Positions 1-41,883 of a stretch of 41,883 nucleotides of DNA are shown here, piece by piece. The notes under the pieces were generated by a model. It was given only the letters and a program-made list of their open reading frames with translations. It did no database searches and had not been told where the DNA came from. Source of the stretch: a virus; the IMG/VR virus record IMGVR_UViG_3300034198_006958, positions 1 to 41,883 of that record, one strand, 5' to 3'. A program made the position numbers and the translations under genes. How positions within the stretch are numbered: position 1 is the first letter of the stretch; each line of letters starts with the position of its first letter.

Positions 1-87
1 ACGCTGCTGGAAGATCCTAGCAGCCTTGGCTGTAACATAAGCCTTAAAGGGTTGGGGCAGATCATCCCAGTCAAGAAGACGAATGAT
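1..87. repeat. Terminal overlap of the assembly, left copy
   Basis: Bases 1-87 are identical to 41797-41883, and the tail tube frame is continuous across the join. An exact 87-bp repeat in the middle of a structural gene is far shorter than usual T7-like terminal repeats and sits in the wrong place, so I read it as the overlap left when a circular contig is written linearly. Confidence 0.9.
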
Positions 88-435
88 TTCTGCCTTGAGA
101 TCTAATTTGAAAATGTTGGTGTGATTCTTTCGATCATAGAGTTTCCCGTTGCGTTGCACCACATCAACGGTGGGGTAGGTGTTGGAATCGACATCAATCC
201 TGACGATGTCGGAGGAGACGGTGATCGTTCCGTCTTGGTTCTTGGCTAGAGGGAAGTCGCTATCGGTGTTGAAGTGCCACCCGATAGACTGAACATTCCT
301 GCTAACCTCATCTAGTGTAGCAACGGCAACAGCCGAGTCCACGGTTGCTTCATCTAGCTGGTTAATCGGAGCCTCTCCAATAGCGGAGAGCATGGAGTTA
401 ACAGCTTCTAGTTTTGACAGTGAGGAGAGAGCCAT
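1..435 (-). CDS. Tail tubular protein A (T7 gp11-like), N-terminal part cut by window edge
   Basis: This is the adaptor/tail-tube protein joining the portal to the nozzle. Translation from the ATG at 435 starts MALSSLSKLEAVNSMLSAIG, the typical opening of the T7 gp11 family, and runs open to base 1 (145 codons). Because bases 1-87 recur at 41797-41883, the frame continues into the other end and stops at 41653, giving 192 residues in total; T7 gp11 has 196. The gene follows the capsid and its terminator and precedes the nozzle gene, the same order as T7. No Shine-Dalgarno sequence precedes the start. Identity is confident; the break is only a consequence of linearising a circular assembly. Confidence 0.92.
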   Translation of the reverse strand, partial: MALSSLSKLEAVNSMLSAIGEAPINQLDEATVDSAVAVATLDEVSRNVQSIGWHFNTDSDFPLAKNQDGTITVSSDIVRIDVDSNTYPTVDVVQRNGKLYDRKNHTNIFKLDLKAEIIRLLDWDDLPQPFKAYVTAKAARIFQQR

Positions 436-443
436 ATGATTAC

Positions 444-524
444 AAAAGGAAAGGCCACTCTGAGTTGCGAGTCAATCCGAAAGTAAAATGAAGAAAACCT
501 TCCGGACTGAGGCTCAGAGTGGCC
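444..524 (-). terminator. Intrinsic terminator after the capsid gene (T-phi equivalent)
   Basis: A perfect 12-bp inverted repeat (GGCCACTCTGAG at 453-464 with CTCAGAGTGGCC at 513-524) brackets a long loop holding a second weaker stem (CCGGA/TCCG region near 475-507). Read on the minus strand it is followed by TTTCCTTTT at 452-444. It sits between capsid and tail-tube genes, exactly where T7 carries its main class-I/III terminator, so it probably lowers transcription of the tail genes relative to capsid. Confidence 0.85.
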
Positions 525-544
525 CCCCTATGAGTTAGACTGAC

Positions 545-1750
545 TTAGACAGCCGCGATGACAGCAAGGGACTCAGGACGCAGAGCCCTGTGGCCCATAG
601 CGTACTTGGAGACCATGACCGTGCCCTGAAGCTCGATCTCGTACTCGCTCTCAACAGCCAGATCCATCAGCTTGACCGTACCGAGACCAGCCTTCTGGAA
701 GACGAAGGCACGGGTTCCGGTGAAGTCACCGCTGTAGGTGTTGTTCTGACCGCTCTCGGAGCTGATGACACCGTTCGGGAGGTTGTTGCTCTTGACGATG
801 CGAACACCCGCGACCTGAGCAATGTCACCCGTGACGAAGCTACCAACAGGGCTCGGACGGCTCGGATCAGCGAGCTTCTGAACGATGCTGTAGTAGTCAG
901 CAGGACGGACAACCGCAACGCGATCCTCGGAAGGAACGTTGTTCTCGTCGAAGTTCTGAGCTGCGGCGTAGATTGCGCCGACGAGCTTAGCACCATCATC
1001 GAGGTTAGCACGGGTGTCCACCAGACGGGCTCCAGCTCCATAGGAACGGAAGGCAGTGATGGAGGCAGCACTGTACGCAGCCGAAGGAGCGACAGGCAGG
1101 ACGAAGGTGAAGCTGTTCGCATTAGGAACAGTGGCAACAGTCCAAGTGCCGCTCACGATACGCTGATCAGCAGCAGTACCAGAGGCAACCACGATGTACA
1201 CCTTATCACCGATAGCCAGACCGTGAGCCGTCGAGGAGACGGTAGCAGTCGTGGTGGAGGTGGAGACGGTAGCAGTCGGGAGAGCCGTACCCACAACGGT
1301 GGGGGCTCCGGAAGCACCAAGGATACCAGCCTGCATCACCTGACGGTCGAAACGCTGAGCCAACGCACGTCCAAGCTCAGTCGAGTAGATCGAGCGGACA
1401 TCGTAGTGGTTCATCGCTTCATCGATGTTGGCAATGAAGGTGGTGGCGAGGAGGAGACCATCGATATTGATGACAACCTCGTTGTGACGGATACGGGACT
1501 GATAGTTGTTATCAGCGTCCGTGATGCGCTCACCAGCAACATGGTAACGCGCAGAGGCGACACCAGTAACAGGGAACTGAGCGGAACGACCGTTGGAGAT
1601 GGTACGGATCGTATGAAGATCCTTCATCACGTTGGAAGTAGTGAAAGAGGTGAGAACCTCTCCCGCAAACTTCTTGAGGAACAGAGCCAGAGCGTCACCA
1701 GATGCGTTGATCTGGCCGAGACGGCTGGGGAGTGTATTACCGTTAGGCAT
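545..1750 (-). CDS. Major capsid protein (T7 gp10-like) with inserted beta domain
   Basis: The 401-residue product forms the icosahedral shell. The N-terminal half (SGDALALFLKKFAGEVLTSF..., IRTISNGRSAQFPVTG) and the end (YAMGHRALRPESLAV) are recognisable T7-family capsid sequence. T7 gp10A has 345 residues; most of the extra length is a Thr/Ala/Ser/Val-rich block at about residues 155-235 (bases about 1046-1288) with HGLAIGDKVYI and SGTWTVATVPNANSFTF, a pattern seen in small Ig/beta-sandwich-like modules of phage tail proteins. It is probably exposed on the capsid surface. The start has an A/C-rich leader and no Shine-Dalgarno site, striking for the most highly expressed gene. The gene is followed by the terminator at 444-524. 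Confidence 0.93.
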   Translation of the reverse strand: MPNGNTLPSRLGQINASGDALALFLKKFAGEVLTSFTTSNVMKDLHTIRTISNGRSAQFPVTGVASARYHVAGERITDADNNYQSRIRHNEVVINIDGLLLATTFIANIDEAMNHYDVRSIYSTELGRALAQRFDRQVMQAGILGASGAPTVVGTALPTATVSTSTTTATVSSTAHGLAIGDKVYIVVASGTAADQRIVSGTWTVATVPNANSFTFVLPVAPSAAYSAASITAFRSYGAGARLVDTRANLDDGAKLVGAIYAAAQNFDENNVPSEDRVAVVRPADYYSIVQKLADPSRPSPVGSFVTGDIAQVAGVRIVKSNNLPNGVISSESGQNNTYSGDFTGTRAFVFQKAGLGTVKLMDLAVESEYEIELQGTVMVSKYAMGHRALRPESLAVIAAV

Positions 1751-1924
1751 AGAATTATATTAGTTTGGTTTGATTGAGTTGACTGACTTGATTTGGTTTC
1801 CCACATCAGCTGGTTCTCAAACCAAGTTCTCCATTCGCAAATGGGCTTAGTGATACTTTCGCTTAGTAGTTACACAAGGACTGCCAAAAGTCCCACTTCA
1901 TGTCAATAGGGAAATGTTTTTATT
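1751..1924 (-). promoter_or_regulatory. Untranslated leader of the capsid gene with two hairpins
   Basis: This 174-bp gap between the endolysin and the capsid gene is where T7 has its strongest promoter. On the minus strand it holds a hairpin GGACT/AGTCC (1889-1893 with 1878-1882), then a stretch with two similar CTAAGC words (about 1842-1868), then a hairpin TGGTT/AACCA (1820-1824 with 1811-1815), then an AT-rich leader. A phage-polymerase promoter probably lies here by position, but I cannot define its consensus from one site. Confidence 0.4.
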
Positions 1925-2458
1925 TTACTCAGTATATCGAGAAAATTTATTACCCGCCTGTCTCATTAGGTACATTGGCCTTCTACGGGCATACACCCCT
2001 TGTCCGTCCCGATCAGCATTAGATCCAGCAACAGCATCGGGGGATGTGTTGGCTTCTACAGTCATAAGAAAGGATCCCCTGATCCTGTCTACGAGTCCGA
2101 CATGAGCCACTCGTTTCTTAGACCGGAAGTATATACCGAACACATCCCCCGACTTCAGGGAGGAGATAGGGACATTGTTCCTCCTCACCTGATCCGGAGC
2201 CCAAGCAGACACAGGTGCTTTAAGGCCCACCAGATGATTAACATAACTGATAAAAGAAGCACAATAGGGAGAACCAAGAGACACCCCAGAAAACCTGTTC
2301 CATGTATCGATATCCTTGGAACGATTGTAGCCTTCTTCACGGACATTCAGGTAGGTCTTGGCTACGTCTATAACCTCATTTCCAGCGGCAAAACTTAGAC
2401 CACAACCTAAAGATTGCGAAGCAAGATATACGAGGATAAAGAGAAGGTACTTAGCCAT
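1925..2458 (-). CDS. Secreted CHAP-like endolysin
   Basis: The 177-residue protein begins with a hydrophobic signal sequence (about residues 4-25, ending FAAG), so it is probably exported by the host Sec system or tethered, unlike T7 lysozyme. The rest reads as a CHAP/NlpC-P60-type cysteine peptidase or amidase: GSPYCASFISYV with Cys66, RVAHVGLVD with His119 and a polar residue near Asn137 forming the expected Cys-His-Asn set. It would cleave peptidoglycan. It overlaps the end of the putative holin gene by 52 nt and is the last gene of a three-gene lysis cassette. The exact bond cut cannot be told from sequence. An SLGCG at residues 16-20 resembles a lipobox weakly. Confidence 0.8.
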   Translation of the reverse strand: MAKYLLFILVYLASQSLGCGLSFAAGNEVIDVAKTYLNVREEGYNRSKDIDTWNRFSGVSLGSPYCASFISYVNHLVGLKAPVSAWAPDQVRRNNVPISSLKSGDVFGIYFRSKKRVAHVGLVDRIRGSFLMTVEANTSPDAVAGSNADRDGQGVYARRRPMYLMRQAGNKFSRYTE

Positions 2459-2748
2459 AGGATCACGTTGATGAGAGCAGCGTGGAGGGGAGTCAGCTTA
2501 GATGTCCAGTTCCCTTCAAAGAAATCTCCAAACCAGAGCTGATAGAGATAGTATGACAAGGATCCGGTTACAAGAAGCAGAAAGGCATTCCAGTTAAGGA
2601 CAGATAGGACACCCATCTCAATGGTGGCAGCTGTAGGATCGATTGACCTGATGAGCTTATCACCAATGATAAATAGGACAAGCGCACTGGGAGCCAGAAT
2701 GAGAAGGTCATTCCACTGCTTGAGGAAGAGGAGGATACGCTTCACCAT
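2407..2748 (-). CDS. Putative holin, three membrane segments
   Basis: I place the start at the ATG at 2748 (MVKRILLFLKQW), which overlaps the stop of the spanin gene; an in-frame start 28 codons further up would lie wholly inside that gene and adds a polar Ser/Pro-rich stretch. The 113-residue product has three hydrophobic spans (about residues 15-30, 47-70 and 88-108) with a basic N terminus, the topology of class I holins. Its place between a spanin and an endolysin supports a role in forming the inner-membrane lesion. No family-specific motif is visible, so the call rests on topology and context. Confidence 0.65.
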   Translation of the reverse strand: MVKRILLFLKQWNDLLILAPSALVLFIIGDKLIRSIDPTAATIEMGVLSVLNWNAFLLLVTGSLSYYLYQLWFGDFFEGNWTSKLTPLHAALINVILWLSTFSLSSYILLRNL

Positions 2749-3317
2749 ACTCTTGCTGGGATTAGAGCCTTCATGTAGACCCCCATCCCTATCAGGACTA
2801 GGATAACTGCTATGACTAGACGATGGAGCCAAAGGGCTAATTCCTTCTTTGCTATAATGGTGGACTGACGGGCAATGGTTAGGCGGGAGGATTCATAGTC
2901 TTTGATGAGCTGGTTATTGATCTCTCCCTGCTTCTGCCTTTCGGCTTCTACCTCAGTGAGATGATCTGATAGTTGCTTGTTTTCATCGTTAGCTCTGGAC
3001 AGAGCCTCGTAAGCTGTTGATCCAGCCGAGACCGTAGGAAGTCCTGCATACGCTTGAGGGAGAGTGACCACGCTACCAGCTCCAGTACGAGCAGGAGCAA
3101 TGTGTATGCGCTGTTTAGGGGGCGGGACAAGTTTTTGAGCAGATTCATTGTAGGCTTTGGCAAGCTCTACCCTCCCCAGAATCAGGCTATCACCAGTGGC
3201 GTAGACGGATCTGGAGAGGGCTTCGCTAGTCCGTTCAAGGTATCGGGGGGCAGCTGCACACCCTGAGAGAAGGAGAAGGGCAGCAGAGCAGAGCAATACC
3301 GAGAACGAGAGTTTCAT
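2742..3317 (-). CDS. Unimolecular spanin (u-spanin)
   Basis: The 191-residue protein has both membrane anchors expected of a one-protein spanin. The N terminus is a lipoprotein signal with lipobox LLSGC (Cys20), which would attach it to the outer membrane, and a C-terminal transmembrane helix (about residues 166-183, LVIAVILVLIGMGVYM) would hold it in the inner membrane. Between them lies a Pro-rich section and a coiled-coil-like stretch (about 103-160). This is the architecture of phage T1 gp11, which fuses inner and outer membranes at lysis. It abuts the scaffold stop codon directly and leads the lysis cassette. T7 itself uses a two-gene Rz/Rz1-type spanin elsewhere. Confidence 0.83.
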   Translation of the reverse strand: MKLSFSVLLCSAALLLLSGCAAAPRYLERTSEALSRSVYATGDSLILGRVELAKAYNESAQKLVPPPKQRIHIAPARTGAGSVVTLPQAYAGLPTVSAGSTAYEALSRANDENKQLSDHLTEVEAERQKQGEINNQLIKDYESSRLTIARQSTIIAKKELALWLHRLVIAVILVLIGMGVYMKALIPARVW

Positions 3318-4196
3318 TTAGAATACGTCTGACTTAGCAAGTCTCTCTTCCACATCCCTACGGAATGCAGCATCAGACTTGTAACGAGGATCGCTCATAG
3401 CAGCCACAACCTCAGCTGAGGAGCGGAAGGGAGAGTTGGCATCCCTACGGGAAGGAGTACCAGAGAGGAGCTTTGGAGGCTGTCCGTTGGCAGCAACGTA
3501 CTGGGCATAGAGACCCTTGGCAGCGATCTTGGCTGCGTTGATGTCTCCACCAGTGACGAGTCCATCGTAGGCAGCGATCTCCTGAGGGGACATAGTCTGT
3601 GCCGCCCATTCGGTCATCGCCTTGTAGCCTTCCTGTCCTCCGGTCTCAGCGTAGATGGTCTGAGCTTCCTGAGCCTGAGTGGCTTGGAATCCAGTGATGT
3701 ACTGCTGGACAAGCTCCTTGGGGAAGCCCATCGACTCCAGCTTGGTGAAGGAGTCTTCGGAAAGCTCACCCTTATCTGCCCATTCGTTATGGAATGGGGT
3801 TAGGTCTACCTTGGAAGAATCAGCCTTGGGAGCCTCGTCTTCCTTTACTGGCTCATCCAGCTCAGGGGACTTCCCTTCCTCACCTTCTTTGGCTTCGGGC
3901 TTAGGGGCTTCTTTCTGGGCTTCGGCTTTGGGGCTGCTGAGCTTCTTTTCGAGTTCTCCATACGCTTTGGCGAGGTCTTCCGCTGACTTGAACTTTTCGG
4001 GGAGCCACTGGGGACGGTCACCTGACTCAGTTTGATTCCCCTCAGCTTCAGACAAAGCAGGAGAAGGTTCAGCGTTAGGGTTTTGAGGAGGGACACCAGC
4101 TTCGACAGCAGGAGTGCTAGATTGAGCAGCGTCCTGAACAGGAGCATCTGGGCCTGACTCTTCAGATGCGATAACAATACGGTTAAATGACGACAT
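3318..4196 (-). CDS. Capsid scaffolding protein (T7 gp9-like)
   Basis: The 292-residue product is highly acidic and rich in Glu, Ala, Pro and Lys in its first half (PAPEAEGNQTESGD..., KPEAKEGEEGKSPELDEP), with a helical C-terminal half ending in a charged segment (YKSDAAFRRDVEERLAKS) likely to bind the capsid subunit. Length is close to T7 gp9 (307). It lies directly after the portal gene as in T7. The scaffold is needed for prohead assembly and is expelled at packaging. An A/C-rich leader ending in another ATG (4207) precedes the start; only the frame from 4196 stays open and continues to the next gene. Confidence 0.87.
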   Translation of the reverse strand: MSSFNRIVIASEESGPDAPVQDAAQSSTPAVEAGVPPQNPNAEPSPALSEAEGNQTESGDRPQWLPEKFKSAEDLAKAYGELEKKLSSPKAEAQKEAPKPEAKEGEEGKSPELDEPVKEDEAPKADSSKVDLTPFHNEWADKGELSEDSFTKLESMGFPKELVQQYITGFQATQAQEAQTIYAETGGQEGYKAMTEWAAQTMSPQEIAAYDGLVTGGDINAAKIAAKGLYAQYVAANGQPPKLLSGTPSRRDANSPFRSSAEVVAAMSDPRYKSDAAFRRDVEERLAKSDVF

Positions 4197-4239
4197 ATAC
4201 TATTCATTTGGTTTTGGGTTTCATTTGTACTCAGAGACC

Positions 4240-5949
4240 TTATTGTCCCTGAGCATTACCTTGACTAGCTGACGGAGGCAGTGTTTGTCCAGATAAACCT
4301 TCATAGGTAGCGTTGGCAGCTTCAGGCGTAGCGGTAGCCACCTTGGTAGCTGCTTGGATGCCAGCAGGAGCCATCTTCTCCATCATCTGCATCTGTTGAG
4401 CCTGTTGCTGCTCTTCTTGAATTTCCTCAGGGGTTCGGATCAATCCTTCGGCATCAATACCAAGAGCTGCTGCCCTACGGTTGAGATACTCAGTCTGATT
4501 GATAAGCTGGAGAGCCTGAGGGCCGAGAGCCTGTGCAATCCCTGCAATGAACTGGTCTAGCTTGTTGAGGTCGTTGCCTCGTCCAAGAGCTTCCACACCA
4601 GTAACGATGAGAGGCTTGACGAGCTTCTTAGGCAGCTCCGGAAGTTTTTTCTGCTTAGAAAGCCGATCCAGAAGGATGGTAACCAGAGGCAGCTGAAATT
4701 CTTGAGAGAGGATTGAGTAGGCTCCACCAAGGGAGGACTCCAATTCCTGAGCCATGTACCGGATCTCCTCAGCGGTAACACGCTCACCATTACGTTGAAT
4801 AGCGGTGTTGAGAAGGAAGGCAAAGGAAAGGCGGGTGGTGATGTCAGCAATCACCTGATTCACCACGGAGAGGTCAGCCCTTTTCTCCACCTGAAGGGCA
4901 GTGACATCGGTAGTCTTGCCTGAGATAAAGGCTCCGTTGGGAGCGGAGGCCAGATCCTTGATCTTTGTAGTTCCGGTGGGATCCACCATAAAGACCACCT
5001 TAGAGGCAGCAGCAGTGGCCTGAATCACGCCTTGGGAGAGAGCTTCCAGAGCCTTGAGGTCTCCCATGTACTCTTCCACGAATCCACGTCCGTAATCCTC
5101 GCCGTCGATGCGAACAAGCCGAAGAGCCATCCAAGGCAGCTTGTCGAGTGGGTAGGTTCCACGGGTAGAGGGGATGATCTCTCCAGCGATCTCCTGATAG
5201 ACCTCCCACTTCTTCCCGTCTTCAGCCAGCATCACACAGGTGTACAACTCAAGGTTGTTCTCCATGCTCTCGTTCTGCTTCTGCTCACCTTCGATGGGAG
5301 CATTCTCCATAGCGTCAACAAACTCCTTAACTTCAGGAGGAAGAGCAGCAGGAGCGATAGATTCCTTGACGGAAATCTTGACCACATTTCCCGTCTTGTC
5401 CCTCTTCACCCCGTAGGTGTCGAGACGGAACACTCGCATACCTCCCTCATCAGGGAAGTAGAGGAGGACATTTCCAGCCACGATAAGCTGACGGAGAGCC
5501 TCGTAGGTTCCCACTCGGATAGAACTTCCTTCAATATCCTTGGAAGCAATTCGCTCTACCTTGGAGAGGGCTTTCTCCATTTCAGTCTTGAGCTTCTGGA
5601 CGTCAGCGGCTGAGGTTTCCTTAGGAAGATCCTTCATCAGTTGGGTCTCCTCCACCGAGAGACGGAAGAAAGGAGCGTTTGGAGGGAGAAGAGCCAGCAT
5701 CAGCTTGGATGCCAGATTGTTGACCCCACGGGCTCCGATGGACTGATAGGGTGTAGGGTAGACGGTGGAGTAGTTATGCCCCTGAGGAGGCATGAGGGTG
5801 GGGATCGTCAGCTCAGCAGCGTCACGAGCCCTACGGAGGAACGTGAACCTCTGAGTTTCCAGCGACGAGTACAGGGATTTAGCTGAGCCATAGTCCTCAG
5901 GACGCTCAGTCTTTTCAGTAGCAATAGAGACTCTCGATGTTTCAGCCAT
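4240..5949 (-). CDS. Portal (head-tail connector) protein (T7 gp8-like)
   Basis: The 569-residue protein forms the dodecameric ring at one vertex through which DNA is packaged. The family signature is clear at the N terminus (YSSLETQRFTFLRRARDAAE, LTIPTLMPPQG, GARGVNNLASKLMLALLPP) and centre (EDYGRGFVEEYMGDLKALE, ERVTAEEIRYMAQELESSLG). T7 gp8 has 536 residues. The C terminus is Gln/Ala-rich and low in complexity. The start ATG overlaps the stop of the preceding 80-codon gene (TAATG), with no Shine-Dalgarno site, suggesting coupled translation. Confidence 0.95.
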   Translation of the reverse strand: MAETSRVSIATEKTERPEDYGSAKSLYSSLETQRFTFLRRARDAAELTIPTLMPPQGHNYSTVYPTPYQSIGARGVNNLASKLMLALLPPNAPFFRLSVEETQLMKDLPKETSAADVQKLKTEMEKALSKVERIASKDIEGSSIRVGTYEALRQLIVAGNVLLYFPDEGGMRVFRLDTYGVKRDKTGNVVKISVKESIAPAALPPEVKEFVDAMENAPIEGEQKQNESMENNLELYTCVMLAEDGKKWEVYQEIAGEIIPSTRGTYPLDKLPWMALRLVRIDGEDYGRGFVEEYMGDLKALEALSQGVIQATAAASKVVFMVDPTGTTKIKDLASAPNGAFISGKTTDVTALQVEKRADLSVVNQVIADITTRLSFAFLLNTAIQRNGERVTAEEIRYMAQELESSLGGAYSILSQEFQLPLVTILLDRLSKQKKLPELPKKLVKPLIVTGVEALGRGNDLNKLDQFIAGIAQALGPQALQLINQTEYLNRRAAALGIDAEGLIRTPEEIQEEQQQAQQMQMMEKMAPAGIQAATKVATATPEAANATYEGLSGQTLPPSASQGNAQGQ

Positions 5950-6191
5950 TACTCGGTGATTTCTGTGATCCAGTCGGGAAGAGCGACTTCAGGATCAAGC
6001 AAGGCTTGCCACTTATAATAGAGAGGTTCTCCGACTCCGTCTCCTTGTTCCGTGTAAGACGAGTAGATAGGCCACGGAGCGATTGAAACCCCCCATATCT
6101 CATCACGAGTACGAGTATGGAATTCATCATCCCAGCTCTTCCAAGGGATCGATGAGGCATCCTGTAGTGTTTGGGCTATAAATGTTCTCAT
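5949..6191 (-). CDS. Conserved-looking 80-residue protein upstream of portal
   Basis: I do not recognise this protein. It is acidic and aromatic-rich, with WKSWDDEFHTRTRDEIWGV and PLYYKWQALLDPEVALPDWI, and no membrane span. It overlaps the portal start by one nucleotide and follows the lectin-like gene by 3 nt, so it is co-transcribed with virion genes and is probably a minor structural or assembly factor. A different frame over the same DNA (to 6160) is open but less protein-like and breaks the tight junction. Confidence 0.6.
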   Translation of the reverse strand: MRTFIAQTLQDASSIPWKSWDDEFHTRTRDEIWGVSIAPWPIYSSYTEQGDGVGEPLYYKWQALLDPEVALPDWITEITE

Positions 6192-6194
6192 GAG

Positions 6195-7052
6195 TTACGG
6201 GAGGGCTAGACCAGTTCCGATGGTAGACTTGTACAGGGCGTAGAACGCATCATGCTGAGTCTGAGTCAGAGCAACATTGAATACGAAACTGAAGCTGTGG
6301 GTTGATCCAACAGCAACAGCTGAACCCCCAACATTGTTGCCAACTACGCAAACTTGACCTGAGCTGTAAGCGATAGGTGCTGCTGTGCTTTGGGTTCCAG
6401 TGTCCTTCGTCGATCCGGTGTAAAGATAACCATCCCATTTTGTGTTAGATGGCACGGACTTTGCAACTGCCGCCCAATGCTGATTAGTCAGAAGCCTGTT
6501 TGTCCCTGTCAACGGAGAGAATGAGATCCCTGATGACGGTGCGTTGGGTCCATAAACACCCGTAGAGCTACCATTCCAACCTCCGATAGCTGTGAAGTTG
6601 CTAGATCCGTTTCCAATATCCACAGCGATAACACGAGGGAATGTGCTACTGTATGTCGGCTGAATGAGAACTGACCCCACTGTGTATTCAGCGGAGCCAG
6701 CAGTCGCAAGGAGCGTAGACTGAATGTTTGTCCTGACATGGCTACTAACGGTTTGGGTTACAAGTCCGTTCTGTCCCCAGCTCAGGCTGTTCCTAATGTC
6801 TGCATCGTAAGTGCCAAGTCCCCCCAAGCTGTAAGCAACAAGACCAGATCCCTTGTTCTGGAAGGAGCGCATCGGATAGCAAGCCAAGTTGCTCCAGAGT
6901 CCGAGAGTTTTGACTCCCTTCACAAAGTCAAGGATCTGCTGCTTGGCTGTAGGATCTGTAATCCCTGCACGATTGAAGTATGCAAGAGCGTCTGGATCAA
7001 GCATTGCTCTCCCACCACCAATACCTAGTCCAAGACCTAGACGGAGACCCAT
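6195..7052 (-). CDS. Putative lectin-like (concanavalin-fold) virion protein
   Basis: The 285-residue protein starts with a Gly-rich segment (MGLRLGLGLGIGGG), then a helix (DPTAKQQILDFVKGVKTLGL) and a long beta-rich, Ser/Thr/Gly-rich region, with FSFVFNVALTQTQHDAFYAL near the end. The last motif resembles the closing strand and helix of LamG/concanavalin-type domains, where a strand is followed by LT..E....Y. It sits among late structural genes, so it may be a minor tail or head appendage that binds host glycans. The fold call is by pattern only. Confidence 0.5.
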   Translation of the reverse strand: MGLRLGLGLGIGGGRAMLDPDALAYFNRAGITDPTAKQQILDFVKGVKTLGLWSNLACYPMRSFQNKGSGLVAYSLGGLGTYDADIRNSLSWGQNGLVTQTVSSHVRTNIQSTLLATAGSAEYTVGSVLIQPTYSSTFPRVIAVDIGNGSSNFTAIGGWNGSSTGVYGPNAPSSGISFSPLTGTNRLLTNQHWAAVAKSVPSNTKWDGYLYTGSTKDTGTQSTAAPIAYSSGQVCVVGNNVGGSAVAVGSTHSFSFVFNVALTQTQHDAFYALYKSTIGTGLALP

Positions 7053-7058
7053 GTTCTT

Positions 7059-7316
7059 TTACTTGTTTAGGTAGGCGATTACAGAACCGGAGGTCAGCGT
7101 GAACGAGGTGCAGATGCCGTAGATGGTCGTTCCAGCTGGGAAGGTCACGCCTGTCATGGTTCCAGTGATGTTCTCTACAATGGCAGAGAAGACGGTGTCG
7201 GTGATGCAGTTGATGGCATGGAAGGATTTGCCAAACGGAGCATCAGTTTTGGTGGTGTTATTGACAAACACCCCACCGTTCTCGCCAAAGGTTTTGTTTT
7301 CGTAGGTAAAGGACAT
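7059..7316 (-). CDS. Small putative virion protein, 85 residues
   Basis: A compact, beta-rich protein (ENKTFGENGGVFVNN, FHAINCITDTVFSAIVENI, VTFPAGTTIYGICTSFTLTSG) of a type often seen next to head and tail genes of marine phages; the FPAGTTIYG turn is typical. No catalytic motif or membrane span. It lies 6 nt above the lectin-like gene in one late operon. Function is unknown; a decoration or adhesion role is only a guess. Confidence 0.6.
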   Translation of the reverse strand: MSFTYENKTFGENGGVFVNNTTKTDAPFGKSFHAINCITDTVFSAIVENITGTMTGVTFPAGTTIYGICTSFTLTSGSVIAYLNK

Positions 7317-7322
7317 GATTGA

Positions 7323-7607
7323 TTAGTTGGTTGTGTTCAAGGTGGATCCTGACTCATCCCCACCAGAGTTGACAAGGTTAATCTTCAGAGCTGCACGACC
7401 GACCTTAGCCCTGCTTACGTTGTTGTTGGTCTTCTCGTTGCTCACAGCTTCCTGATTGGCCTGATCGTAAAAAGGAATAGGAGCAGCAGGAACCGGAGGA
7501 GGTGGGGGAGGAGGCGGCGGGGGAGCTGCCTGAGCAATAGGGGCAACGTAGGCAGGAGCAGGAGCGGTCTTTGGAGCAGACGGCTTAGATGATGTCATCA
7601 TGCACAT
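7323..7607 (-). CDS. Proline-rich gp7.3-like tail/virion protein
   Basis: The 94-residue product has a run of about ten prolines (residues about 30-39) within an Ala/Pro linker and ends with VSRAKVGRAALKINLVNSGG. That tail resembles the C terminus of T7 gp7.3 (basic block, then a hydrophobic-basic motif, then Ser/Gly-rich), and the gene sits just above portal and scaffold as gene 7.3 does in T7. T7 gp7.3 is a virion protein needed for adsorption. Three Met codons lie within the first four codons, so the exact start is unsure. A second protein of the same build is encoded at 27855-28223. Confidence 0.55.
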   Translation of the reverse strand: MCMMTSSKPSAPKTAPAPAYVAPIAQAAPPPPPPPPPPVPAAPIPFYDQANQEAVSNEKTNNNVSRAKVGRAALKINLVNSGGDESGSTLNTTN

Positions 7608-7617
7608 AGGGATAAGA

Positions 7618-7806
7618 TCAGAGTTTGGGGTCTAGGATTGTTTCATTCTGTTTGTCGAATTCTTGTTTAAGAATCCTGACCACCTCACGCTTTCCAGCGT
7701 AAAACCAAATCTCTCGATCAGGCATGGACAGGCTAGGACACCTTTCTGGTATAAGTTCCTCTAGGGTGTCAATAAGTTTTTTGGGTAATTGAGGGATGTT
7801 TTCCAT
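7618..7806 (-). CDS. Small conserved-looking protein, 62 residues
   Basis: Start chosen at the ATG at 7806 (MENIPQLPKKLIDTLEELIP), preceded by AGAGAGAA, rather than 21 codons upstream inside the neighbouring gene. The protein has a helical, acidic first half and PDREIWFYAGKREVVRILKQEFD, a motif I associate with small uncharacterised proteins of T7-like marine phages. No known function. It lies directly after the 7808-8212 gene in the replication-to-structure transition. Confidence 0.65.
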   Translation of the reverse strand: MENIPQLPKKLIDTLEELIPERCPSLSMPDREIWFYAGKREVVRILKQEFDKQNETILDPKL

Positions 7807-7807
7807 T

Positions 7808-8212
7808 TTATTTGTGGTTCTCTCTGATTTTGGCAAGAGCAAACAAGGCTCTGATGATTCCCCTTTCAAGGTGGTCTTGGCAGTTCTCCCCGTCTACATC
7901 GACGGACTCATTCCCATCGCGTCTCATCATGGAGGTGCAGATATGCCTGATGGCTCGGTCGGTGTGGTGACGGACTGTCTCCCCAAAGTACCACTTGTGC
8001 TTACCGTGTTTCTTCAGCCCAATTGCATAGACCTTATCGATCATGTCCGAGATGATAGATTTTAGCTCATCAGCCGAGGGAGCATCACCGTCTGTGTTCA
8101 CTTGTTCTTTTGCGATACACTGAGGACAGAGGAGAGCGTTATTGTAGAGGACAAGCTCCCCGTCTTGGCTGCACTCCTCGCAATGGTAGGTCACTTGGAT
8201 GCGGGATTCCAT
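7808..8212 (-). CDS. Zinc-ribbon protein of unknown function
   Basis: The 134-residue product begins with a zinc-ribbon-like module (Cys11-x2-Cys14 and Cys29-x2-Cys32), followed by a helical region with many charged and His residues (LKKHGKHKWYFGETVRHHTD) and a hydrophobic C-terminal helix. It overlaps the end of the exonuclease gene by 22 nt, so it is translated with the replication proteins. Zinc ribbons often bind nucleic acid or protein; I cannot assign a role. Confidence 0.65.
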   Translation of the reverse strand: MESRIQVTYHCEECSQDGELVLYNNALLCPQCIAKEQVNTDGDAPSADELKSIISDMIDKVYAIGLKKHGKHKWYFGETVRHHTDRAIRHICTSMMRRDGNESVDVDGENCQDHLERGIIRALFALAKIRENHK

Positions 8213-8955
8213 AATTTGACTTTGTTGGTTTTGAAATTGTAATCACCGTGACGAAGAATCCTCGCCACCCTTGCGTTGACAAGAGCGTCAAGAGGCATCT
8301 GGCCTTGCTTCATGTAGGTCTTCTCAACGATTTCCCACATCTCCTCTAGGGTATTTGCGTCCTTCAGGAGATCCTGAGCCTTCTTTTCTCCGACTCCCTT
8401 ACAGCCTTTATACCCGTCTGCATTGTCCCCCATAAGGGTTTGCATCATCCAGTAGCGATCAGCCTCCAGAGGGGTAACCTCAGTGATGCCTTCCTCGCTC
8501 CTGTTGGGGTTGTAGTGGAGACCTACGATGGTCTTGAAGTCCTTGTCCACTCCAACAACAACATACTCTGTCTTGGCTTTCCGGAGCTTGTCAGTGGCGT
8601 AGATTCCGATCACATCGTCAGCCTCCAGTGTTGGGTATACCTTAGCGTTCCGGTTGTAGATGAGGTGTTCTCTTGCAGGGCCAAGGGTGAGAGGCTTCCG
8701 CTGCCCTCTCCGGTTTTCCTTGTAGCTGGGGAGTACCTCATTCCTCCAGTTCTTGGAGTCTGTGAGAATGAGCATCACCTCGTCTGCACTGAGCAGATCG
8801 ACGTAGGAGTTGATCAGGTTCTCGATGTTGTTGATGACTTCGTTCGCATCAGCATGGAGAGTCCATAGGGATTCGCTCCAGTTGATGGGAGTTTCAGCGA
8901 TGACGCTCTGCTGGTAGGCGAGAACGTCTCCGTCTATTAGTAGGGTTCGTTTCAT
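8191..8955 (-). CDS. 5'-3' exonuclease (T7 gp6-like)
   Basis: The 254-residue protein belongs to the PIN/FLAP 5' nuclease family. Metal-binding acids are visible at the start (LLIDGDVLAYQ, Asp8 and Asp10) and in YPTLEADDVIGIYAT and VVVGVDKDFK, and the helix-hairpin-helix-like MGDNADGYKGCKGVGEKKAQ is present. In T7, gp6 degrades host DNA and removes RNA primers. The start is preceded by an A/C-rich leader (ACCAAAAACCAAAATG) with no Shine-Dalgarno site. A LAGLIDADG gene separates it from DNA polymerase. Confidence 0.9.
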   Translation of the reverse strand: MKRTLLIDGDVLAYQQSVIAETPINWSESLWTLHADANEVINNIENLINSYVDLLSADEVMLILTDSKNWRNEVLPSYKENRRGQRKPLTLGPAREHLIYNRNAKVYPTLEADDVIGIYATDKLRKAKTEYVVVGVDKDFKTIVGLHYNPNRSEEGITEVTPLEADRYWMMQTLMGDNADGYKGCKGVGEKKAQDLLKDANTLEEMWEIVEKTYMKQGQMPLDALVNARVARILRHGDYNFKTNKVKLWNPASK

Positions 8956-8968
8956 TTTGGTTTTTGGT

Positions 8969-9316
8969 TTAGTGTGATTTTTTCTTATCGGATCTCAAGA
9001 TTACGTTCATCTCGTGCATATCGATACACGTCTTAGCTTGCTTCTTCTTTTCGTGCATGAACTCAACCGTGTGGGTAAGTACTTTGATTGCTCTGGATCG
9101 GCTATAACTCAGCCTGTAAACGGTTCTATTGCTTTTGGTTTTTCTCTTCAGCGTCATTACGTTTCCACCAAAGTGTTTGGTAAGAAAGCGAAGAGGCTGA
9201 GGGTTACAGGTATCTATCTTTAACTCTGGGTATCCTTGCCAGTACCCGATACACCCTTCGCCATCAATGTATCCTGCTATATAGGCGAAAGCCTCACGGG
9301 GTGTTTCAGTTGGCAT
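8969..9316 (-). CDS. Free-standing LAGLIDADG homing endonuclease
   Basis: The 115-residue protein carries one LAGLIDADG motif near its N terminus (AYIAGYIDGEGCIGYW), where the two acidic residues normally coordinate metal, followed by a short beta-rich DNA-binding core (LKIDTCNPQPLRFLTKHFGG, RTVYRLSYSRSRAIKVL). One motif implies a homodimer. It fills the 3-nt/13-nt gap between the intact DNA polymerase and exonuclease genes, so it is free-standing and not in an intron or intein. Such genes spread by cutting phages that lack them at the same junction. Confidence 0.85.
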   Translation of the reverse strand: MPTETPREAFAYIAGYIDGEGCIGYWQGYPELKIDTCNPQPLRFLTKHFGGNVMTLKRKTKSNRTVYRLSYSRSRAIKVLTHTVEFMHEKKKQAKTCIDMHEMNVILRSDKKKSH

Positions 9317-9319
9317 ATA

Positions 9320-11173
9320 TTAGTGTGTCTCGGCCCAGTTGTTACCTATACGAAACTCCCCGTCAAGAGGACAACGGAACTTGAAGAAGTCTCCAGCATC
9401 TCGGATTGCTTGTACCGCAAGCTGTCCAACCTCCTCAGCGTTATCTTCCCTTACTTCCATCTGCCACTCATCGTGGACATTCAAGACGAAGTTGAAGTTC
9501 TTCCCGCCTAGTCCTCGTGAGTTGATGCGATGAGCTAGGATGCAGCAAGCCTTCTTCATCACCAGAGCCCCTGCTGACTGTAGGAGGGTGTTGAGAGCTG
9601 CGTGTTCCGACCTGATCCAGAGCTTACGTCCATCCAGCCCTAGCAAGTACCCGCGCTTCGCTGCCTTTTCCACAGCGTCCTTGAGGTACTTCAGAGCAGG
9701 AGTCTTCTTTAGAAAGTTTGCTTTCAGTCGAGACCCTTCTTCCTGCCCTTTGCCAACTATAGTTCCTATCTTTGCGTCACCAGCTCCGTAGAGGAAGGCG
9801 TAGATGAAGGTCTTGGCCTGATCACGAGTCTCAAGTCCAGCAGCTTTCTGGTTAGCGGTGTGAATGTCGCCTTCCAGTAGCTCCTTGGAGTAGGCTCCCT
9901 CATCCCACTTACCCATGAAGTGAGCGAGGCAGCGAAGCTCCAGCCCTGAGGCATCAGCTCCCACCATCTTGTAGCCCTTAGGAACGATGAACAGCTCTCG
10001 GCACTCCTTACCATAGGGAGCCCTCACAGCGGGAACCTGAGCCATGTTGGGGTTGCTGTGGGTACAGCGTCCGGTAACGGCTCCGTTGGTGTTGACTCGA
10101 CCGTGGATACGTCCAGCCTTCTCCAACTTGACCCATGCCTCCTTGCCCTCAGCCAGCTGACCTAGCCGCTTCTGGATCATGAGGTACTCGCAGAGAGGAG
10201 CAGCCTCAGGATAGGTCATGGATTTGAGGATAGCTTCATCCACCTTGGGCTTGCCATCGGGAGAGAAGTCAGTAGGTCTCCATCCGTACTTCTTGATGAA
10301 GCGGTTGGCTATCTGGTCACGGGAACCACAGTTGAAGGGAATCTCCTTGGTGTAGGGCTTCCCCGCTGAGATGAGGGCAAACTCATCCTTGATCTTGGTT
10401 CCGTGCTGCTTTGCGTAACCTCTGGCATCGATCTGAGCGAGAGCCTTAGTGGCAAACTCCATGTCACGGTAGAGGAAGATGGTCTTCTTCATCTCCACCT
10501 TCTCAGGCTCAAACACCCGTTGAAGCTCCTGCTCCAGCTCCACCCGTCTCTTGGCTAGGGTGGCGTAAAGAGTACGAGCCTTGTCTACGTCAAACAGGAC
10601 ACCGTGTTTCTCCTGCTTGGAGATGATCAAGGCGAACTCCTGTTCAAGATCCAAAGAGTCAGGGGAGTACTTCTCCCTCACGAACATCTCGTAGAGCTTA
10701 CGGGTTACCACTACGTCATTCTCGCAGTAGCTCTCCATCTCACGGCTCCATGTGGAAAAGTCGTTGTTCTTCTTGAAGTCACCCTTCTTGCAGCCCAGAC
10801 GATAGCCCCATGATTCAAGGCTGTGCCTTCCGATAAGCTGCTTCGGGAAGTCGGATTTAAGCCGCTGGAAGTCTCGCTCCTTCATGTCAGGATAGACAAG
10901 TCGGGAGAGGATAAGGGTGTCGATAATTTTGGCTGGAGCGTTAAAATAAGGGTACAGTTTTTTTAACACTACAAGATCAAAAGAATTGATATTGTGGCCC
11001 ACAAGAGTGGTGGCTTCCATCAGGTACTTCACACCCCGCTCTATCTCGCCATCCTCCTGAGAGGAAAACGTGATAGCGTCTCCTGACTCTACATTGTAAG
11101 TGCAGAGGCAGTGTATCTTTGTGGTCTCTTCAACCAGACCATCCGACTCAAGGTCGAAAATAATAGTTCTCAT
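9320..11173 (-). CDS. DNA polymerase, family A (T7 gp5-like)
   Basis: I use the ATG at 11173 (MRTIIFDLESDGL), whose ATGA overlaps the stop of the endonuclease VII-like gene; the longer frame begins inside that gene. The 617-residue product has the 3'-5' exonuclease motif I at once (Asp7-x-Glu9), then polymerase motif A (VGADASGLELRCLAHF), the O-helix region (GLETRDQAKTFIYAFLYGAG) and motif C (NVHDEWQMEV), and ends RIGNNWAETH, like T7 gp5 (704 residues). The gene is uninterrupted. It replicates the phage genome with the helicase-primase and SSB encoded upstream. Confidence 0.95.
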   Translation of the reverse strand: MRTIIFDLESDGLVEETTKIHCLCTYNVESGDAITFSSQEDGEIERGVKYLMEATTLVGHNINSFDLVVLKKLYPYFNAPAKIIDTLILSRLVYPDMKERDFQRLKSDFPKQLIGRHSLESWGYRLGCKKGDFKKNNDFSTWSREMESYCENDVVVTRKLYEMFVREKYSPDSLDLEQEFALIISKQEKHGVLFDVDKARTLYATLAKRRVELEQELQRVFEPEKVEMKKTIFLYRDMEFATKALAQIDARGYAKQHGTKIKDEFALISAGKPYTKEIPFNCGSRDQIANRFIKKYGWRPTDFSPDGKPKVDEAILKSMTYPEAAPLCEYLMIQKRLGQLAEGKEAWVKLEKAGRIHGRVNTNGAVTGRCTHSNPNMAQVPAVRAPYGKECRELFIVPKGYKMVGADASGLELRCLAHFMGKWDEGAYSKELLEGDIHTANQKAAGLETRDQAKTFIYAFLYGAGDAKIGTIVGKGQEEGSRLKANFLKKTPALKYLKDAVEKAAKRGYLLGLDGRKLWIRSEHAALNTLLQSAGALVMKKACCILAHRINSRGLGGKNFNFVLNVHDEWQMEVREDNAEEVGQLAVQAIRDAGDFFKFRCPLDGEFRIGNNWAETH

Positions 11174-11544
11174 TGGTGGATGGTTAGATATTGAACAGCG
11201 GATTTGAGGAGGGAGGTGCTGTCTCGAAGATGACCAATCCCAGTATTGCATGGTGTACATAGGAGTCCCCTGACTTTCCCAGTGTTATGGCAGTGATCGA
11301 CAACCAAAGGTTTTTCAGGAACCTCCTTGCAGATAGCACAAGCACTCCCTTGAGCTGCTTCCACGGACTTGTATGTTTCCAAAGTGATTCCGTACTTAAA
11401 CCGGAGCCAAGCAGCATAGCCTTTTGTTCTTCTATGTAGTTTACCGTATTCCCTAGCGTAAGCACTTCGACAGGAACGGCACCTACGCCCACGAAATTTT
11501 TCTTTTGGGTATTCATTTTTACACTTGGAGCAGATCTTGGTCAA
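11170..11544 (-). CDS. Endonuclease VII-like HNH nuclease
   Basis: The 124-residue protein opens with a Cys-rich zinc-binding segment (CSKCKNEYPKEKFRGRRCRSC) and ends with the endonuclease VII signature (CAICKEVPEKPLVVDHCHNT, then RGLLCTPCNTGIGHLRDS), including the DHCH and N catalytic residues. T4 endonuclease VII resolves branched DNA; short versions like this are commonly mobile. The start is TTG at 11544, whose TTGA overlaps the stop of the 59-codon gene upstream, so translation is probably coupled. The phage also has a T7-type endonuclease I, so this gene is either redundant or a homing-type insertion. Confidence 0.85.
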   Translation of the reverse strand: MTKICSKCKNEYPKEKFRGRRCRSCRSAYAREYGKLHRRTKGYAAWLRFKYGITLETYKSVEAAQGSACAICKEVPEKPLVVDHCHNTGKVRGLLCTPCNTGIGHLRDSTSLLKSAVQYLTIHQ

Positions 11545-11720
11545 AAGTTCTTGTTAATATCCCAGAACGTAAGCTGTTCGTCACGGGAATCCTCTTCCCG
11601 CATACGTTGCTTCTGTTTGCGAAAAGCCCGTATAACTCGCTTGTCCTTGTTCTTTGATGGGTAGAGCTGAGCAAAGGGAAACTCCATCTGCTTGTTCTTG
11701 TGCTTGGCTTTGTCTTTCAT
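11541..11720 (-). CDS. Small basic protein between helicase and polymerase, 59 residues
   Basis: This short frame starts at the ATG at 11720 (MKDKAKHKNKQMEFPFAQLY) after an A/C-rich leader and ends by a TTGA overlap with the endonuclease VII-like gene. The protein is very basic (RVIRAFRKQKQRMREEDSRD) and ends LTFWDINKNF. It fills the gap between primase-helicase and polymerase operon members exactly, 11 nt after the helicase stop. Function unknown; nucleic-acid binding is plausible from charge. Confidence 0.65.
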   Translation of the reverse strand: MKDKAKHKNKQMEFPFAQLYPSKNKDKRVIRAFRKQKQRMREEDSRDEQLTFWDINKNF

Positions 11721-11731
11721 GTTTTTGGGTT

Positions 11732-13387
11732 TTAGAAATCAGGTTCTCCGACTTCAGTGTTGTTTTCTTCTTCAGGCAAAAAGGTGGTTTCCCGAAGTCT
11801 TCCTTCTTCCGGTGAGTACAGGAGAGTGGAAGCTAGTCCGGTTTCCCCGCTGAAGCGGTTCTTCAGGACTCTCACCCTGCACAGGTTCTTGTTTTCCGCA
11901 TCCTGTTGATTTCGCTCAAGCCCTAAGACCATGTCTGAGAGCTGTGCAATACCAGCAGAACCACGAAGCTGACTGAGGGATGTACTGGCTCCCTCTTCGT
12001 GTCCCCTACCGTCTGGTCGCTTGAGGTGGGAGACGAGAATCATTCCGACCTTCAGCTCTTCCACAAGGGAGCGGAGCTTGGTCATCACGGAGTCAATGAG
12101 CCTTCTCTCATCACCGTCTCCAAATGCAGAGACAACGATGGAAAGGTGATCAAGGAAGATCCAATTGGCTCCACACCCACGAGCCATGTACCGGATCCTG
12201 TTGAGGAGGTTGTCGGAATCCATTGATCCGAAGTGATCGTAGGTGAAAAACTTCCCTCCGTTGATTACCTCGTCGAAGGCTTGCTTCAGTTCAGTTTCGG
12301 ATACGGATTTCATGTCAAGGTGCAAGGGTTTGTTCATGTGAATGCCAAGCATCCCTAGAACTGTCCTCCTCACACTCTCTTCCAATGCGATGTACCCAAC
12401 CGTCTGTCCGGACTGCACAAGCCAGTGAGCAATCTCTCGACAGAACTGGGACTTTCCGATACCGGAGCCAGCCGTGACTGTAATCAGCTCTCCCCGACGA
12501 AGACCGTGAGTCATGTCGTTGAGCCCGATGAATGGGTAAGGGATAGCCTCAACGTGTTCGCAGTTGACGAGGGAATCCCACATCTCCTCTGCCCCGACGA
12601 TACCGTCAGGACGGAAGCTCTTGGACTTCCAGATAGCGTCAATCACCTCAGTCCCTCGCTGAGCCACGAGCATATCGTTGGCATCCTTGAGGGGCAGGGT
12701 GGCTATCTTGGCCTTCTGAGGGCTCATGAGGGCAGCACAATCCTTGGCTGCTTTGATCCCTACAGCGTCATTGTCGAACATGAAGATGACCGACTCAAAC
12801 CGCTCTAGGTACTCGATGTTCTTACCAACGGCCTTGGAAGCCCCCTGAGCCCCATTAGGGATGGAGACCACGGGCCACTTATGGGATTGGAGTTGGGAGA
12901 CTGAGAGGGCATCTATCTCCCCCTCTGTGACTACCAGCATCTTTCCTCCATCCTTCCACAGGTGCATCCCGTAGAGGCCCATCTTGGAGGCATCCCCCTT
13001 GATGATGAATTCCTTGTTAGGGAACCTTAGCTTCTGAGCTACCACCTCGCCTTGCATATTGCGATAGTTGGCAACCTGAACTGGCTGGTTGTTATATGTT
13101 CCCACCTTGTAGTCCCATACCTTGCAGGACTCCTCGGTTAGGGCTCTCTTGGGAAGTGCTTTGACTTCCCCAGTTACTGGATCAGAGATGTCCATTTTAT
13201 AGTAGGGTTTGTTAGTTGTTTCACCGTCTCCATGCTCATAACGTCCACAGCCAAAACAATAGGCGTGACCGTCTGAGTAACGTGCTAGGTTATTGCGAGA
13301 CCCGCAATCAGGGCAGGGCTCTTTCCTAAGACAATGGCTTGAGCCACTGGTGAGGGACTCTTCCTCCGTCAGAGTAAGGGAATCCAT
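11732..13387 (-). CDS. Primase-helicase (T7 gp4-like)
   Basis: The 551-residue protein combines a primase zinc-binding domain (CPDCGSRNNLARYSDG then CFGC, residues about 25-47), a TOPRIM primase core (VVTEGEIDALSV, VIFMFDNDAVG) and a RecA-type helicase with Walker A (TAGSGIGKSQF) and Walker B-like (NWIFLDHLSIV) segments, ending in an acidic tail as T7 gp4 (566). It unwinds DNA and lays down primers. The start overlaps the endonuclease I gene by 62 nt. A Met at residue 65 matches the place of the T7 4B start, but has no visible ribosome-binding site. Confidence 0.95.
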   Translation of the reverse strand: MDSLTLTEEESLTSGSSHCLRKEPCPDCGSRNNLARYSDGHAYCFGCGRYEHGDGETTNKPYYKMDISDPVTGEVKALPKRALTEESCKVWDYKVGTYNNQPVQVANYRNMQGEVVAQKLRFPNKEFIIKGDASKMGLYGMHLWKDGGKMLVVTEGEIDALSVSQLQSHKWPVVSIPNGAQGASKAVGKNIEYLERFESVIFMFDNDAVGIKAAKDCAALMSPQKAKIATLPLKDANDMLVAQRGTEVIDAIWKSKSFRPDGIVGAEEMWDSLVNCEHVEAIPYPFIGLNDMTHGLRRGELITVTAGSGIGKSQFCREIAHWLVQSGQTVGYIALEESVRRTVLGMLGIHMNKPLHLDMKSVSETELKQAFDEVINGGKFFTYDHFGSMDSDNLLNRIRYMARGCGANWIFLDHLSIVVSAFGDGDERRLIDSVMTKLRSLVEELKVGMILVSHLKRPDGRGHEEGASTSLSQLRGSAGIAQLSDMVLGLERNQQDAENKNLCRVRVLKNRFSGETGLASTLLYSPEEGRLRETTFLPEEENNTEVGEPDF

Positions 13388-13715
13388 ATTTTTTACACCA
13401 ATCGGCGTAGGTGGTTTTTGAAGATTTGTGGATCTTGTTCTTTGCCTGTTGGAATACCAGACGAAGATCGAGATCTGGATGCTGTTCTTTTACAAGAAGG
13501 AGTTTCTTCCGGTCGGTTGCTCTGAAGTACCCTTTGACTTCCAGTACAATGCCATTGCCAAGGTCAAAGTCAGGAGTGTAGCTGCGTAGCTCTTCAACCC
13601 GATACTTGACCTTAATGTTCTCATACTTGAAGGGGACTCCAGCCAGAGCCAGATGCTTTGACACATCCAGCTCTAGCTTGGAGCGATAGCCTTGTATCTT
13701 AGAACTCTTCGCCAC
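13326..13715 (-). CDS. Endonuclease I, Holliday junction resolvase (T7 gp3-like)
   Basis: The 129-residue protein shows the T7 endonuclease I catalytic pattern: a Glu in YRSKLELDVSK, Asp in YTPDFDLGNG, and the E-x-K pair in VLEVKGYF. It resolves branched replication intermediates and helps break down host DNA. It overlaps SSB by 17 nt upstream and primase-helicase by 62 nt downstream, the T7 order 2.5-3-4. Slightly shorter than T7 gp3 (149). Confidence 0.93.
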   Translation of the reverse strand: MAKSSKIQGYRSKLELDVSKHLALAGVPFKYENIKVKYRVEELRSYTPDFDLGNGIVLEVKGYFRATDRKKLLLVKEQHPDLDLRLVFQQAKNKIHKSSKTTYADWCKKYGFPYSDGGRVPHQWLKPLS

Positions 13716-14334
13716 TGGTTACGTTCTCAGTGGCAGGGGCATCCTCCGACTCGGAGAACACATCGTCAGGGAAACTCTCGCCTCCGGAGACGTAGCCCTC
13801 TTCCTCAGCGGAGAAGCCGTAAGCATCGGCACTGAGGATTCGGGAAGGAGCAACAAGCTCCACGACTTGGACAGCCTTCAGCTTGAGGCTGACACCCATC
13901 CCCAGAGAAGGAGCGTACCAAGGATAAATATCAGCAGCACACCGTAGAATGCTAGAAGATCCGATAGTGTCACTGACAGGATTACCCTTCGTGTCGAAGA
14001 GCGCGATCTTTCTCTCATATACTTCTCCTGCTTTGGACTTGAAGGATGCAGACTGACCGAACTTGATTTCGATCTTTCCGTCTTCGGTCTCTTTCCACGG
14101 GAAGTCAGCCATCTTGAGCTTGTCCTTCTTGATGAGAGCGCACTGCTCTTTGTAGGCATCACGCAGGACAGCCTTGACTTGATCAACAAACTTGGCTCCG
14201 TCCTCTGCGTTGAGGATGAGCTTCACCGAGTACTCGCCTTCAGGCTTGAACTTGGTGGAGGGGTTGTTGAGGAACGGATACGATGCCAGACCCTTGGGGC
14301 TGACGATACTGACCAGCTTTTTCTTTGAGTTCAT
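13699..14334 (-). CDS. Single-stranded DNA-binding protein (T7 gp2.5-like)
   Basis: Start taken as the ATG at 14334 (MNSKKKLVSIVSPKG); a TTG nine codons upstream is also in frame and follows GGAGG too closely to be its site. The 211-residue protein has the OB-fold-type core (FKPEGEYSVKLIL, FPWKETEDGKIEIKFG, PSLGMGVSLKLKAVQVVEL) and a strongly acidic C-terminal tail ending in Phe (EDAPATENVTSGEEF), the feature by which T7 gp2.5 contacts polymerase and helicase. It coats single-stranded DNA during replication. Confidence 0.9.
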   Translation of the reverse strand: MNSKKKLVSIVSPKGLASYPFLNNPSTKFKPEGEYSVKLILNAEDGAKFVDQVKAVLRDAYKEQCALIKKDKLKMADFPWKETEDGKIEIKFGQSASFKSKAGEVYERKIALFDTKGNPVSDTIGSSSILRCAADIYPWYAPSLGMGVSLKLKAVQVVELVAPSRILSADAYGFSAEEEGYVSGGESFPDDVFSESEDAPATENVTSGEEF

Positions 14335-14383
14335 TTTGGATTGTTGTGTTTTGGCCTCCAATAAGCGGTTTGCTTACTGGTGA

Positions 14384-16786
14384 CTAGGACAAGAAGTATT
14401 CAGACTCAGAAACTCGGTCAACGGAAAAATTACCAAGCAAAGGAATTTTATCTATTTCCTCTTGACTCGATTGATCAACAAGCTGCTGCCTGAAATTCTC
14501 CAGCTGATTTTCGGAGAATACCTCCTGATACTTTACTCTTACAACATCCCTCACCTCAGCGAGGCTTGAAGCATGAGAGAAGAAGCAATCATGAACGATG
14601 CCAAAGTGGATTGATCGTCTGCCAAGCTCGATTGCGACTAGGTGTGCGACCGATGCATCGAGTGAGTGAACAAAGTTTGGAGCGATGGTTCTAGTAGCTG
14701 CACGAGAATCCAATTCAGGTTGTTCTTCCAGCACTCTTCGGTAGTCGAATCGATCACCGAGAGCGGTCGTGATCTCAACCTCTTTGAATTTCCGGTAGTC
14801 GTTGTTCACCCAGAATCCGCTTGGGGTCTTCCACTGGATAGGACGCTCAGCCACGGAGAAGGGCTTGGCTACGGCTTTCAGCCAGTCCATGCACACTCGC
14901 GCCTGACCGAGATAGGGCTCCATCGCATCAAGGAGATGAGTGGTGAGCCACTTGGACATCTCCCGTCTCTCGCTCATTGGTAGGATCTTTTGAGCATCAG
15001 GGTTTGAGAACAGCTCACGGGCTAGAGCGTCATCAATGTGTTTCGTCACCCCATATCGCGTGACACCGTATGGAATTGTCATCACGGGGGTCTTCACCAG
15101 TTTCCTGCTTACCAATCCGGTGTTGAGCATCTGTGCTGCCATTGGATCGTCCAGCTCGTGCAGCTTGTCGATGAGAGCCTCAGCCACCAGCTGGTAGAGA
15201 TCGTTGGGCGATTCGGTGCAGGAGACGTTGGTTCTCTCACACCCTTCTGGATCACGCATGAGCATGGACAGGATCTGGAGCCCATTGTTGGTGGCATCTA
15301 GTGAGCAGGGGAGGTGGCTTATCGTGTCTGGTGTGGCGTTGGCGTACTCCATGCAGAAGGATAGGAACTGCCAAGGGTCGTCTGCCATTGTCCACCAGCT
15401 GTAGGATACGGGATCCTCTGCACAGGAGCGGATGTTCTGGATGTTGGCTGCTACCCAGCTGAGTCGCTCCTCGTAGGGCTTCTTGTCCATCCCCCACTTG
15501 TTGGCTCCGTGAATTGCCATCCACCGGATTCCATCATCACCTAGCTTACGTCCCGCCGCGAACAGCAAGAGCCCACGGGCAGCATCACTCCCTTGGAAAT
15601 GGAGAAGCTCGTTGAAGCAGTACATCCTCCCACGGAAATCCATCTGGACTGGGAAGTAGATTTCCTCATTGGTCTTCATTGTTTCTGCAATGCATAGCAG
15701 CTTTGCGATAATGAAGGCTTTGGTCTTGTTTTGGAAATTGGTGAGGTGAGCATTGAACGCTTGCCTCTTGTACTCTTTCTTCTTCTCTGGATCGGTATCG
15801 TTTGGATCGTATGGAGGAATCTCAATCACTCCGGAGAACGGAACAACCTCGTTCACGGAGAGCCCCCTTCGGTGATACTCCCTCATCGTGTGGAGGATTT
15901 TTTGGTTCACTTTCCACGGGATGGATTGCATCCCATTTACCGCTTTGAAGATCGTTGTGAAGTCCTTGTCGGCTAAGAAATCCCTATCACTCTGCCTCCT
16001 CACTTTGACGAGGGGGTAGCTGATGAGATCCGGATACCCCCCATCCGAGAGCCTGTGCCACTCCAAAGGCTTGATGACTGTTGGATACCTCAGAGGTTTA
16101 AGAAGCTCCGCTATCTCATTGTACTCTTTTACCCACTCCCTTGCTTGTTCGCTTAGCACGATGTGAGCCCTCAGACGTTTGCTCCCGTAGGCCACGTTCA
16201 CGAATTCGACGAGCCCACTGATGTTTTTGAAGATGTGCAGGAGGGTGACACCTAGATGGCAGCGATCCTTCAGCGTCCATTCGGTGACGTACCCGAAATT
16301 TGCGTAGAACCGCTTGTAGACCTTGTGTCTCCCCATCCTCCGCTTAGCCTCACTTGCTACTCGGTCGATGGTTCTGCGTACCCCTTCAGGCAGTTGTTCT
16401 CTGGTTTTTTTCCCTTCTATCTCCGCTTCCACAGCTCCACCTAGTTGAATAGCTGTGGCTGTGAGAGATTGCTCCTCTCCCATAGCAGAAAAGATGGTAC
16501 GCAGGACGATGTACGCAACTGCGTCTATGTCGGTAGTTACAAGTTTTTTGCAAGCCTCAACCAATACCCCAGCTTTCCGTTGTGCATTGGACTCAGCCCA
16601 TGCGCGGATAGCCTCAACCAGACGAGGGTGTAACTGAGATGCCATCTCTAGCCCCCAAGGGGTGGCAACGGGCAGATACCTCAGCTTCCGGTTGTAACGA
16701 GCCTTCCCCTCCTCCAGTGACTGATTCAGGAGCTTTGTTTGACGCGAATCATGACACAGCTCCATGCCGTTCTGGGTATCACTCAT
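14384..16786 (-). CDS. Single-subunit RNA polymerase (T7 gp1-like)
   Basis: The 800-residue enzyme (T7: 883) transcribes middle and late phage genes. Palm motif A is LPCSLDATNNGLQILSML (the T7 equivalent has DGSCSGIQH), motif B is RKLVKTPVMTIPYGVTRYG with the conserved Lys and Tyr, and motif C is FGIVHDCFFSH with the second catalytic Asp. The motif A and B variants resemble those of cyanophage and mitochondrial enzymes more than T7 itself. The gene is after the att-like site and before SSB. The leader shows no Shine-Dalgarno site. Confidence 0.96.
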   Translation of the reverse strand: MSDTQNGMELCHDSRQTKLLNQSLEEGKARYNRKLRYLPVATPWGLEMASQLHPRLVEAIRAWAESNAQRKAGVLVEACKKLVTTDIDAVAYIVLRTIFSAMGEEQSLTATAIQLGGAVEAEIEGKKTREQLPEGVRRTIDRVASEAKRRMGRHKVYKRFYANFGYVTEWTLKDRCHLGVTLLHIFKNISGLVEFVNVAYGSKRLRAHIVLSEQAREWVKEYNEIAELLKPLRYPTVIKPLEWHRLSDGGYPDLISYPLVKVRRQSDRDFLADKDFTTIFKAVNGMQSIPWKVNQKILHTMREYHRRGLSVNEVVPFSGVIEIPPYDPNDTDPEKKKEYKRQAFNAHLTNFQNKTKAFIIAKLLCIAETMKTNEEIYFPVQMDFRGRMYCFNELLHFQGSDAARGLLLFAAGRKLGDDGIRWMAIHGANKWGMDKKPYEERLSWVAANIQNIRSCAEDPVSYSWWTMADDPWQFLSFCMEYANATPDTISHLPCSLDATNNGLQILSMLMRDPEGCERTNVSCTESPNDLYQLVAEALIDKLHELDDPMAAQMLNTGLVSRKLVKTPVMTIPYGVTRYGVTKHIDDALARELFSNPDAQKILPMSERREMSKWLTTHLLDAMEPYLGQARVCMDWLKAVAKPFSVAERPIQWKTPSGFWVNNDYRKFKEVEITTALGDRFDYRRVLEEQPELDSRAATRTIAPNFVHSLDASVAHLVAIELGRRSIHFGIVHDCFFSHASSLAEVRDVVRVKYQEVFSENQLENFRQQLVDQSSQEEIDKIPLLGNFSVDRVSESEYFLS

Positions 16787-16863
16787 AAGTGGATGGTGTA
16801 AAGGGGTGTCTTTTCAGACGCATAGATGGTTAATCATTCATGTTGGCATTGGTGTGAAAAAGG

Positions 16864-16904
16864 GATTTTGAGTCGGTCGTGTCTACCACTTCCACCATAG
16901 GGGC
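16864..16904 (-). other. Probable attP core: 41-nt fragment of a tRNA-Leu gene (5' half, anticodon CAA)
   Basis: Read on the minus strand this non-coding stretch reproduces tRNA-Leu from base 1 to about base 40: acceptor strand GCCCCTA, the D-arm hallmark TGGTGGAAGTGGTAGACAC, and anticodon loop CTCAAAA (anticodon CAA). Agreement then stops: the 3' side of the anticodon stem does not pair, and no variable arm, T-arm or matching 3' acceptor follows, so it is not a working tRNA. A tyrosine integrase gene lies about 2 kb upstream in the same orientation. Integrases often use tRNA genes, and a 42-bp tRNA-Leu match is known in cyanophage P-SSP7, so this is very likely the attachment core. Confidence 0.8.
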
Positions 16905-16922
16905 GTTGAAATCATTGGGGAA

Positions 16923-17009
16923 TTAGAGACGGGGGTCAATGAATCCCCCCACCTCATGGAGCTTGTGACACAGCGTCTGCCACAGTGCAAGAATCGATAG
17001 ACGTGTCAT
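16923..17009 (-). CDS. Possible 28-residue peptide coupled to upstream gene
   Basis: An ATG overlapping the stop of the 136-codon gene (ATGA) opens a 28-codon frame, MTRLSILALWQTLCHKLHEV followed by GGFIDPRL. It is the last of a chain of genes each joined by ATGA. The amphipathic first half could be a helix. The G5/C5 hairpin seen in this stretch falls within the frame. Function unknown. Confidence 0.4.
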   Translation of the reverse strand: MTRLSILALWQTLCHKLHEVGGFIDPRL

Positions 17010-17416
17010 TTTGCTTGGCTCTCAGCCCAGAATCGGGAGCAGCACCCATCACACCCGTGAACTCCTTCGATAGGGTTCTTGAAGGCTGGGTCATCAGGGT
17101 CAGGGTGTCCGATACCATGTGGACAAATGCGCTCCATGATGCCTCGATCCTCGCGCCAGTTCTGAGGCCAATCCTTCATGTGGTGGTCGCTAGGATTGTG
17201 GATGCAGCAGTGGTTCCCCTCGCACTTGGTCTTGGGGTGGACGAGGAGGACTCGATCAGAGCCCACCAGCTTGTAGCGTTCCATGTTGCTGATAGCGATT
17301 TGAGTAAGGACACTCCGATGCCTTAGAGGTTTCTTCTTTTTCTTGAAGATGTCGTCGTAGTTGTCGCGGAACTTCTTGGAGAAGTTGTTGCGAGGTCTGG
17401 AGCCTTTTCCGTTCAT
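17006..17416 (-). CDS. Cys/His-rich protein of unknown function, 136 residues
   Basis: The N terminus is basic (MNGKGSRPRNNFSKKFRDNY, then KKKKKPLRHR), and the second half carries Cys/His clusters (CEGNHCCIHNPSDHHM, RICPHGIGHPDPDD, GCDGCCSRFW) that could bind zinc. The phrase ERICPHGIGHPDPD occurs in uncharacterised phage proteins I have seen. It overlaps its upstream neighbour by ATGA. A nucleic-acid-binding role is possible but not shown. Confidence 0.65.
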   Translation of the reverse strand: MNGKGSRPRNNFSKKFRDNYDDIFKKKKKPLRHRSVLTQIAISNMERYKLVGSDRVLLVHPKTKCEGNHCCIHNPSDHHMKDWPQNWREDRGIMERICPHGIGHPDPDDPAFKNPIEGVHGCDGCCSRFWAESQAK

Positions 17417-18027
17417 ATGGTTTGCGTTAGTGATTGGTTTTTCTTGAGTGCTTCGATCTCGTCGCGGAGGTTGTAGATCGCGTAATAGGGTTGTTCTTGT
17501 TCCTGCACAGGCAACAGGCGGCGGGTGCGGAAGCGAACTTCTGGTTTTCTCTTGTCGTTAATTGGTATGACTAGGTTTGGTGAAACTGGAATCCACATTC
17601 CAAGACTGAACACCTCATCCCCCTCTTGGATCACCTCGTCAGGGCCAAGCTCTCGCCATTCGGAGGCTGGTTCAGTAGTCAAGGATTCCTTGATAACTGG
17701 TTCCTCTGGAGCGGAGGCGAGTGCGTTGCGGAGTCGATAAATTACAGATGCCGTTGGTTCTGCATCTTTCCATAAAGGCGTTTCCCATCTGTCAACGACT
17801 GCTTGCGCGGCGTGTTTTAGCCCCTGAAGCTCCTCACGGAGCCTCTCGACTTCGGCCTCATGCTTACCCTCCGATTCCTCCGCTTCATGTGCCTTGGCTT
17901 GCCAGAAGGTGATTTCTCGCTCAAGTCGACGGCATAAATCTCCTAAAGCGTAAAAGTCGTGAGGGTATTCTACCTCACTTAACTCTAATTCAGCGGCATC
18001 CGTTCGTGGTGTGTCGGTTGTTGTCAT
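17413..18027 (-). CDS. Coiled-coil protein of unknown function, 204 residues
   Basis: The N terminus reads TPRTDAAELELSEVEYPHDF then LCRRLEREITFWQ and a heptad-like stretch (about residues 35-75), a layout common in phage early proteins with the TPRTD...LERE opening. The C-terminal half has DEVIQEGDEVFSLGMWIPV and a basic strand. Joined by ATGA overlaps to genes on both sides. No function can be assigned. Confidence 0.6.
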   Translation of the reverse strand: MTTTDTPRTDAAELELSEVEYPHDFYALGDLCRRLEREITFWQAKAHEAEESEGKHEAEVERLREELQGLKHAAQAVVDRWETPLWKDAEPTASVIYRLRNALASAPEEPVIKESLTTEPASEWRELGPDEVIQEGDEVFSLGMWIPVSPNLVIPINDKRKPEVRFRTRRLLPVQEQEQPYYAIYNLRDEIEALKKNQSLTQTI

Positions 18028-18206
18028 TTGAGTGTCTTCCCAGTGTAGTAGTGATACAAGACGCGACAGGCTTCTCGGATTTCAGAACAATCGGCCTTGT
18101 TTATCTTAGTCCAAAAGTCTTCGTGGTTACGTTTGTAGGTTTCCTTGAGTGATTTTGCTACAATTGCGTCTTCTGCTTCTGGGTTGAGCGTAAGTTTGAT
18201 TTTCAT
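18024..18206 (-). CDS. Small protein of unknown function, 60 residues
   Basis: MKIKLTLNPEAEDAIVAKSL opens a charged, helical protein with YKRNHEDFWTKINKAD and a C-terminal CRVLYHYYTGKTLK. Similar short proteins with an N-terminal beta strand and AIV..SLK.T helix occur in many phages without known role. ATGA overlaps join it to the 33-codon frame before it and the 204-codon gene after it. Confidence 0.6.
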   Translation of the reverse strand: MKIKLTLNPEAEDAIVAKSLKETYKRNHEDFWTKINKADCSEIREACRVLYHYYTGKTLK

Positions 18207-18304
18207 TTGTTTTTCTTGGGGTAGATGCTCTTCATGTATCGAGGGGATCCGATGAGCCCCTTGGCTTTGAGGTTGCCCAGCATGACCCAGATATACGGGA
18301 TCAT
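18203..18304 (-). CDS. Possible 33-residue peptide
   Basis: The ATG at 18304 opens MIPYIWVMLGNLKAKGLIGS and ends PKKNK, with its TGA overlapping the next start (ATGA). The hydrophobic first third and basic tail could be membrane-associated. Support comes from the unbroken chain of ATGA junctions in this operon; nothing else identifies it. Confidence 0.45.
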   Translation of the reverse strand: MIPYIWVMLGNLKAKGLIGSPRYMKSIYPKKNK

Positions 18305-18317
18305 GGGAGGGTATAGG

Positions 18318-18527
18318 CTAGTGACTGTGGGTTGTGACGGGTTCATTGTTTGGTTGTTTGTAGAGGATAGCTATCCAGTTCTTTGGAAGTTGATTCAGGA
18401 TGACGGGAACCATCGGGCTAGGGATACCGATAAATTGACCGTCCATTTTTCCGTCTTCGCGATGGAACGCTATGTTGAATTGCGTTGGCTGCGTTTGCTC
18501 CGTGGATGAGTCCGTTGATGAATGCAT
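18318..18527 (-). CDS. Small protein of unknown function, 69 residues
   Basis: A Ser/Thr/Gln-rich start (MHSSTDSSTEQTQPTQFN) is followed by a globular-looking core (IAFHREDGKMDGQFIGIPSP, ILNQLPKNWIAILYK). It overlaps the end of the previous gene by about 110 nt in another frame, which lowers confidence, although both frames look protein-like. No known family. Confidence 0.45.
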   Translation of the reverse strand: MHSSTDSSTEQTQPTQFNIAFHREDGKMDGQFIGIPSPMVPVILNQLPKNWIAILYKQPNNEPVTTHSH

Positions 18528-18669
18528 ATTTCATGTAGGCTTTGTGTCCGTCTTTGCTGTAGTAGCGGATACCGAATCGGTCGTACCACTCGTCAAATAC
18601 GTTATCGATGGGATCTTCGATCTTTGTTGGATCTTCGGTCTTATCAGTTGTCTTCTGTTTCTTTGTCAT
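18418..18669 (-). CDS. Small protein of unknown function, 83 residues
   Basis: Start set at the ATG at 18669 (MTKKQKTTDKTEDPTKIEDP), since the longer frame begins inside the previous gene. After a polar N terminus comes IDNVFDEWYDRFGIRYYSKD and a helix AYMKYAFINGLIHGANAANA, which looks folded. It overlaps the 74-codon gene by 26 nt. No function assigned. Confidence 0.55.
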   Translation of the reverse strand: MTKKQKTTDKTEDPTKIEDPIDNVFDEWYDRFGIRYYSKDGHKAYMKYAFINGLIHGANAANAIQHSVPSRRRKNGRSIYRYP

Positions 18670-18868
18670 AATCGTTCTTGTATTCTTCTTTGATGAAGTC
18701 GAGGTATTCGTCTTCAGGAATGCAGAACCCAGAAGCCTTGAGGAAGTTTGTGAAGGCTCCAAGGATCTCATCTAGTTTAGCCTGTGGTGGTATGTCTACC
18801 GTTACATAGCTGCTGACATGGGGTTCTAGTTCCGCAGGGATTTCTAATCTGAATGTTTGGTATTTCAT
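18644..18868 (-). CDS. Small acidic protein of unknown function, 74 residues
   Basis: MKYQTFRLEIPAELEPHVSS begins a beta-rich segment, followed by an amphipathic helix (LDEILGAFTNFLKASGF) and an acidic tail (DYDKETEDN). It starts 4 nt below the integrase stop with an A/C-rich leader (CAAACAAGTAACAAC before ATG) and no Shine-Dalgarno site. Unrecognised. Confidence 0.6.
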   Translation of the reverse strand: MKYQTFRLEIPAELEPHVSSYVTVDIPPQAKLDEILGAFTNFLKASGFCIPEDEYLDFIKEEYKNDYDKETEDN

Positions 18869-18872
18869 GTTG

Positions 18873-19901
18873 TTACTTGTTTGGGTTGTTCTCTAGTACT
18901 TTGACCGCATCGAATAGCTGCTGTGGGGCGAGGTGTGCGTACCTCAGGGTGATGGCAAGGGACTTGTGACCCAGCCACTCCTTGACGGTGAGGATAGGCA
19001 CTCCCCTTTGGACGAGGCGAGAGGCACAGGTGTGACGAAGAGCGTGAGGGACAAACTGGTCATCCTTGTCCAGCCCCATAGCCCTTCGGACGATGACCCA
19101 CTTGTGGTTGAAGGTGGTCTGCTTGATCTCTGAGAACGGGCCTTTCCCTCCTAGCCCCAGAACCTCAATCTCGTTGAGCATATCCATCACCCTTGTGGTC
19201 ACTGGGATGGATCGTGCCTGTCCGTTCTTGGTGTCCCAGAACCTTACGAGCTTGTGCTGGGAATCGATGTCCCTCCACTCCAGCTTGAGAGCCTCACCTA
19301 CACGGGCTCCGGTATCGACAAGGAAGAGGCACAGGGTGGAGAGGTCATGGGATCCCATGTCAGTGAACCGCTGTAGAAGCTCAGCCTCCTCAGCATCACT
19401 CAGCCACCGGAGACGATTCAAGGGCTCCTGCTTCCGCTCGATCATGGGGAGCTTCTCAATCCACCCACGAGCATGGGCAAACCGTAGCATCTTGGAGATA
19501 GCAGCCAGCTTGCGGTTGATCGTTCCGTCCCCATTACCCTTTCCCTGCAGGGTAGCGATGAAGGCATCGATGCTATCGGTGGTGATATGCCGATATGGAT
19601 TGTTCAGGCCGAAATGATCCAACACTGCCTTGCAGTTGACCTTGACTGACTTCTCCCCCTTACTGCCCTTCCACACTCGGTTGTAGACAACGCTATAAAG
19701 CTCAAGCCAAGTGTTAGGGGATGATGTGTCGGGAACGGTGATCGATGGGATCTGGTTGTTCTTGGGGATCTTCCTAGCTTCTTGATCCTTGATCCAGCTC
19801 TCAGCCTCGTACTTGTCGAGGAAGTCTTTGCGGATTCTCCTGCCATTGACCATGACGGAGGCTTGGAATCGACCGTTGGGACGGGATGTGATGGTTGCCA
19901 T
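18873..19901 (-). CDS. int: Tyrosine integrase
   Basis: Start placed at the ATG at 19901 (MATITSRPNGRFQASVMVNG); the upstream extension is a low-complexity CxCxS/TTTTT stretch. The 342-residue protein has an N-terminal arm-type DNA-binding domain, a SAM-like core-binding domain (about residues 55-150) and a catalytic domain with Arg200 (DTGARVGEAL), His286 and Arg289 (HALRHT), His312 (LGHKSL) and Tyr321 (RYAHL), the complete active set. It would insert the phage into the host at the tRNA-Leu-like core at 16864-16904. It lies after the MarR-like gene and before the small-gene chain. Confidence 0.95.
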   Translation of the reverse strand: MATITSRPNGRFQASVMVNGRRIRKDFLDKYEAESWIKDQEARKIPKNNQIPSITVPDTSSPNTWLELYSVVYNRVWKGSKGEKSVKVNCKAVLDHFGLNNPYRHITTDSIDAFIATLQGKGNGDGTINRKLAAISKMLRFAHARGWIEKLPMIERKQEPLNRLRWLSDAEEAELLQRFTDMGSHDLSTLCLFLVDTGARVGEALKLEWRDIDSQHKLVRFWDTKNGQARSIPVTTRVMDMLNEIEVLGLGGKGPFSEIKQTTFNHKWVIVRRAMGLDKDDQFVPHALRHTCASRLVQRGVPILTVKEWLGHKSLAITLRYAHLAPQQLFDAVKVLENNPNK

Positions 19902-19974
19902 TTTGTATCTTCTTTTGGTGGTGGTTGTGGTTTGGTCGGACTCGCACTCGCAATGCTCATCCAACCGTGGACGC

Positions 19975-20004
19975 ATCCTATGACGAGGTGGATGAATGGG
20001 TCAA
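19975..20004 (-). promoter_or_regulatory. Possible sigma70-like promoter for integrase
   Basis: On the minus strand, TTGACC (20004-19999) is followed after 18 bp by TAGGAT (19980-19975), about 75 bp before the integrase start in the MarR-integrase gap. Match to consensus is moderate (5/6 and 4/6). Confidence 0.35.
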
Positions 20005-20033
20005 CAAAAATGTTTTAGGAATTTTCTCAGCAC

Positions 20034-20381
20034 CTACGAACAAATGATTGACACCTGACGAGATAAGACAACACCAGACGGAGTGAGTTGCACCAGCTTG
20101 GCTCTTCTCTCCATTGGATTCTCGTAGGCAAGGACGAGGTTCAGCCCCTCCTTGTGATGCCGATCCACCTTGGACAGGGACGCAATGATCCTGCTGAGCG
20201 AGGACTGAGGGAGAGCAAGGGCTTTCTGCAATTCCATCATGGGGATGGGATCGGGATGGTGCAGAGCGACCGTGAGGAACACGAGGAGCTGAGTGGCTGT
20301 AATCTCAGCGTCGAGGAGTCGGAAGGTCTGGACTGCCTCGATGAACTTGATGAGCGGATCGTTCACGCTGCATTGTCCCAT
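20034..20381 (-). CDS. MarR-like winged-helix transcription regulator
   Basis: I start at the ATG at 20381, which follows GGGAGGG, one of the few good Shine-Dalgarno sites here. The 115-residue protein reads as a winged helix: ITATQLLVFLTVALHHPDPI, MMELQKALALPQSSLSRIIA (recognition helix), then the wing YENPMERRAKLVQLTPSGVV. The L-T-P-S-G-x-x-L end of the wing is typical of MarR proteins. It lies just upstream of integrase and downstream of a repeat-rich control region, so it is a good candidate for the lysogeny regulator. It may regulate itself through the iterons at 20543-20632. Confidence 0.75.
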   Translation of the reverse strand: MGQCSVNDPLIKFIEAVQTFRLLDAEITATQLLVFLTVALHHPDPIPMMELQKALALPQSSLSRIIASLSKVDRHHKEGLNLVLAYENPMERRAKLVQLTPSGVVLSRQVSIICS

Positions 20382-20491
20382 AAAACGAGACACCCTCCCG
20401 CACCAGCACACGCTGGGGAGAGGGCTCCTTTTCCGTTAAACCCAATGAGCGGCTTGGATTTCTCCAACGCGACTCGTGGTTTAAGCGGTCA

Positions 20492-20519
20492 ATGGTAGGG
20501 GGTAGGCATCAAATGTCAA
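20492..20519 (-). promoter_or_regulatory. Sigma70-like promoter upstream of the MarR-like gene
   Basis: On the minus strand a perfect TTGACA (20519-20514) is followed after 16 bp by TACCAT (20497-20492), about 110 bp before the MarR-like start and directly downstream of the tandem repeats. It would be read by host RNA polymerase. Confidence 0.45.
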
Positions 20520-20542
20520 CGTGGAAATGTGGAGGGTGTGAG

Positions 20543-20566
20543 CAAGGACGTAGACAAGGACGTAGG
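20543..20566. repeat. Two tandem 12-bp repeats (CAAGGACGTAG)
   Basis: CAAGGACGTAGA at 20543-20554 is followed directly by CAAGGACGTAGG at 20555-20566. They sit between the promoter at 20492-20519 and the 11-bp array, forming part of a compact control region. Confidence 0.8.
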
Positions 20567-20570
20567 CTTA

Positions 20571-20583
20571 TGACTGTGACTGT
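20571..20583. repeat. Overlapping TGACTGT motif pair
   Basis: TGACTGTGACTGT holds two copies of TGACTGT. The same word occurs twice at 22438-22452 in the control region above the DUF932-like gene, so it may be a shared operator. Confidence 0.5.
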
Positions 20584-20588
20584 AGATG

Positions 20589-20632
20589 GACTGGGTCGGG
20601 ACTGGGTCGGGACTGGGTCGGGACTGGGTCGG
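20589..20632. repeat. Four perfect tandem 11-bp iterons (GACTGGGTCGG)
   Basis: The unit GACTGGGTCGG is repeated four times without a mismatch at 20589, 20600, 20611 and 20622. The spacing is about one helical turn, so a protein could bind all copies on one face of the DNA. It lies in the only sizeable gap between the early operon terminator and the MarR-like gene. It could be an operator array, an integrase/excisionase arm site cluster, or an origin element. Confidence 0.85.
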
Positions 20633-20659
20633 TCAACTAATGTCAGAAATAAAGGCACG

Positions 20660-20692
20660 AAAAATCCCACTAATCGCATGGATCAGTGGGAT
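20660..20692 (-). terminator. Intrinsic terminator ending the early operon
   Basis: Inverted repeat AGTGGGAT/ATCCCACT (20685-20692 with 20664-20671) followed on the minus strand by TTTTT (20664-20660). It lies just after the 31-codon membrane-protein gene and before the iteron region, so it separates the early operon from the MarR-integrase unit. Confidence 0.75.
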
Positions 20693-20713
20693 GATTCTTT
20701 GATGCTTTAACTT

Positions 20714-20809
20714 TTATTTGTTCACTGCTTTAAGTATAAAAAGAAACTGGACAATGATCAGAAGGGAGAGCCCCAGCAAGTCAAAGAAATAGTCACTTGG
20801 CTTTTTCAT
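20714..20809 (-). CDS. Tiny single-span membrane protein, 31 residues
   Basis: The ATG at 20809 overlaps the stop of the Gp88-like gene (ATGA) and opens MKKPSDYFFDLLGLSLLIIV followed by QFLFILKAVNK. One hydrophobic helix (about residues 8-26) is flanked by basic ends. It lies immediately before an intrinsic terminator, so it is the last gene of the early operon. Comparable to the 28-residue membrane peptide at 22655-22741. Role unknown; small early membrane peptides can act on host envelope or superinfection. Confidence 0.6.
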   Translation of the reverse strand: MKKPSDYFFDLLGLSLLIIVQFLFILKAVNK

Positions 20810-21501
20810 AGTACGAAACCAGAAAGGTCTCTCTTGGCTTTCCCCTTAGCCTTCAGCCCTACCACTACGCCAGCAGGGTCAAGAAACCGGAGGTCTGACA
20901 AGTCACCATCTACCACGTGAACGCCGAAAGACTCGGGAGGAACAACGCGAAAGACTGCGGCAACGTTCCCACCTAGGGCAAGAACCTCCTCGCAAGCCTT
21001 TTGATTTGATTCAGAACGGGAGAAGGTGAGCGAATAATTCATGGGCCATGAATGGTCAGACAAAGATGAAACCATTCTTCTCTTGTTCTTTGTGTAATCG
21101 TAAAAGGTAACATTGGGAAACCTTTGGAAGATTGTAAGCCCCTGAAAACGATGCTTTTCCCATTCAATGTCACTTGTTCCGTTTAAGCGTACGCATGGGA
21201 TTTTCCCTTCCTTTTGTGCCTTTGTGATTAGGGAAGAGATATCTTTTACAAGGTCAGAAAAGAACTCCTCTTGTTCCTGAACAAATCGCCTTGTTTTTTC
21301 AATCCTTGCTTTTTGCACGTTTGAAAATGCTCCCCTTCCTGCCGAGTAAAGACAGGCGAGGCGACATCCTTTTGATGCATGGGGGCAAGTGTTGATAAGT
21401 CCGGATACGTCCGATGGGGCGAGGTAGAGTATCCCTGTAAGGTAGCCGTATTTTTCCCCTTTGGTGGTTTTAGAATCTGAGCCGATAGAAAGAAGTTTCA
21501 T
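20806..21501 (-). CDS. Gp88-like phage protein
   Basis: The 231-residue protein matches the pattern of the phage Gp88 family: LLSIGSDSKTTKGEKYGYLT, ILYLAPSDVSGLINTCPHAS, KGCRLACLYSAGRGAF and VQKARIEKTRRF. Three clustered Cys (about 39, 46 and 50) could bind a metal or cluster. Later it has VRLNGTSDIEWEKH and FYDYTKNKRRM, seen across the family. The family is widespread in phages and has no established function. It is in the early operon, 31 nt after the DUF932-like gene. Confidence 0.78.
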   Translation of the reverse strand: MKLLSIGSDSKTTKGEKYGYLTGILYLAPSDVSGLINTCPHASKGCRLACLYSAGRGAFSNVQKARIEKTRRFVQEQEEFFSDLVKDISSLITKAQKEGKIPCVRLNGTSDIEWEKHRFQGLTIFQRFPNVTFYDYTKNKRRMVSSLSDHSWPMNYSLTFSRSESNQKACEEVLALGGNVAAVFRVVPPESFGVHVVDGDLSDLRFLDPAGVVVGLKAKGKAKRDLSGFVL

Positions 21502-21532
21502 ATTTTTAAGGTGTTGAAGTTTCTCCTGCGAG

Positions 21533-22390
21533 TTAGTTCAAAGAGGAAGCAATAAGGGAAAGCTGTTTTGCTGCTTTCCATTCCTCCACAATTTTCCCGT
21601 TAAGGGTCTTTTCTGCTAGGCTCCAAAGTTGACGATTTATGACTGTTGACCGTGTAAGAGACCGGATCCCTCTAGCTCTCCGGTTTCCCGTGTGAAATCC
21701 TCCGGTCACCAAATCTTCTTGCGTCCGGTTATACATTGTCCACAGATCACTTCCCTTGTCGCCTTCCCTGCGCACGTGTGAGCCCACCGGAACGGTCGAC
21801 CAGTGTGGAAGGGTCTTATTCGGAAAGCGTAGGTTGAAAGCAAGGGAAGAGAAGGCGAGTTTTTCCTCCGGTGAAGGTGTGAAAGACAGCATGGAATCAA
21901 CTTTTTCCATGATGCTAGGAAACTGGTTTGAAACTGTGAACGCTCCCGATTGTAGCTCTTCCCTTATGGTCTCGACATTTCCAACGTGACGCACACGGGC
22001 AGAAATAAATGAAGATCCGATGACTAATCCGTTGGAACAGATAAACCGGAAAAGACCAGCAAAGAGGGAAAAGGATGAAGTGCCATCGTTTGCGTTCTGA
22101 AGGTAGACCAAAGGCTGAAGGCCGTTCACTGGTTTGATGTCTGGGTGCGTCAATTGAATTTGATGTTTCACAAAGGGTCGACGTTCAATCAAACGGGTCT
22201 TGGCTTCGCTTGCTTTGAAAATCTGCCATCCTTCAGCCTGTAGATGGTCAACAGCAAGGGCCGTGCTGATAGGTTGAAACCTTCCCGTTGTCTTTTCTTC
22301 ATATCGGGAAGAGGTGAGAGCAGAAAAGGGAAGATTGCTAATTGTTCCGGTGAAGGTGTCGAGTGTGGTGGGTGTGGTGGTGGTGTTCAT
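21533..22390 (-). CDS. DUF932-like protein
   Basis: The 285-residue protein has the layout of DUF932 (phage/plasmid-like TIGR03299) proteins: an N-terminal RFQPISTALAVDHLQAEGW, then a central SFSLFAGLFRFICSNGLVIG followed by SARVRHVGN, and a basic C terminus with TGGFHTGNRRARGIRSLTRS. The family is common on plasmids and phages and is uncharacterised; nucleic-acid binding has been suggested only from context. A CAA-rich leader of more than 30 nt precedes the ATG. Confidence 0.75.
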   Translation of the reverse strand: MNTTTTPTTLDTFTGTISNLPFSALTSSRYEEKTTGRFQPISTALAVDHLQAEGWQIFKASEAKTRLIERRPFVKHQIQLTHPDIKPVNGLQPLVYLQNANDGTSSFSLFAGLFRFICSNGLVIGSSFISARVRHVGNVETIREELQSGAFTVSNQFPSIMEKVDSMLSFTPSPEEKLAFSSLAFNLRFPNKTLPHWSTVPVGSHVRREGDKGSDLWTMYNRTQEDLVTGGFHTGNRRARGIRSLTRSTVINRQLWSLAEKTLNGKIVEEWKAAKQLSLIASSLN

Positions 22391-22455
22391 GTCGTGTTTT
22401 TGTTGTTTGTGTTGTTTTTGTTTGCTGACTGAAATGGTGACTGTATGACTGTAAA
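22391..22455 (-). promoter_or_regulatory. CAA-rich leader and TGACTGT repeats above the DUF932-like gene
   Basis: On the minus strand the 35 nt before the ATG are almost only C and A (AGCAAACAAAAACAACAC and similar), with no Shine-Dalgarno site. Further up are TGACTGA (22426-22432) and two TGACTGT copies spaced 8 bp (22438-22444, 22446-22452, plus-strand reading), also found near the iterons at 20571-20583. Confidence 0.5.
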
Positions 22456-22650
22456 TTATTCAATGCCCTTGGCTTTTAGGTTCTTGTCTGCTTCCTCTTC
22501 CAATGTCTGGGCGAGCGAATGCCAATTACAATCCTCTAAAACTGCTACTGCGAGCCGTAGAGCTGCCATGATATCCCACTCGTGGGCTGTGTTGTAGTCT
22601 TGCGCTAATACTTCGGGTGATTTTTTGCTGATGTAGGCTGATGAGGTCAT
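22456..22650 (-). CDS. Small early protein of unknown function, 64 residues
   Basis: MTSSAYISKKSPEVLAQDYN begins a helical protein with EWDIMAALRLAVAVLEDCNW and an acidic-basic C terminus (EEEADKNLKAKGIE). It starts 4 nt after the 28-codon membrane-peptide gene. No family recognised. Confidence 0.6.
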   Translation of the reverse strand: MTSSAYISKKSPEVLAQDYNTAHEWDIMAALRLAVAVLEDCNWHSLAQTLEEEADKNLKAKGIE

Positions 22651-22654
22651 GATT

Positions 22655-22741
22655 TTACTTGTTGAAGTGTGAGAAGATCAAAGCAAAGGAGATGATGAAG
22701 AATAACCCGAAGATATTCAGGAGAGATTGAGAATCGGTCAT
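22655..22741 (-). CDS. Tiny single-span membrane protein, 28 residues
   Basis: The ATG at 22741 opens MTDSQSLLNIFGLFFIISFA and ends LIFSHFNK, a single hydrophobic helix with a polar N terminus. It has a 30-nt CAA-rich leader (CAAACAAAAACAAACAACAC) nearly the same as that of the DUF932-like gene, which argues strongly that it is translated. A sigma70-like promoter lies about 60 bp upstream, so it is probably the first gene of the early operon. Confidence 0.65.
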   Translation of the reverse strand: MTDSQSLLNIFGLFFIISFALIFSHFNK

Positions 22742-22801
22742 GGTGTTTGTGTTGTTTGTTTTTGTTTGATGCTTTCGGAATTGTTCCGTTTGCATGGTTT
22801 G

Positions 22802-22830
22802 AAGATATGCCAAGTCTTCTATTGTGGCAA
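22802..22830 (-). promoter_or_regulatory. Sigma70-like early promoter
   Basis: On the minus strand TTGCCA (22830-22825) is followed after exactly 17 bp by TATCTT (22807-22802). An A/T-rich tract lies upstream. It would drive the early operon starting with the 28-residue membrane peptide, using host RNA polymerase. Confidence 0.5.
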
Positions 22831-23501
22831 ATAAAAAAATCAAAAATCTTTTTGGCTTGGCAATAAATTCTCTTGACATCCTGTATCCATGAAGGATGAA
22901 AGCTTATTTGTGTGACAAAGTTTCTTTCTTCGCTTTGTGCTGTTTGCTTTGTGCGACAAGTGAAAAAATGGATAAGGTGGGATTGTGTTGGATTGTGTAA
23001 TGCAATGGAAAATGTAGGAGATAATGAGAGATTGTGCATGATGATGAAAGGCGATTGTATTACATGATAGATTGATGACTCTTAAGGTGCATGAATTGTT
23101 AAGGTGCATGAAGTATTGAAGGATGGAAGGGAAGGGCTATTGATTATGAGTTATCATTATTATTGAGACTGAATCTCAAAAGCAAAAATCGGAAAACATC
23201 AGGACTAACGATGACCCGATGCTTTATTACGATAATAACGTAAAAAGTCTTTTAACGTTCGATGCTCTTTTCTCTTCCTATTGTGTCAGCTTAAAGCGAT
23301 TCATTATCTCCTGCCATGCTCTGTCCGCTTGTCACAATCTCCCGATGATCAGCCTTTTCTGGACTAAGTAGGCCGGTAATCCTATATTAAATCGATTAGA
23401 TAGGGTGCCGGTATCGAAACAATTAGGAGGACGGGTAGGCCACGGGGGGTAACGCCGATGCGACCATGCGTATCAACCCTCTCAGATTTTTCGACCAAAT
23501 T
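22831..23501. other. Non-coding early control region
   Basis: About 670 bp with no convincing gene. It includes the 14-bp direct repeats at 23082-23112, a TTACG/CGTAA inverted repeat near 23227-23243 and AT-rich tracts. In T7-like phages the genome end, host promoters and early regulatory sites lie upstream of the first early gene, so this is one candidate for a genome end. Confidence 0.45.
23082..23112. repeat. Two 14-bp direct repeats (TTAAGGTGCATGAA)
   Basis: Identical copies at 23082-23095 and 23099-23112, separated by 3 bp (17-bp period). They lie about 270 bp upstream of the early promoter and may be protein-binding sites. Confidence 0.75.
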
Positions 23502-23948
23502 TCAAAACGACCCCAGCTGCTTCCTCAGGTACACCGCTCTATACCCAGCATACAGATCAGAAGGGTGGTAAAGCCGAAACCCACATCCGATCAAAGCATT
23601 ACTAGAAGCGCAGTTCATACCCATCACATACGCAACAGCAGTCTCATACCCCAGACTCTTGGCCTTCCTTACCCTGAGCCGTATGAGCCGTTTTTGGATA
23701 CCTTTCCCTCTCCATACCGGAAGGACTCCAGCTCTTGTGAACAGGACTAGCCCCTTGTTGGCTTCTGCCTCACAGGCTCTCATGGCTCCAAAGGCGACAG
23801 GCTTACCCTCAACCCTTGCAATCCACACCCAGCTCTTGCTTACGTCTACCCTCTTGTCCCCTGCAAACAGGAGCTTGTCCAACCTCTTGACCTCTTTGAC
23901 GGTCTTCTCAGGCTGGTTACTAGGAGTAAGCTCAAGTCGAATCTGCAT
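23502..23948 (-). CDS. GNAT-family N-acetyltransferase
   Basis: The 148-residue protein shows the GNAT core: WVWIARVEGKPVAFGAMRAC (beta strands 2-4), TRAGVLPVWRGKGIQKRLIR (acetyl-CoA-binding motif with the R-G-K-G loop), then YVMGMNCASSNALIGCGFRL (Asn and the terminal strand). The substrate cannot be told. It is the most upstream minus-strand gene of the early region; in other phages early acetyltransferases modify host proteins, so a host-takeover or anti-defence role is possible. Confidence 0.82.
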   Translation of the reverse strand: MQIRLELTPSNQPEKTVKEVKRLDKLLFAGDKRVDVSKSWVWIARVEGKPVAFGAMRACEAEANKGLVLFTRAGVLPVWRGKGIQKRLIRLRVRKAKSLGYETAVAYVMGMNCASSNALIGCGFRLYHPSDLYAGYRAVYLRKQLGSF

Positions 23949-24254
23949 GGATCAAAGTAAGGGAAGAGGTCTTCATGAAGTCAAGGCAGAATTAGCCTTA
24001 AAGAGAGAGCTAGAAGAGTACCTTTAATATATTCTTAATTGTACCTATTATAGTTCTTTTATTCTTTAATTAGTTACATTTGACCTCAGTGTCAAAGTAA
24101 ACCCTAGAGTTAGCGTTTAAGGATGATCTAGTAGAAGGAGTATCAAGGAGTGTTTACCCAATCTATATCAATCAATTTCCTTGAAGAATCATTCTCAAGA
24201 AAACCAATTTCCAATTTCCAACCTTGAGTAACCTTCTTCTACACCAATTTTAAT

Positions 24255-24271
24255 TTATAGTAATACTATAA
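24255..24271. promoter_or_regulatory. Perfect 17-bp palindrome (TTATAGTA-A-TACTATAA)
   Basis: Two 8-bp half sites around a single central A, in the middle of the divergent intergenic region. This is the shape of a dimeric repressor operator. Confidence 0.5.
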
Positions 24272-24362
24272 GTATCTTCTTACCTCGCTTCGCTCGGATT
24301 ATACTTCTAGGGAAAAACCAGTCAAGCATATTTTTCTATAAATCTACTCTATCTCCTTAAAT

Positions 24363-24412
24363 TTGGTCATCTTTAGCCCTTCGGGCTTTTGGTCATAATC
24401 AAGGTTGGTCAT
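24363..24412. repeat. Three TTGGTCAT repeats flanking a hairpin
   Basis: TTGGTCAT occurs at 24363-24370, 24389-24396 and 24405-24412. The first two bracket the terminator hairpin exactly; the third is part of an inverted repeat TTGGTcatACCAA. Confidence 0.65.
24371..24390 (+). terminator. Hairpin AGCCC-TTC-GGGCT with T tract
   Basis: A 5-bp GC-rich stem with tight loop (24375-24387) followed by TTT on the plus strand. It would stop plus-strand transcription entering from the left before the HNH-TerL genes, isolating them from upstream read-through. Confidence 0.6.
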
Positions 24413-24507
24413 ACCAATGATAAAGAGAAAAGAGATTTATCAAGCGTTCCTCTTCGTAGAAGATAGTGCTTGAGTGTACTCTTAATATACTTTAATAGAG
24501 ACCGGAA

Positions 24508-25104
24508 ATGATTCAGACCAACCTACAACCAAAGCATAAGCGTGGAGATGTTCGAGAGGACGGCTACATTTTTCGGAAATACAGAAAACGTACCTCAAAG
24601 ACCACTAGTGAAGTAAAGATTTTGGAAGAGTGGGCTTCTCCAGCAGTCTATGAAAGGGAGAAGGAAACCGCTTGTAAACGAGCTAAGGACTGGCAGAAGG
24701 CTAATCCTGAAAAAGCTAAAGCAAGGCTTCGTAAATGGCAAAAGGCGAACCCTGAGAGGTGCAGAGCATTTCGCTATGAATGGCAAAAAGCAAACCCTGA
24801 TAAGCACAAAGAAGCCTCTCGTAACTGGCAAAAAGCCAACCAAGACAAAGTGAACGAGATAGCAGCCCGTAGGAGGGCCAGAGAGAGGCAGACCTCATCA
24901 TCCCTCACCCACGATGAGAAACTCATTTCTAGGGCCATCTACGGGGCTTCCAGACGCATATCTGAGTGCATTGGTATCCAGCACCATATTGACCACATCG
25001 TCCCCATAGCCAGAGGAGGGGCTCACCACCCTTCCAACCTCCAGATCCTTCCAGCTTTGATCAATCACAGAAAAAGCGCAAAACTCGATTTCGTATGCCC
25101 GTAA
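24508..25104 (+). CDS. HNH endonuclease with four 15-residue repeats, next to terminase
   Basis: The 198-residue protein has three parts: a basic N terminus, four tandem 15-residue units beginning WQKAN (Trp62, 77, 92, 107), strongly basic and likely helical DNA-binding, and a C-terminal HNH domain (HHIDHIVPIARGGAHHPSNL, then LINHRKSAK) with the DH, N and H residues in order. It overlaps the TerL start by 10 nt in the same direction. HNH proteins beside terminase assist DNA cleavage during packaging in HK97-type phages, but this could equally be a homing endonuclease. Confidence 0.85.
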   Translation: MIQTNLQPKHKRGDVREDGYIFRKYRKRTSKTTSEVKILEEWASPAVYEREKETACKRAKDWQKANPEKAKARLRKWQKANPERCRAFRYEWQKANPDKHKEASRNWQKANQDKVNEIAARRRARERQTSSSLTHDEKLISRAIYGASRRISECIGIQHHIDHIVPIARGGAHHPSNLQILPALINHRKSAKLDFVCP

Positions 25105-26810
25105 AGAAGACAACCAAACCAACCGTTAAGACTCCTGAGATAGATCCTAGACTCTCTATCTTCAAAAACTTTTTGTTCCTCTGCTGGAAACAGCTGAACC
25201 TCCCTGACCCAACTCCCGTACAATACGACATAGCGGACTACCTCCAAGACTCTCCGAGACGCTTTGTGATTGAAGCGTTCCGAGGAGTGGGCAAGAGTTA
25301 CATCACCTCAGCGTTTGTGTGCTGGAAGCTCTTGATGAATCCGGACATCAAGATTCTCGTTGTGTCAGCTTCAAAATCTCGTGCTGACGACTTCTCAACA
25401 TTCGTGCTGCGATTGATCAACGAGATGCCTGTCCTTCAGCATCTCAAACCGAGGGAGGATCAGCGTAATTCAAAAATAAGTTTTGATTGTGGCCCTGCCA
25501 CCGCTTCCCACTCTCCATCGGTCAAAAGTGTTGGTATCACTGGTATGCTCACCGGATCTCGTGCTGATCTGATCATTGCGGATGACGTTGAGAGCGCAAA
25601 CAACTCCCTTACTCAAGCGATGAGGGACAAGATTAGTGAGTCAGTTAAAGAATTCGACGCAGTCCTAAAACCTGATGGATATATTGGATATTTAGGTACT
25701 CCTCAGACTGAAAACTCTCTGTACAATCGCCTTCAGGAGCGTGGATATAAGTGTCGTATCTGGCCTGCTCGTTATCCAGAACCAGAAAAGGTCTCTGCCT
25801 ATGGAGACACCCTTGCTCCGTTTGTCCTTGAAAAGCTGGAAGCGGATCCAACACTTGTGGGAAAATCCACCGATCCAAAACGCTTTACCGACATCGATCT
25901 TTTAGAACGAGAAGCCTCGTATGGTAGGTCTGGGTTCCAGCTCCAGTTTCAGCTGGACACGAGCCTCTCGGACGCTGACCGATACCCACTCAAACTCTCA
26001 GACCTCATCGTCATGCCTCTCAATCCGACCTCTGGCCCTCAGAAGCTGGTATGGGCAGCTGGGCCTGAGCAGCAGATTAACGATCTCCCGTGTGTTGGTA
26101 TGGCTGGAGACCGCTACTACCGTCCAATGCAGATCTCCACAGACCCTTGGATCGATTACGAGGGATCTATCATGGCTATCGATCCTTCCGGTAAGGGACG
26201 AGATGAGACAGCGTATGCGGTTGTTCACTTCCTTCATGGAATGCTTTTCCTAGCAGCAAGTGGAGGATTCACAGCTGGATATACCGATGAAACTCTACAG
26301 AAGCTTGCAGAAATTGCAAAATTCCATGCAGTCAAGCAGATCATTACCGAGGAAACCTTCGGAAGCGGAATGTTTACGCAGCTTCTCAAACCTGTGCTTG
26401 GTCGTATCTATCCCTGCACCGTTGAAGAAGTGAAAAGCTCCAAGCAGAAGGAGCTACGAATCATCGACACGCTTGAGCCTGTCATGAACCAGCATAGGCT
26501 TATCGTGGATACCAAGGTGATCGAAAAAGACTACCGATCCACTCAACATCTCCCTCCAGAGCAAGCTCTCCGCTATCAGCTTTTTTATCAAATGTCCCGA
26601 ATCACGAAGGAGCGTGGAGCCCTAGCTCAGGATGATCGCCTTGATGCACTTGCAATGGCAGTCGCATTCTGGGCAGAGCGTATGGGTGTAGACGTAGATA
26701 AAGCTCTGGAAGCTGAGAGGGATGCTCTCATCCAAAGGGATCTGGAGGGATTCATGGACAATGTATTCGGACGTAAACCCAAGCCACAAAGCTGGCTTCC
26801 TACTTGGTAA
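25095..26810 (+). CDS. terL: Terminase large subunit (T7 gp19-like)
   Basis: The 571-residue packaging motor has an ATPase domain with Walker A (RGVGKS, residues 63-68) and Walker B (LIIADD, 159-164), then a C-terminal RNase H-like nuclease with SIMAIDPSGKGRDETAYA (Asp363), ITEETFGSG and DDRLDALAMAVAF. The end (GRKPKPQSWLPTW) resembles T7 gp19. It cuts concatemers and drives DNA into the prohead with TerS. It lies on the plus strand, whereas TerS and all other virion genes are on the minus strand. A strong intrinsic terminator follows at 26866-26921. Confidence 0.96.
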   Translation: MPVKKTTKPTVKTPEIDPRLSIFKNFLFLCWKQLNLPDPTPVQYDIADYLQDSPRRFVIEAFRGVGKSYITSAFVCWKLLMNPDIKILVVSASKSRADDFSTFVLRLINEMPVLQHLKPREDQRNSKISFDCGPATASHSPSVKSVGITGMLTGSRADLIIADDVESANNSLTQAMRDKISESVKEFDAVLKPDGYIGYLGTPQTENSLYNRLQERGYKCRIWPARYPEPEKVSAYGDTLAPFVLEKLEADPTLVGKSTDPKRFTDIDLLEREASYGRSGFQLQFQLDTSLSDADRYPLKLSDLIVMPLNPTSGPQKLVWAAGPEQQINDLPCVGMAGDRYYRPMQISTDPWIDYEGSIMAIDPSGKGRDETAYAVVHFLHGMLFLAASGGFTAGYTDETLQKLAEIAKFHAVKQIITEETFGSGMFTQLLKPVLGRIYPCTVEEVKSSKQKELRIIDTLEPVMNQHRLIVDTKVIEKDYRSTQHLPPEQALRYQLFYQMSRITKERGALAQDDRLDALAMAVAFWAERMGVDVDKALEAERDALIQRDLEGFMDNVFGRKPKPQSWLPTW

Positions 26811-26824
26811 AAAGGTGTTGACGG

Positions 26825-26846
26825 GACTAGGCTTCTTTGTCTAGTC
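26825..26846 (+). other. Short hairpin after TerL (GACTAG/CTAGTC)
   Basis: A 6-bp inverted repeat with a 10-nt loop lies 14 bp after the TerL stop, before the main terminator. Confidence 0.4.
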
Positions 26847-26865
26847 TGCTTCCGGTGCTTATGGT

Positions 26866-26921
26866 ATCCCCCTCTTGGTCGTTTTTGTCATGTTTTTCGA
26901 CTGGGAGGGGGATCTCTTTTT
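26866..26921 (+). terminator. Strong intrinsic terminator of the HNH-TerL unit
   Basis: A 16-bp stem (26866-26881 with 26898-26913, three G-U pairs) encloses a T-rich loop and is followed by CTCTTTTT. It stands 55 bp after the TerL stop and should end plus-strand transcription. Confidence 0.88.
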
Positions 26922-27011
26922 ACCTTGCCAACATTTCGGAGTTTCCGAATAGTTCCTCCATTCCTCCTACTCTCCCTTAAAGCGGACTGATCACCCGTAG
27001 GTCTGGGAACT

Positions 27012-27130
27012 CTCGGACGGTGAGGGGAAGAGGGGGTTCTGGTTCCCATAACCAGATGACTCCGTGCTGACGGATAACGGCATATGCAATTCAGCCCTCA
27101 CCGAGAAGGAGTGGTCTCGGTGTAGTCCTT
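27012..27130 (+). ncRNA. Possible structured RNA upstream of a terminator
   Basis: On the plus strand several stems can form: CGGTGAGGG (27018-27026) with CCCTCACCG (27095-27103) closing a multibranch that contains TCTGGTT/AACCAGA (27038-27044, 27050-27056) and TCCGT/ACGGA (27061-27065, 27070-27074). A competing hairpin CACCGAGA/TCTCGGTG (27099-27106, 27115-27122) uses the same CACCG, so two folds exclude each other. An intrinsic terminator follows directly. No known RNA family is recognised. Confidence 0.4.
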
Positions 27131-27174
27131 GGTTGACGGACGAAACCTCCTCGGTAAGAGGAGTCAACCTTTTT
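27131..27174 (+). terminator. Second plus-strand intrinsic terminator
   Basis: GGTTGAC (27131-27137) pairs with GTCAACC (27163-27169), with an inner TCCTC/GAGGA stem, followed by TTTTT (27170-27174). It lies about 210 bp beyond the TerL terminator, so it must serve a separate or read-through transcript. Confidence 0.65.
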
Positions 27175-27323
27175 CCTTTACACTTATTGAGATCTGTCTA
27201 GGAATTGTAACCCTCAGAAACGTACTGAGTCTGTTCAATCACCGGATCGTCTAATCAGGACACCTCCACCATAATCGAGGCAATGAGGGTTCTACTCCCT
27301 CTTCGGATGATTTACTCTGTTAC

Positions 27324-27355
27324 CTGTCAGAAAAAGAACCCATTATTTCTGACAG
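27324..27355. repeat. 10-bp inverted repeat (CTGTCAGAAA/TTTCTGACAG)
   Basis: Perfect arms with a 12-bp spacer in the convergent non-coding region. No T tract follows on either strand, so it is more likely a protein-binding or DNA-structure site than a terminator. Confidence 0.7.
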
Positions 27356-27450
27356 ATGTTTATCCAAGATTCTTTGGATGAACTGTAGATTGATTAGTAG
27401 ACGCTCGGATAATCCCCCATGAGGGGAATATCGTTGCGTATATCAAACCT

Positions 27451-27498
27451 TCCCCCTGATAAGGACAGATATATCAAACAGTGTCCTTTTAGGAGGGA
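27451..27498. repeat. Two-step inverted repeat
   Basis: Inner arms AAGGACA/TGTCCTT (27461-27467 and 27482-27488) and outer arms TCCCCCT/AGGAGGGA (27451-27457 and 27491-27498) form one long imperfect stem in the non-coding region. Confidence 0.6.
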
Positions 27499-27524
27499 CA
27501 AAAATGTTCCCGATCACGCACATT

Positions 27525-27569
27525 CAATAGAAGTTCACGAGCGGAAACAATAGAAGTTTACAAGCGGAA
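27525..27569. repeat. Two 22-bp direct repeats (CAATAGAAGTT..)
   Basis: Copies at 27525-27546 and 27548-27569 differ at 2 positions and have a 23-bp period. They lie just past the end of the late operon. Confidence 0.75.
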
Positions 27570-27595
27570 GATAAACCACCCTAAACTTCCTATAA

Positions 27596-27615
27596 CTCTC
27601 AGTAGCTCTCAGTAG
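27596..27615. repeat. Two tandem 10-bp repeats (CTCTCAGTAG)
   Basis: Perfect tandem copies at 27596-27605 and 27606-27615; the second runs into the stop of the small HNH-like gene. Confidence 0.65.
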
Positions 27616-27851
27616 CTCTTATCAGCCCGATTAGAACTGGCTGATCTGATCCTCAGGTTACTCCTAGCTCCACTTCCCCCAGCAGACAGAGCCTTCTTGT
27701 GATCGATGTCCTTCCCCTTGAGAGCAGCCTTCCCGTGGATCTTGAGCATCTCCCTACGAGCCTTGTTGCGAAGGACACGCTTACGGACTTGCTCAGGACG
27801 AGCTTGATACTTCTTGTCGTAGGCTGAGTAGACGCGACCCGACTTGCTCAT
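27609..27851 (-). CDS. Small HNH-like nuclease, 80 residues
   Basis: A very basic N terminus (YQARPEQVRKRVLRNKARRE) is followed by KDIDHKKALSAGGSGARSNL and ends ASSNRADKSY. The DH, GG, N and N positions fit a compact HNH fold of the kind found in many T7-like phages as short uncharacterised proteins. It is the last gene of the late operon, next to small terminase. The function could be packaging-related, but this is not shown. Confidence 0.65.
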   Translation of the reverse strand: MSKSGRVYSAYDKKYQARPEQVRKRVLRNKARREMLKIHGKAALKGKDIDHKKALSAGGSGARSNLRIRSASSNRADKSY

Positions 27852-27854
27852 GGA

Positions 27855-28223
27855 TTAAGCTGCCGTATTCACACCAGTGCTGGAATCACCTGTAGAGATT
27901 GCCAGTGATGGGCGCGAAGAGCGGGTACGTTCTACCTTTCTACGAGCGAGTCTTGGAGCATCAGGAGTGAAAGAAGCTGCCTGAACAGCAGCGATGGTCA
28001 ACGGAACCGGAGCATCTGGAGGTGGAGGAGGGGTGTATTGGATGGCGGCAGGAGCTGCTATTGACGGAACAATATAGGCTGGAGCAGGAGCAGGAGCAAC
28101 TGGAGCAGGAGCAGGAGCAACTGGAGCAGGAGCAGGAGCAACTGGAGCAGGAGCAGGAGCAGCGGGACGAGGAGGCTGGAACCACCTGTGAGGCTGTTGT
28201 TTAGGTTTCTTAGCTGAACACAT
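27855..28223 (-). CDS. Pro/Ala-rich repeat protein, paralogue-like to 7323-7607
   Basis: The 122-residue product has a Lys/Gln start, then four near-exact PAPAPVA heptads (encoded by 21-bp DNA repeats), a hydrophobic Pro-rich middle, and a basic C terminus with RLARRKVERTRSSRPSLAIS. That C terminus follows the same plan as the 7323-7607 protein and as T7 gp7.3/gp6.7-type virion proteins. It may be an extended linker protein of the tail or head. Function inferred only from composition. Confidence 0.6.
   Translation of the reverse strand: MCSAKKPKQQPHRWFQPPRPAAPAPAPVAPAPAPVAPAPAPVAPAPAPAYIVPSIAAPAAIQYTPPPPPDAPVPLTIAAVQAASFTPDAPRLARRKVERTRSSRPSLAISTGDSSTGVNTAA
28081..28161. repeat. 21-bp tandem repeats encoding PAPAPVA
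   Basis: Three perfect 21-bp copies (28081-28101, 28102-28122, 28123-28143) and most of a fourth (28144-28161). Perfect DNA identity suggests recent expansion and likely length variation. Confidence 0.85.
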
Positions 28224-28229
28224 AATCTT

Positions 28230-28454
28230 TTATCCTTGTGCCACCTTTTTATCCCCAAAGGGAAGCACAACCCCCAGCTTCACAGCAGGGTGATCGGTCT
28301 CCACGTTGACGATGATGTTGTTGTCTTTTAGAAGAGCCCTTGCCACACCGAGATCAGCAGGGGTGGCTTCCCCTGACTCGATACGAGCAAGAAGGTCTTC
28401 AGCCAGCTTGACTGAAAGTTCTTCAAGAATGTCTGCTTTGGATTTGTTGCTCAT
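28230..28454 (-). CDS. terS: Terminase small subunit (T7 gp18-like)
   Basis: The 74-residue protein matches the small-terminase type of T7-like marine phages: LSVKLAEDLLARIESGEATP, then DLGVARALLKDNNIIV, and a C-terminal VVLPFGDKK. It recognises DNA for packaging together with TerL. Position after the fibre and holin-like genes equals T7 genes 17-17.5-18. GGAGGA precedes the start, although it also encodes the end of the previous gene. TerL itself is on the other strand. Confidence 0.75.
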   Translation of the reverse strand: MSNKSKADILEELSVKLAEDLLARIESGEATPADLGVARALLKDNNIIVNVETDHPAVKLGVVLPFGDKKVAQG

Positions 28455-28456
28455 AA

Positions 28457-28684
28457 TTAGATTCCTCCGAAAAGACGACCTTTGACGAAATCAAAAACGA
28501 ATGTGAAGATCACTGAGACAACAGCAACAATCCCCATGAAATAGTTTTTGTACCCTTCGATTTCCTTTAGACGCTCACTGTTCCTTTCGAGCTTCTCAGC
28601 AATGGTGTCGTGAGAGGTGATCAGATGATCTACCTTGGATTCAAGACGACCAATGGTGTGGGAGATTTCGTCGATGTTGCCCAT
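28457..28684 (-). CDS. Holin-like membrane protein at the gp17.5 position
   Basis: The 75-residue protein has an N-terminal coiled-coil-like helix (IGRLESKVDHLITSHDTIAE, LERNSERLKEIEGY) and one C-terminal membrane span (about residues 50-68) followed by a basic tail. This layout resembles XhlA/haemolysin-type phage proteins. It lies between fibre and small terminase, where T7 has its holin gene 17.5. The window also has a three-span holin candidate in the lysis cassette, so one may be an antiholin or have another membrane role. Confidence 0.6.
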   Translation of the reverse strand: MGNIDEISHTIGRLESKVDHLITSHDTIAEKLERNSERLKEIEGYKNYFMGIVAVVSVIFTFVFDFVKGRLFGGI

Positions 28685-28688
28685 AGGA

Positions 28689-29660
28689 TTACGCTGGTCG
28701 GACTAGGACACCGTTAAGCATTGAGTTACCCGAAGAAAGGTTTTGTGCGGTACTTGACCAACCCCAAAGTTCGATGAAGTCCGTAGTCCCATTGAGAAAA
28801 ACTAAGCCAGAAACAACTGAAGCTCCTCCTGAGACTATATTGGCTCCGAGCCTATTGGCTGTTCCATTCTTGTATATTGCTGAAATGACCTGAGCAGCTG
28901 CTGTCAGTGAAACAGTTCCGTTGACTTGGTAGTAACCAGCAACTGTTGGAGTGAATCGAGCAGTTGTGGGGTTGAACAGATTATCTGTGTCGAACTCTTC
29001 TGATTGAAGATTGACTTTTGTCCATGTGGAAGCTGTTAGAGCTTGAACAGCGTTGTTAAATGCACCAAAAGCAGGAGCAGAGGCTAGTCTGGTAGCGGTA
29101 GCAGCGTTACCAGTGACGTTACCAGTGACATTGCCCACCAGAGGCCCGTTAAACGAAGTAGCAGTCAGGTTCCCACTAGCATCCCAAGTAGGCCCACCAG
29201 CCGACAGCTTCGCAGGACTCACAGCCCCGTTGGCAATCTTGGAGAGTGTCACAGCATCAGTAGCCAGCTTAGGGTTGGTCACCGAGCCATCTACAATGAG
29301 AGCAGAAGCCGCTGCCGTGATCTTGGCACTTAAATCATCCGTCTGATCCTTGATCTCCTGAATCAGATAGAAGAGCTGCTTGGCACTGTTGTCCAGATCG
29401 CTCTCATCAAGACGGGATCCATTGACGAAGTCCACATTTCGTGAGGCAAGATTGGAGGAACGAGCTACCTTGACCACAGTTCCGTTAGAGGGAGCTGTAG
29501 TGAAGACCACGTTCTTGTTGACAATCGTGTAGTCCGTTCCATTTACCCTTGTGAATCCATCGACCGTTACAACGACATCAGATGCGTAGATCCAGTCGAA
29601 GGAGATCGGGAAGGTAGTAACGGAGCCGTTTCCGGTGTATGTCTGGTAAGAGATTGCCAT
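28689..29660 (-). CDS. Tail fibre with T7 gp17-type N terminus and C1q-like tip
   Basis: The first ~130 of 323 residues match the T7 fibre attachment domain (YTGNGSVTTFPISFDWIYAS, VVKVARSSNLASRNVDFVNG, LDESDLDNSAKQLFYLIQEI). A short shaft with repeats (SVTNPKLATDAVTLSKIANG; GNVTGNVTGNAATATRLAS) follows. The C-terminal ~125 residues (FNPTTARFTPTVAGYYQVNG, VSGLVFLNGTTDFIELWGW) look like a C1q/TNF-type jelly roll, a common trimeric receptor-binding head. The fibre is much shorter than T7 gp17 (553). Confidence 0.88.
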   Translation of the reverse strand: MAISYQTYTGNGSVTTFPISFDWIYASDVVVTVDGFTRVNGTDYTIVNKNVVFTTAPSNGTVVKVARSSNLASRNVDFVNGSRLDESDLDNSAKQLFYLIQEIKDQTDDLSAKITAAASALIVDGSVTNPKLATDAVTLSKIANGAVSPAKLSAGGPTWDASGNLTATSFNGPLVGNVTGNVTGNAATATRLASAPAFGAFNNAVQALTASTWTKVNLQSEEFDTDNLFNPTTARFTPTVAGYYQVNGTVSLTAAAQVISAIYKNGTANRLGANIVSGGASVVSGLVFLNGTTDFIELWGWSSTAQNLSSGNSMLNGVLVRPA

Positions 29661-29669
29661 ATAAAGTTG

Positions 29670-32600
29670 CTATTTGGTGGGACTGAAGAAATCAAGAACT
29701 TTGTTAGAAGCTGCTTCAGCTGTCTTGTTAGCTTGTGCCTTGGGCTGATACACCGATGCCTTGCTCATAGCCTTCTGTCTGGCATAAGCCTTTGCAAAGT
29801 CTGGGAACTCCTTGAGAACGTCCTTAAAGGCTACATCACGGTACTGCTGTATCAGCTTCTGCTTGGCCTTAACCCTACCGCTGTGATAGCCAGCCTCAAC
29901 GTCAGCTTGTGCAGGAAGAGCCATGTAGGAAGGAGACTTAATCAAAGCCTCACCAGCTTCACGAAGCGTCTTTCCTCCCAGCTTTACGGTAGAGGTACGC
30001 TCCTGCCACAGGTCATAGGCATCCTGACCGTTCTCTTTCGCAAAGTCTCTCATGTCGTAGACTTCCTTGTCTCCGTTGGGGGAGTGATAGCGTGGAGGAG
30101 GTGAGTAGTTGTACTTGTCATTAACAAACTCTTCCAGAAGCCTGTCCCCCTTTGTCTCGGAGACGAGAACGGGGTTGATAGCGTCCAAGAAGTTGATACC
30201 AAGAACAGCCTTTTCGTTTGGCTCTCCAAGTACGTTACGCTGCTTGTTGACGTAGATACCAAGCTCATTGGAGATACCAGAGCCAAGCCTGTTTCCGATT
30301 TGCTGAATAAATCCACGAGCTTCGTTGAGGGTGTCATCATCCGAAGTGGTGATCTGTGAGATGACTGATGGAACAACCACAGGAGATAGACGCTTCTCCA
30401 TGTACTTACTGAAAGTCTTCTGGAACATCTGGAAGTCCTTCATGTTGTCCGGATCAACGAACACCAAAGCCTGTTTGATATTGGTCAGGGTGGACTTCTC
30501 AAAGAACAGCTTGGAAGCTGCAAGCGTCGAAGCGTAGAAGGTAGCACTTAGCATCTCCTGAGCTGAAGCATCGTGATCCAGATTGGAATTACGGAGGATG
30601 TCACCAAAGTCGGAAAACCACTGGAGGTGAGTACCGACAGGATCAATACGGTTGAACTGGATGTAATAGAAATCCTTGTCCTCTGCATCCTGCTTTCCAG
30701 CTACCATCTTACCTTGCTCACTGTCTTTGGGAATTCGGAAGGAGTAAGGAAGGACTCCTGTAGCTCTCCAGTTCTTATTCTCCTCCTTGTTCTTAGGCCC
30801 ACTGCCAACGAGATACCCGTTGAGCGAGGCAAACCCAGCCATTCCCATGATCATGAGTCCAGTAGCCTGTTTTCCCTTGGCAGAAGCCATGCGGATAGGG
30901 TCTCCAGAAGCCATGTCCTGAGAGTACTGGAGGTGCATCCTCTCTAGTCCCTTGAATCCGGTGACCTTCTTGACCGCTCCATCCAGAGCTGTGATTCCCA
31001 CAGGGAACCGCTGAGCCGTCCATCTGAAGATGTTGATGGGGGTGTTGACGAAGTACATACCAGTGGCAAGACGGGCAGCAGGGTGGGATCCGAAGATGTC
31101 CACAAGAGACTTAGCAATGGTAGGCCCACCTTCCCCGTTCACTCCTGTGCTAAGCTGCTTCTGCTGGAAAGTCGTCTCCTCAGCAAAGTCTTTAACGAAC
31201 TTAGCAACCTCACCTACGTTGCTGTCCATACGCTCCTGCGTCCTTTTCAGGAATTCAGCCTGAGCTTCAGGGCCAGAGAGTCCCTCACTGACGATCTCGT
31301 TGTAGACCTCCTGTTTGATGTTCTCGGAGGTGTAAAGCCGTCCATTCCGATCAATGAGACGCTCCATGTTGCTCTTGACGTAGGTTTCAAGCTCGGCTCC
31401 GTGGAGCCCAGCCTCGTGTCCCTGAACGTGGAACTTAACCTTCCCCATAGAGTAGGCATTCATAGTCTTGAAGAACTCATCGGTAGGGATCATGAGACGC
31501 TGGGAGAAGCGGAAGACCTCACCAAGGGAGTCTACGATTGGAGCAAGGAAGGGGTTCTTCTTGGGATCGAGACCCAGTGTCTCTGAGCTAATGAAACCCT
31601 GAGAACGGTACTTGTCCACAGGGGAGCCGTACTGAGACTCGTTTTTCATCGTCCCACCACGAGCCTCATTGAGCTTGGTGTTAGGGGTAAGGATAGGCTC
31701 CAATGTCTTGAAGCTCGTCATCGCTGCCCTGAAGGCATCCTTCATGCTTTCCAACTGGTAGAGGTACATCTTGGAAGCAGCGTCAAAGACCACGGTGTTC
31801 CCCATTGCTTTGGCTCCAGCTGCAACCTCAAAGGGACGGATAACGGACTGCCCGACACCACCGATGATGTTACCCACAGCAGACTTCCAGCCGAGAACCG
31901 AGTTGACGAGAGCCTCTCCAACAGCACCTAGAGCCTTTTGAGACATCGTGAGAGGGAGCTTGTTGAGAGCAGCTAGAGGATTCTCTCCGTTGAGTGAGAA
32001 AGCCAGCATATCCAGCCACTTCTTGCTCCAGCGCACAGAGGCCAGAGCCCTACCAGCATCAGAGCTGGCAGACTTCCCAGCCATTATCATCTTCATGACG
32101 ATGTCCCCAGCCTTCTCCATTGCAGCCTGATTCTCAGGGGTCTTGTTGAAGAGCCACGCATCCTTGGATTTTTGGAGGTTCTCAAGGCCAGACTGAAGCA
32201 GGACACGGGAGGCGAGGTAGTAGGTATCGGGACGAACTCCGCTGTTCTGGACTCCCTTGCCCATGCTGGCGAGAACGTCAGCGATTCCCTGATCCTTAAA
32301 CCAGTTCTCCACATCCCTCATCACGGTTCCCCCGCTACGGATGGAGCCTCCAGCCTTGGCAATCTCAGGCTCAAAGGTCTTGGCAAAGGCAGCGATAGCC
32401 GTCTGGGTGTCCGGAGCAGATGCAAAGGTCTCCAGATTGATTAGTCCACCTTCCCTGACCTGTTGGATCATGGTTCCGGTGTCCCCGTTGAGGTAAGAGC
32501 CCACAGCATCCCTGATCTTCAGACTGATCTGAGGGTTGGGGTTTGGCATCTCAGCATTGTCCCCTTCAGGAAGATACGACACATCCTCCATAGGAACCCC

Positions 32601-34565
32601 CGTACTATCTGCTGTCTTAGCGTTGGGCAGTCTACGGAACTCGTTCCTGTCTCGGCTCATCAGCTCAGCCGACTCACGGAGAGCCCTGTCCATAAGAGTC
32701 TCGGCTTGAGGGGATAGACCAATGAAGTCCCTGACAGCAGTGACAATGCTTTGCCAAAGCGACCCGTTACCAGACTTTGAAGGTATGGTGGAGAGAAGTT
32801 TTTGAAAATCCTTGTTGCTTCCAATCTCAGCTATGAACTCCGCAAGGTTACCAAAGCCGTAATGAGAGCCAGCACGGATAGCTCGTTGAGCAGCAGAGCC
32901 TACTCCAACCTTAGCTCTCGCTCCACCCTTCAACAGGTGTCCGTTACCTGTAGCTTCGATTGCTTCAAAGTAAGTATTGATCAGGTTCTTAAGATTCGTA
33001 TCTGCCTGAGGGTTTGATGCGTATGCCTTCAGATTCTTGATGTAAGCGGATCCAGTCCCCTCACGCAGTCCCGCATCTAGCAGCTTTCTGGAGGAGAGCC
33101 CGTGGATAATCTCGTGAATAACAATAGAAGGCATCCGAGCAGCTCGATGCCCTAGCTTAACAGAATCCTCGCTTAGTTGATAAACACCTCCTTGTACTTT
33201 CCCGTCCAGACTCACTGGAACGTCTAGTCCTGCCTTGTCTCCTAGCGCAAGTATCTCGTTAGCAAGCGGTGAGAACGGGTGAGGCGTATTAGCGACGTAC
33301 CCCAAGACCTCCCTTGCTGGGACTGGGCCGTTTCCACCGATAACTTCGTACAGCTTGTCTCCGTAAGACTGACCAGAAGCAGGAACTTCTCCAGCTTGAG
33401 GAGGATTTGAAATCGGAGTTTCAACAGGCTTTCCACCAAAGGTGAGAGGAGTCTCTGCCGTTCCCTGAGGAACCTGACCAGCTGCTGGGATCTCAGGCCC
33501 ATCTCCTCCCATGAATGGGAACTCACCCTGTCCAGTCTCATTGAACTTGGGGAACTCAAGCTCCAGCTGTTGAGCAATTACCTCAGCAGGAGTAGATGCA
33601 GCTACCTCAGCAGAGGTTCTAGTGAGGGATGACACCGTTCCTTCAGGGTTCTCAAACGGGCCTTGAACACGAGGAAAAGTCTTTCCAGATCCGGTGAGCT
33701 TGGCTCCAAAAGCGGTCTCCTTATTCAGAGAAGCTCCGATGATCACAGAGCCCACAAACCTAGCGACATTGTAGTCACCAGACTGGATCTGGTTGACAGC
33801 TTCCATTGCTCCCTGCGTACCAGCACCAAAGACCACTCCAGCAGCCTCACCAAGAGCCTTGGATCCTTCAGGAGTAGCGATGTACTTGGAGAAGCCTTGA
33901 GTATCCGTAAGGGCCATCTTGGCAATGCCAGCAGCCTTAAAAGCGGTTGCAGGGCTGAAGCTCATGGTTGGAAGCATTGCAGCTCCCTCACCAATCAAAG
34001 AGGCAACAGGCTGATCCTTACGGGCCTTAGCCTCAGCTCCTTTTATCTTTTCTGACACCCCCTTGGGTAGGAGATGTTCCACCCCGTAGTTCTGAGCTTC
34101 TTTGGCGACCCAAGCAGCACTGCCAGCTCCGATAAGTCCACCAACGAGAACCGCACCTCCCTTGACTAGGGGGTGAGGGATAGGAAGACGAGCTGCCATT
34201 GCCGCTCCCCTCCCAAAGCCATACATGGCAGCAGTGGCTGGGCCTACGTCCTCAGCGGTGGAGACACCCATAGCCGACCAGAAACCCATCTTGGGCTCTG
34301 TCTGTTGGGATTGAGCCTGAGTGGCTTCCTGAGCTGCTAGATTTTTCTCATAATCAGGGATTGAAACCATCTCAAGGTTCGGATCAATCTCAGAACCGGA
34401 AGCAGTAGGCTCTACAGGAGCTTGGGCAGGAGCTTCCTCCGGAGTCGGCTGAGCTTCCCCTTCCACGTCCCCCATAGCTCCTTCAAGGAAATTGGGGTCG
34501 AGGGGAAGGTCTAGGTTTACATCGAATGCAGGAACGGAGAGTGTGCTAGAAGTGTCGTCGGACAT
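29670..34565 (-). CDS. Internal virion / DNA ejection protein (T7 gp16-like), with HExxH motif
   Basis: The 1631-residue protein is in the gp16 position and is the largest gene, as in T7 (1318 residues). It should form part of the channel that carries DNA across the envelope. The N terminus is acidic and Pro/Gln-rich, with a Gly/Ala-rich hydrophobic stretch at about 111-155. No T7-like transglycosylase motif is seen at the start. Instead, residues 479-490 read PSIVIHEIIHGL, a zincin HExxH motif (His484, Glu485, His488), with a possible third ligand in NLAEFIAEIG (Glu576 or Glu580), suggesting a metallopeptidase-like domain. The rest is long helical sequence. Confidence 0.88.
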   Translation of the reverse strand: MSDDTSSTLSVPAFDVNLDLPLDPNFLEGAMGDVEGEAQPTPEEAPAQAPVEPTASGSEIDPNLEMVSIPDYEKNLAAQEATQAQSQQTEPKMGFWSAMGVSTAEDVGPATAAMYGFGRGAAMAARLPIPHPLVKGGAVLVGGLIGAGSAAWVAKEAQNYGVEHLLPKGVSEKIKGAEAKARKDQPVASLIGEGAAMLPTMSFSPATAFKAAGIAKMALTDTQGFSKYIATPEGSKALGEAAGVVFGAGTQGAMEAVNQIQSGDYNVARFVGSVIIGASLNKETAFGAKLTGSGKTFPRVQGPFENPEGTVSSLTRTSAEVAASTPAEVIAQQLELEFPKFNETGQGEFPFMGGDGPEIPAAGQVPQGTAETPLTFGGKPVETPISNPPQAGEVPASGQSYGDKLYEVIGGNGPVPAREVLGYVANTPHPFSPLANEILALGDKAGLDVPVSLDGKVQGGVYQLSEDSVKLGHRAARMPSIVIHEIIHGLSSRKLLDAGLREGTGSAYIKNLKAYASNPQADTNLKNLINTYFEAIEATGNGHLLKGGARAKVGVGSAAQRAIRAGSHYGFGNLAEFIAEIGSNKDFQKLLSTIPSKSGNGSLWQSIVTAVRDFIGLSPQAETLMDRALRESAELMSRDRNEFRRLPNAKTADSTGVPMEDVSYLPEGDNAEMPNPNPQISLKIRDAVGSYLNGDTGTMIQQVREGGLINLETFASAPDTQTAIAAFAKTFEPEIAKAGGSIRSGGTVMRDVENWFKDQGIADVLASMGKGVQNSGVRPDTYYLASRVLLQSGLENLQKSKDAWLFNKTPENQAAMEKAGDIVMKMIMAGKSASSDAGRALASVRWSKKWLDMLAFSLNGENPLAALNKLPLTMSQKALGAVGEALVNSVLGWKSAVGNIIGGVGQSVIRPFEVAAGAKAMGNTVVFDAASKMYLYQLESMKDAFRAAMTSFKTLEPILTPNTKLNEARGGTMKNESQYGSPVDKYRSQGFISSETLGLDPKKNPFLAPIVDSLGEVFRFSQRLMIPTDEFFKTMNAYSMGKVKFHVQGHEAGLHGAELETYVKSNMERLIDRNGRLYTSENIKQEVYNEIVSEGLSGPEAQAEFLKRTQERMDSNVGEVAKFVKDFAEETTFQQKQLSTGVNGEGGPTIAKSLVDIFGSHPAARLATGMYFVNTPINIFRWTAQRFPVGITALDGAVKKVTGFKGLERMHLQYSQDMASGDPIRMASAKGKQATGLMIMGMAGFASLNGYLVGSGPKNKEENKNWRATGVLPYSFRIPKDSEQGKMVAGKQDAEDKDFYYIQFNRIDPVGTHLQWFSDFGDILRNSNLDHDASAQEMLSATFYASTLAASKLFFEKSTLTNIKQALVFVDPDNMKDFQMFQKTFSKYMEKRLSPVVVPSVISQITTSDDDTLNEARGFIQQIGNRLGSGISNELGIYVNKQRNVLGEPNEKAVLGINFLDAINPVLVSETKGDRLLEEFVNDKYNYSPPPRYHSPNGDKEVYDMRDFAKENGQDAYDLWQERTSTVKLGGKTLREAGEALIKSPSYMALPAQADVEAGYHSGRVKAKQKLIQQYRDVAFKDVLKEFPDFAKAYARQKAMSKASVYQPKAQANKTAEAASNKVLDFFSPTK

Positions 34566-34571
34566 GAGTTG

Positions 34572-37322
34572 TTATTTCTTATTTTTTGCAATCAGAGCTT
34601 CAAGCTCAGTTTTGCGAGTATTTAGCGTTTCCCACTCTGTTGCGAGTTTTTTCTTGTTACCCGTCTTGGTCTTAATTTTATCCATCGATTCGGTGACGGC
34701 TTTTAGCTGAGACCCCCAGTTTTCAATGTTAATAGCCCTCTCACGCTGAACGTTTGCAGCATCTCTGGTATTCTGCCTATCTTGGATGGCTTGTAAATCT
34801 TTTGCAGCTTTAGCTTGGAGAGCGGATCGAAGTTTCTCTTGAGCAACGACATCCTTGTCCAGCTCAGACTTGAACGGATTATCCTCGCTAATCTTGGGAG
34901 CTTGAGGAGATGGAGCAGCGTTTGCCTGAGGAGCAGAAGGGGCAACAGCTGGTTTAGGCTGAGCAGGAGCCTGAGTAACCGGAGCAGCGGCCTGAGGATA
35001 GGGGTTAGCCCTAGACGGAGAGACAGCACCAGAATCCACTTTGGTTCCAGACGGATAGGAAGGATCAGTTACGATCTCTTGGAAGGAAGGGATCCTCCGC
35101 TTAGCGATGTAGTACTGCTGAGCCGTGATGAACCGTTGCTGTTCTTCTTTTGGAACATCGAGAGCTTTGAACATCTTGGCAATCTTGGTCTGCGCTACAT
35201 CCCCTCCAGCCTTCTTGACAGCATTGAACTCAGACATGACATCGTTGTATTGCTGCTCATTTTGAAAGAAGAGGCCGTTCTTAGAATCGATAGCTTTCTT
35301 CTCAACGGGAACACCGTACTCGTCCTTGCCGCTGATGATAGCGTCAGGGCTATATCCTGTATAGACGTGAAGTAATGAGTAAGCTAGTGCGGCTTGTTTC
35401 TTCTGTTTATCAGAAGTACCATATCTAAGGTCGTTAAGGAGATCTCTTTTGTACTCAGGGATACGCTGTAGAGCGATCTTATCTTCTACGGTGAGGTCTG
35501 TAGGAGACTTTGCGTTGATCTCTTTGACCGTGTCTGCAATGGAGGTAATAGGAGCGGTGTAAGGCCCAAGCTCTTCGGAATCAGTCTGGAGGTTCTTGTC
35601 CTTCTGAGCGGAGTCGCCCATCTTCAGGCCAAAATCCGTAGTTCGCTTGATAGCGTCATCAATGTTCTGGTTCAGCTTGACTTTGAAAGCAGCAGGATTG
35701 GTTTGGCGTAGGTTCGGCCCAGCCATATCCTCATCCATCGTTTTGCGAACAGCAGCTTGAACGGCAGTGCGTCCAAAAGAGTCAACAGAGCGGATAACTG
35801 TATCCCGTTTCTGAGCGTTGGCCTTCGTATCAACCTCACTTAGACCTGACATCCCTCCCTTTGTAGCAAACAGCGGGAGGACGTTGTCTTTGATGGTCTG
35901 GTCAAGTTTCTTGTATCCATCGTTATCAGTGGCAAGTTTGATCTCGTCGTCAGCAGCGTTAGCCTTCTTTTCCAGCTCATCGAGAGTGTCCGGAGTTATG
36001 CCAGCTTTGGTCTTTCTGTAATAATCAATCGAGTACTTCGCTTCCCTTGGGTTTGATTGAATCTGGTTCTCTATCTTAGACACGAGATCAGGACGGCTCT
36101 TTTCGCTTGCAGCCGCATTGTTCACGGTCTTGTTGGCAGTATCTACCTTGAGAAGAATGACGTTCTTGTCGATGGTTGGGTACTTTTGGTGAAGAACAGC
36201 AGCAAGCTGGTTTACGTTTTCCCTGCTGATGAGTTTTCCATCACGGGCAGCAGCGTTGATGTCAGCTTCTGCCTGAAGCTCGATGGTCTTGTAGTCGTCA
36301 TTCCTCTGCTCTCGATGAAGAGTAGCCATTTTTGAAGAATACGATATCAGATGATCCGTAGAGGTAGTGATGGCTTCCCTTCCAGAACTTGTCTTTGCCC
36401 AGAGTCCGGTTCCAGTGTTTACGTTGTTTTCGATGAGATCGATCACCTTCTTTACTTGATCCGGAGGTACACCTGAGTCCGTGCTGTTCTTAACAAATAC
36501 CTCCAATGCCTTTCCGATACGTCCGTTTGGATCTTTATCTCCAAGCTCCTTCCTACTCAGGTTTCCAAGAAGCGAAGGAATTAGGTTTTCATCGCCGCCA
36601 TTGTTAGCGACCTGATGAATCTGGTCTAAGGTGTTGAGAAGATCAGTGTCCTTACTCTCGAAGTAACGCTTGTCGAAGTTGGCATTATGCTCAGCCTGAT
36701 ATTGGTTTTGGTGGTTAAGAACTAGAGGCTCAGCAGCCTTAGACGCTGCTACACGGGAGAGAGGATCTTGATAGGTACTGGTGACGTAGTCGTTAGCTTT
36801 CTTAGCTAACTTACCTCCGATGTCCGTAGCTCCTGCATCCGTCAAGCTGAGTCGTTCCTGCTCAAGCAGTGAAGGCAGATCCTGAGCCACCTGATTCTTG
36901 GCTAGGTTCTGCATGAGGTTCATGCGGTACACAGGGTGCATGGACTTGGGGAGAATCCCAGCTTCCACCGCACTATCCACGTTTCCCCTGAACTCGTTGA
37001 AAAGCCTTGCTCTCTCAGCAGGATCTATCGTTGCAGCATCAGCTTCGCCTTGAAGCGCATTCTGCTCAGTGTCGTACTTGTTGTAGGAGATTCCAAAGCT
37101 CCGGATGGAGTCATTGAACTGACCAAGGCTCTGGATGAAGTTGGCAGTCTGTTGAGTGGAGACATAAGGAGCCCCAAACTGAACGGCTTGCTGAGGAGTG
37201 ACGTTGACCCCTCTGGAGAAGCTATTGATACCTACGCTGGGAGCGTCTCCCTTGATCGTGAGCCCTCCAAGTTCTTGGGCTTCTTTACGAGGGGTGAATG
37301 AGGAAGAGATACCTGTTGCCAT
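34572..37322 (-). CDS. Internal virion protein (T7 gp15-like)
   Basis: The 916-residue, mostly helical protein lies between gp14- and gp16-like genes. Its start (FIQSLGQFNDSIRSFGISYN) and body (ERARLFNEFRGNVDSAVEAG, FITAQQYYIAKRRIPSF) fit the gp15 type. It is Pro/Ala/Gln-rich at about 775-820 and ends in a charged helical segment. In T7 gp15 forms the inner core and the periplasmic tunnel for DNA. Longer than T7 gp15 (747). Confidence 0.88.
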   Translation of the reverse strand: MATGISSSFTPRKEAQELGGLTIKGDAPSVGINSFSRGVNVTPQQAVQFGAPYVSTQQTANFIQSLGQFNDSIRSFGISYNKYDTEQNALQGEADAATIDPAERARLFNEFRGNVDSAVEAGILPKSMHPVYRMNLMQNLAKNQVAQDLPSLLEQERLSLTDAGATDIGGKLAKKANDYVTSTYQDPLSRVAASKAAEPLVLNHQNQYQAEHNANFDKRYFESKDTDLLNTLDQIHQVANNGGDENLIPSLLGNLSRKELGDKDPNGRIGKALEVFVKNSTDSGVPPDQVKKVIDLIENNVNTGTGLWAKTSSGREAITTSTDHLISYSSKMATLHREQRNDDYKTIELQAEADINAAARDGKLISRENVNQLAAVLHQKYPTIDKNVILLKVDTANKTVNNAAASEKSRPDLVSKIENQIQSNPREAKYSIDYYRKTKAGITPDTLDELEKKANAADDEIKLATDNDGYKKLDQTIKDNVLPLFATKGGMSGLSEVDTKANAQKRDTVIRSVDSFGRTAVQAAVRKTMDEDMAGPNLRQTNPAAFKVKLNQNIDDAIKRTTDFGLKMGDSAQKDKNLQTDSEELGPYTAPITSIADTVKEINAKSPTDLTVEDKIALQRIPEYKRDLLNDLRYGTSDKQKKQAALAYSLLHVYTGYSPDAIISGKDEYGVPVEKKAIDSKNGLFFQNEQQYNDVMSEFNAVKKAGGDVAQTKIAKMFKALDVPKEEQQRFITAQQYYIAKRRIPSFQEIVTDPSYPSGTKVDSGAVSPSRANPYPQAAAPVTQAPAQPKPAVAPSAPQANAAPSPQAPKISEDNPFKSELDKDVVAQEKLRSALQAKAAKDLQAIQDRQNTRDAANVQRERAINIENWGSQLKAVTESMDKIKTKTGNKKKLATEWETLNTRKTELEALIAKNKK

Positions 37323-37327
37323 AAATG

Positions 37328-38062
37328 TTATCCGAGCTTAGCAGTGGATTTGCTGGGTAGCCGACTAGCAGTCGGTGTAGGCTGTTTGAGCCTGTAGTAG
37401 GTGTCAGCTGAGCTAACTGCACTGGAAGCAAGGTTAAGCCCTAGCTGAGCTGTAGAGGTACGAGCGTCATTGATCTTGAGCATCTGATTTGCAAGACCTA
37501 GGTTTCCGGACTCGATACCATACTTGAACGTGTTGTACTGGTTCTTGCTGTTGGTGAGGTAATCCTCTCTAGCCCTCTCCTGACCAGTCTTGACATCGTA
37601 GTAGTTATTCGACGCTTGCAGATCGATAGCATTCCTCTCAGTGTCCAAAGCAAGACGAGAGTCCAGCTCCTGCCTCCAGTAATCGGACATCAAGGCATCC
37701 ACACTAAGTCCTCCTACGCCAGCCTCAGCTGCACGAGCAAGGGACGTAGAAGAAGCAGCTTGAGATTGACGGGAGAGCTGTTGGTACTGAGCGTTCTGAG
37801 CGTCTACCTGAGCGTTCCTCTGCTGCATGGCTCTCTGGTATTGGAGGGAAGCGTCCTGAGCTTGACGATCATACTCGATCTGCTGCTGCCTGACCTGAGC
37901 ATTATAGATTTCAGTCTGCTGCTGCCTCTCAACATCATAGCTTTGCTGCGCAAGGGAGGATGCTTGGTTAGCTTGCTGATTGCTCTGGTAGTAGGAGTAC
38001 GCTGAACTTGCTGCTCCAATAGCCAAAGACGAGACTGCAATGATTGAGGCGGGTTCGCACAT
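37328..38062 (-). CDS. Internal virion protein (T7 gp14-like)
   Basis: The 244-residue protein starts with a hydrophobic helix (IIAVSSLAIGAASSAYSYY) followed by a long Gln/Ala-rich coiled coil (VERQQQTEIYNAQVRQQQIE), the usual gp14 structure. T7 gp14 (196) is ejected first and forms a pore in the outer membrane. The VGGLSVDALMSDYWRQELDS segment is a family hallmark in marine T7-like phages. It follows the gp13-like gene by 3 nt. Confidence 0.88.
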   Translation of the reverse strand: MCEPASIIAVSSLAIGAASSAYSYYQSNQQANQASSLAQQSYDVERQQQTEIYNAQVRQQQIEYDRQAQDASLQYQRAMQQRNAQVDAQNAQYQQLSRQSQAASSTSLARAAEAGVGGLSVDALMSDYWRQELDSRLALDTERNAIDLQASNNYYDVKTGQERAREDYLTNSKNQYNTFKYGIESGNLGLANQMLKINDARTSTAQLGLNLASSAVSSADTYYRLKQPTPTASRLPSKSTAKLG

Positions 38063-38065
38063 AAT

Positions 38066-38545
38066 CTATATCTTTACTCTGATGAATTCATAGAACGGAA
38101 GCCCAAAGTTACCGTATTTGTCAATCTTTCGGATGAACTTAAACTTGAGCCACTTCAGCCACCGGATGTGAACATGGTTCTCCGCATAGATGAAGTTAGT
38201 CAGGATGGGGTACTTCTCGTTGAGCTGATCCACCCACTGAGGGGAATGACGGAGGAACTCTCTCTGGATGTTCTTAATCCTACCACTCCCCAAAAGCCAG
38301 ATGGAAGCCGTATTCTCAGCAACGGGAGCTGCTCCAAAGATGGCAATGGGCTGTAGATCGTTTCCCTCGATAGTCCAGCAATCATCCCCAGACAGAACAA
38401 TTCCATCGATCAGAGACTTATACGGGGCTCTATCTTTATGGACGCTTCGGATCTCGATCAGATCCTCTGTCCTGAGGTGTGCAGCCAGCTTGAAAGCGTC
38501 TTCCAGACGAGCCCTACGGACTACAGCATTGTTGTATTGCATCAT
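38066..38545 (-). CDS. T7 gp13-like assembly protein with acetyltransferase-like fold
   Basis: The 159-residue protein begins RRARLEDAFKLAAHLRTEDL and ends in HVHIRWLKWLKFKFIRKI, the layout of the T7 gp13 family, which resembles degenerate GNAT enzymes. T7 gp13 is needed for virion assembly around the ejection proteins but is absent from mature particles. Its start overlaps the nozzle gene stop (TAATGATG), with two ATG codons in tandem. Confidence 0.85.
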   Translation of the reverse strand: MMQYNNAVVRRARLEDAFKLAAHLRTEDLIEIRSVHKDRAPYKSLIDGIVLSGDDCWTIEGNDLQPIAIFGAAPVAENTASIWLLGSGRIKNIQREFLRHSPQWVDQLNEKYPILTNFIYAENHVHIRWLKWLKFKFIRKIDKYGNFGLPFYEFIRVKI

Positions 38546-41500
38546 TAGAGACGTTGGTTTCTTGTCTGATACCAGCTCTCCCAGTCCATGCTCAGGAGCG
38601 CACAGGGGAAGGGGGAATCGTTGCGAAGCTCCACGTTGACTTCGGTGTTCTTAGCCATGACGGGGAACCTGAAAGCCCCACTTACAAGATCCTCCTCCCC
38701 TAGAAGGGCTCCACCAGTACCAAGGCGAGGCCCAGTGAACTTGTAGGTGTAGGTGTTCCGGTATTTTGGAGTGACCAGAACCTTGAAGAACAGAGAGTTG
38801 TTGTAAGTGAGGTTTCCTGTTCTCACTTGCATCCGTCCATCCGTAACAGCAACTTTACTCGTACCGGAAGATGACCGGATCAAAGGTGTTGAGAACTGAT
38901 ACATCATGTCATAGACGAAGCCGATGTAGAAACTTGTAGTCCGTTGATCTCCATCCACAACGATTGTGTTGTAGGCAAAGTTTGAGGAGCGGGAGACAGA
39001 CGTAACCCCTCCAAAGTCTGAAAGGTGTACAGTTCCGTAGCTGTCAAAGCGAGTCCCTGTAGCTTCCTCAAATCTCCACCAAGATGTCATCCCAGCTAGA
39101 ATGCCAGCAGGGAGAGCGAAGAAGGAGACACCAGCACCCCCGTTAAACAGGGTAGCCCTTTCGGTAGGAGTAAGTACCCTCTTCCAGAAACCCCACTGAT
39201 CCATTGCTCCTATGAATGAAGCAGAGGAGTCGAGGTAGTAGCCTTGCGTGGTGGTGACTGTACTGGCAGTAGAGGATACTGAGTTGATGAACGTGTTAGA
39301 CTCATCATTGACCGTTAGATAGAGCTTCCGATCAGCTGTATCAAACCAGACGTTGATGAAGTACCACTTTCCAGCCGTAATGTTTGTTCCGCTGCTGGGA
39401 GTGTTGATGTAGCTTCCTCCAGCAGGGGCTCCCAAGGCAGTGAACTGCTTTCCGGTACTATCTAGGAAGAGTTCAAATCCTCCGACATCGTCAGTGTTGC
39501 TCCAGATAGGGGAAAATGGAGTAAGCGAATCGACTCTCACCCATCCTGAGAAAGTCCAGCTGGAAGCTCCAACAGTGGTCTCGGATGTAGTGTCTGAAGC
39601 TAAATACTGGTTGTTTCCGTTGAAGTAGGCTGCGTGATTCCCTTGATAGGCTCTGATAACCTTACCTCCTTGCTTCCCATCGGCAGTGGTATCACGAGTG
39701 ACCACAGCAAGCGTGTCGTCTCCTGTATACTGATAGGGCAGGGTAAGGGTGGTGGTATCAGAAGCAGCGTTGTAGCTCTTGGTGAGCCCGACAGCAGACT
39801 CAGTGATTCGACGGTCAAGTCGAGTAGCAAAATCGCTGAAGTTGTCCCGAAACCCTACTTCCACGTTCAATTTCTCAAGGAAGACACCATCGGGCCTCTT
39901 CATGGTGAAGTATGCCGTCGATTCAATAAATTCAACGCTCAGCACTTCGCAATCAGTATCAAACATGAATTTGCTCCATGCCGACTGGATTTTCTCCTCA
40001 CCGTTGAAGAAATACTTGTAGATGTAACACCCGTTGGGAAGTCCGTCAGTCAGAGCAAAGACCACCTGTTCATTGCTAGAAGCGGACAGCTTAAAGATAT
40101 TACCCTTCAGGTACTTTACCACAGGAGCCGTGATGTCCTGACCATCAAAGAGACTGGTAAGCGGGGAGACATAATACTCCATCACACCTGAGTACTCTCC
40201 ACGGACGAACGGGAACTGAACCGTCTTACCTACGCTAATTGGCTTGGTGTAGCGGTAGTTGGAGAACTCCGTAGTCTGTTGAATGGACACCGTCTTGGGG
40301 GTGAGGATGTCAGCTGAGGTAAGCGTGAACTGGCTCTGATCCGAGAACAGGAGGAGCTTTTCCGAGAAGGGAACCATGTTGTAGATGATGGACACCTTTG
40401 AGGAGGTGACCGATACATCAATCGGATCCGTATCTAGGAGCTGCTGGAGGGTAGTCCTGAAGAAGTTGAAGAACTGGTTTGTCTCAGAAAGGACGATATT
40501 CTCTCCAGTAGCCAGAGCCAAACGGGAGCGGAAGAGCGTGATGTCATTGATCTTCTGCCCAATAAAGGAGGGATCGGGGTTGGAGGTGATCGTTCCGTAC
40601 TTACGCTCTCCCCAGCTCGGAAGGGAGAATCCGCTCTGGGTGCTTCCATCAGCCCTTGCAAACAGGAACGTACCGTCAGAAAGCCTGACAAGAACGTGAG
40701 GCATGGTCGAGGCATCGATCCTGAAGGTGATTGCAGGAGCAACGGTTTCTCGCCATCTACCAGTTCCAACCACAAAAGCGGTCGGCGAGTTGACTGAGCT
40801 GTCCTCAATAAATTCAACCCAGTAATCATCCGTTTTCCCATCTGTGCCTCCAGTGATGTTTACCTTTTGTCGATTCTTTGCGGTCGTTGGGAGATTAGCT
40901 ACGGATGTCGCTGTTTGAGAGGCCACCTTGATATAGGTGTTACCTACGGAATCAATAGCGGTGCAATCAAACTGGGCTCCGTCTTTTCGTGTGACGTAGA
41001 TAGCTGAGTTTCCGTAGGAAAAGTTATACTTCGCTGCTACTGCTGTTTGGGAGGTAAGAGAATTCATTATTCCCTGAGCGATAGTGTTTGTACTTGCCGC
41101 TCCCGTCGTAGTGCCAGATGTGAAGCTGCCGACAAACGAGGTTCCATCGGCAGAACACTGAAGAAAGACGGTGTACTGTACGCTGTACGCTCCCTGTTGA
41201 ACAAAGATCGAAGCGTCGAATATCTGAGCAGCTGTCGTGGTAGTATTCATTGCCACCGTCCTGTTTGTGTTCAGGACGAAGGTATAGTCGGCAATCGTAA
41301 CGGCTCTGGTGTTCTCGTAATCCGATCCAGTGAGGTAGGAAACACCGTGAGGAGTAGCCACGGTTTTCTCTGAGCCATCGAGACCAAAGACCCTAACAGA
41401 GCCATCCTGAATGAGGACGTTGTACCTCTCCGTGGTGTCTCGGTTGATGAGATGAACGTAGGGGTAGTTAGAGGTAGCGTTAGTGAGCTTGGCAATGTGC

Positions 41501-41646
41501 CTAGTAGGATTCCTCTTGATCAATCCCTCAACAATCGAGGAGTACCCATTGATCTGCTCTACAGCCTGAGTAGCAAACTTGAGGGAGTCAGCCTGTTGGC
41601 TAACCCCGTTGATGAGGTTGGGTTGATTAGTAGATACTAGAGGCAT
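38545..41646 (-). CDS. Tail tubular protein B / nozzle (T7 gp12-like) with LamG-like insertion
   Basis: The 1033-residue protein starts STNQPNLINGVSQQADSLKF and contains LFRSRLALATGENIVLSETN, FRTTLQQLLDTDPIDVSVTS and LLLFSDQSQFTLTSADILTP, clear gp12 sequence, and ends with FPVMAKNTEVNVELRNDSPF. T7 gp12 has 794 residues. The excess is largely a block at residues about 670-885 (bases about 38990-39640): AAYFNGNNQYLASD, SSWTFSGWVRVDSLT, GKWYFINVWFD, GAMDQWGFWKRVLTPTERAT, the pattern of a LamG/concanavalin-like lectin domain. The six nozzle copies would display it beside the tail tip. Confidence 0.93.
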   Translation of the reverse strand: MPLVSTNQPNLINGVSQQADSLKFATQAVEQINGYSSIVEGLIKRNPTRHIAKLTNATSNYPYVHLINRDTTERYNVLIQDGSVRVFGLDGSEKTVATPHGVSYLTGSDYENTRAVTIADYTFVLNTNRTVAMNTTTTAAQIFDASIFVQQGAYSVQYTVFLQCSADGTSFVGSFTSGTTTGAASTNTIAQGIMNSLTSQTAVAAKYNFSYGNSAIYVTRKDGAQFDCTAIDSVGNTYIKVASQTATSVANLPTTAKNRQKVNITGGTDGKTDDYWVEFIEDSSVNSPTAFVVGTGRWRETVAPAITFRIDASTMPHVLVRLSDGTFLFARADGSTQSGFSLPSWGERKYGTITSNPDPSFIGQKINDITLFRSRLALATGENIVLSETNQFFNFFRTTLQQLLDTDPIDVSVTSSKVSIIYNMVPFSEKLLLFSDQSQFTLTSADILTPKTVSIQQTTEFSNYRYTKPISVGKTVQFPFVRGEYSGVMEYYVSPLTSLFDGQDITAPVVKYLKGNIFKLSASSNEQVVFALTDGLPNGCYIYKYFFNGEEKIQSAWSKFMFDTDCEVLSVEFIESTAYFTMKRPDGVFLEKLNVEVGFRDNFSDFATRLDRRITESAVGLTKSYNAASDTTTLTLPYQYTGDDTLAVVTRDTTADGKQGGKVIRAYQGNHAAYFNGNNQYLASDTTSETTVGASSWTFSGWVRVDSLTPFSPIWSNTDDVGGFELFLDSTGKQFTALGAPAGGSYINTPSSGTNITAGKWYFINVWFDTADRKLYLTVNDESNTFINSVSSTASTVTTTQGYYLDSSASFIGAMDQWGFWKRVLTPTERATLFNGGAGVSFFALPAGILAGMTSWWRFEEATGTRFDSYGTVHLSDFGGVTSVSRSSNFAYNTIVVDGDQRTTSFYIGFVYDMMYQFSTPLIRSSSGTSKVAVTDGRMQVRTGNLTYNNSLFFKVLVTPKYRNTYTYKFTGPRLGTGGALLGEEDLVSGAFRFPVMAKNTEVNVELRNDSPFPCALLSMDWESWYQTRNQRL
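38990..39640 (-). other. LamG/concanavalin-like domain inserted in the nozzle gene
   Basis: This stretch encodes about 215 residues with strand motifs typical of LamG_3 domains (YFNGNNQYL, WTFSGWVRV, WYFINVWFD, YLDSSASFIGAMDQWGF, then LTPTERATLFNGG and WWRFEEATG). Removing it leaves about 818 residues, near normal gp12 length, with gp12-like sequence on both sides. Confidence 0.75.
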
Positions 41647-41652
41647 CGTTGC

Positions 41653-41883
41653 TTAGGTTCGTTGAAGTACCTTGGCAACATCAAAGGCATCGAAGATGTT
41701 GTAATCTCCGGTATCCCCATCAAAGTTCTTGAGGATTACCAAAGCATTCAGTTCATCCTGAGCCAGCTGCTTGCCTATCTCGTCTGATCCAATCATACGC
41801 TGCTGGAAGATCCTAGCAGCCTTGGCTGTAACATAAGCCTTAAAGGGTTGGGGCAGATCATCCCAGTCAAGAAGACGAATGAT
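41653..41883 (-). CDS. Tail tubular protein A (T7 gp11-like), C-terminal part cut by window edge
   Basis: This frame (77 codons to the stop at 41653) is the rest of the gene that begins at 435. It shares the 87-bp overlap and adds RMIGSDEIGKQLAQDELNAL and ends FDAFDVAKVLQRT. The nozzle gene starts 6 nt beyond its stop. Together the two parts make 192 residues. Confidence 0.92.
   Translation of the reverse strand: MIRLLDWDDLPQPFKAYVTAKAARIFQQRMIGSDEIGKQLAQDELNALVILKNFDGDTGDYNIFDAFDVAKVLQRT
41797..41883. repeat. Terminal overlap of the assembly, right copy
   Basis: Identical to bases 1-87; see that entry. Removing one copy closes the genome into a circle with an intact tail tube gene. Confidence 0.9.

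Follow-up and report, generated by a model that had tools for sequence, protein, structure and literature searches.

The window, meaning the whole 41,883-base stretch of viral DNA analysed here, encoded T7-type proteins for virion structure and DNA packaging (portal, scaffold, capsid, TTPA/B, internal virion proteins, fibre N-domain, TerS and TerL) and a single-subunit RNA polymerase (RNAP; PHROG 414, 1.5e-192). The RNAP, primase-helicase, DNA polymerase, exonuclease, integrase, portal, scaffold, capsid, tail, internal virion protein, T7-type fibre and TerS genes all lay on the minus strand. Just two genes were convincing on the plus strand, an HNH endonuclease of the endonuclease VII type (24508-25104; PHROG 1035, 5.6e-15; Pfam HNH, 2.5e-5) and the large terminase TerL (25095-26810; PHROG 38, 1.5e-112; Pfam Terminase-T7_RNaseH-like, 3.5e-38), the end of HNH overlapping the start of TerL by 10 nt. 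The coordinates and profile matches agree with a first-pass annotation of this DNA, which had placed HNH and TerL on the plus strand and every other convincing gene, including TerS, on the minus strand. Judged by gene homology, the window phage is a T7-like relative that departs from the plan of that group and is no typical member, as the unidirectional gene arrangement of the Autographiviridae was broken by the plus-strand HNH and TerL.

Along the minus strand the map position of TerL was the usual one, with TerS before it and the early genes after it; its direction alone was odd. TerS (28230-28454, minus strand; Pfam DNA_Packaging_2, 6.6e-12; PHROG 891, 5.4e-10) was separated from TerL by orf27609 (27609-27851, minus strand; PHROG 4590, 3.5e-20), the last gene of the late operon, which is convergent with TerL and which by synteny lies directly after TerS in relatives. 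On the other side, the first gene after the early promoter encoded a GNAT-like acetyltransferase (23502-23948, minus strand) with a co-directional orthologue in L165, one of the unflipped relatives described below. TerL was full length, and an alignment of three relatives showed the Walker-type FRGVGKS, IADDVES and the acidic nuclease residues to be invariant. Together with an amino acid identity to the L001 TerL that exceeded the nucleotide identity (78% against 72.6%), this intact length and these invariant motifs make TerL look functional.

An identical 87-bp overlap was present at both ends of the record, inside TTPA, so the contig closes into a circle. The contig ends gave no sign of the physical genome ends, and an overlap internal to TTPA is compatible with a linear genome with direct TerL/early terminal repeats. 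Two other non-coding stretches were observed on the minus strand. The gap from the integrase to the early genes contained a run of CGACCCAGTCC repeats (20412-20805), and the 5′ half of a tRNA-Leu(CAA) gene (GCCCCTATGGTGGAAGTGGTAGACACGACCGACTCAAAATC) lay between the RNAP gene and its upstream gene (16787-17005). This fragment, which was not conserved in relatives, is a probable attP and might point to the host.

Orientation of TerL in related phages

A survey of 230 TerL loci, counted as loci and not genomes since some came from one contig, revealed 186 that were co-directional with their recognisable neighbours, 31 that were undecided and 13 that were opposite. Twelve of these 13 belonged to lineages with the flipped order; the remaining one, L083, was on a bacterial contig and was called opposite from a single weak integrase match. 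Among the best 60 TerL records in GenBank, 56 were also in the portal or primase lists, and in all 56 of these testable records the portal or primase strand was that of TerL. No report of an inverted TerL in T7-like phages was found in the open-licence literature.

The flip was present in six contigs of three lineages, namely the window and five IMG/VR contigs. Four of the latter (L001-L004) were metagenome records approximately 99.5-99.9% alike, with a TerL 78% identical to that of the window, and the fifth was a 40.7-kb contig (L134/L157, referred to as L134) with a TerL 74% identical. The gene order common to the flipped contigs was early genes (minus), TerL (plus), orf27609 (minus), TerS (minus) and fibre (minus), only part of which was visible in the short L002 and L004. 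The capsid, lysis and RNAP genes of L134 were likewise opposite to TerL.

The first-pass annotation had left open whether the lineage had inverted the segment or the assembly had wrongly joined a repeat-bounded one. A lone metagenomic contig could indeed be wrong, but the same order and conserved junctions recurred in five contigs from separate metagenome records and two further lineages, so an assembly artefact is rejected as having a negligible probability. The flipped TerL is real, inherited and lineage-specific. As for bounding repeats, no strong ones flanked the region; a weak inverted pair (24128-24147 and 27803-27822, 80% over 20 nt) could be taken for the arms of an invertible segment caught in one of two states. 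This is very improbable: the pair is short, imperfect and chance-like, one arm lies within a gene, and all six contigs were in a single state.

Separately, a non-coding stretch after the GNAT-like gene (23399-23501) had parts (GGGGGG ... CCCTCTCAGATTTTTC) that were kept in all three flipped lineages, and it might function in control or in packaging.

History of the inversion

The nearest co-directional relatives, L163-L165, encoded a TerL 70-73% identical to that of the window. In L164 the fibre gene, orf28457, TerS, orf27609, two genes, TerL, lysis genes, promoter and early genes all pointed one way, the early promoter (TTGACG-18-TACAAT) being located in an AT-rich stretch after the lysis genes. 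The order TerL, amidase-like gene, promoter (TTGACA-17-TACAAT) and GNAT orthologue was also unidirectional in L165. In L163 and L164, TerL overlapped the upstream late gene and an endolysin gene came next. The arrangement of L163-L165 is likely to represent the state before the flip.

The early-directed sigma-70-like promoter of the window (TTGACT-16-TATAAT; 24298-24325, minus strand) is orthologous to those of both the inverted and the non-inverted relatives; the other flipped genomes had TTGACT-16-TACAAT and TTGACG-18-TATACT. As this promoter has the same direction in flipped and unflipped genomes, it did not turn, and on this comparison TerL flipped where it stood, with orf27609 on one side and the early promoter on the other. 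TerL is now divergent from the early genes and convergent on the late operon, with a non-coding gap of 690-800 nt. An endolysin-like lysis gene was found between the capsid and scaffold genes of the window (1925-2458, minus strand), and that of L134 also adjoined the capsid gene (72%), whereas in the unflipped L163 and L164 a distant endolysin homologue was behind TerL. This difference in placement indicates a more extensive remodelling of the right end.

HNH was absent from the other flipped genomes L001 and L134. The inverted unit therefore did not include it, contrary to the earlier description of a flipped HNH-TerL cassette, and HNH is an addition specific to the window. Most simply, it would have entered the TerL unit after the inversion, joining it just upstream of TerL. 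HNH was also considered as the cause or a fixed part of the inversion; this was ruled out, as the relatives are flipped without it.

In a first TerL tree the flipped TerLs formed one clade (SH-aLRT 100). When L163-L165 were added, these co-directional sequences fell among the flipped ones as an unresolved trio, and the best topology of the enlarged tree implied two orientation changes. A single origin of the flip had a p-AU of 0.38 on the enlarged tree and was recovered in 43% of bootstrap trees, so that one inversion of TerL is not rejected by the phylogeny. The identities of the terminase genes were mosaic: TerL was 82% identical between L001 and L134 and 78% between the window and L001, and the corresponding TerS identities were 74% and 96%. 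TerS and the integrase, unlike TerL, grouped the window with L001. As TerL is mosaic relative to these two genes, it has likely been swapped among these phages by exchange.

These mosaic identities, the unresolved trio and the two changes on the best tree would also be expected if orientation had changed repeatedly, or if TerL had been swapped between flipped and unflipped phages, in place of one inherited inversion; the HNH beside the window TerL could drive such local exchange. We consider this unlikely, though it deserves to be kept in view, because one clade is not rejected and because the junctions and the positions of the early promoter and lysis gene were alike in the flipped genomes wherever they could be compared. 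The preferred history is a local inversion of TerL in the ancestry of a small temperate T7-like lineage, which would then have been retained.

Transcription of TerL and the convergent gap

In T7-like phages the timing of gene expression is tied to gene order, and TerL is usually the last gene of a long late transcript. The first-pass annotation had proposed that the inverted TerL would need its own promoter in the AT-rich region upstream. Both L001 and L134 carried another sigma-70-like promoter, which faced TerL (TTAAGA-16-TATAAT and TTTAAA-18-TATAAT, 10/12 matches each), back to back with the early promoter. Alignment with these two genomes placed the equivalent position of the window at 24333-24362 (plus strand), where the sequence was degenerate (TTTCTA-18-TTAAAT, 7/12); the proposal is thus borne out in the two relatives and weakly in the window. 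Promoter-like matches in the region were not above those of shuffled sequences for the window and L134. Since they were not clearly enriched, the weight is on the conserved position and not on number.

No recognisable phage-RNAP promoter motif was found anywhere, nor any repeated intergenic motif. Since no such motif was identified, the inverted TerL may still be late, driven from an unrecognised phage-RNAP promoter in 23949-24507 and timed with the other late genes. T7-like late genes use phage promoters, which are short and lineage-specific, and the host-type promoter directed at TerL is degenerate in the window. A candidate site for such a promoter is TTATAATTGGTCAT, conserved upstream of TerL in L001 and L134 (TTAAATTTGGTCAT in the window). 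No copy of the candidate was detected in front of other late genes, however, and in both L001 and L134 it can be read as a good -10 box, paired with a -35 box at 16-18 nt. Late expression of this kind is possible but on the unlikely side. The inference judged likely is that a host-type promoter gives TerL a transcript of its own, independent of the late phage-RNAP one. TerL would then have left the late phage-RNAP transcript to be read from its own sigma-70-like promoter, diverging from the early promoter, and would be made early or constitutively, apart from TerS and the structural proteins. Taken as a whole, the reading in which TerL was inverted locally, was kept that way and is read from its own host-type promoter apart from the late transcript is given a probability of about 0.6.

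The first-pass annotation had also described an isolating hairpin in front of the two genes and two terminators behind them, of which the first terminator was the best founded. This 16-bp terminator-like hairpin followed by a T run (26866-26913, plus strand) had a z of -4.3 and compensating changes in L001, and the TerL transcript would stop there. The second (GGTTGAC..GTCAACC followed by TTTTT; 27131-27169, plus strand) was weaker (z -1.7). Weaker too was the small hairpin AGCCCTTCGGGCT between the promoter position and HNH (24375-24387, plus strand; z -0.75 for the stretch), which was conserved in L001 and lost in L134. The convergent gap also contained a tandem pair, CAATAGAAGTTCACGAGCGGAA and CAATAGAAGTTTACAAGCGGAA, with a spacing of 23 nt (27525-27569).

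Between the two terminator-like hairpins lay element A (26941-27103, plus strand), a structured RNA with covariation that was also present in L134 (10605-10770, minus strand) and in the otherwise unrelated phages L158 (1319-1484), L159 (2201-2366), L160 (2433-2595) and L161 (1354-1517). The L134 copy was approximately 95% identical to those of L158 and L159 over 140-149 nt. Across the six sequences, 13 base pairs had changed on both sides, compared with a mean of 4.9 in shuffled controls (0/500 as high) and 1-2 for slid structures. Many of the pairs are G-U when read from the plus strand, where the complement has A-C; this indicates that the RNA is that of the TerL strand. Element A matched no Rfam 15 family at the gathering threshold; the one hit at threshold in the gap sequences was a tRNA-Thr, in L134. 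GenBank phages contained no match to element A or its neighbours, and neither L001 nor any of the unflipped relatives searched had element A.

Element A was next to ParB-like genes in L159 and L160 and a methyltransferase gene in L158, and in L159-L161 a conserved protein of approximately 800 aa without a known family was encoded beside it. A role as a packaging RNA was rejected, as its neighbours in L158-L161 are not terminase genes; its tie to TerL may be merely positional. A second common hairpin element (GGGGGAGGCAWTGAGGGG ... AGCGACCTGAWCCTCCTCCGACC then T's) was observed in L001 (12017-12112), and stretches like it were downstream of element A in L159, L160 and L161. Further short pieces were common to these gaps, which have the appearance of an exchanged non-coding island. 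tRNA-Gln genes were upstream of the island in L159-L161, and the tRNA-Thr of L134 was inside it. A more elaborate reading, in which an early TerL unit driven by host RNAP runs into an RNA island that affects packaging or TerL expression, with the RNAs exchanged between unrelated phages, is speculative and improbable.

Comparison with known systems

What is new here is an inverted TerL at its usual position, a variant of the known T7-like genome plan. That the flip has been kept suggests that synthesis of the packaging motor can be uncoupled from that of the other late proteins. The lineage offers a natural experiment on the importance of TerL timing, with its unflipped sister lineage as a clean before-and-after comparison. 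A separate lead is the covarying RNA of the new gap, which unrelated phages also have.

Members of the T7-like family are said to share "a common unidirectional gene arrangement" (PMC9145550), and in LUZ100 TerS and TerL are part of the structural cassette (PMC10134795). The pelagiphages HTVC019P and HTVC011P, the Roseobacter phages CRP-114 and CRP-227 and Pseudomonas phage LUZ100 are T7-like phages with an integrase or a close TerL. They resemble the window in the kind and order of their genes, namely those for the single-subunit RNAP, primase-helicase, DNA polymerase, portal, scaffold, capsid, tail, internal virion proteins, fibre and TerS, and in a TerL at the genome-end position, 56-63% identical to that of the window; unlike in the window, TerL was co-directional in every known T7-like phage record checked (56/56). 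L163-L165 are closer, sharing the orthologous early promoter (L164 and L165), the GNAT gene (L165) and TerS with orf27609 (L164), but their TerL is co-directional, with an endolysin gene (L163 and L164) or an amidase-like gene (L165) behind it.

An HNH gene adjoining TerL is known from the lactococcal Skunavirus, where it encodes HrdP (PMC12724721). HrdP is present in every genome, between TerL and portal, whereas the window HNH was found in one of three flipped lineages and upstream of TerL; its absence from L001 and L134 means that it is not a constant partner of TerL as HrdP is. Being of the endonuclease VII type, upstream of TerL and in a single flipped lineage, it is closer to a free-standing homing or accessory gene.

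Follow-up and report, generated by a model that had tools for sequence, protein, structure and literature searches.

A conserved module of a putative modular non-coding RNA behind the terminase gene of a T7-like virus, and its counterparts in other phages

The convergent gap behind the terminase gene

The window analysed was the whole length (41,883 nt) of the virus record IMGVR_UViG_3300034198_006958. Its ends overlap by 87 nt, so that the contig closes on itself. The compared phage and bacterial sequence stretches were labelled L001 to L227. The gene content of the window included a T7-type RNA polymerase, a DNA polymerase, a primase-helicase, a head-tail adaptor and an integrase. The plus strand carries the terminase gene TerL and an endonuclease VII-like gene, the minus strand most of the others; therefore, a gap lies between convergent genes. 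According to the ORF calls, 798 nt separate the TerL stop from the point where the phrog_4590 gene ends, and no ORF of at least 60 aa lies between them. In most relatives TerS and TerL have the same orientation, and they were opposed only in the window, L001–L004 and L088. Unlike in most relatives, the segment 24508–26810 of the window, with TerL and the endonuclease VII-like gene, was inverted relative to TerS. The sister lineage L001–L004 consists of near-identical sequences, and L003 shared identities of 96% (TerS), 94% (phrog_4590) and 78% (TerL) with the window.

The preliminary description of this DNA had pointed to an 800-bp convergent non-coding region rich in stems and repeats, and every feature it named was present: two plus-strand terminators, a perfect 10-bp inverted repeat, a two-step long stem and two direct-repeat sets (Table 1). 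The block of the first terminator was nearly identical in the sister lineage, and the second was energetically less remarkable than the first (z −1.7 vs. −6.3). Relatives with module A only (L164 and L165, see below) also terminate in CTTTTT. In a generic promoter and terminator scan of 26300–28100, one promoter-like site was found where 1.6 were expected; both terminators of the gap escaped it, their loop or bulge exceeding the length it allows. The 8-bp hairpin between them had no relatives in the self-comparison, and the remainder of the gap (27180–27608), with the inverted repeat, the two-step hairpin and the direct repeats, had none beyond short motifs. A motif like GATAATCCCCYNTAGGG at 27405–27440 recurs in L164, L165 (inverted), L166, L168, L169 and L182. 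By eye, in the relatives it often has TTAGAT..ATCTAA arms on either side, and it sometimes lies directly 5′ of a start codon, as at the ParB-like gene of L166; it is possibly a further RNA or promoter element. In addition, an 8-codon ORF (MFPITHIQ) at 27504–27530 follows a good ribosome-binding-site-like GGAGGGACAAAA, which may be chance.

Table 1. Genes and sequence features in and around the gap (window coordinates).
Feature	Position	Strand	Evidence or remark
Integrase gene	18873–19976
TerL gene	25095–26810	+	ORF calls
phrog_4590 gene	27609–27851	−	ORF calls
TerS gene	28230–28454	−
TerL transcript terminator	26866..26913	+	Stem 26866–26881/26898–26913, then UCUCUUUUU; −27.2 kcal/mol, z −6.3
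Sigma-70-type promoter TTGCCA-17-AATAGT	26925..26953	+	Same position and spacing in L003 and L164
Palindrome in promoter spacer, possible operator (weak)	26933..26950	.	L003 and L164 have different palindromes there
Module A, conserved structured RNA (predicted)	26962..27097	+	Model R1, 142.8 bits, E 3e-31; covariation; RNAalifold
Module A helix	26963–26966/27030–27033	+	Covariation alignment
Module A helix	26970–26976/27020–27026	+	Covariation alignment
Module A helix	26982–26985/26995–26998	+	Covariation alignment
Module A helix	27001–27007/27012–27018	+	Covariation alignment
Module A helix	27038–27042/27052–27056	+	Covariation alignment
Module A helix	27061–27065/27070–27074	+	Covariation alignment
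Module A helix	27080–27081/27086–27087	+	Covariation alignment
Module A pseudoknot	27067–27069/27092–27094	+	H-type
Perfect 9-bp stem	27018–27026/27095–27103	+	Not conserved
8-bp hairpin CACCGAGA/UCUCGGUG	27099–27106/27115–27122 (27099..27122)	+	z −3.6; window only
Small-RNA terminator	27131..27174	+	Bulged stem 27131–27169 and T5 27170–27174 (U5); −16.8 kcal/mol, z −1.7
Perfect 10-bp inverted repeat	27324–27333/27346–27355		z −4.0
Two-step long stem	27451–27498		z −4.0
Direct repeats	27525–27569; 27439/27470

A putative structured RNA between the terminators

A sigma-70-type promoter was recognized just behind the TerL terminator, and its counterparts with the same 17-nt spacing were TTGCCA/GATAAC in L003 and TTGTCA/GATAAC in L164. 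In the alignment with L003, terminator and promoter were conserved and the sequence between them was different. The predicted transcript would comprise about 215 nt (26960–27174), and it is very probable that module A is transcribed as drawn here. The preliminary description had proposed a regulatory RNA of 150–200 nt on the plus strand between the terminators; this was essentially right, in that a conserved structured RNA is predicted there behind a conserved promoter. The palindrome in the promoter spacer has no second copy within the window. Three loci were suggestive of a repressor operator in the spacer, yet palindromes were significant in just 4 of 29 leaders (median p 0.575), and an operator is not claimed.

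Folding of 26811–27200 was more stable than expected (z −3.16; 0/100 shuffles as good). The RNA stretch itself (26940–27180) was not unusually stable (z −0.26; 73/200 shuffles as good), and stability therefore failed as proof of an RNA (z −0.26 and −0.85); the evidence comes from covariation and conservation instead. Alignment A3 contained eight complete sequences of module A, L170 (with an insert) and L172 (5′ half missing) being omitted, and 39 pairs including the pseudoknot were drawn on it by hand. The eight sequences supported seven helices and an H-type pseudoknot, with 95.3% of the cells paired and 15 of the 39 pairs changed on both sides (32 cells). The covariation score was 0.384, compared with 0.190 for shuffled alignments (0/500 reached 0.384), which disregard the relatedness of the sequences, and at most 0.096 for slid controls, which preserve it. 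The test for covariation among relatives proposed in the preliminary description was thus positive. Moreover, RNAalifold gave nearly the same nested pairs from the alignment alone. The pseudoknot is formed by UCCG/CGGA (S1) with CUAG/CUAG, CUGA/UCAG or CUGG/CCAG (S2); both were paired in 100% of the cells, and S2 had two pairs changed on both sides. The palindromic loop core UGAUCA was kept in 8/8 aligned rows. The relatives were retrieved by exact patterns, so that columns within the patterns were not free to vary, a possible bias; in the pattern that gave L168–L172, no constraint was placed on helices H0 to H4, on the loop hairpin or on the 3′ strand of S2. On these alignments, module A is almost certainly a real structured RNA.

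The preliminary description had named two mutually exclusive stems and, as one candidate, a riboswitch-like switch. Both stems exist in the window (27018–27026/27095–27103 and 27099–27106/27115–27122), and the switch itself found no support: the former stem was paired in 45.8% of the cells, which slid controls matched, and two conserved helices make use of its 5′ arm. Furthermore, the next genes downstream are convergent and on the minus strand, and no regulated gene on the same strand follows.

The relatives of module A were collected in several ways. The contig L088 represents a third lineage, which has about 100 nt in common with the window at the position of the RNA. Two exact patterns from this stretch retrieved L164 (the same contig as L088) and L165–L167, and then L168–L172; a third exact pattern gave no further module A sequences. 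With 99–172 bits, model R1 detected module A in ten IMG/VR contigs, one of them the window itself (L088/L164 counted once). Eight of these ten, including the window, had served as training rows, the exceptions being L170 and L172; the weakest match was that of L172 (99.3 bits). Elsewhere among the 58 sources nothing was significant (next best E 0.28), and R1 found none in 154 further phage loci (79 TerL-relative sources and 75 other sources). BLAST searches of module A against annotated phages and plasmids reached no better values than E 5 and E 0.4, its exact 3′ core had no match in the GTDB contig collection, and R1 had none in bacterial genomes (0/1, 0/286 and 0/387, the last two sets overlapping; sampled from the class and phylum of L218 and searched without an R1 positive control). 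With Rfam 15, the window gave no match (the highest score of the region was 18.5 bits with E 0.51, below the cut-off of 60), L165 reached 16.8 bits at best (cut-off 80), and L164–L172 showed nothing but tRNAs at the cut-off. Relaxed thresholds, tried as a way of placing module A in an Rfam family, gave chance-level matches only.

Two or more types of phage are represented at the module A loci, and their TerL proteins are unrelated. One type, T7-like and with a TerL of the phrog_38 type, comprises the window and L164; L166, L167, L170 and L172 carry another TerL, the similarity of the window TerL to that of L170 being insignificant (BLASTP E 0.17). The TerL of L169, related to those of the latter four, matched phrog_2 weakly. 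L166 and L168 encode an 800-aa protein that is presumed from gene order to be the portal; at the cut-offs, neither PHROG nor Pfam assigned it to a family. A terminase or portal-like gene was present within the stretch examined at nine of the ten loci, 5 kb off in L171, and L165 was the sole exception. As for other features beside these loci, a tRNA-Thr (TGT) gene lies just upstream of module A in L088 (5076–5149, minus strand), and many of the arrays described below have nearby tRNA genes. Downstream of module A, L168 (1516–1577) and L171 share a further module, CTCTCGNCNCTTGGAG..CCAAGGGGCGAG, which was outside the list of fourteen seeds used in the survey.

A pool of exchangeable modules

A second element, the conserved, terminator-like module B, has a stem interrupted by an inner loop (GCAUUGAGGG/AGCGACCUGA), and U4-5 often follows. 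It comes after module A in several contigs; in the sister lineage, other sequence precedes it. Of the 51 viral stretches that its core pattern matched, four belong to the L003 lineage. The basal stem stays paired where G-C has changed to C-G and A-U to G-C; ten distinct basal stems were found, six without mismatch, and their 5′ strand was outside the search pattern.

The modules were surveyed by iterated nhmmer with fourteen seeds, cut by eye so that module borders are approximate, in 53 stretches (window, L003, L164–L213 and L218), or 43 once near-duplicates were removed. Over the 53 stretches, about 14 interchangeable RNA modules occurred in 22 orders (the orders counted by eye), mostly closed by B. 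Examples were A, A-B, A-E-B, A-S-E-B, I-E-B-A-B, D-C-B, T-C-B and T-H-B, as well as D-H-L-B, I-K-B, E-K-B, F-G-B, F-B and J-B; B stood alone in five stretches, besides the cut-off L184. In the sister lineage L003, modules D-C-B take the place of module A behind the same promoter. With leaders of 60 nt, ending at the first module, 19 of 37 non-redundant ones had a sigma-70-type site scoring at least 9, compared with 6.6% of mononucleotide shuffles; at some loci the first module was unrecognized and the leader was therefore cut too far downstream. The promoters of many arrays typically end 8–12 nt before the first module. RNA and modularity are supported by this comparative evidence, read from sequence.

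Seven GTDB contigs contained the module B core, and only L218 carried an array; the other six are probably chance matches, judged from their sequence and context. L218, which belongs to a Spartobacteria (Verrucomicrobia) MAG, is phage-like, 35.7 kb long and carries the array K-B. As one contig in one MAG, it is the sole lead to a host of the arrays and points to Verrucomicrobia. At the DNA level, searches of 272 genomes each found module K only in L218 itself and modules T+C nowhere.

Two modules resembled known RNAs, and the others had no Rfam identification. Within module F of L211, positions 5915–5951 matched the abiF RNA (RF03085) with 43.8 bits (cut-off 37). Sub-threshold abiF matches were in or beside arrays in L175, L185 and L190 and outside the array in L178; hence, one of the four matches in or adjoining arrays passed the Rfam cut-off. 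In the class of L218, 21 of 286 genomes contained abiF RNA, 15 of them above the cut-off, and the five ORFs tested next to bacterial abiF RNA were all Abi_2. By the phage arrays, none of five tested ORFs (four of L211 and one of L175) was Abi_2. Two apparent links between bacterial abiF loci and the arrays were dropped, namely one weak match of module J in L222, inside an ORF, and one match of module D in L227 (E 0.056).

Module T was called tRNA-Trp by ARAGORN, with the CCA end present, and no tRNA matched its positions at the Rfam cut-off. In eight closely related sequences, the anticodon loop CUCCAAA was kept and the anticodon and T stems covaried, with one anticodon-stem pair broken in three of them; 98.3% of the cloverleaf cells were paired. 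Module T could be an ordinary tRNA. A second tRNA-like element was seen directly downstream of module B on the minus strand of L174 (4005–4075), L193 (13777–13847) and L206 (1715–1785). ARAGORN called it tRNA-???, and it was barely over the Rfam tRNA cut-off in L174 and L206.

Possible function and alternative explanations

The presence of an own promoter and terminator, no noticed conserved ORF, a complex fold, the exchange of modules and the antitoxin- and tRNA-like modules suggest RNA decoys. We consider the chance about even that this is a modular phage non-coding RNA whose parts counter RNA-binding defence toxins, either as decoys or by mimicking antitoxins. The conserved fold, the placement of the promoters, the modular recombination and the abiF- and tRNA-like identity of two modules are supported by sequence comparison; transcription, binding and a counter-defence role are what we infer. 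Host RNA polymerase would start the RNA at the promoter behind the TerL terminator, and the transcript would stop at the second intrinsic terminator. Its core would be module A, with the UGAUCA loop and the pseudoknot, as one member of a pool strung behind such promoters and mostly closed by B. Each module may mimic the RNA partner of an RNA-binding defence protein, or act as its bait: the abiF RNA for Abi_2/AbiF, the tRNA-Trp-like RNA for a tRNA-cutting toxin, and module A for a partner yet to be found. By swapping modules, the phages would track changing host defences. The wider reading is more tentative, namely that several phage types carry combinatorial RNA anti-defence arrays, in which one host-promoted transcript joins interchangeable domains (the AbiF antitoxin, the tRNA-Trp-like domain, the pseudoknotted module A and about ten more of no assigned partner) and the shared B usually comes last.

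Known systems offer partial parallels. Like module A, the abiF RNA is small and structured, stands alone and has a terminator of its own, and it occurs as module F in the same kind of phage transcript. In Clostridioides difficile, an abiF-motif RNA binds and neutralizes the defence toxin AbiF (PMC12373285). Module A differs in having no RF03085 match, and the array of L211 had no Abi_2 gene among the four nearby ORFs tested. As in type III antitoxin RNAs (ToxI, CptI and TenpI), module A is a phage-borne RNA with a pseudoknot that could neutralize a toxin, and the pseudo-ToxI of phage PhiTE reportedly mimics ToxI. Type III antitoxins, in contrast, are tandem repeats of 34–50 nt (PMC12373285), whereas module A is a single unit of about 136 nt. 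No tandem repeat family was present inside 26962–27180, downstream of which the genes are convergent, and no toxin gene adjoining module A was found among the neighbouring ORFs covered, which were a part of them. RNA anti-CRISPRs (Racr) are non-coding phage RNAs for which mimicry of a defence system's RNA component is proposed, as it is here, but no CRISPR repeat-like unit was noticed. The genome of cyanophage S-CREM1 encodes an orphan abiF sRNA, which the accessible text presents as a single motif beside cis-regulatory RNAs and not as a modular transcript (PMC9964418). A 2025 review of phage small RNAs mentions this RNA and, in its accessible part, no modular arrays (PMC12197685). None were found by literature searches covering chiefly open-access journal papers.

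The main rival to the decoy reading is a regulatory small RNA, in which module A would pair with phage or host mRNAs or control a lysogeny switch. The promoter and terminator, the integrase of the window phage and the promoter palindromes of the window, L003 and L164 agree with it. However, what is conserved is a complex pseudoknotted fold and not one single-stranded seed, and few leaders had significant palindromes (4/29). We regard this explanation as rather unlikely.

The position of module A also recalls the pRNA of phi29, a structured RNA near packaging genes with loops able to pair between copies. Module A is of similar size, and as a part of the DNA-packaging motor its copies could pair through the UGAUCA loops, which all aligned rows keep; a terminase or portal-like gene is by nine of the ten loci, and arrays are often near terminase genes. 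Nevertheless, a packaging RNA is hard to reconcile with the sister phage, because module A is replaced there by other modules although the TerL proteins are 78% identical. Module A also accompanies TerL types that are unrelated by BLASTP (E 0.17) and PHROG, was found with none of the 79 other TerL relatives searched and, unlike the phi29 pRNA, has no Rfam match; a packaging RNA would also fit poorly with an abiF antitoxin motif in arrays of this kind. A packaging function is improbable.

There is similarly little probability that the gap is a DNA-level feature, such as a direct terminal repeat, a pac/cos region or an att site, whose hairpins act only as terminators. No positive evidence emerged for the packaging site or concatemer junction considered in the preliminary description. 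The terminal repeat of T7 adjoins the end of the terminase gene, and all 798 nt here are non-coding, but covariation at paired positions is specific to RNA, the 87-nt overlap lies at the contig's own ends, away from the gap, and is silent on the physical genome ends, and ARAGORN and Rfam found no tRNA gene or fragment in the window. Finally, that module A is ordinary cargo, a degenerate remnant or mobile-element part with no present role, is very improbable: module order varies among relatives and some pieces lie near HNH-like genes and tRNAs, yet base pairs were kept in 95.3% of the cells despite many changes, the promoters stand at a fixed distance, and no transposase was among the ORFs identified.

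Phage-encoded structured RNAs, including the orphan abiF RNA, were known already; module A and the modular arrays appear to be new. Whatever their function, modules A and B are recurring structured phage RNAs without an Rfam entry. If the decoy reading is true, the modules would together list the RNA-based defences encountered by these phages, and every unmatched module would lead to a toxin or nuclease still to be discovered. Module A would then point to an undiscovered RNA-controlled defence system, and counter-defence RNAs could be assembled from swappable parts.
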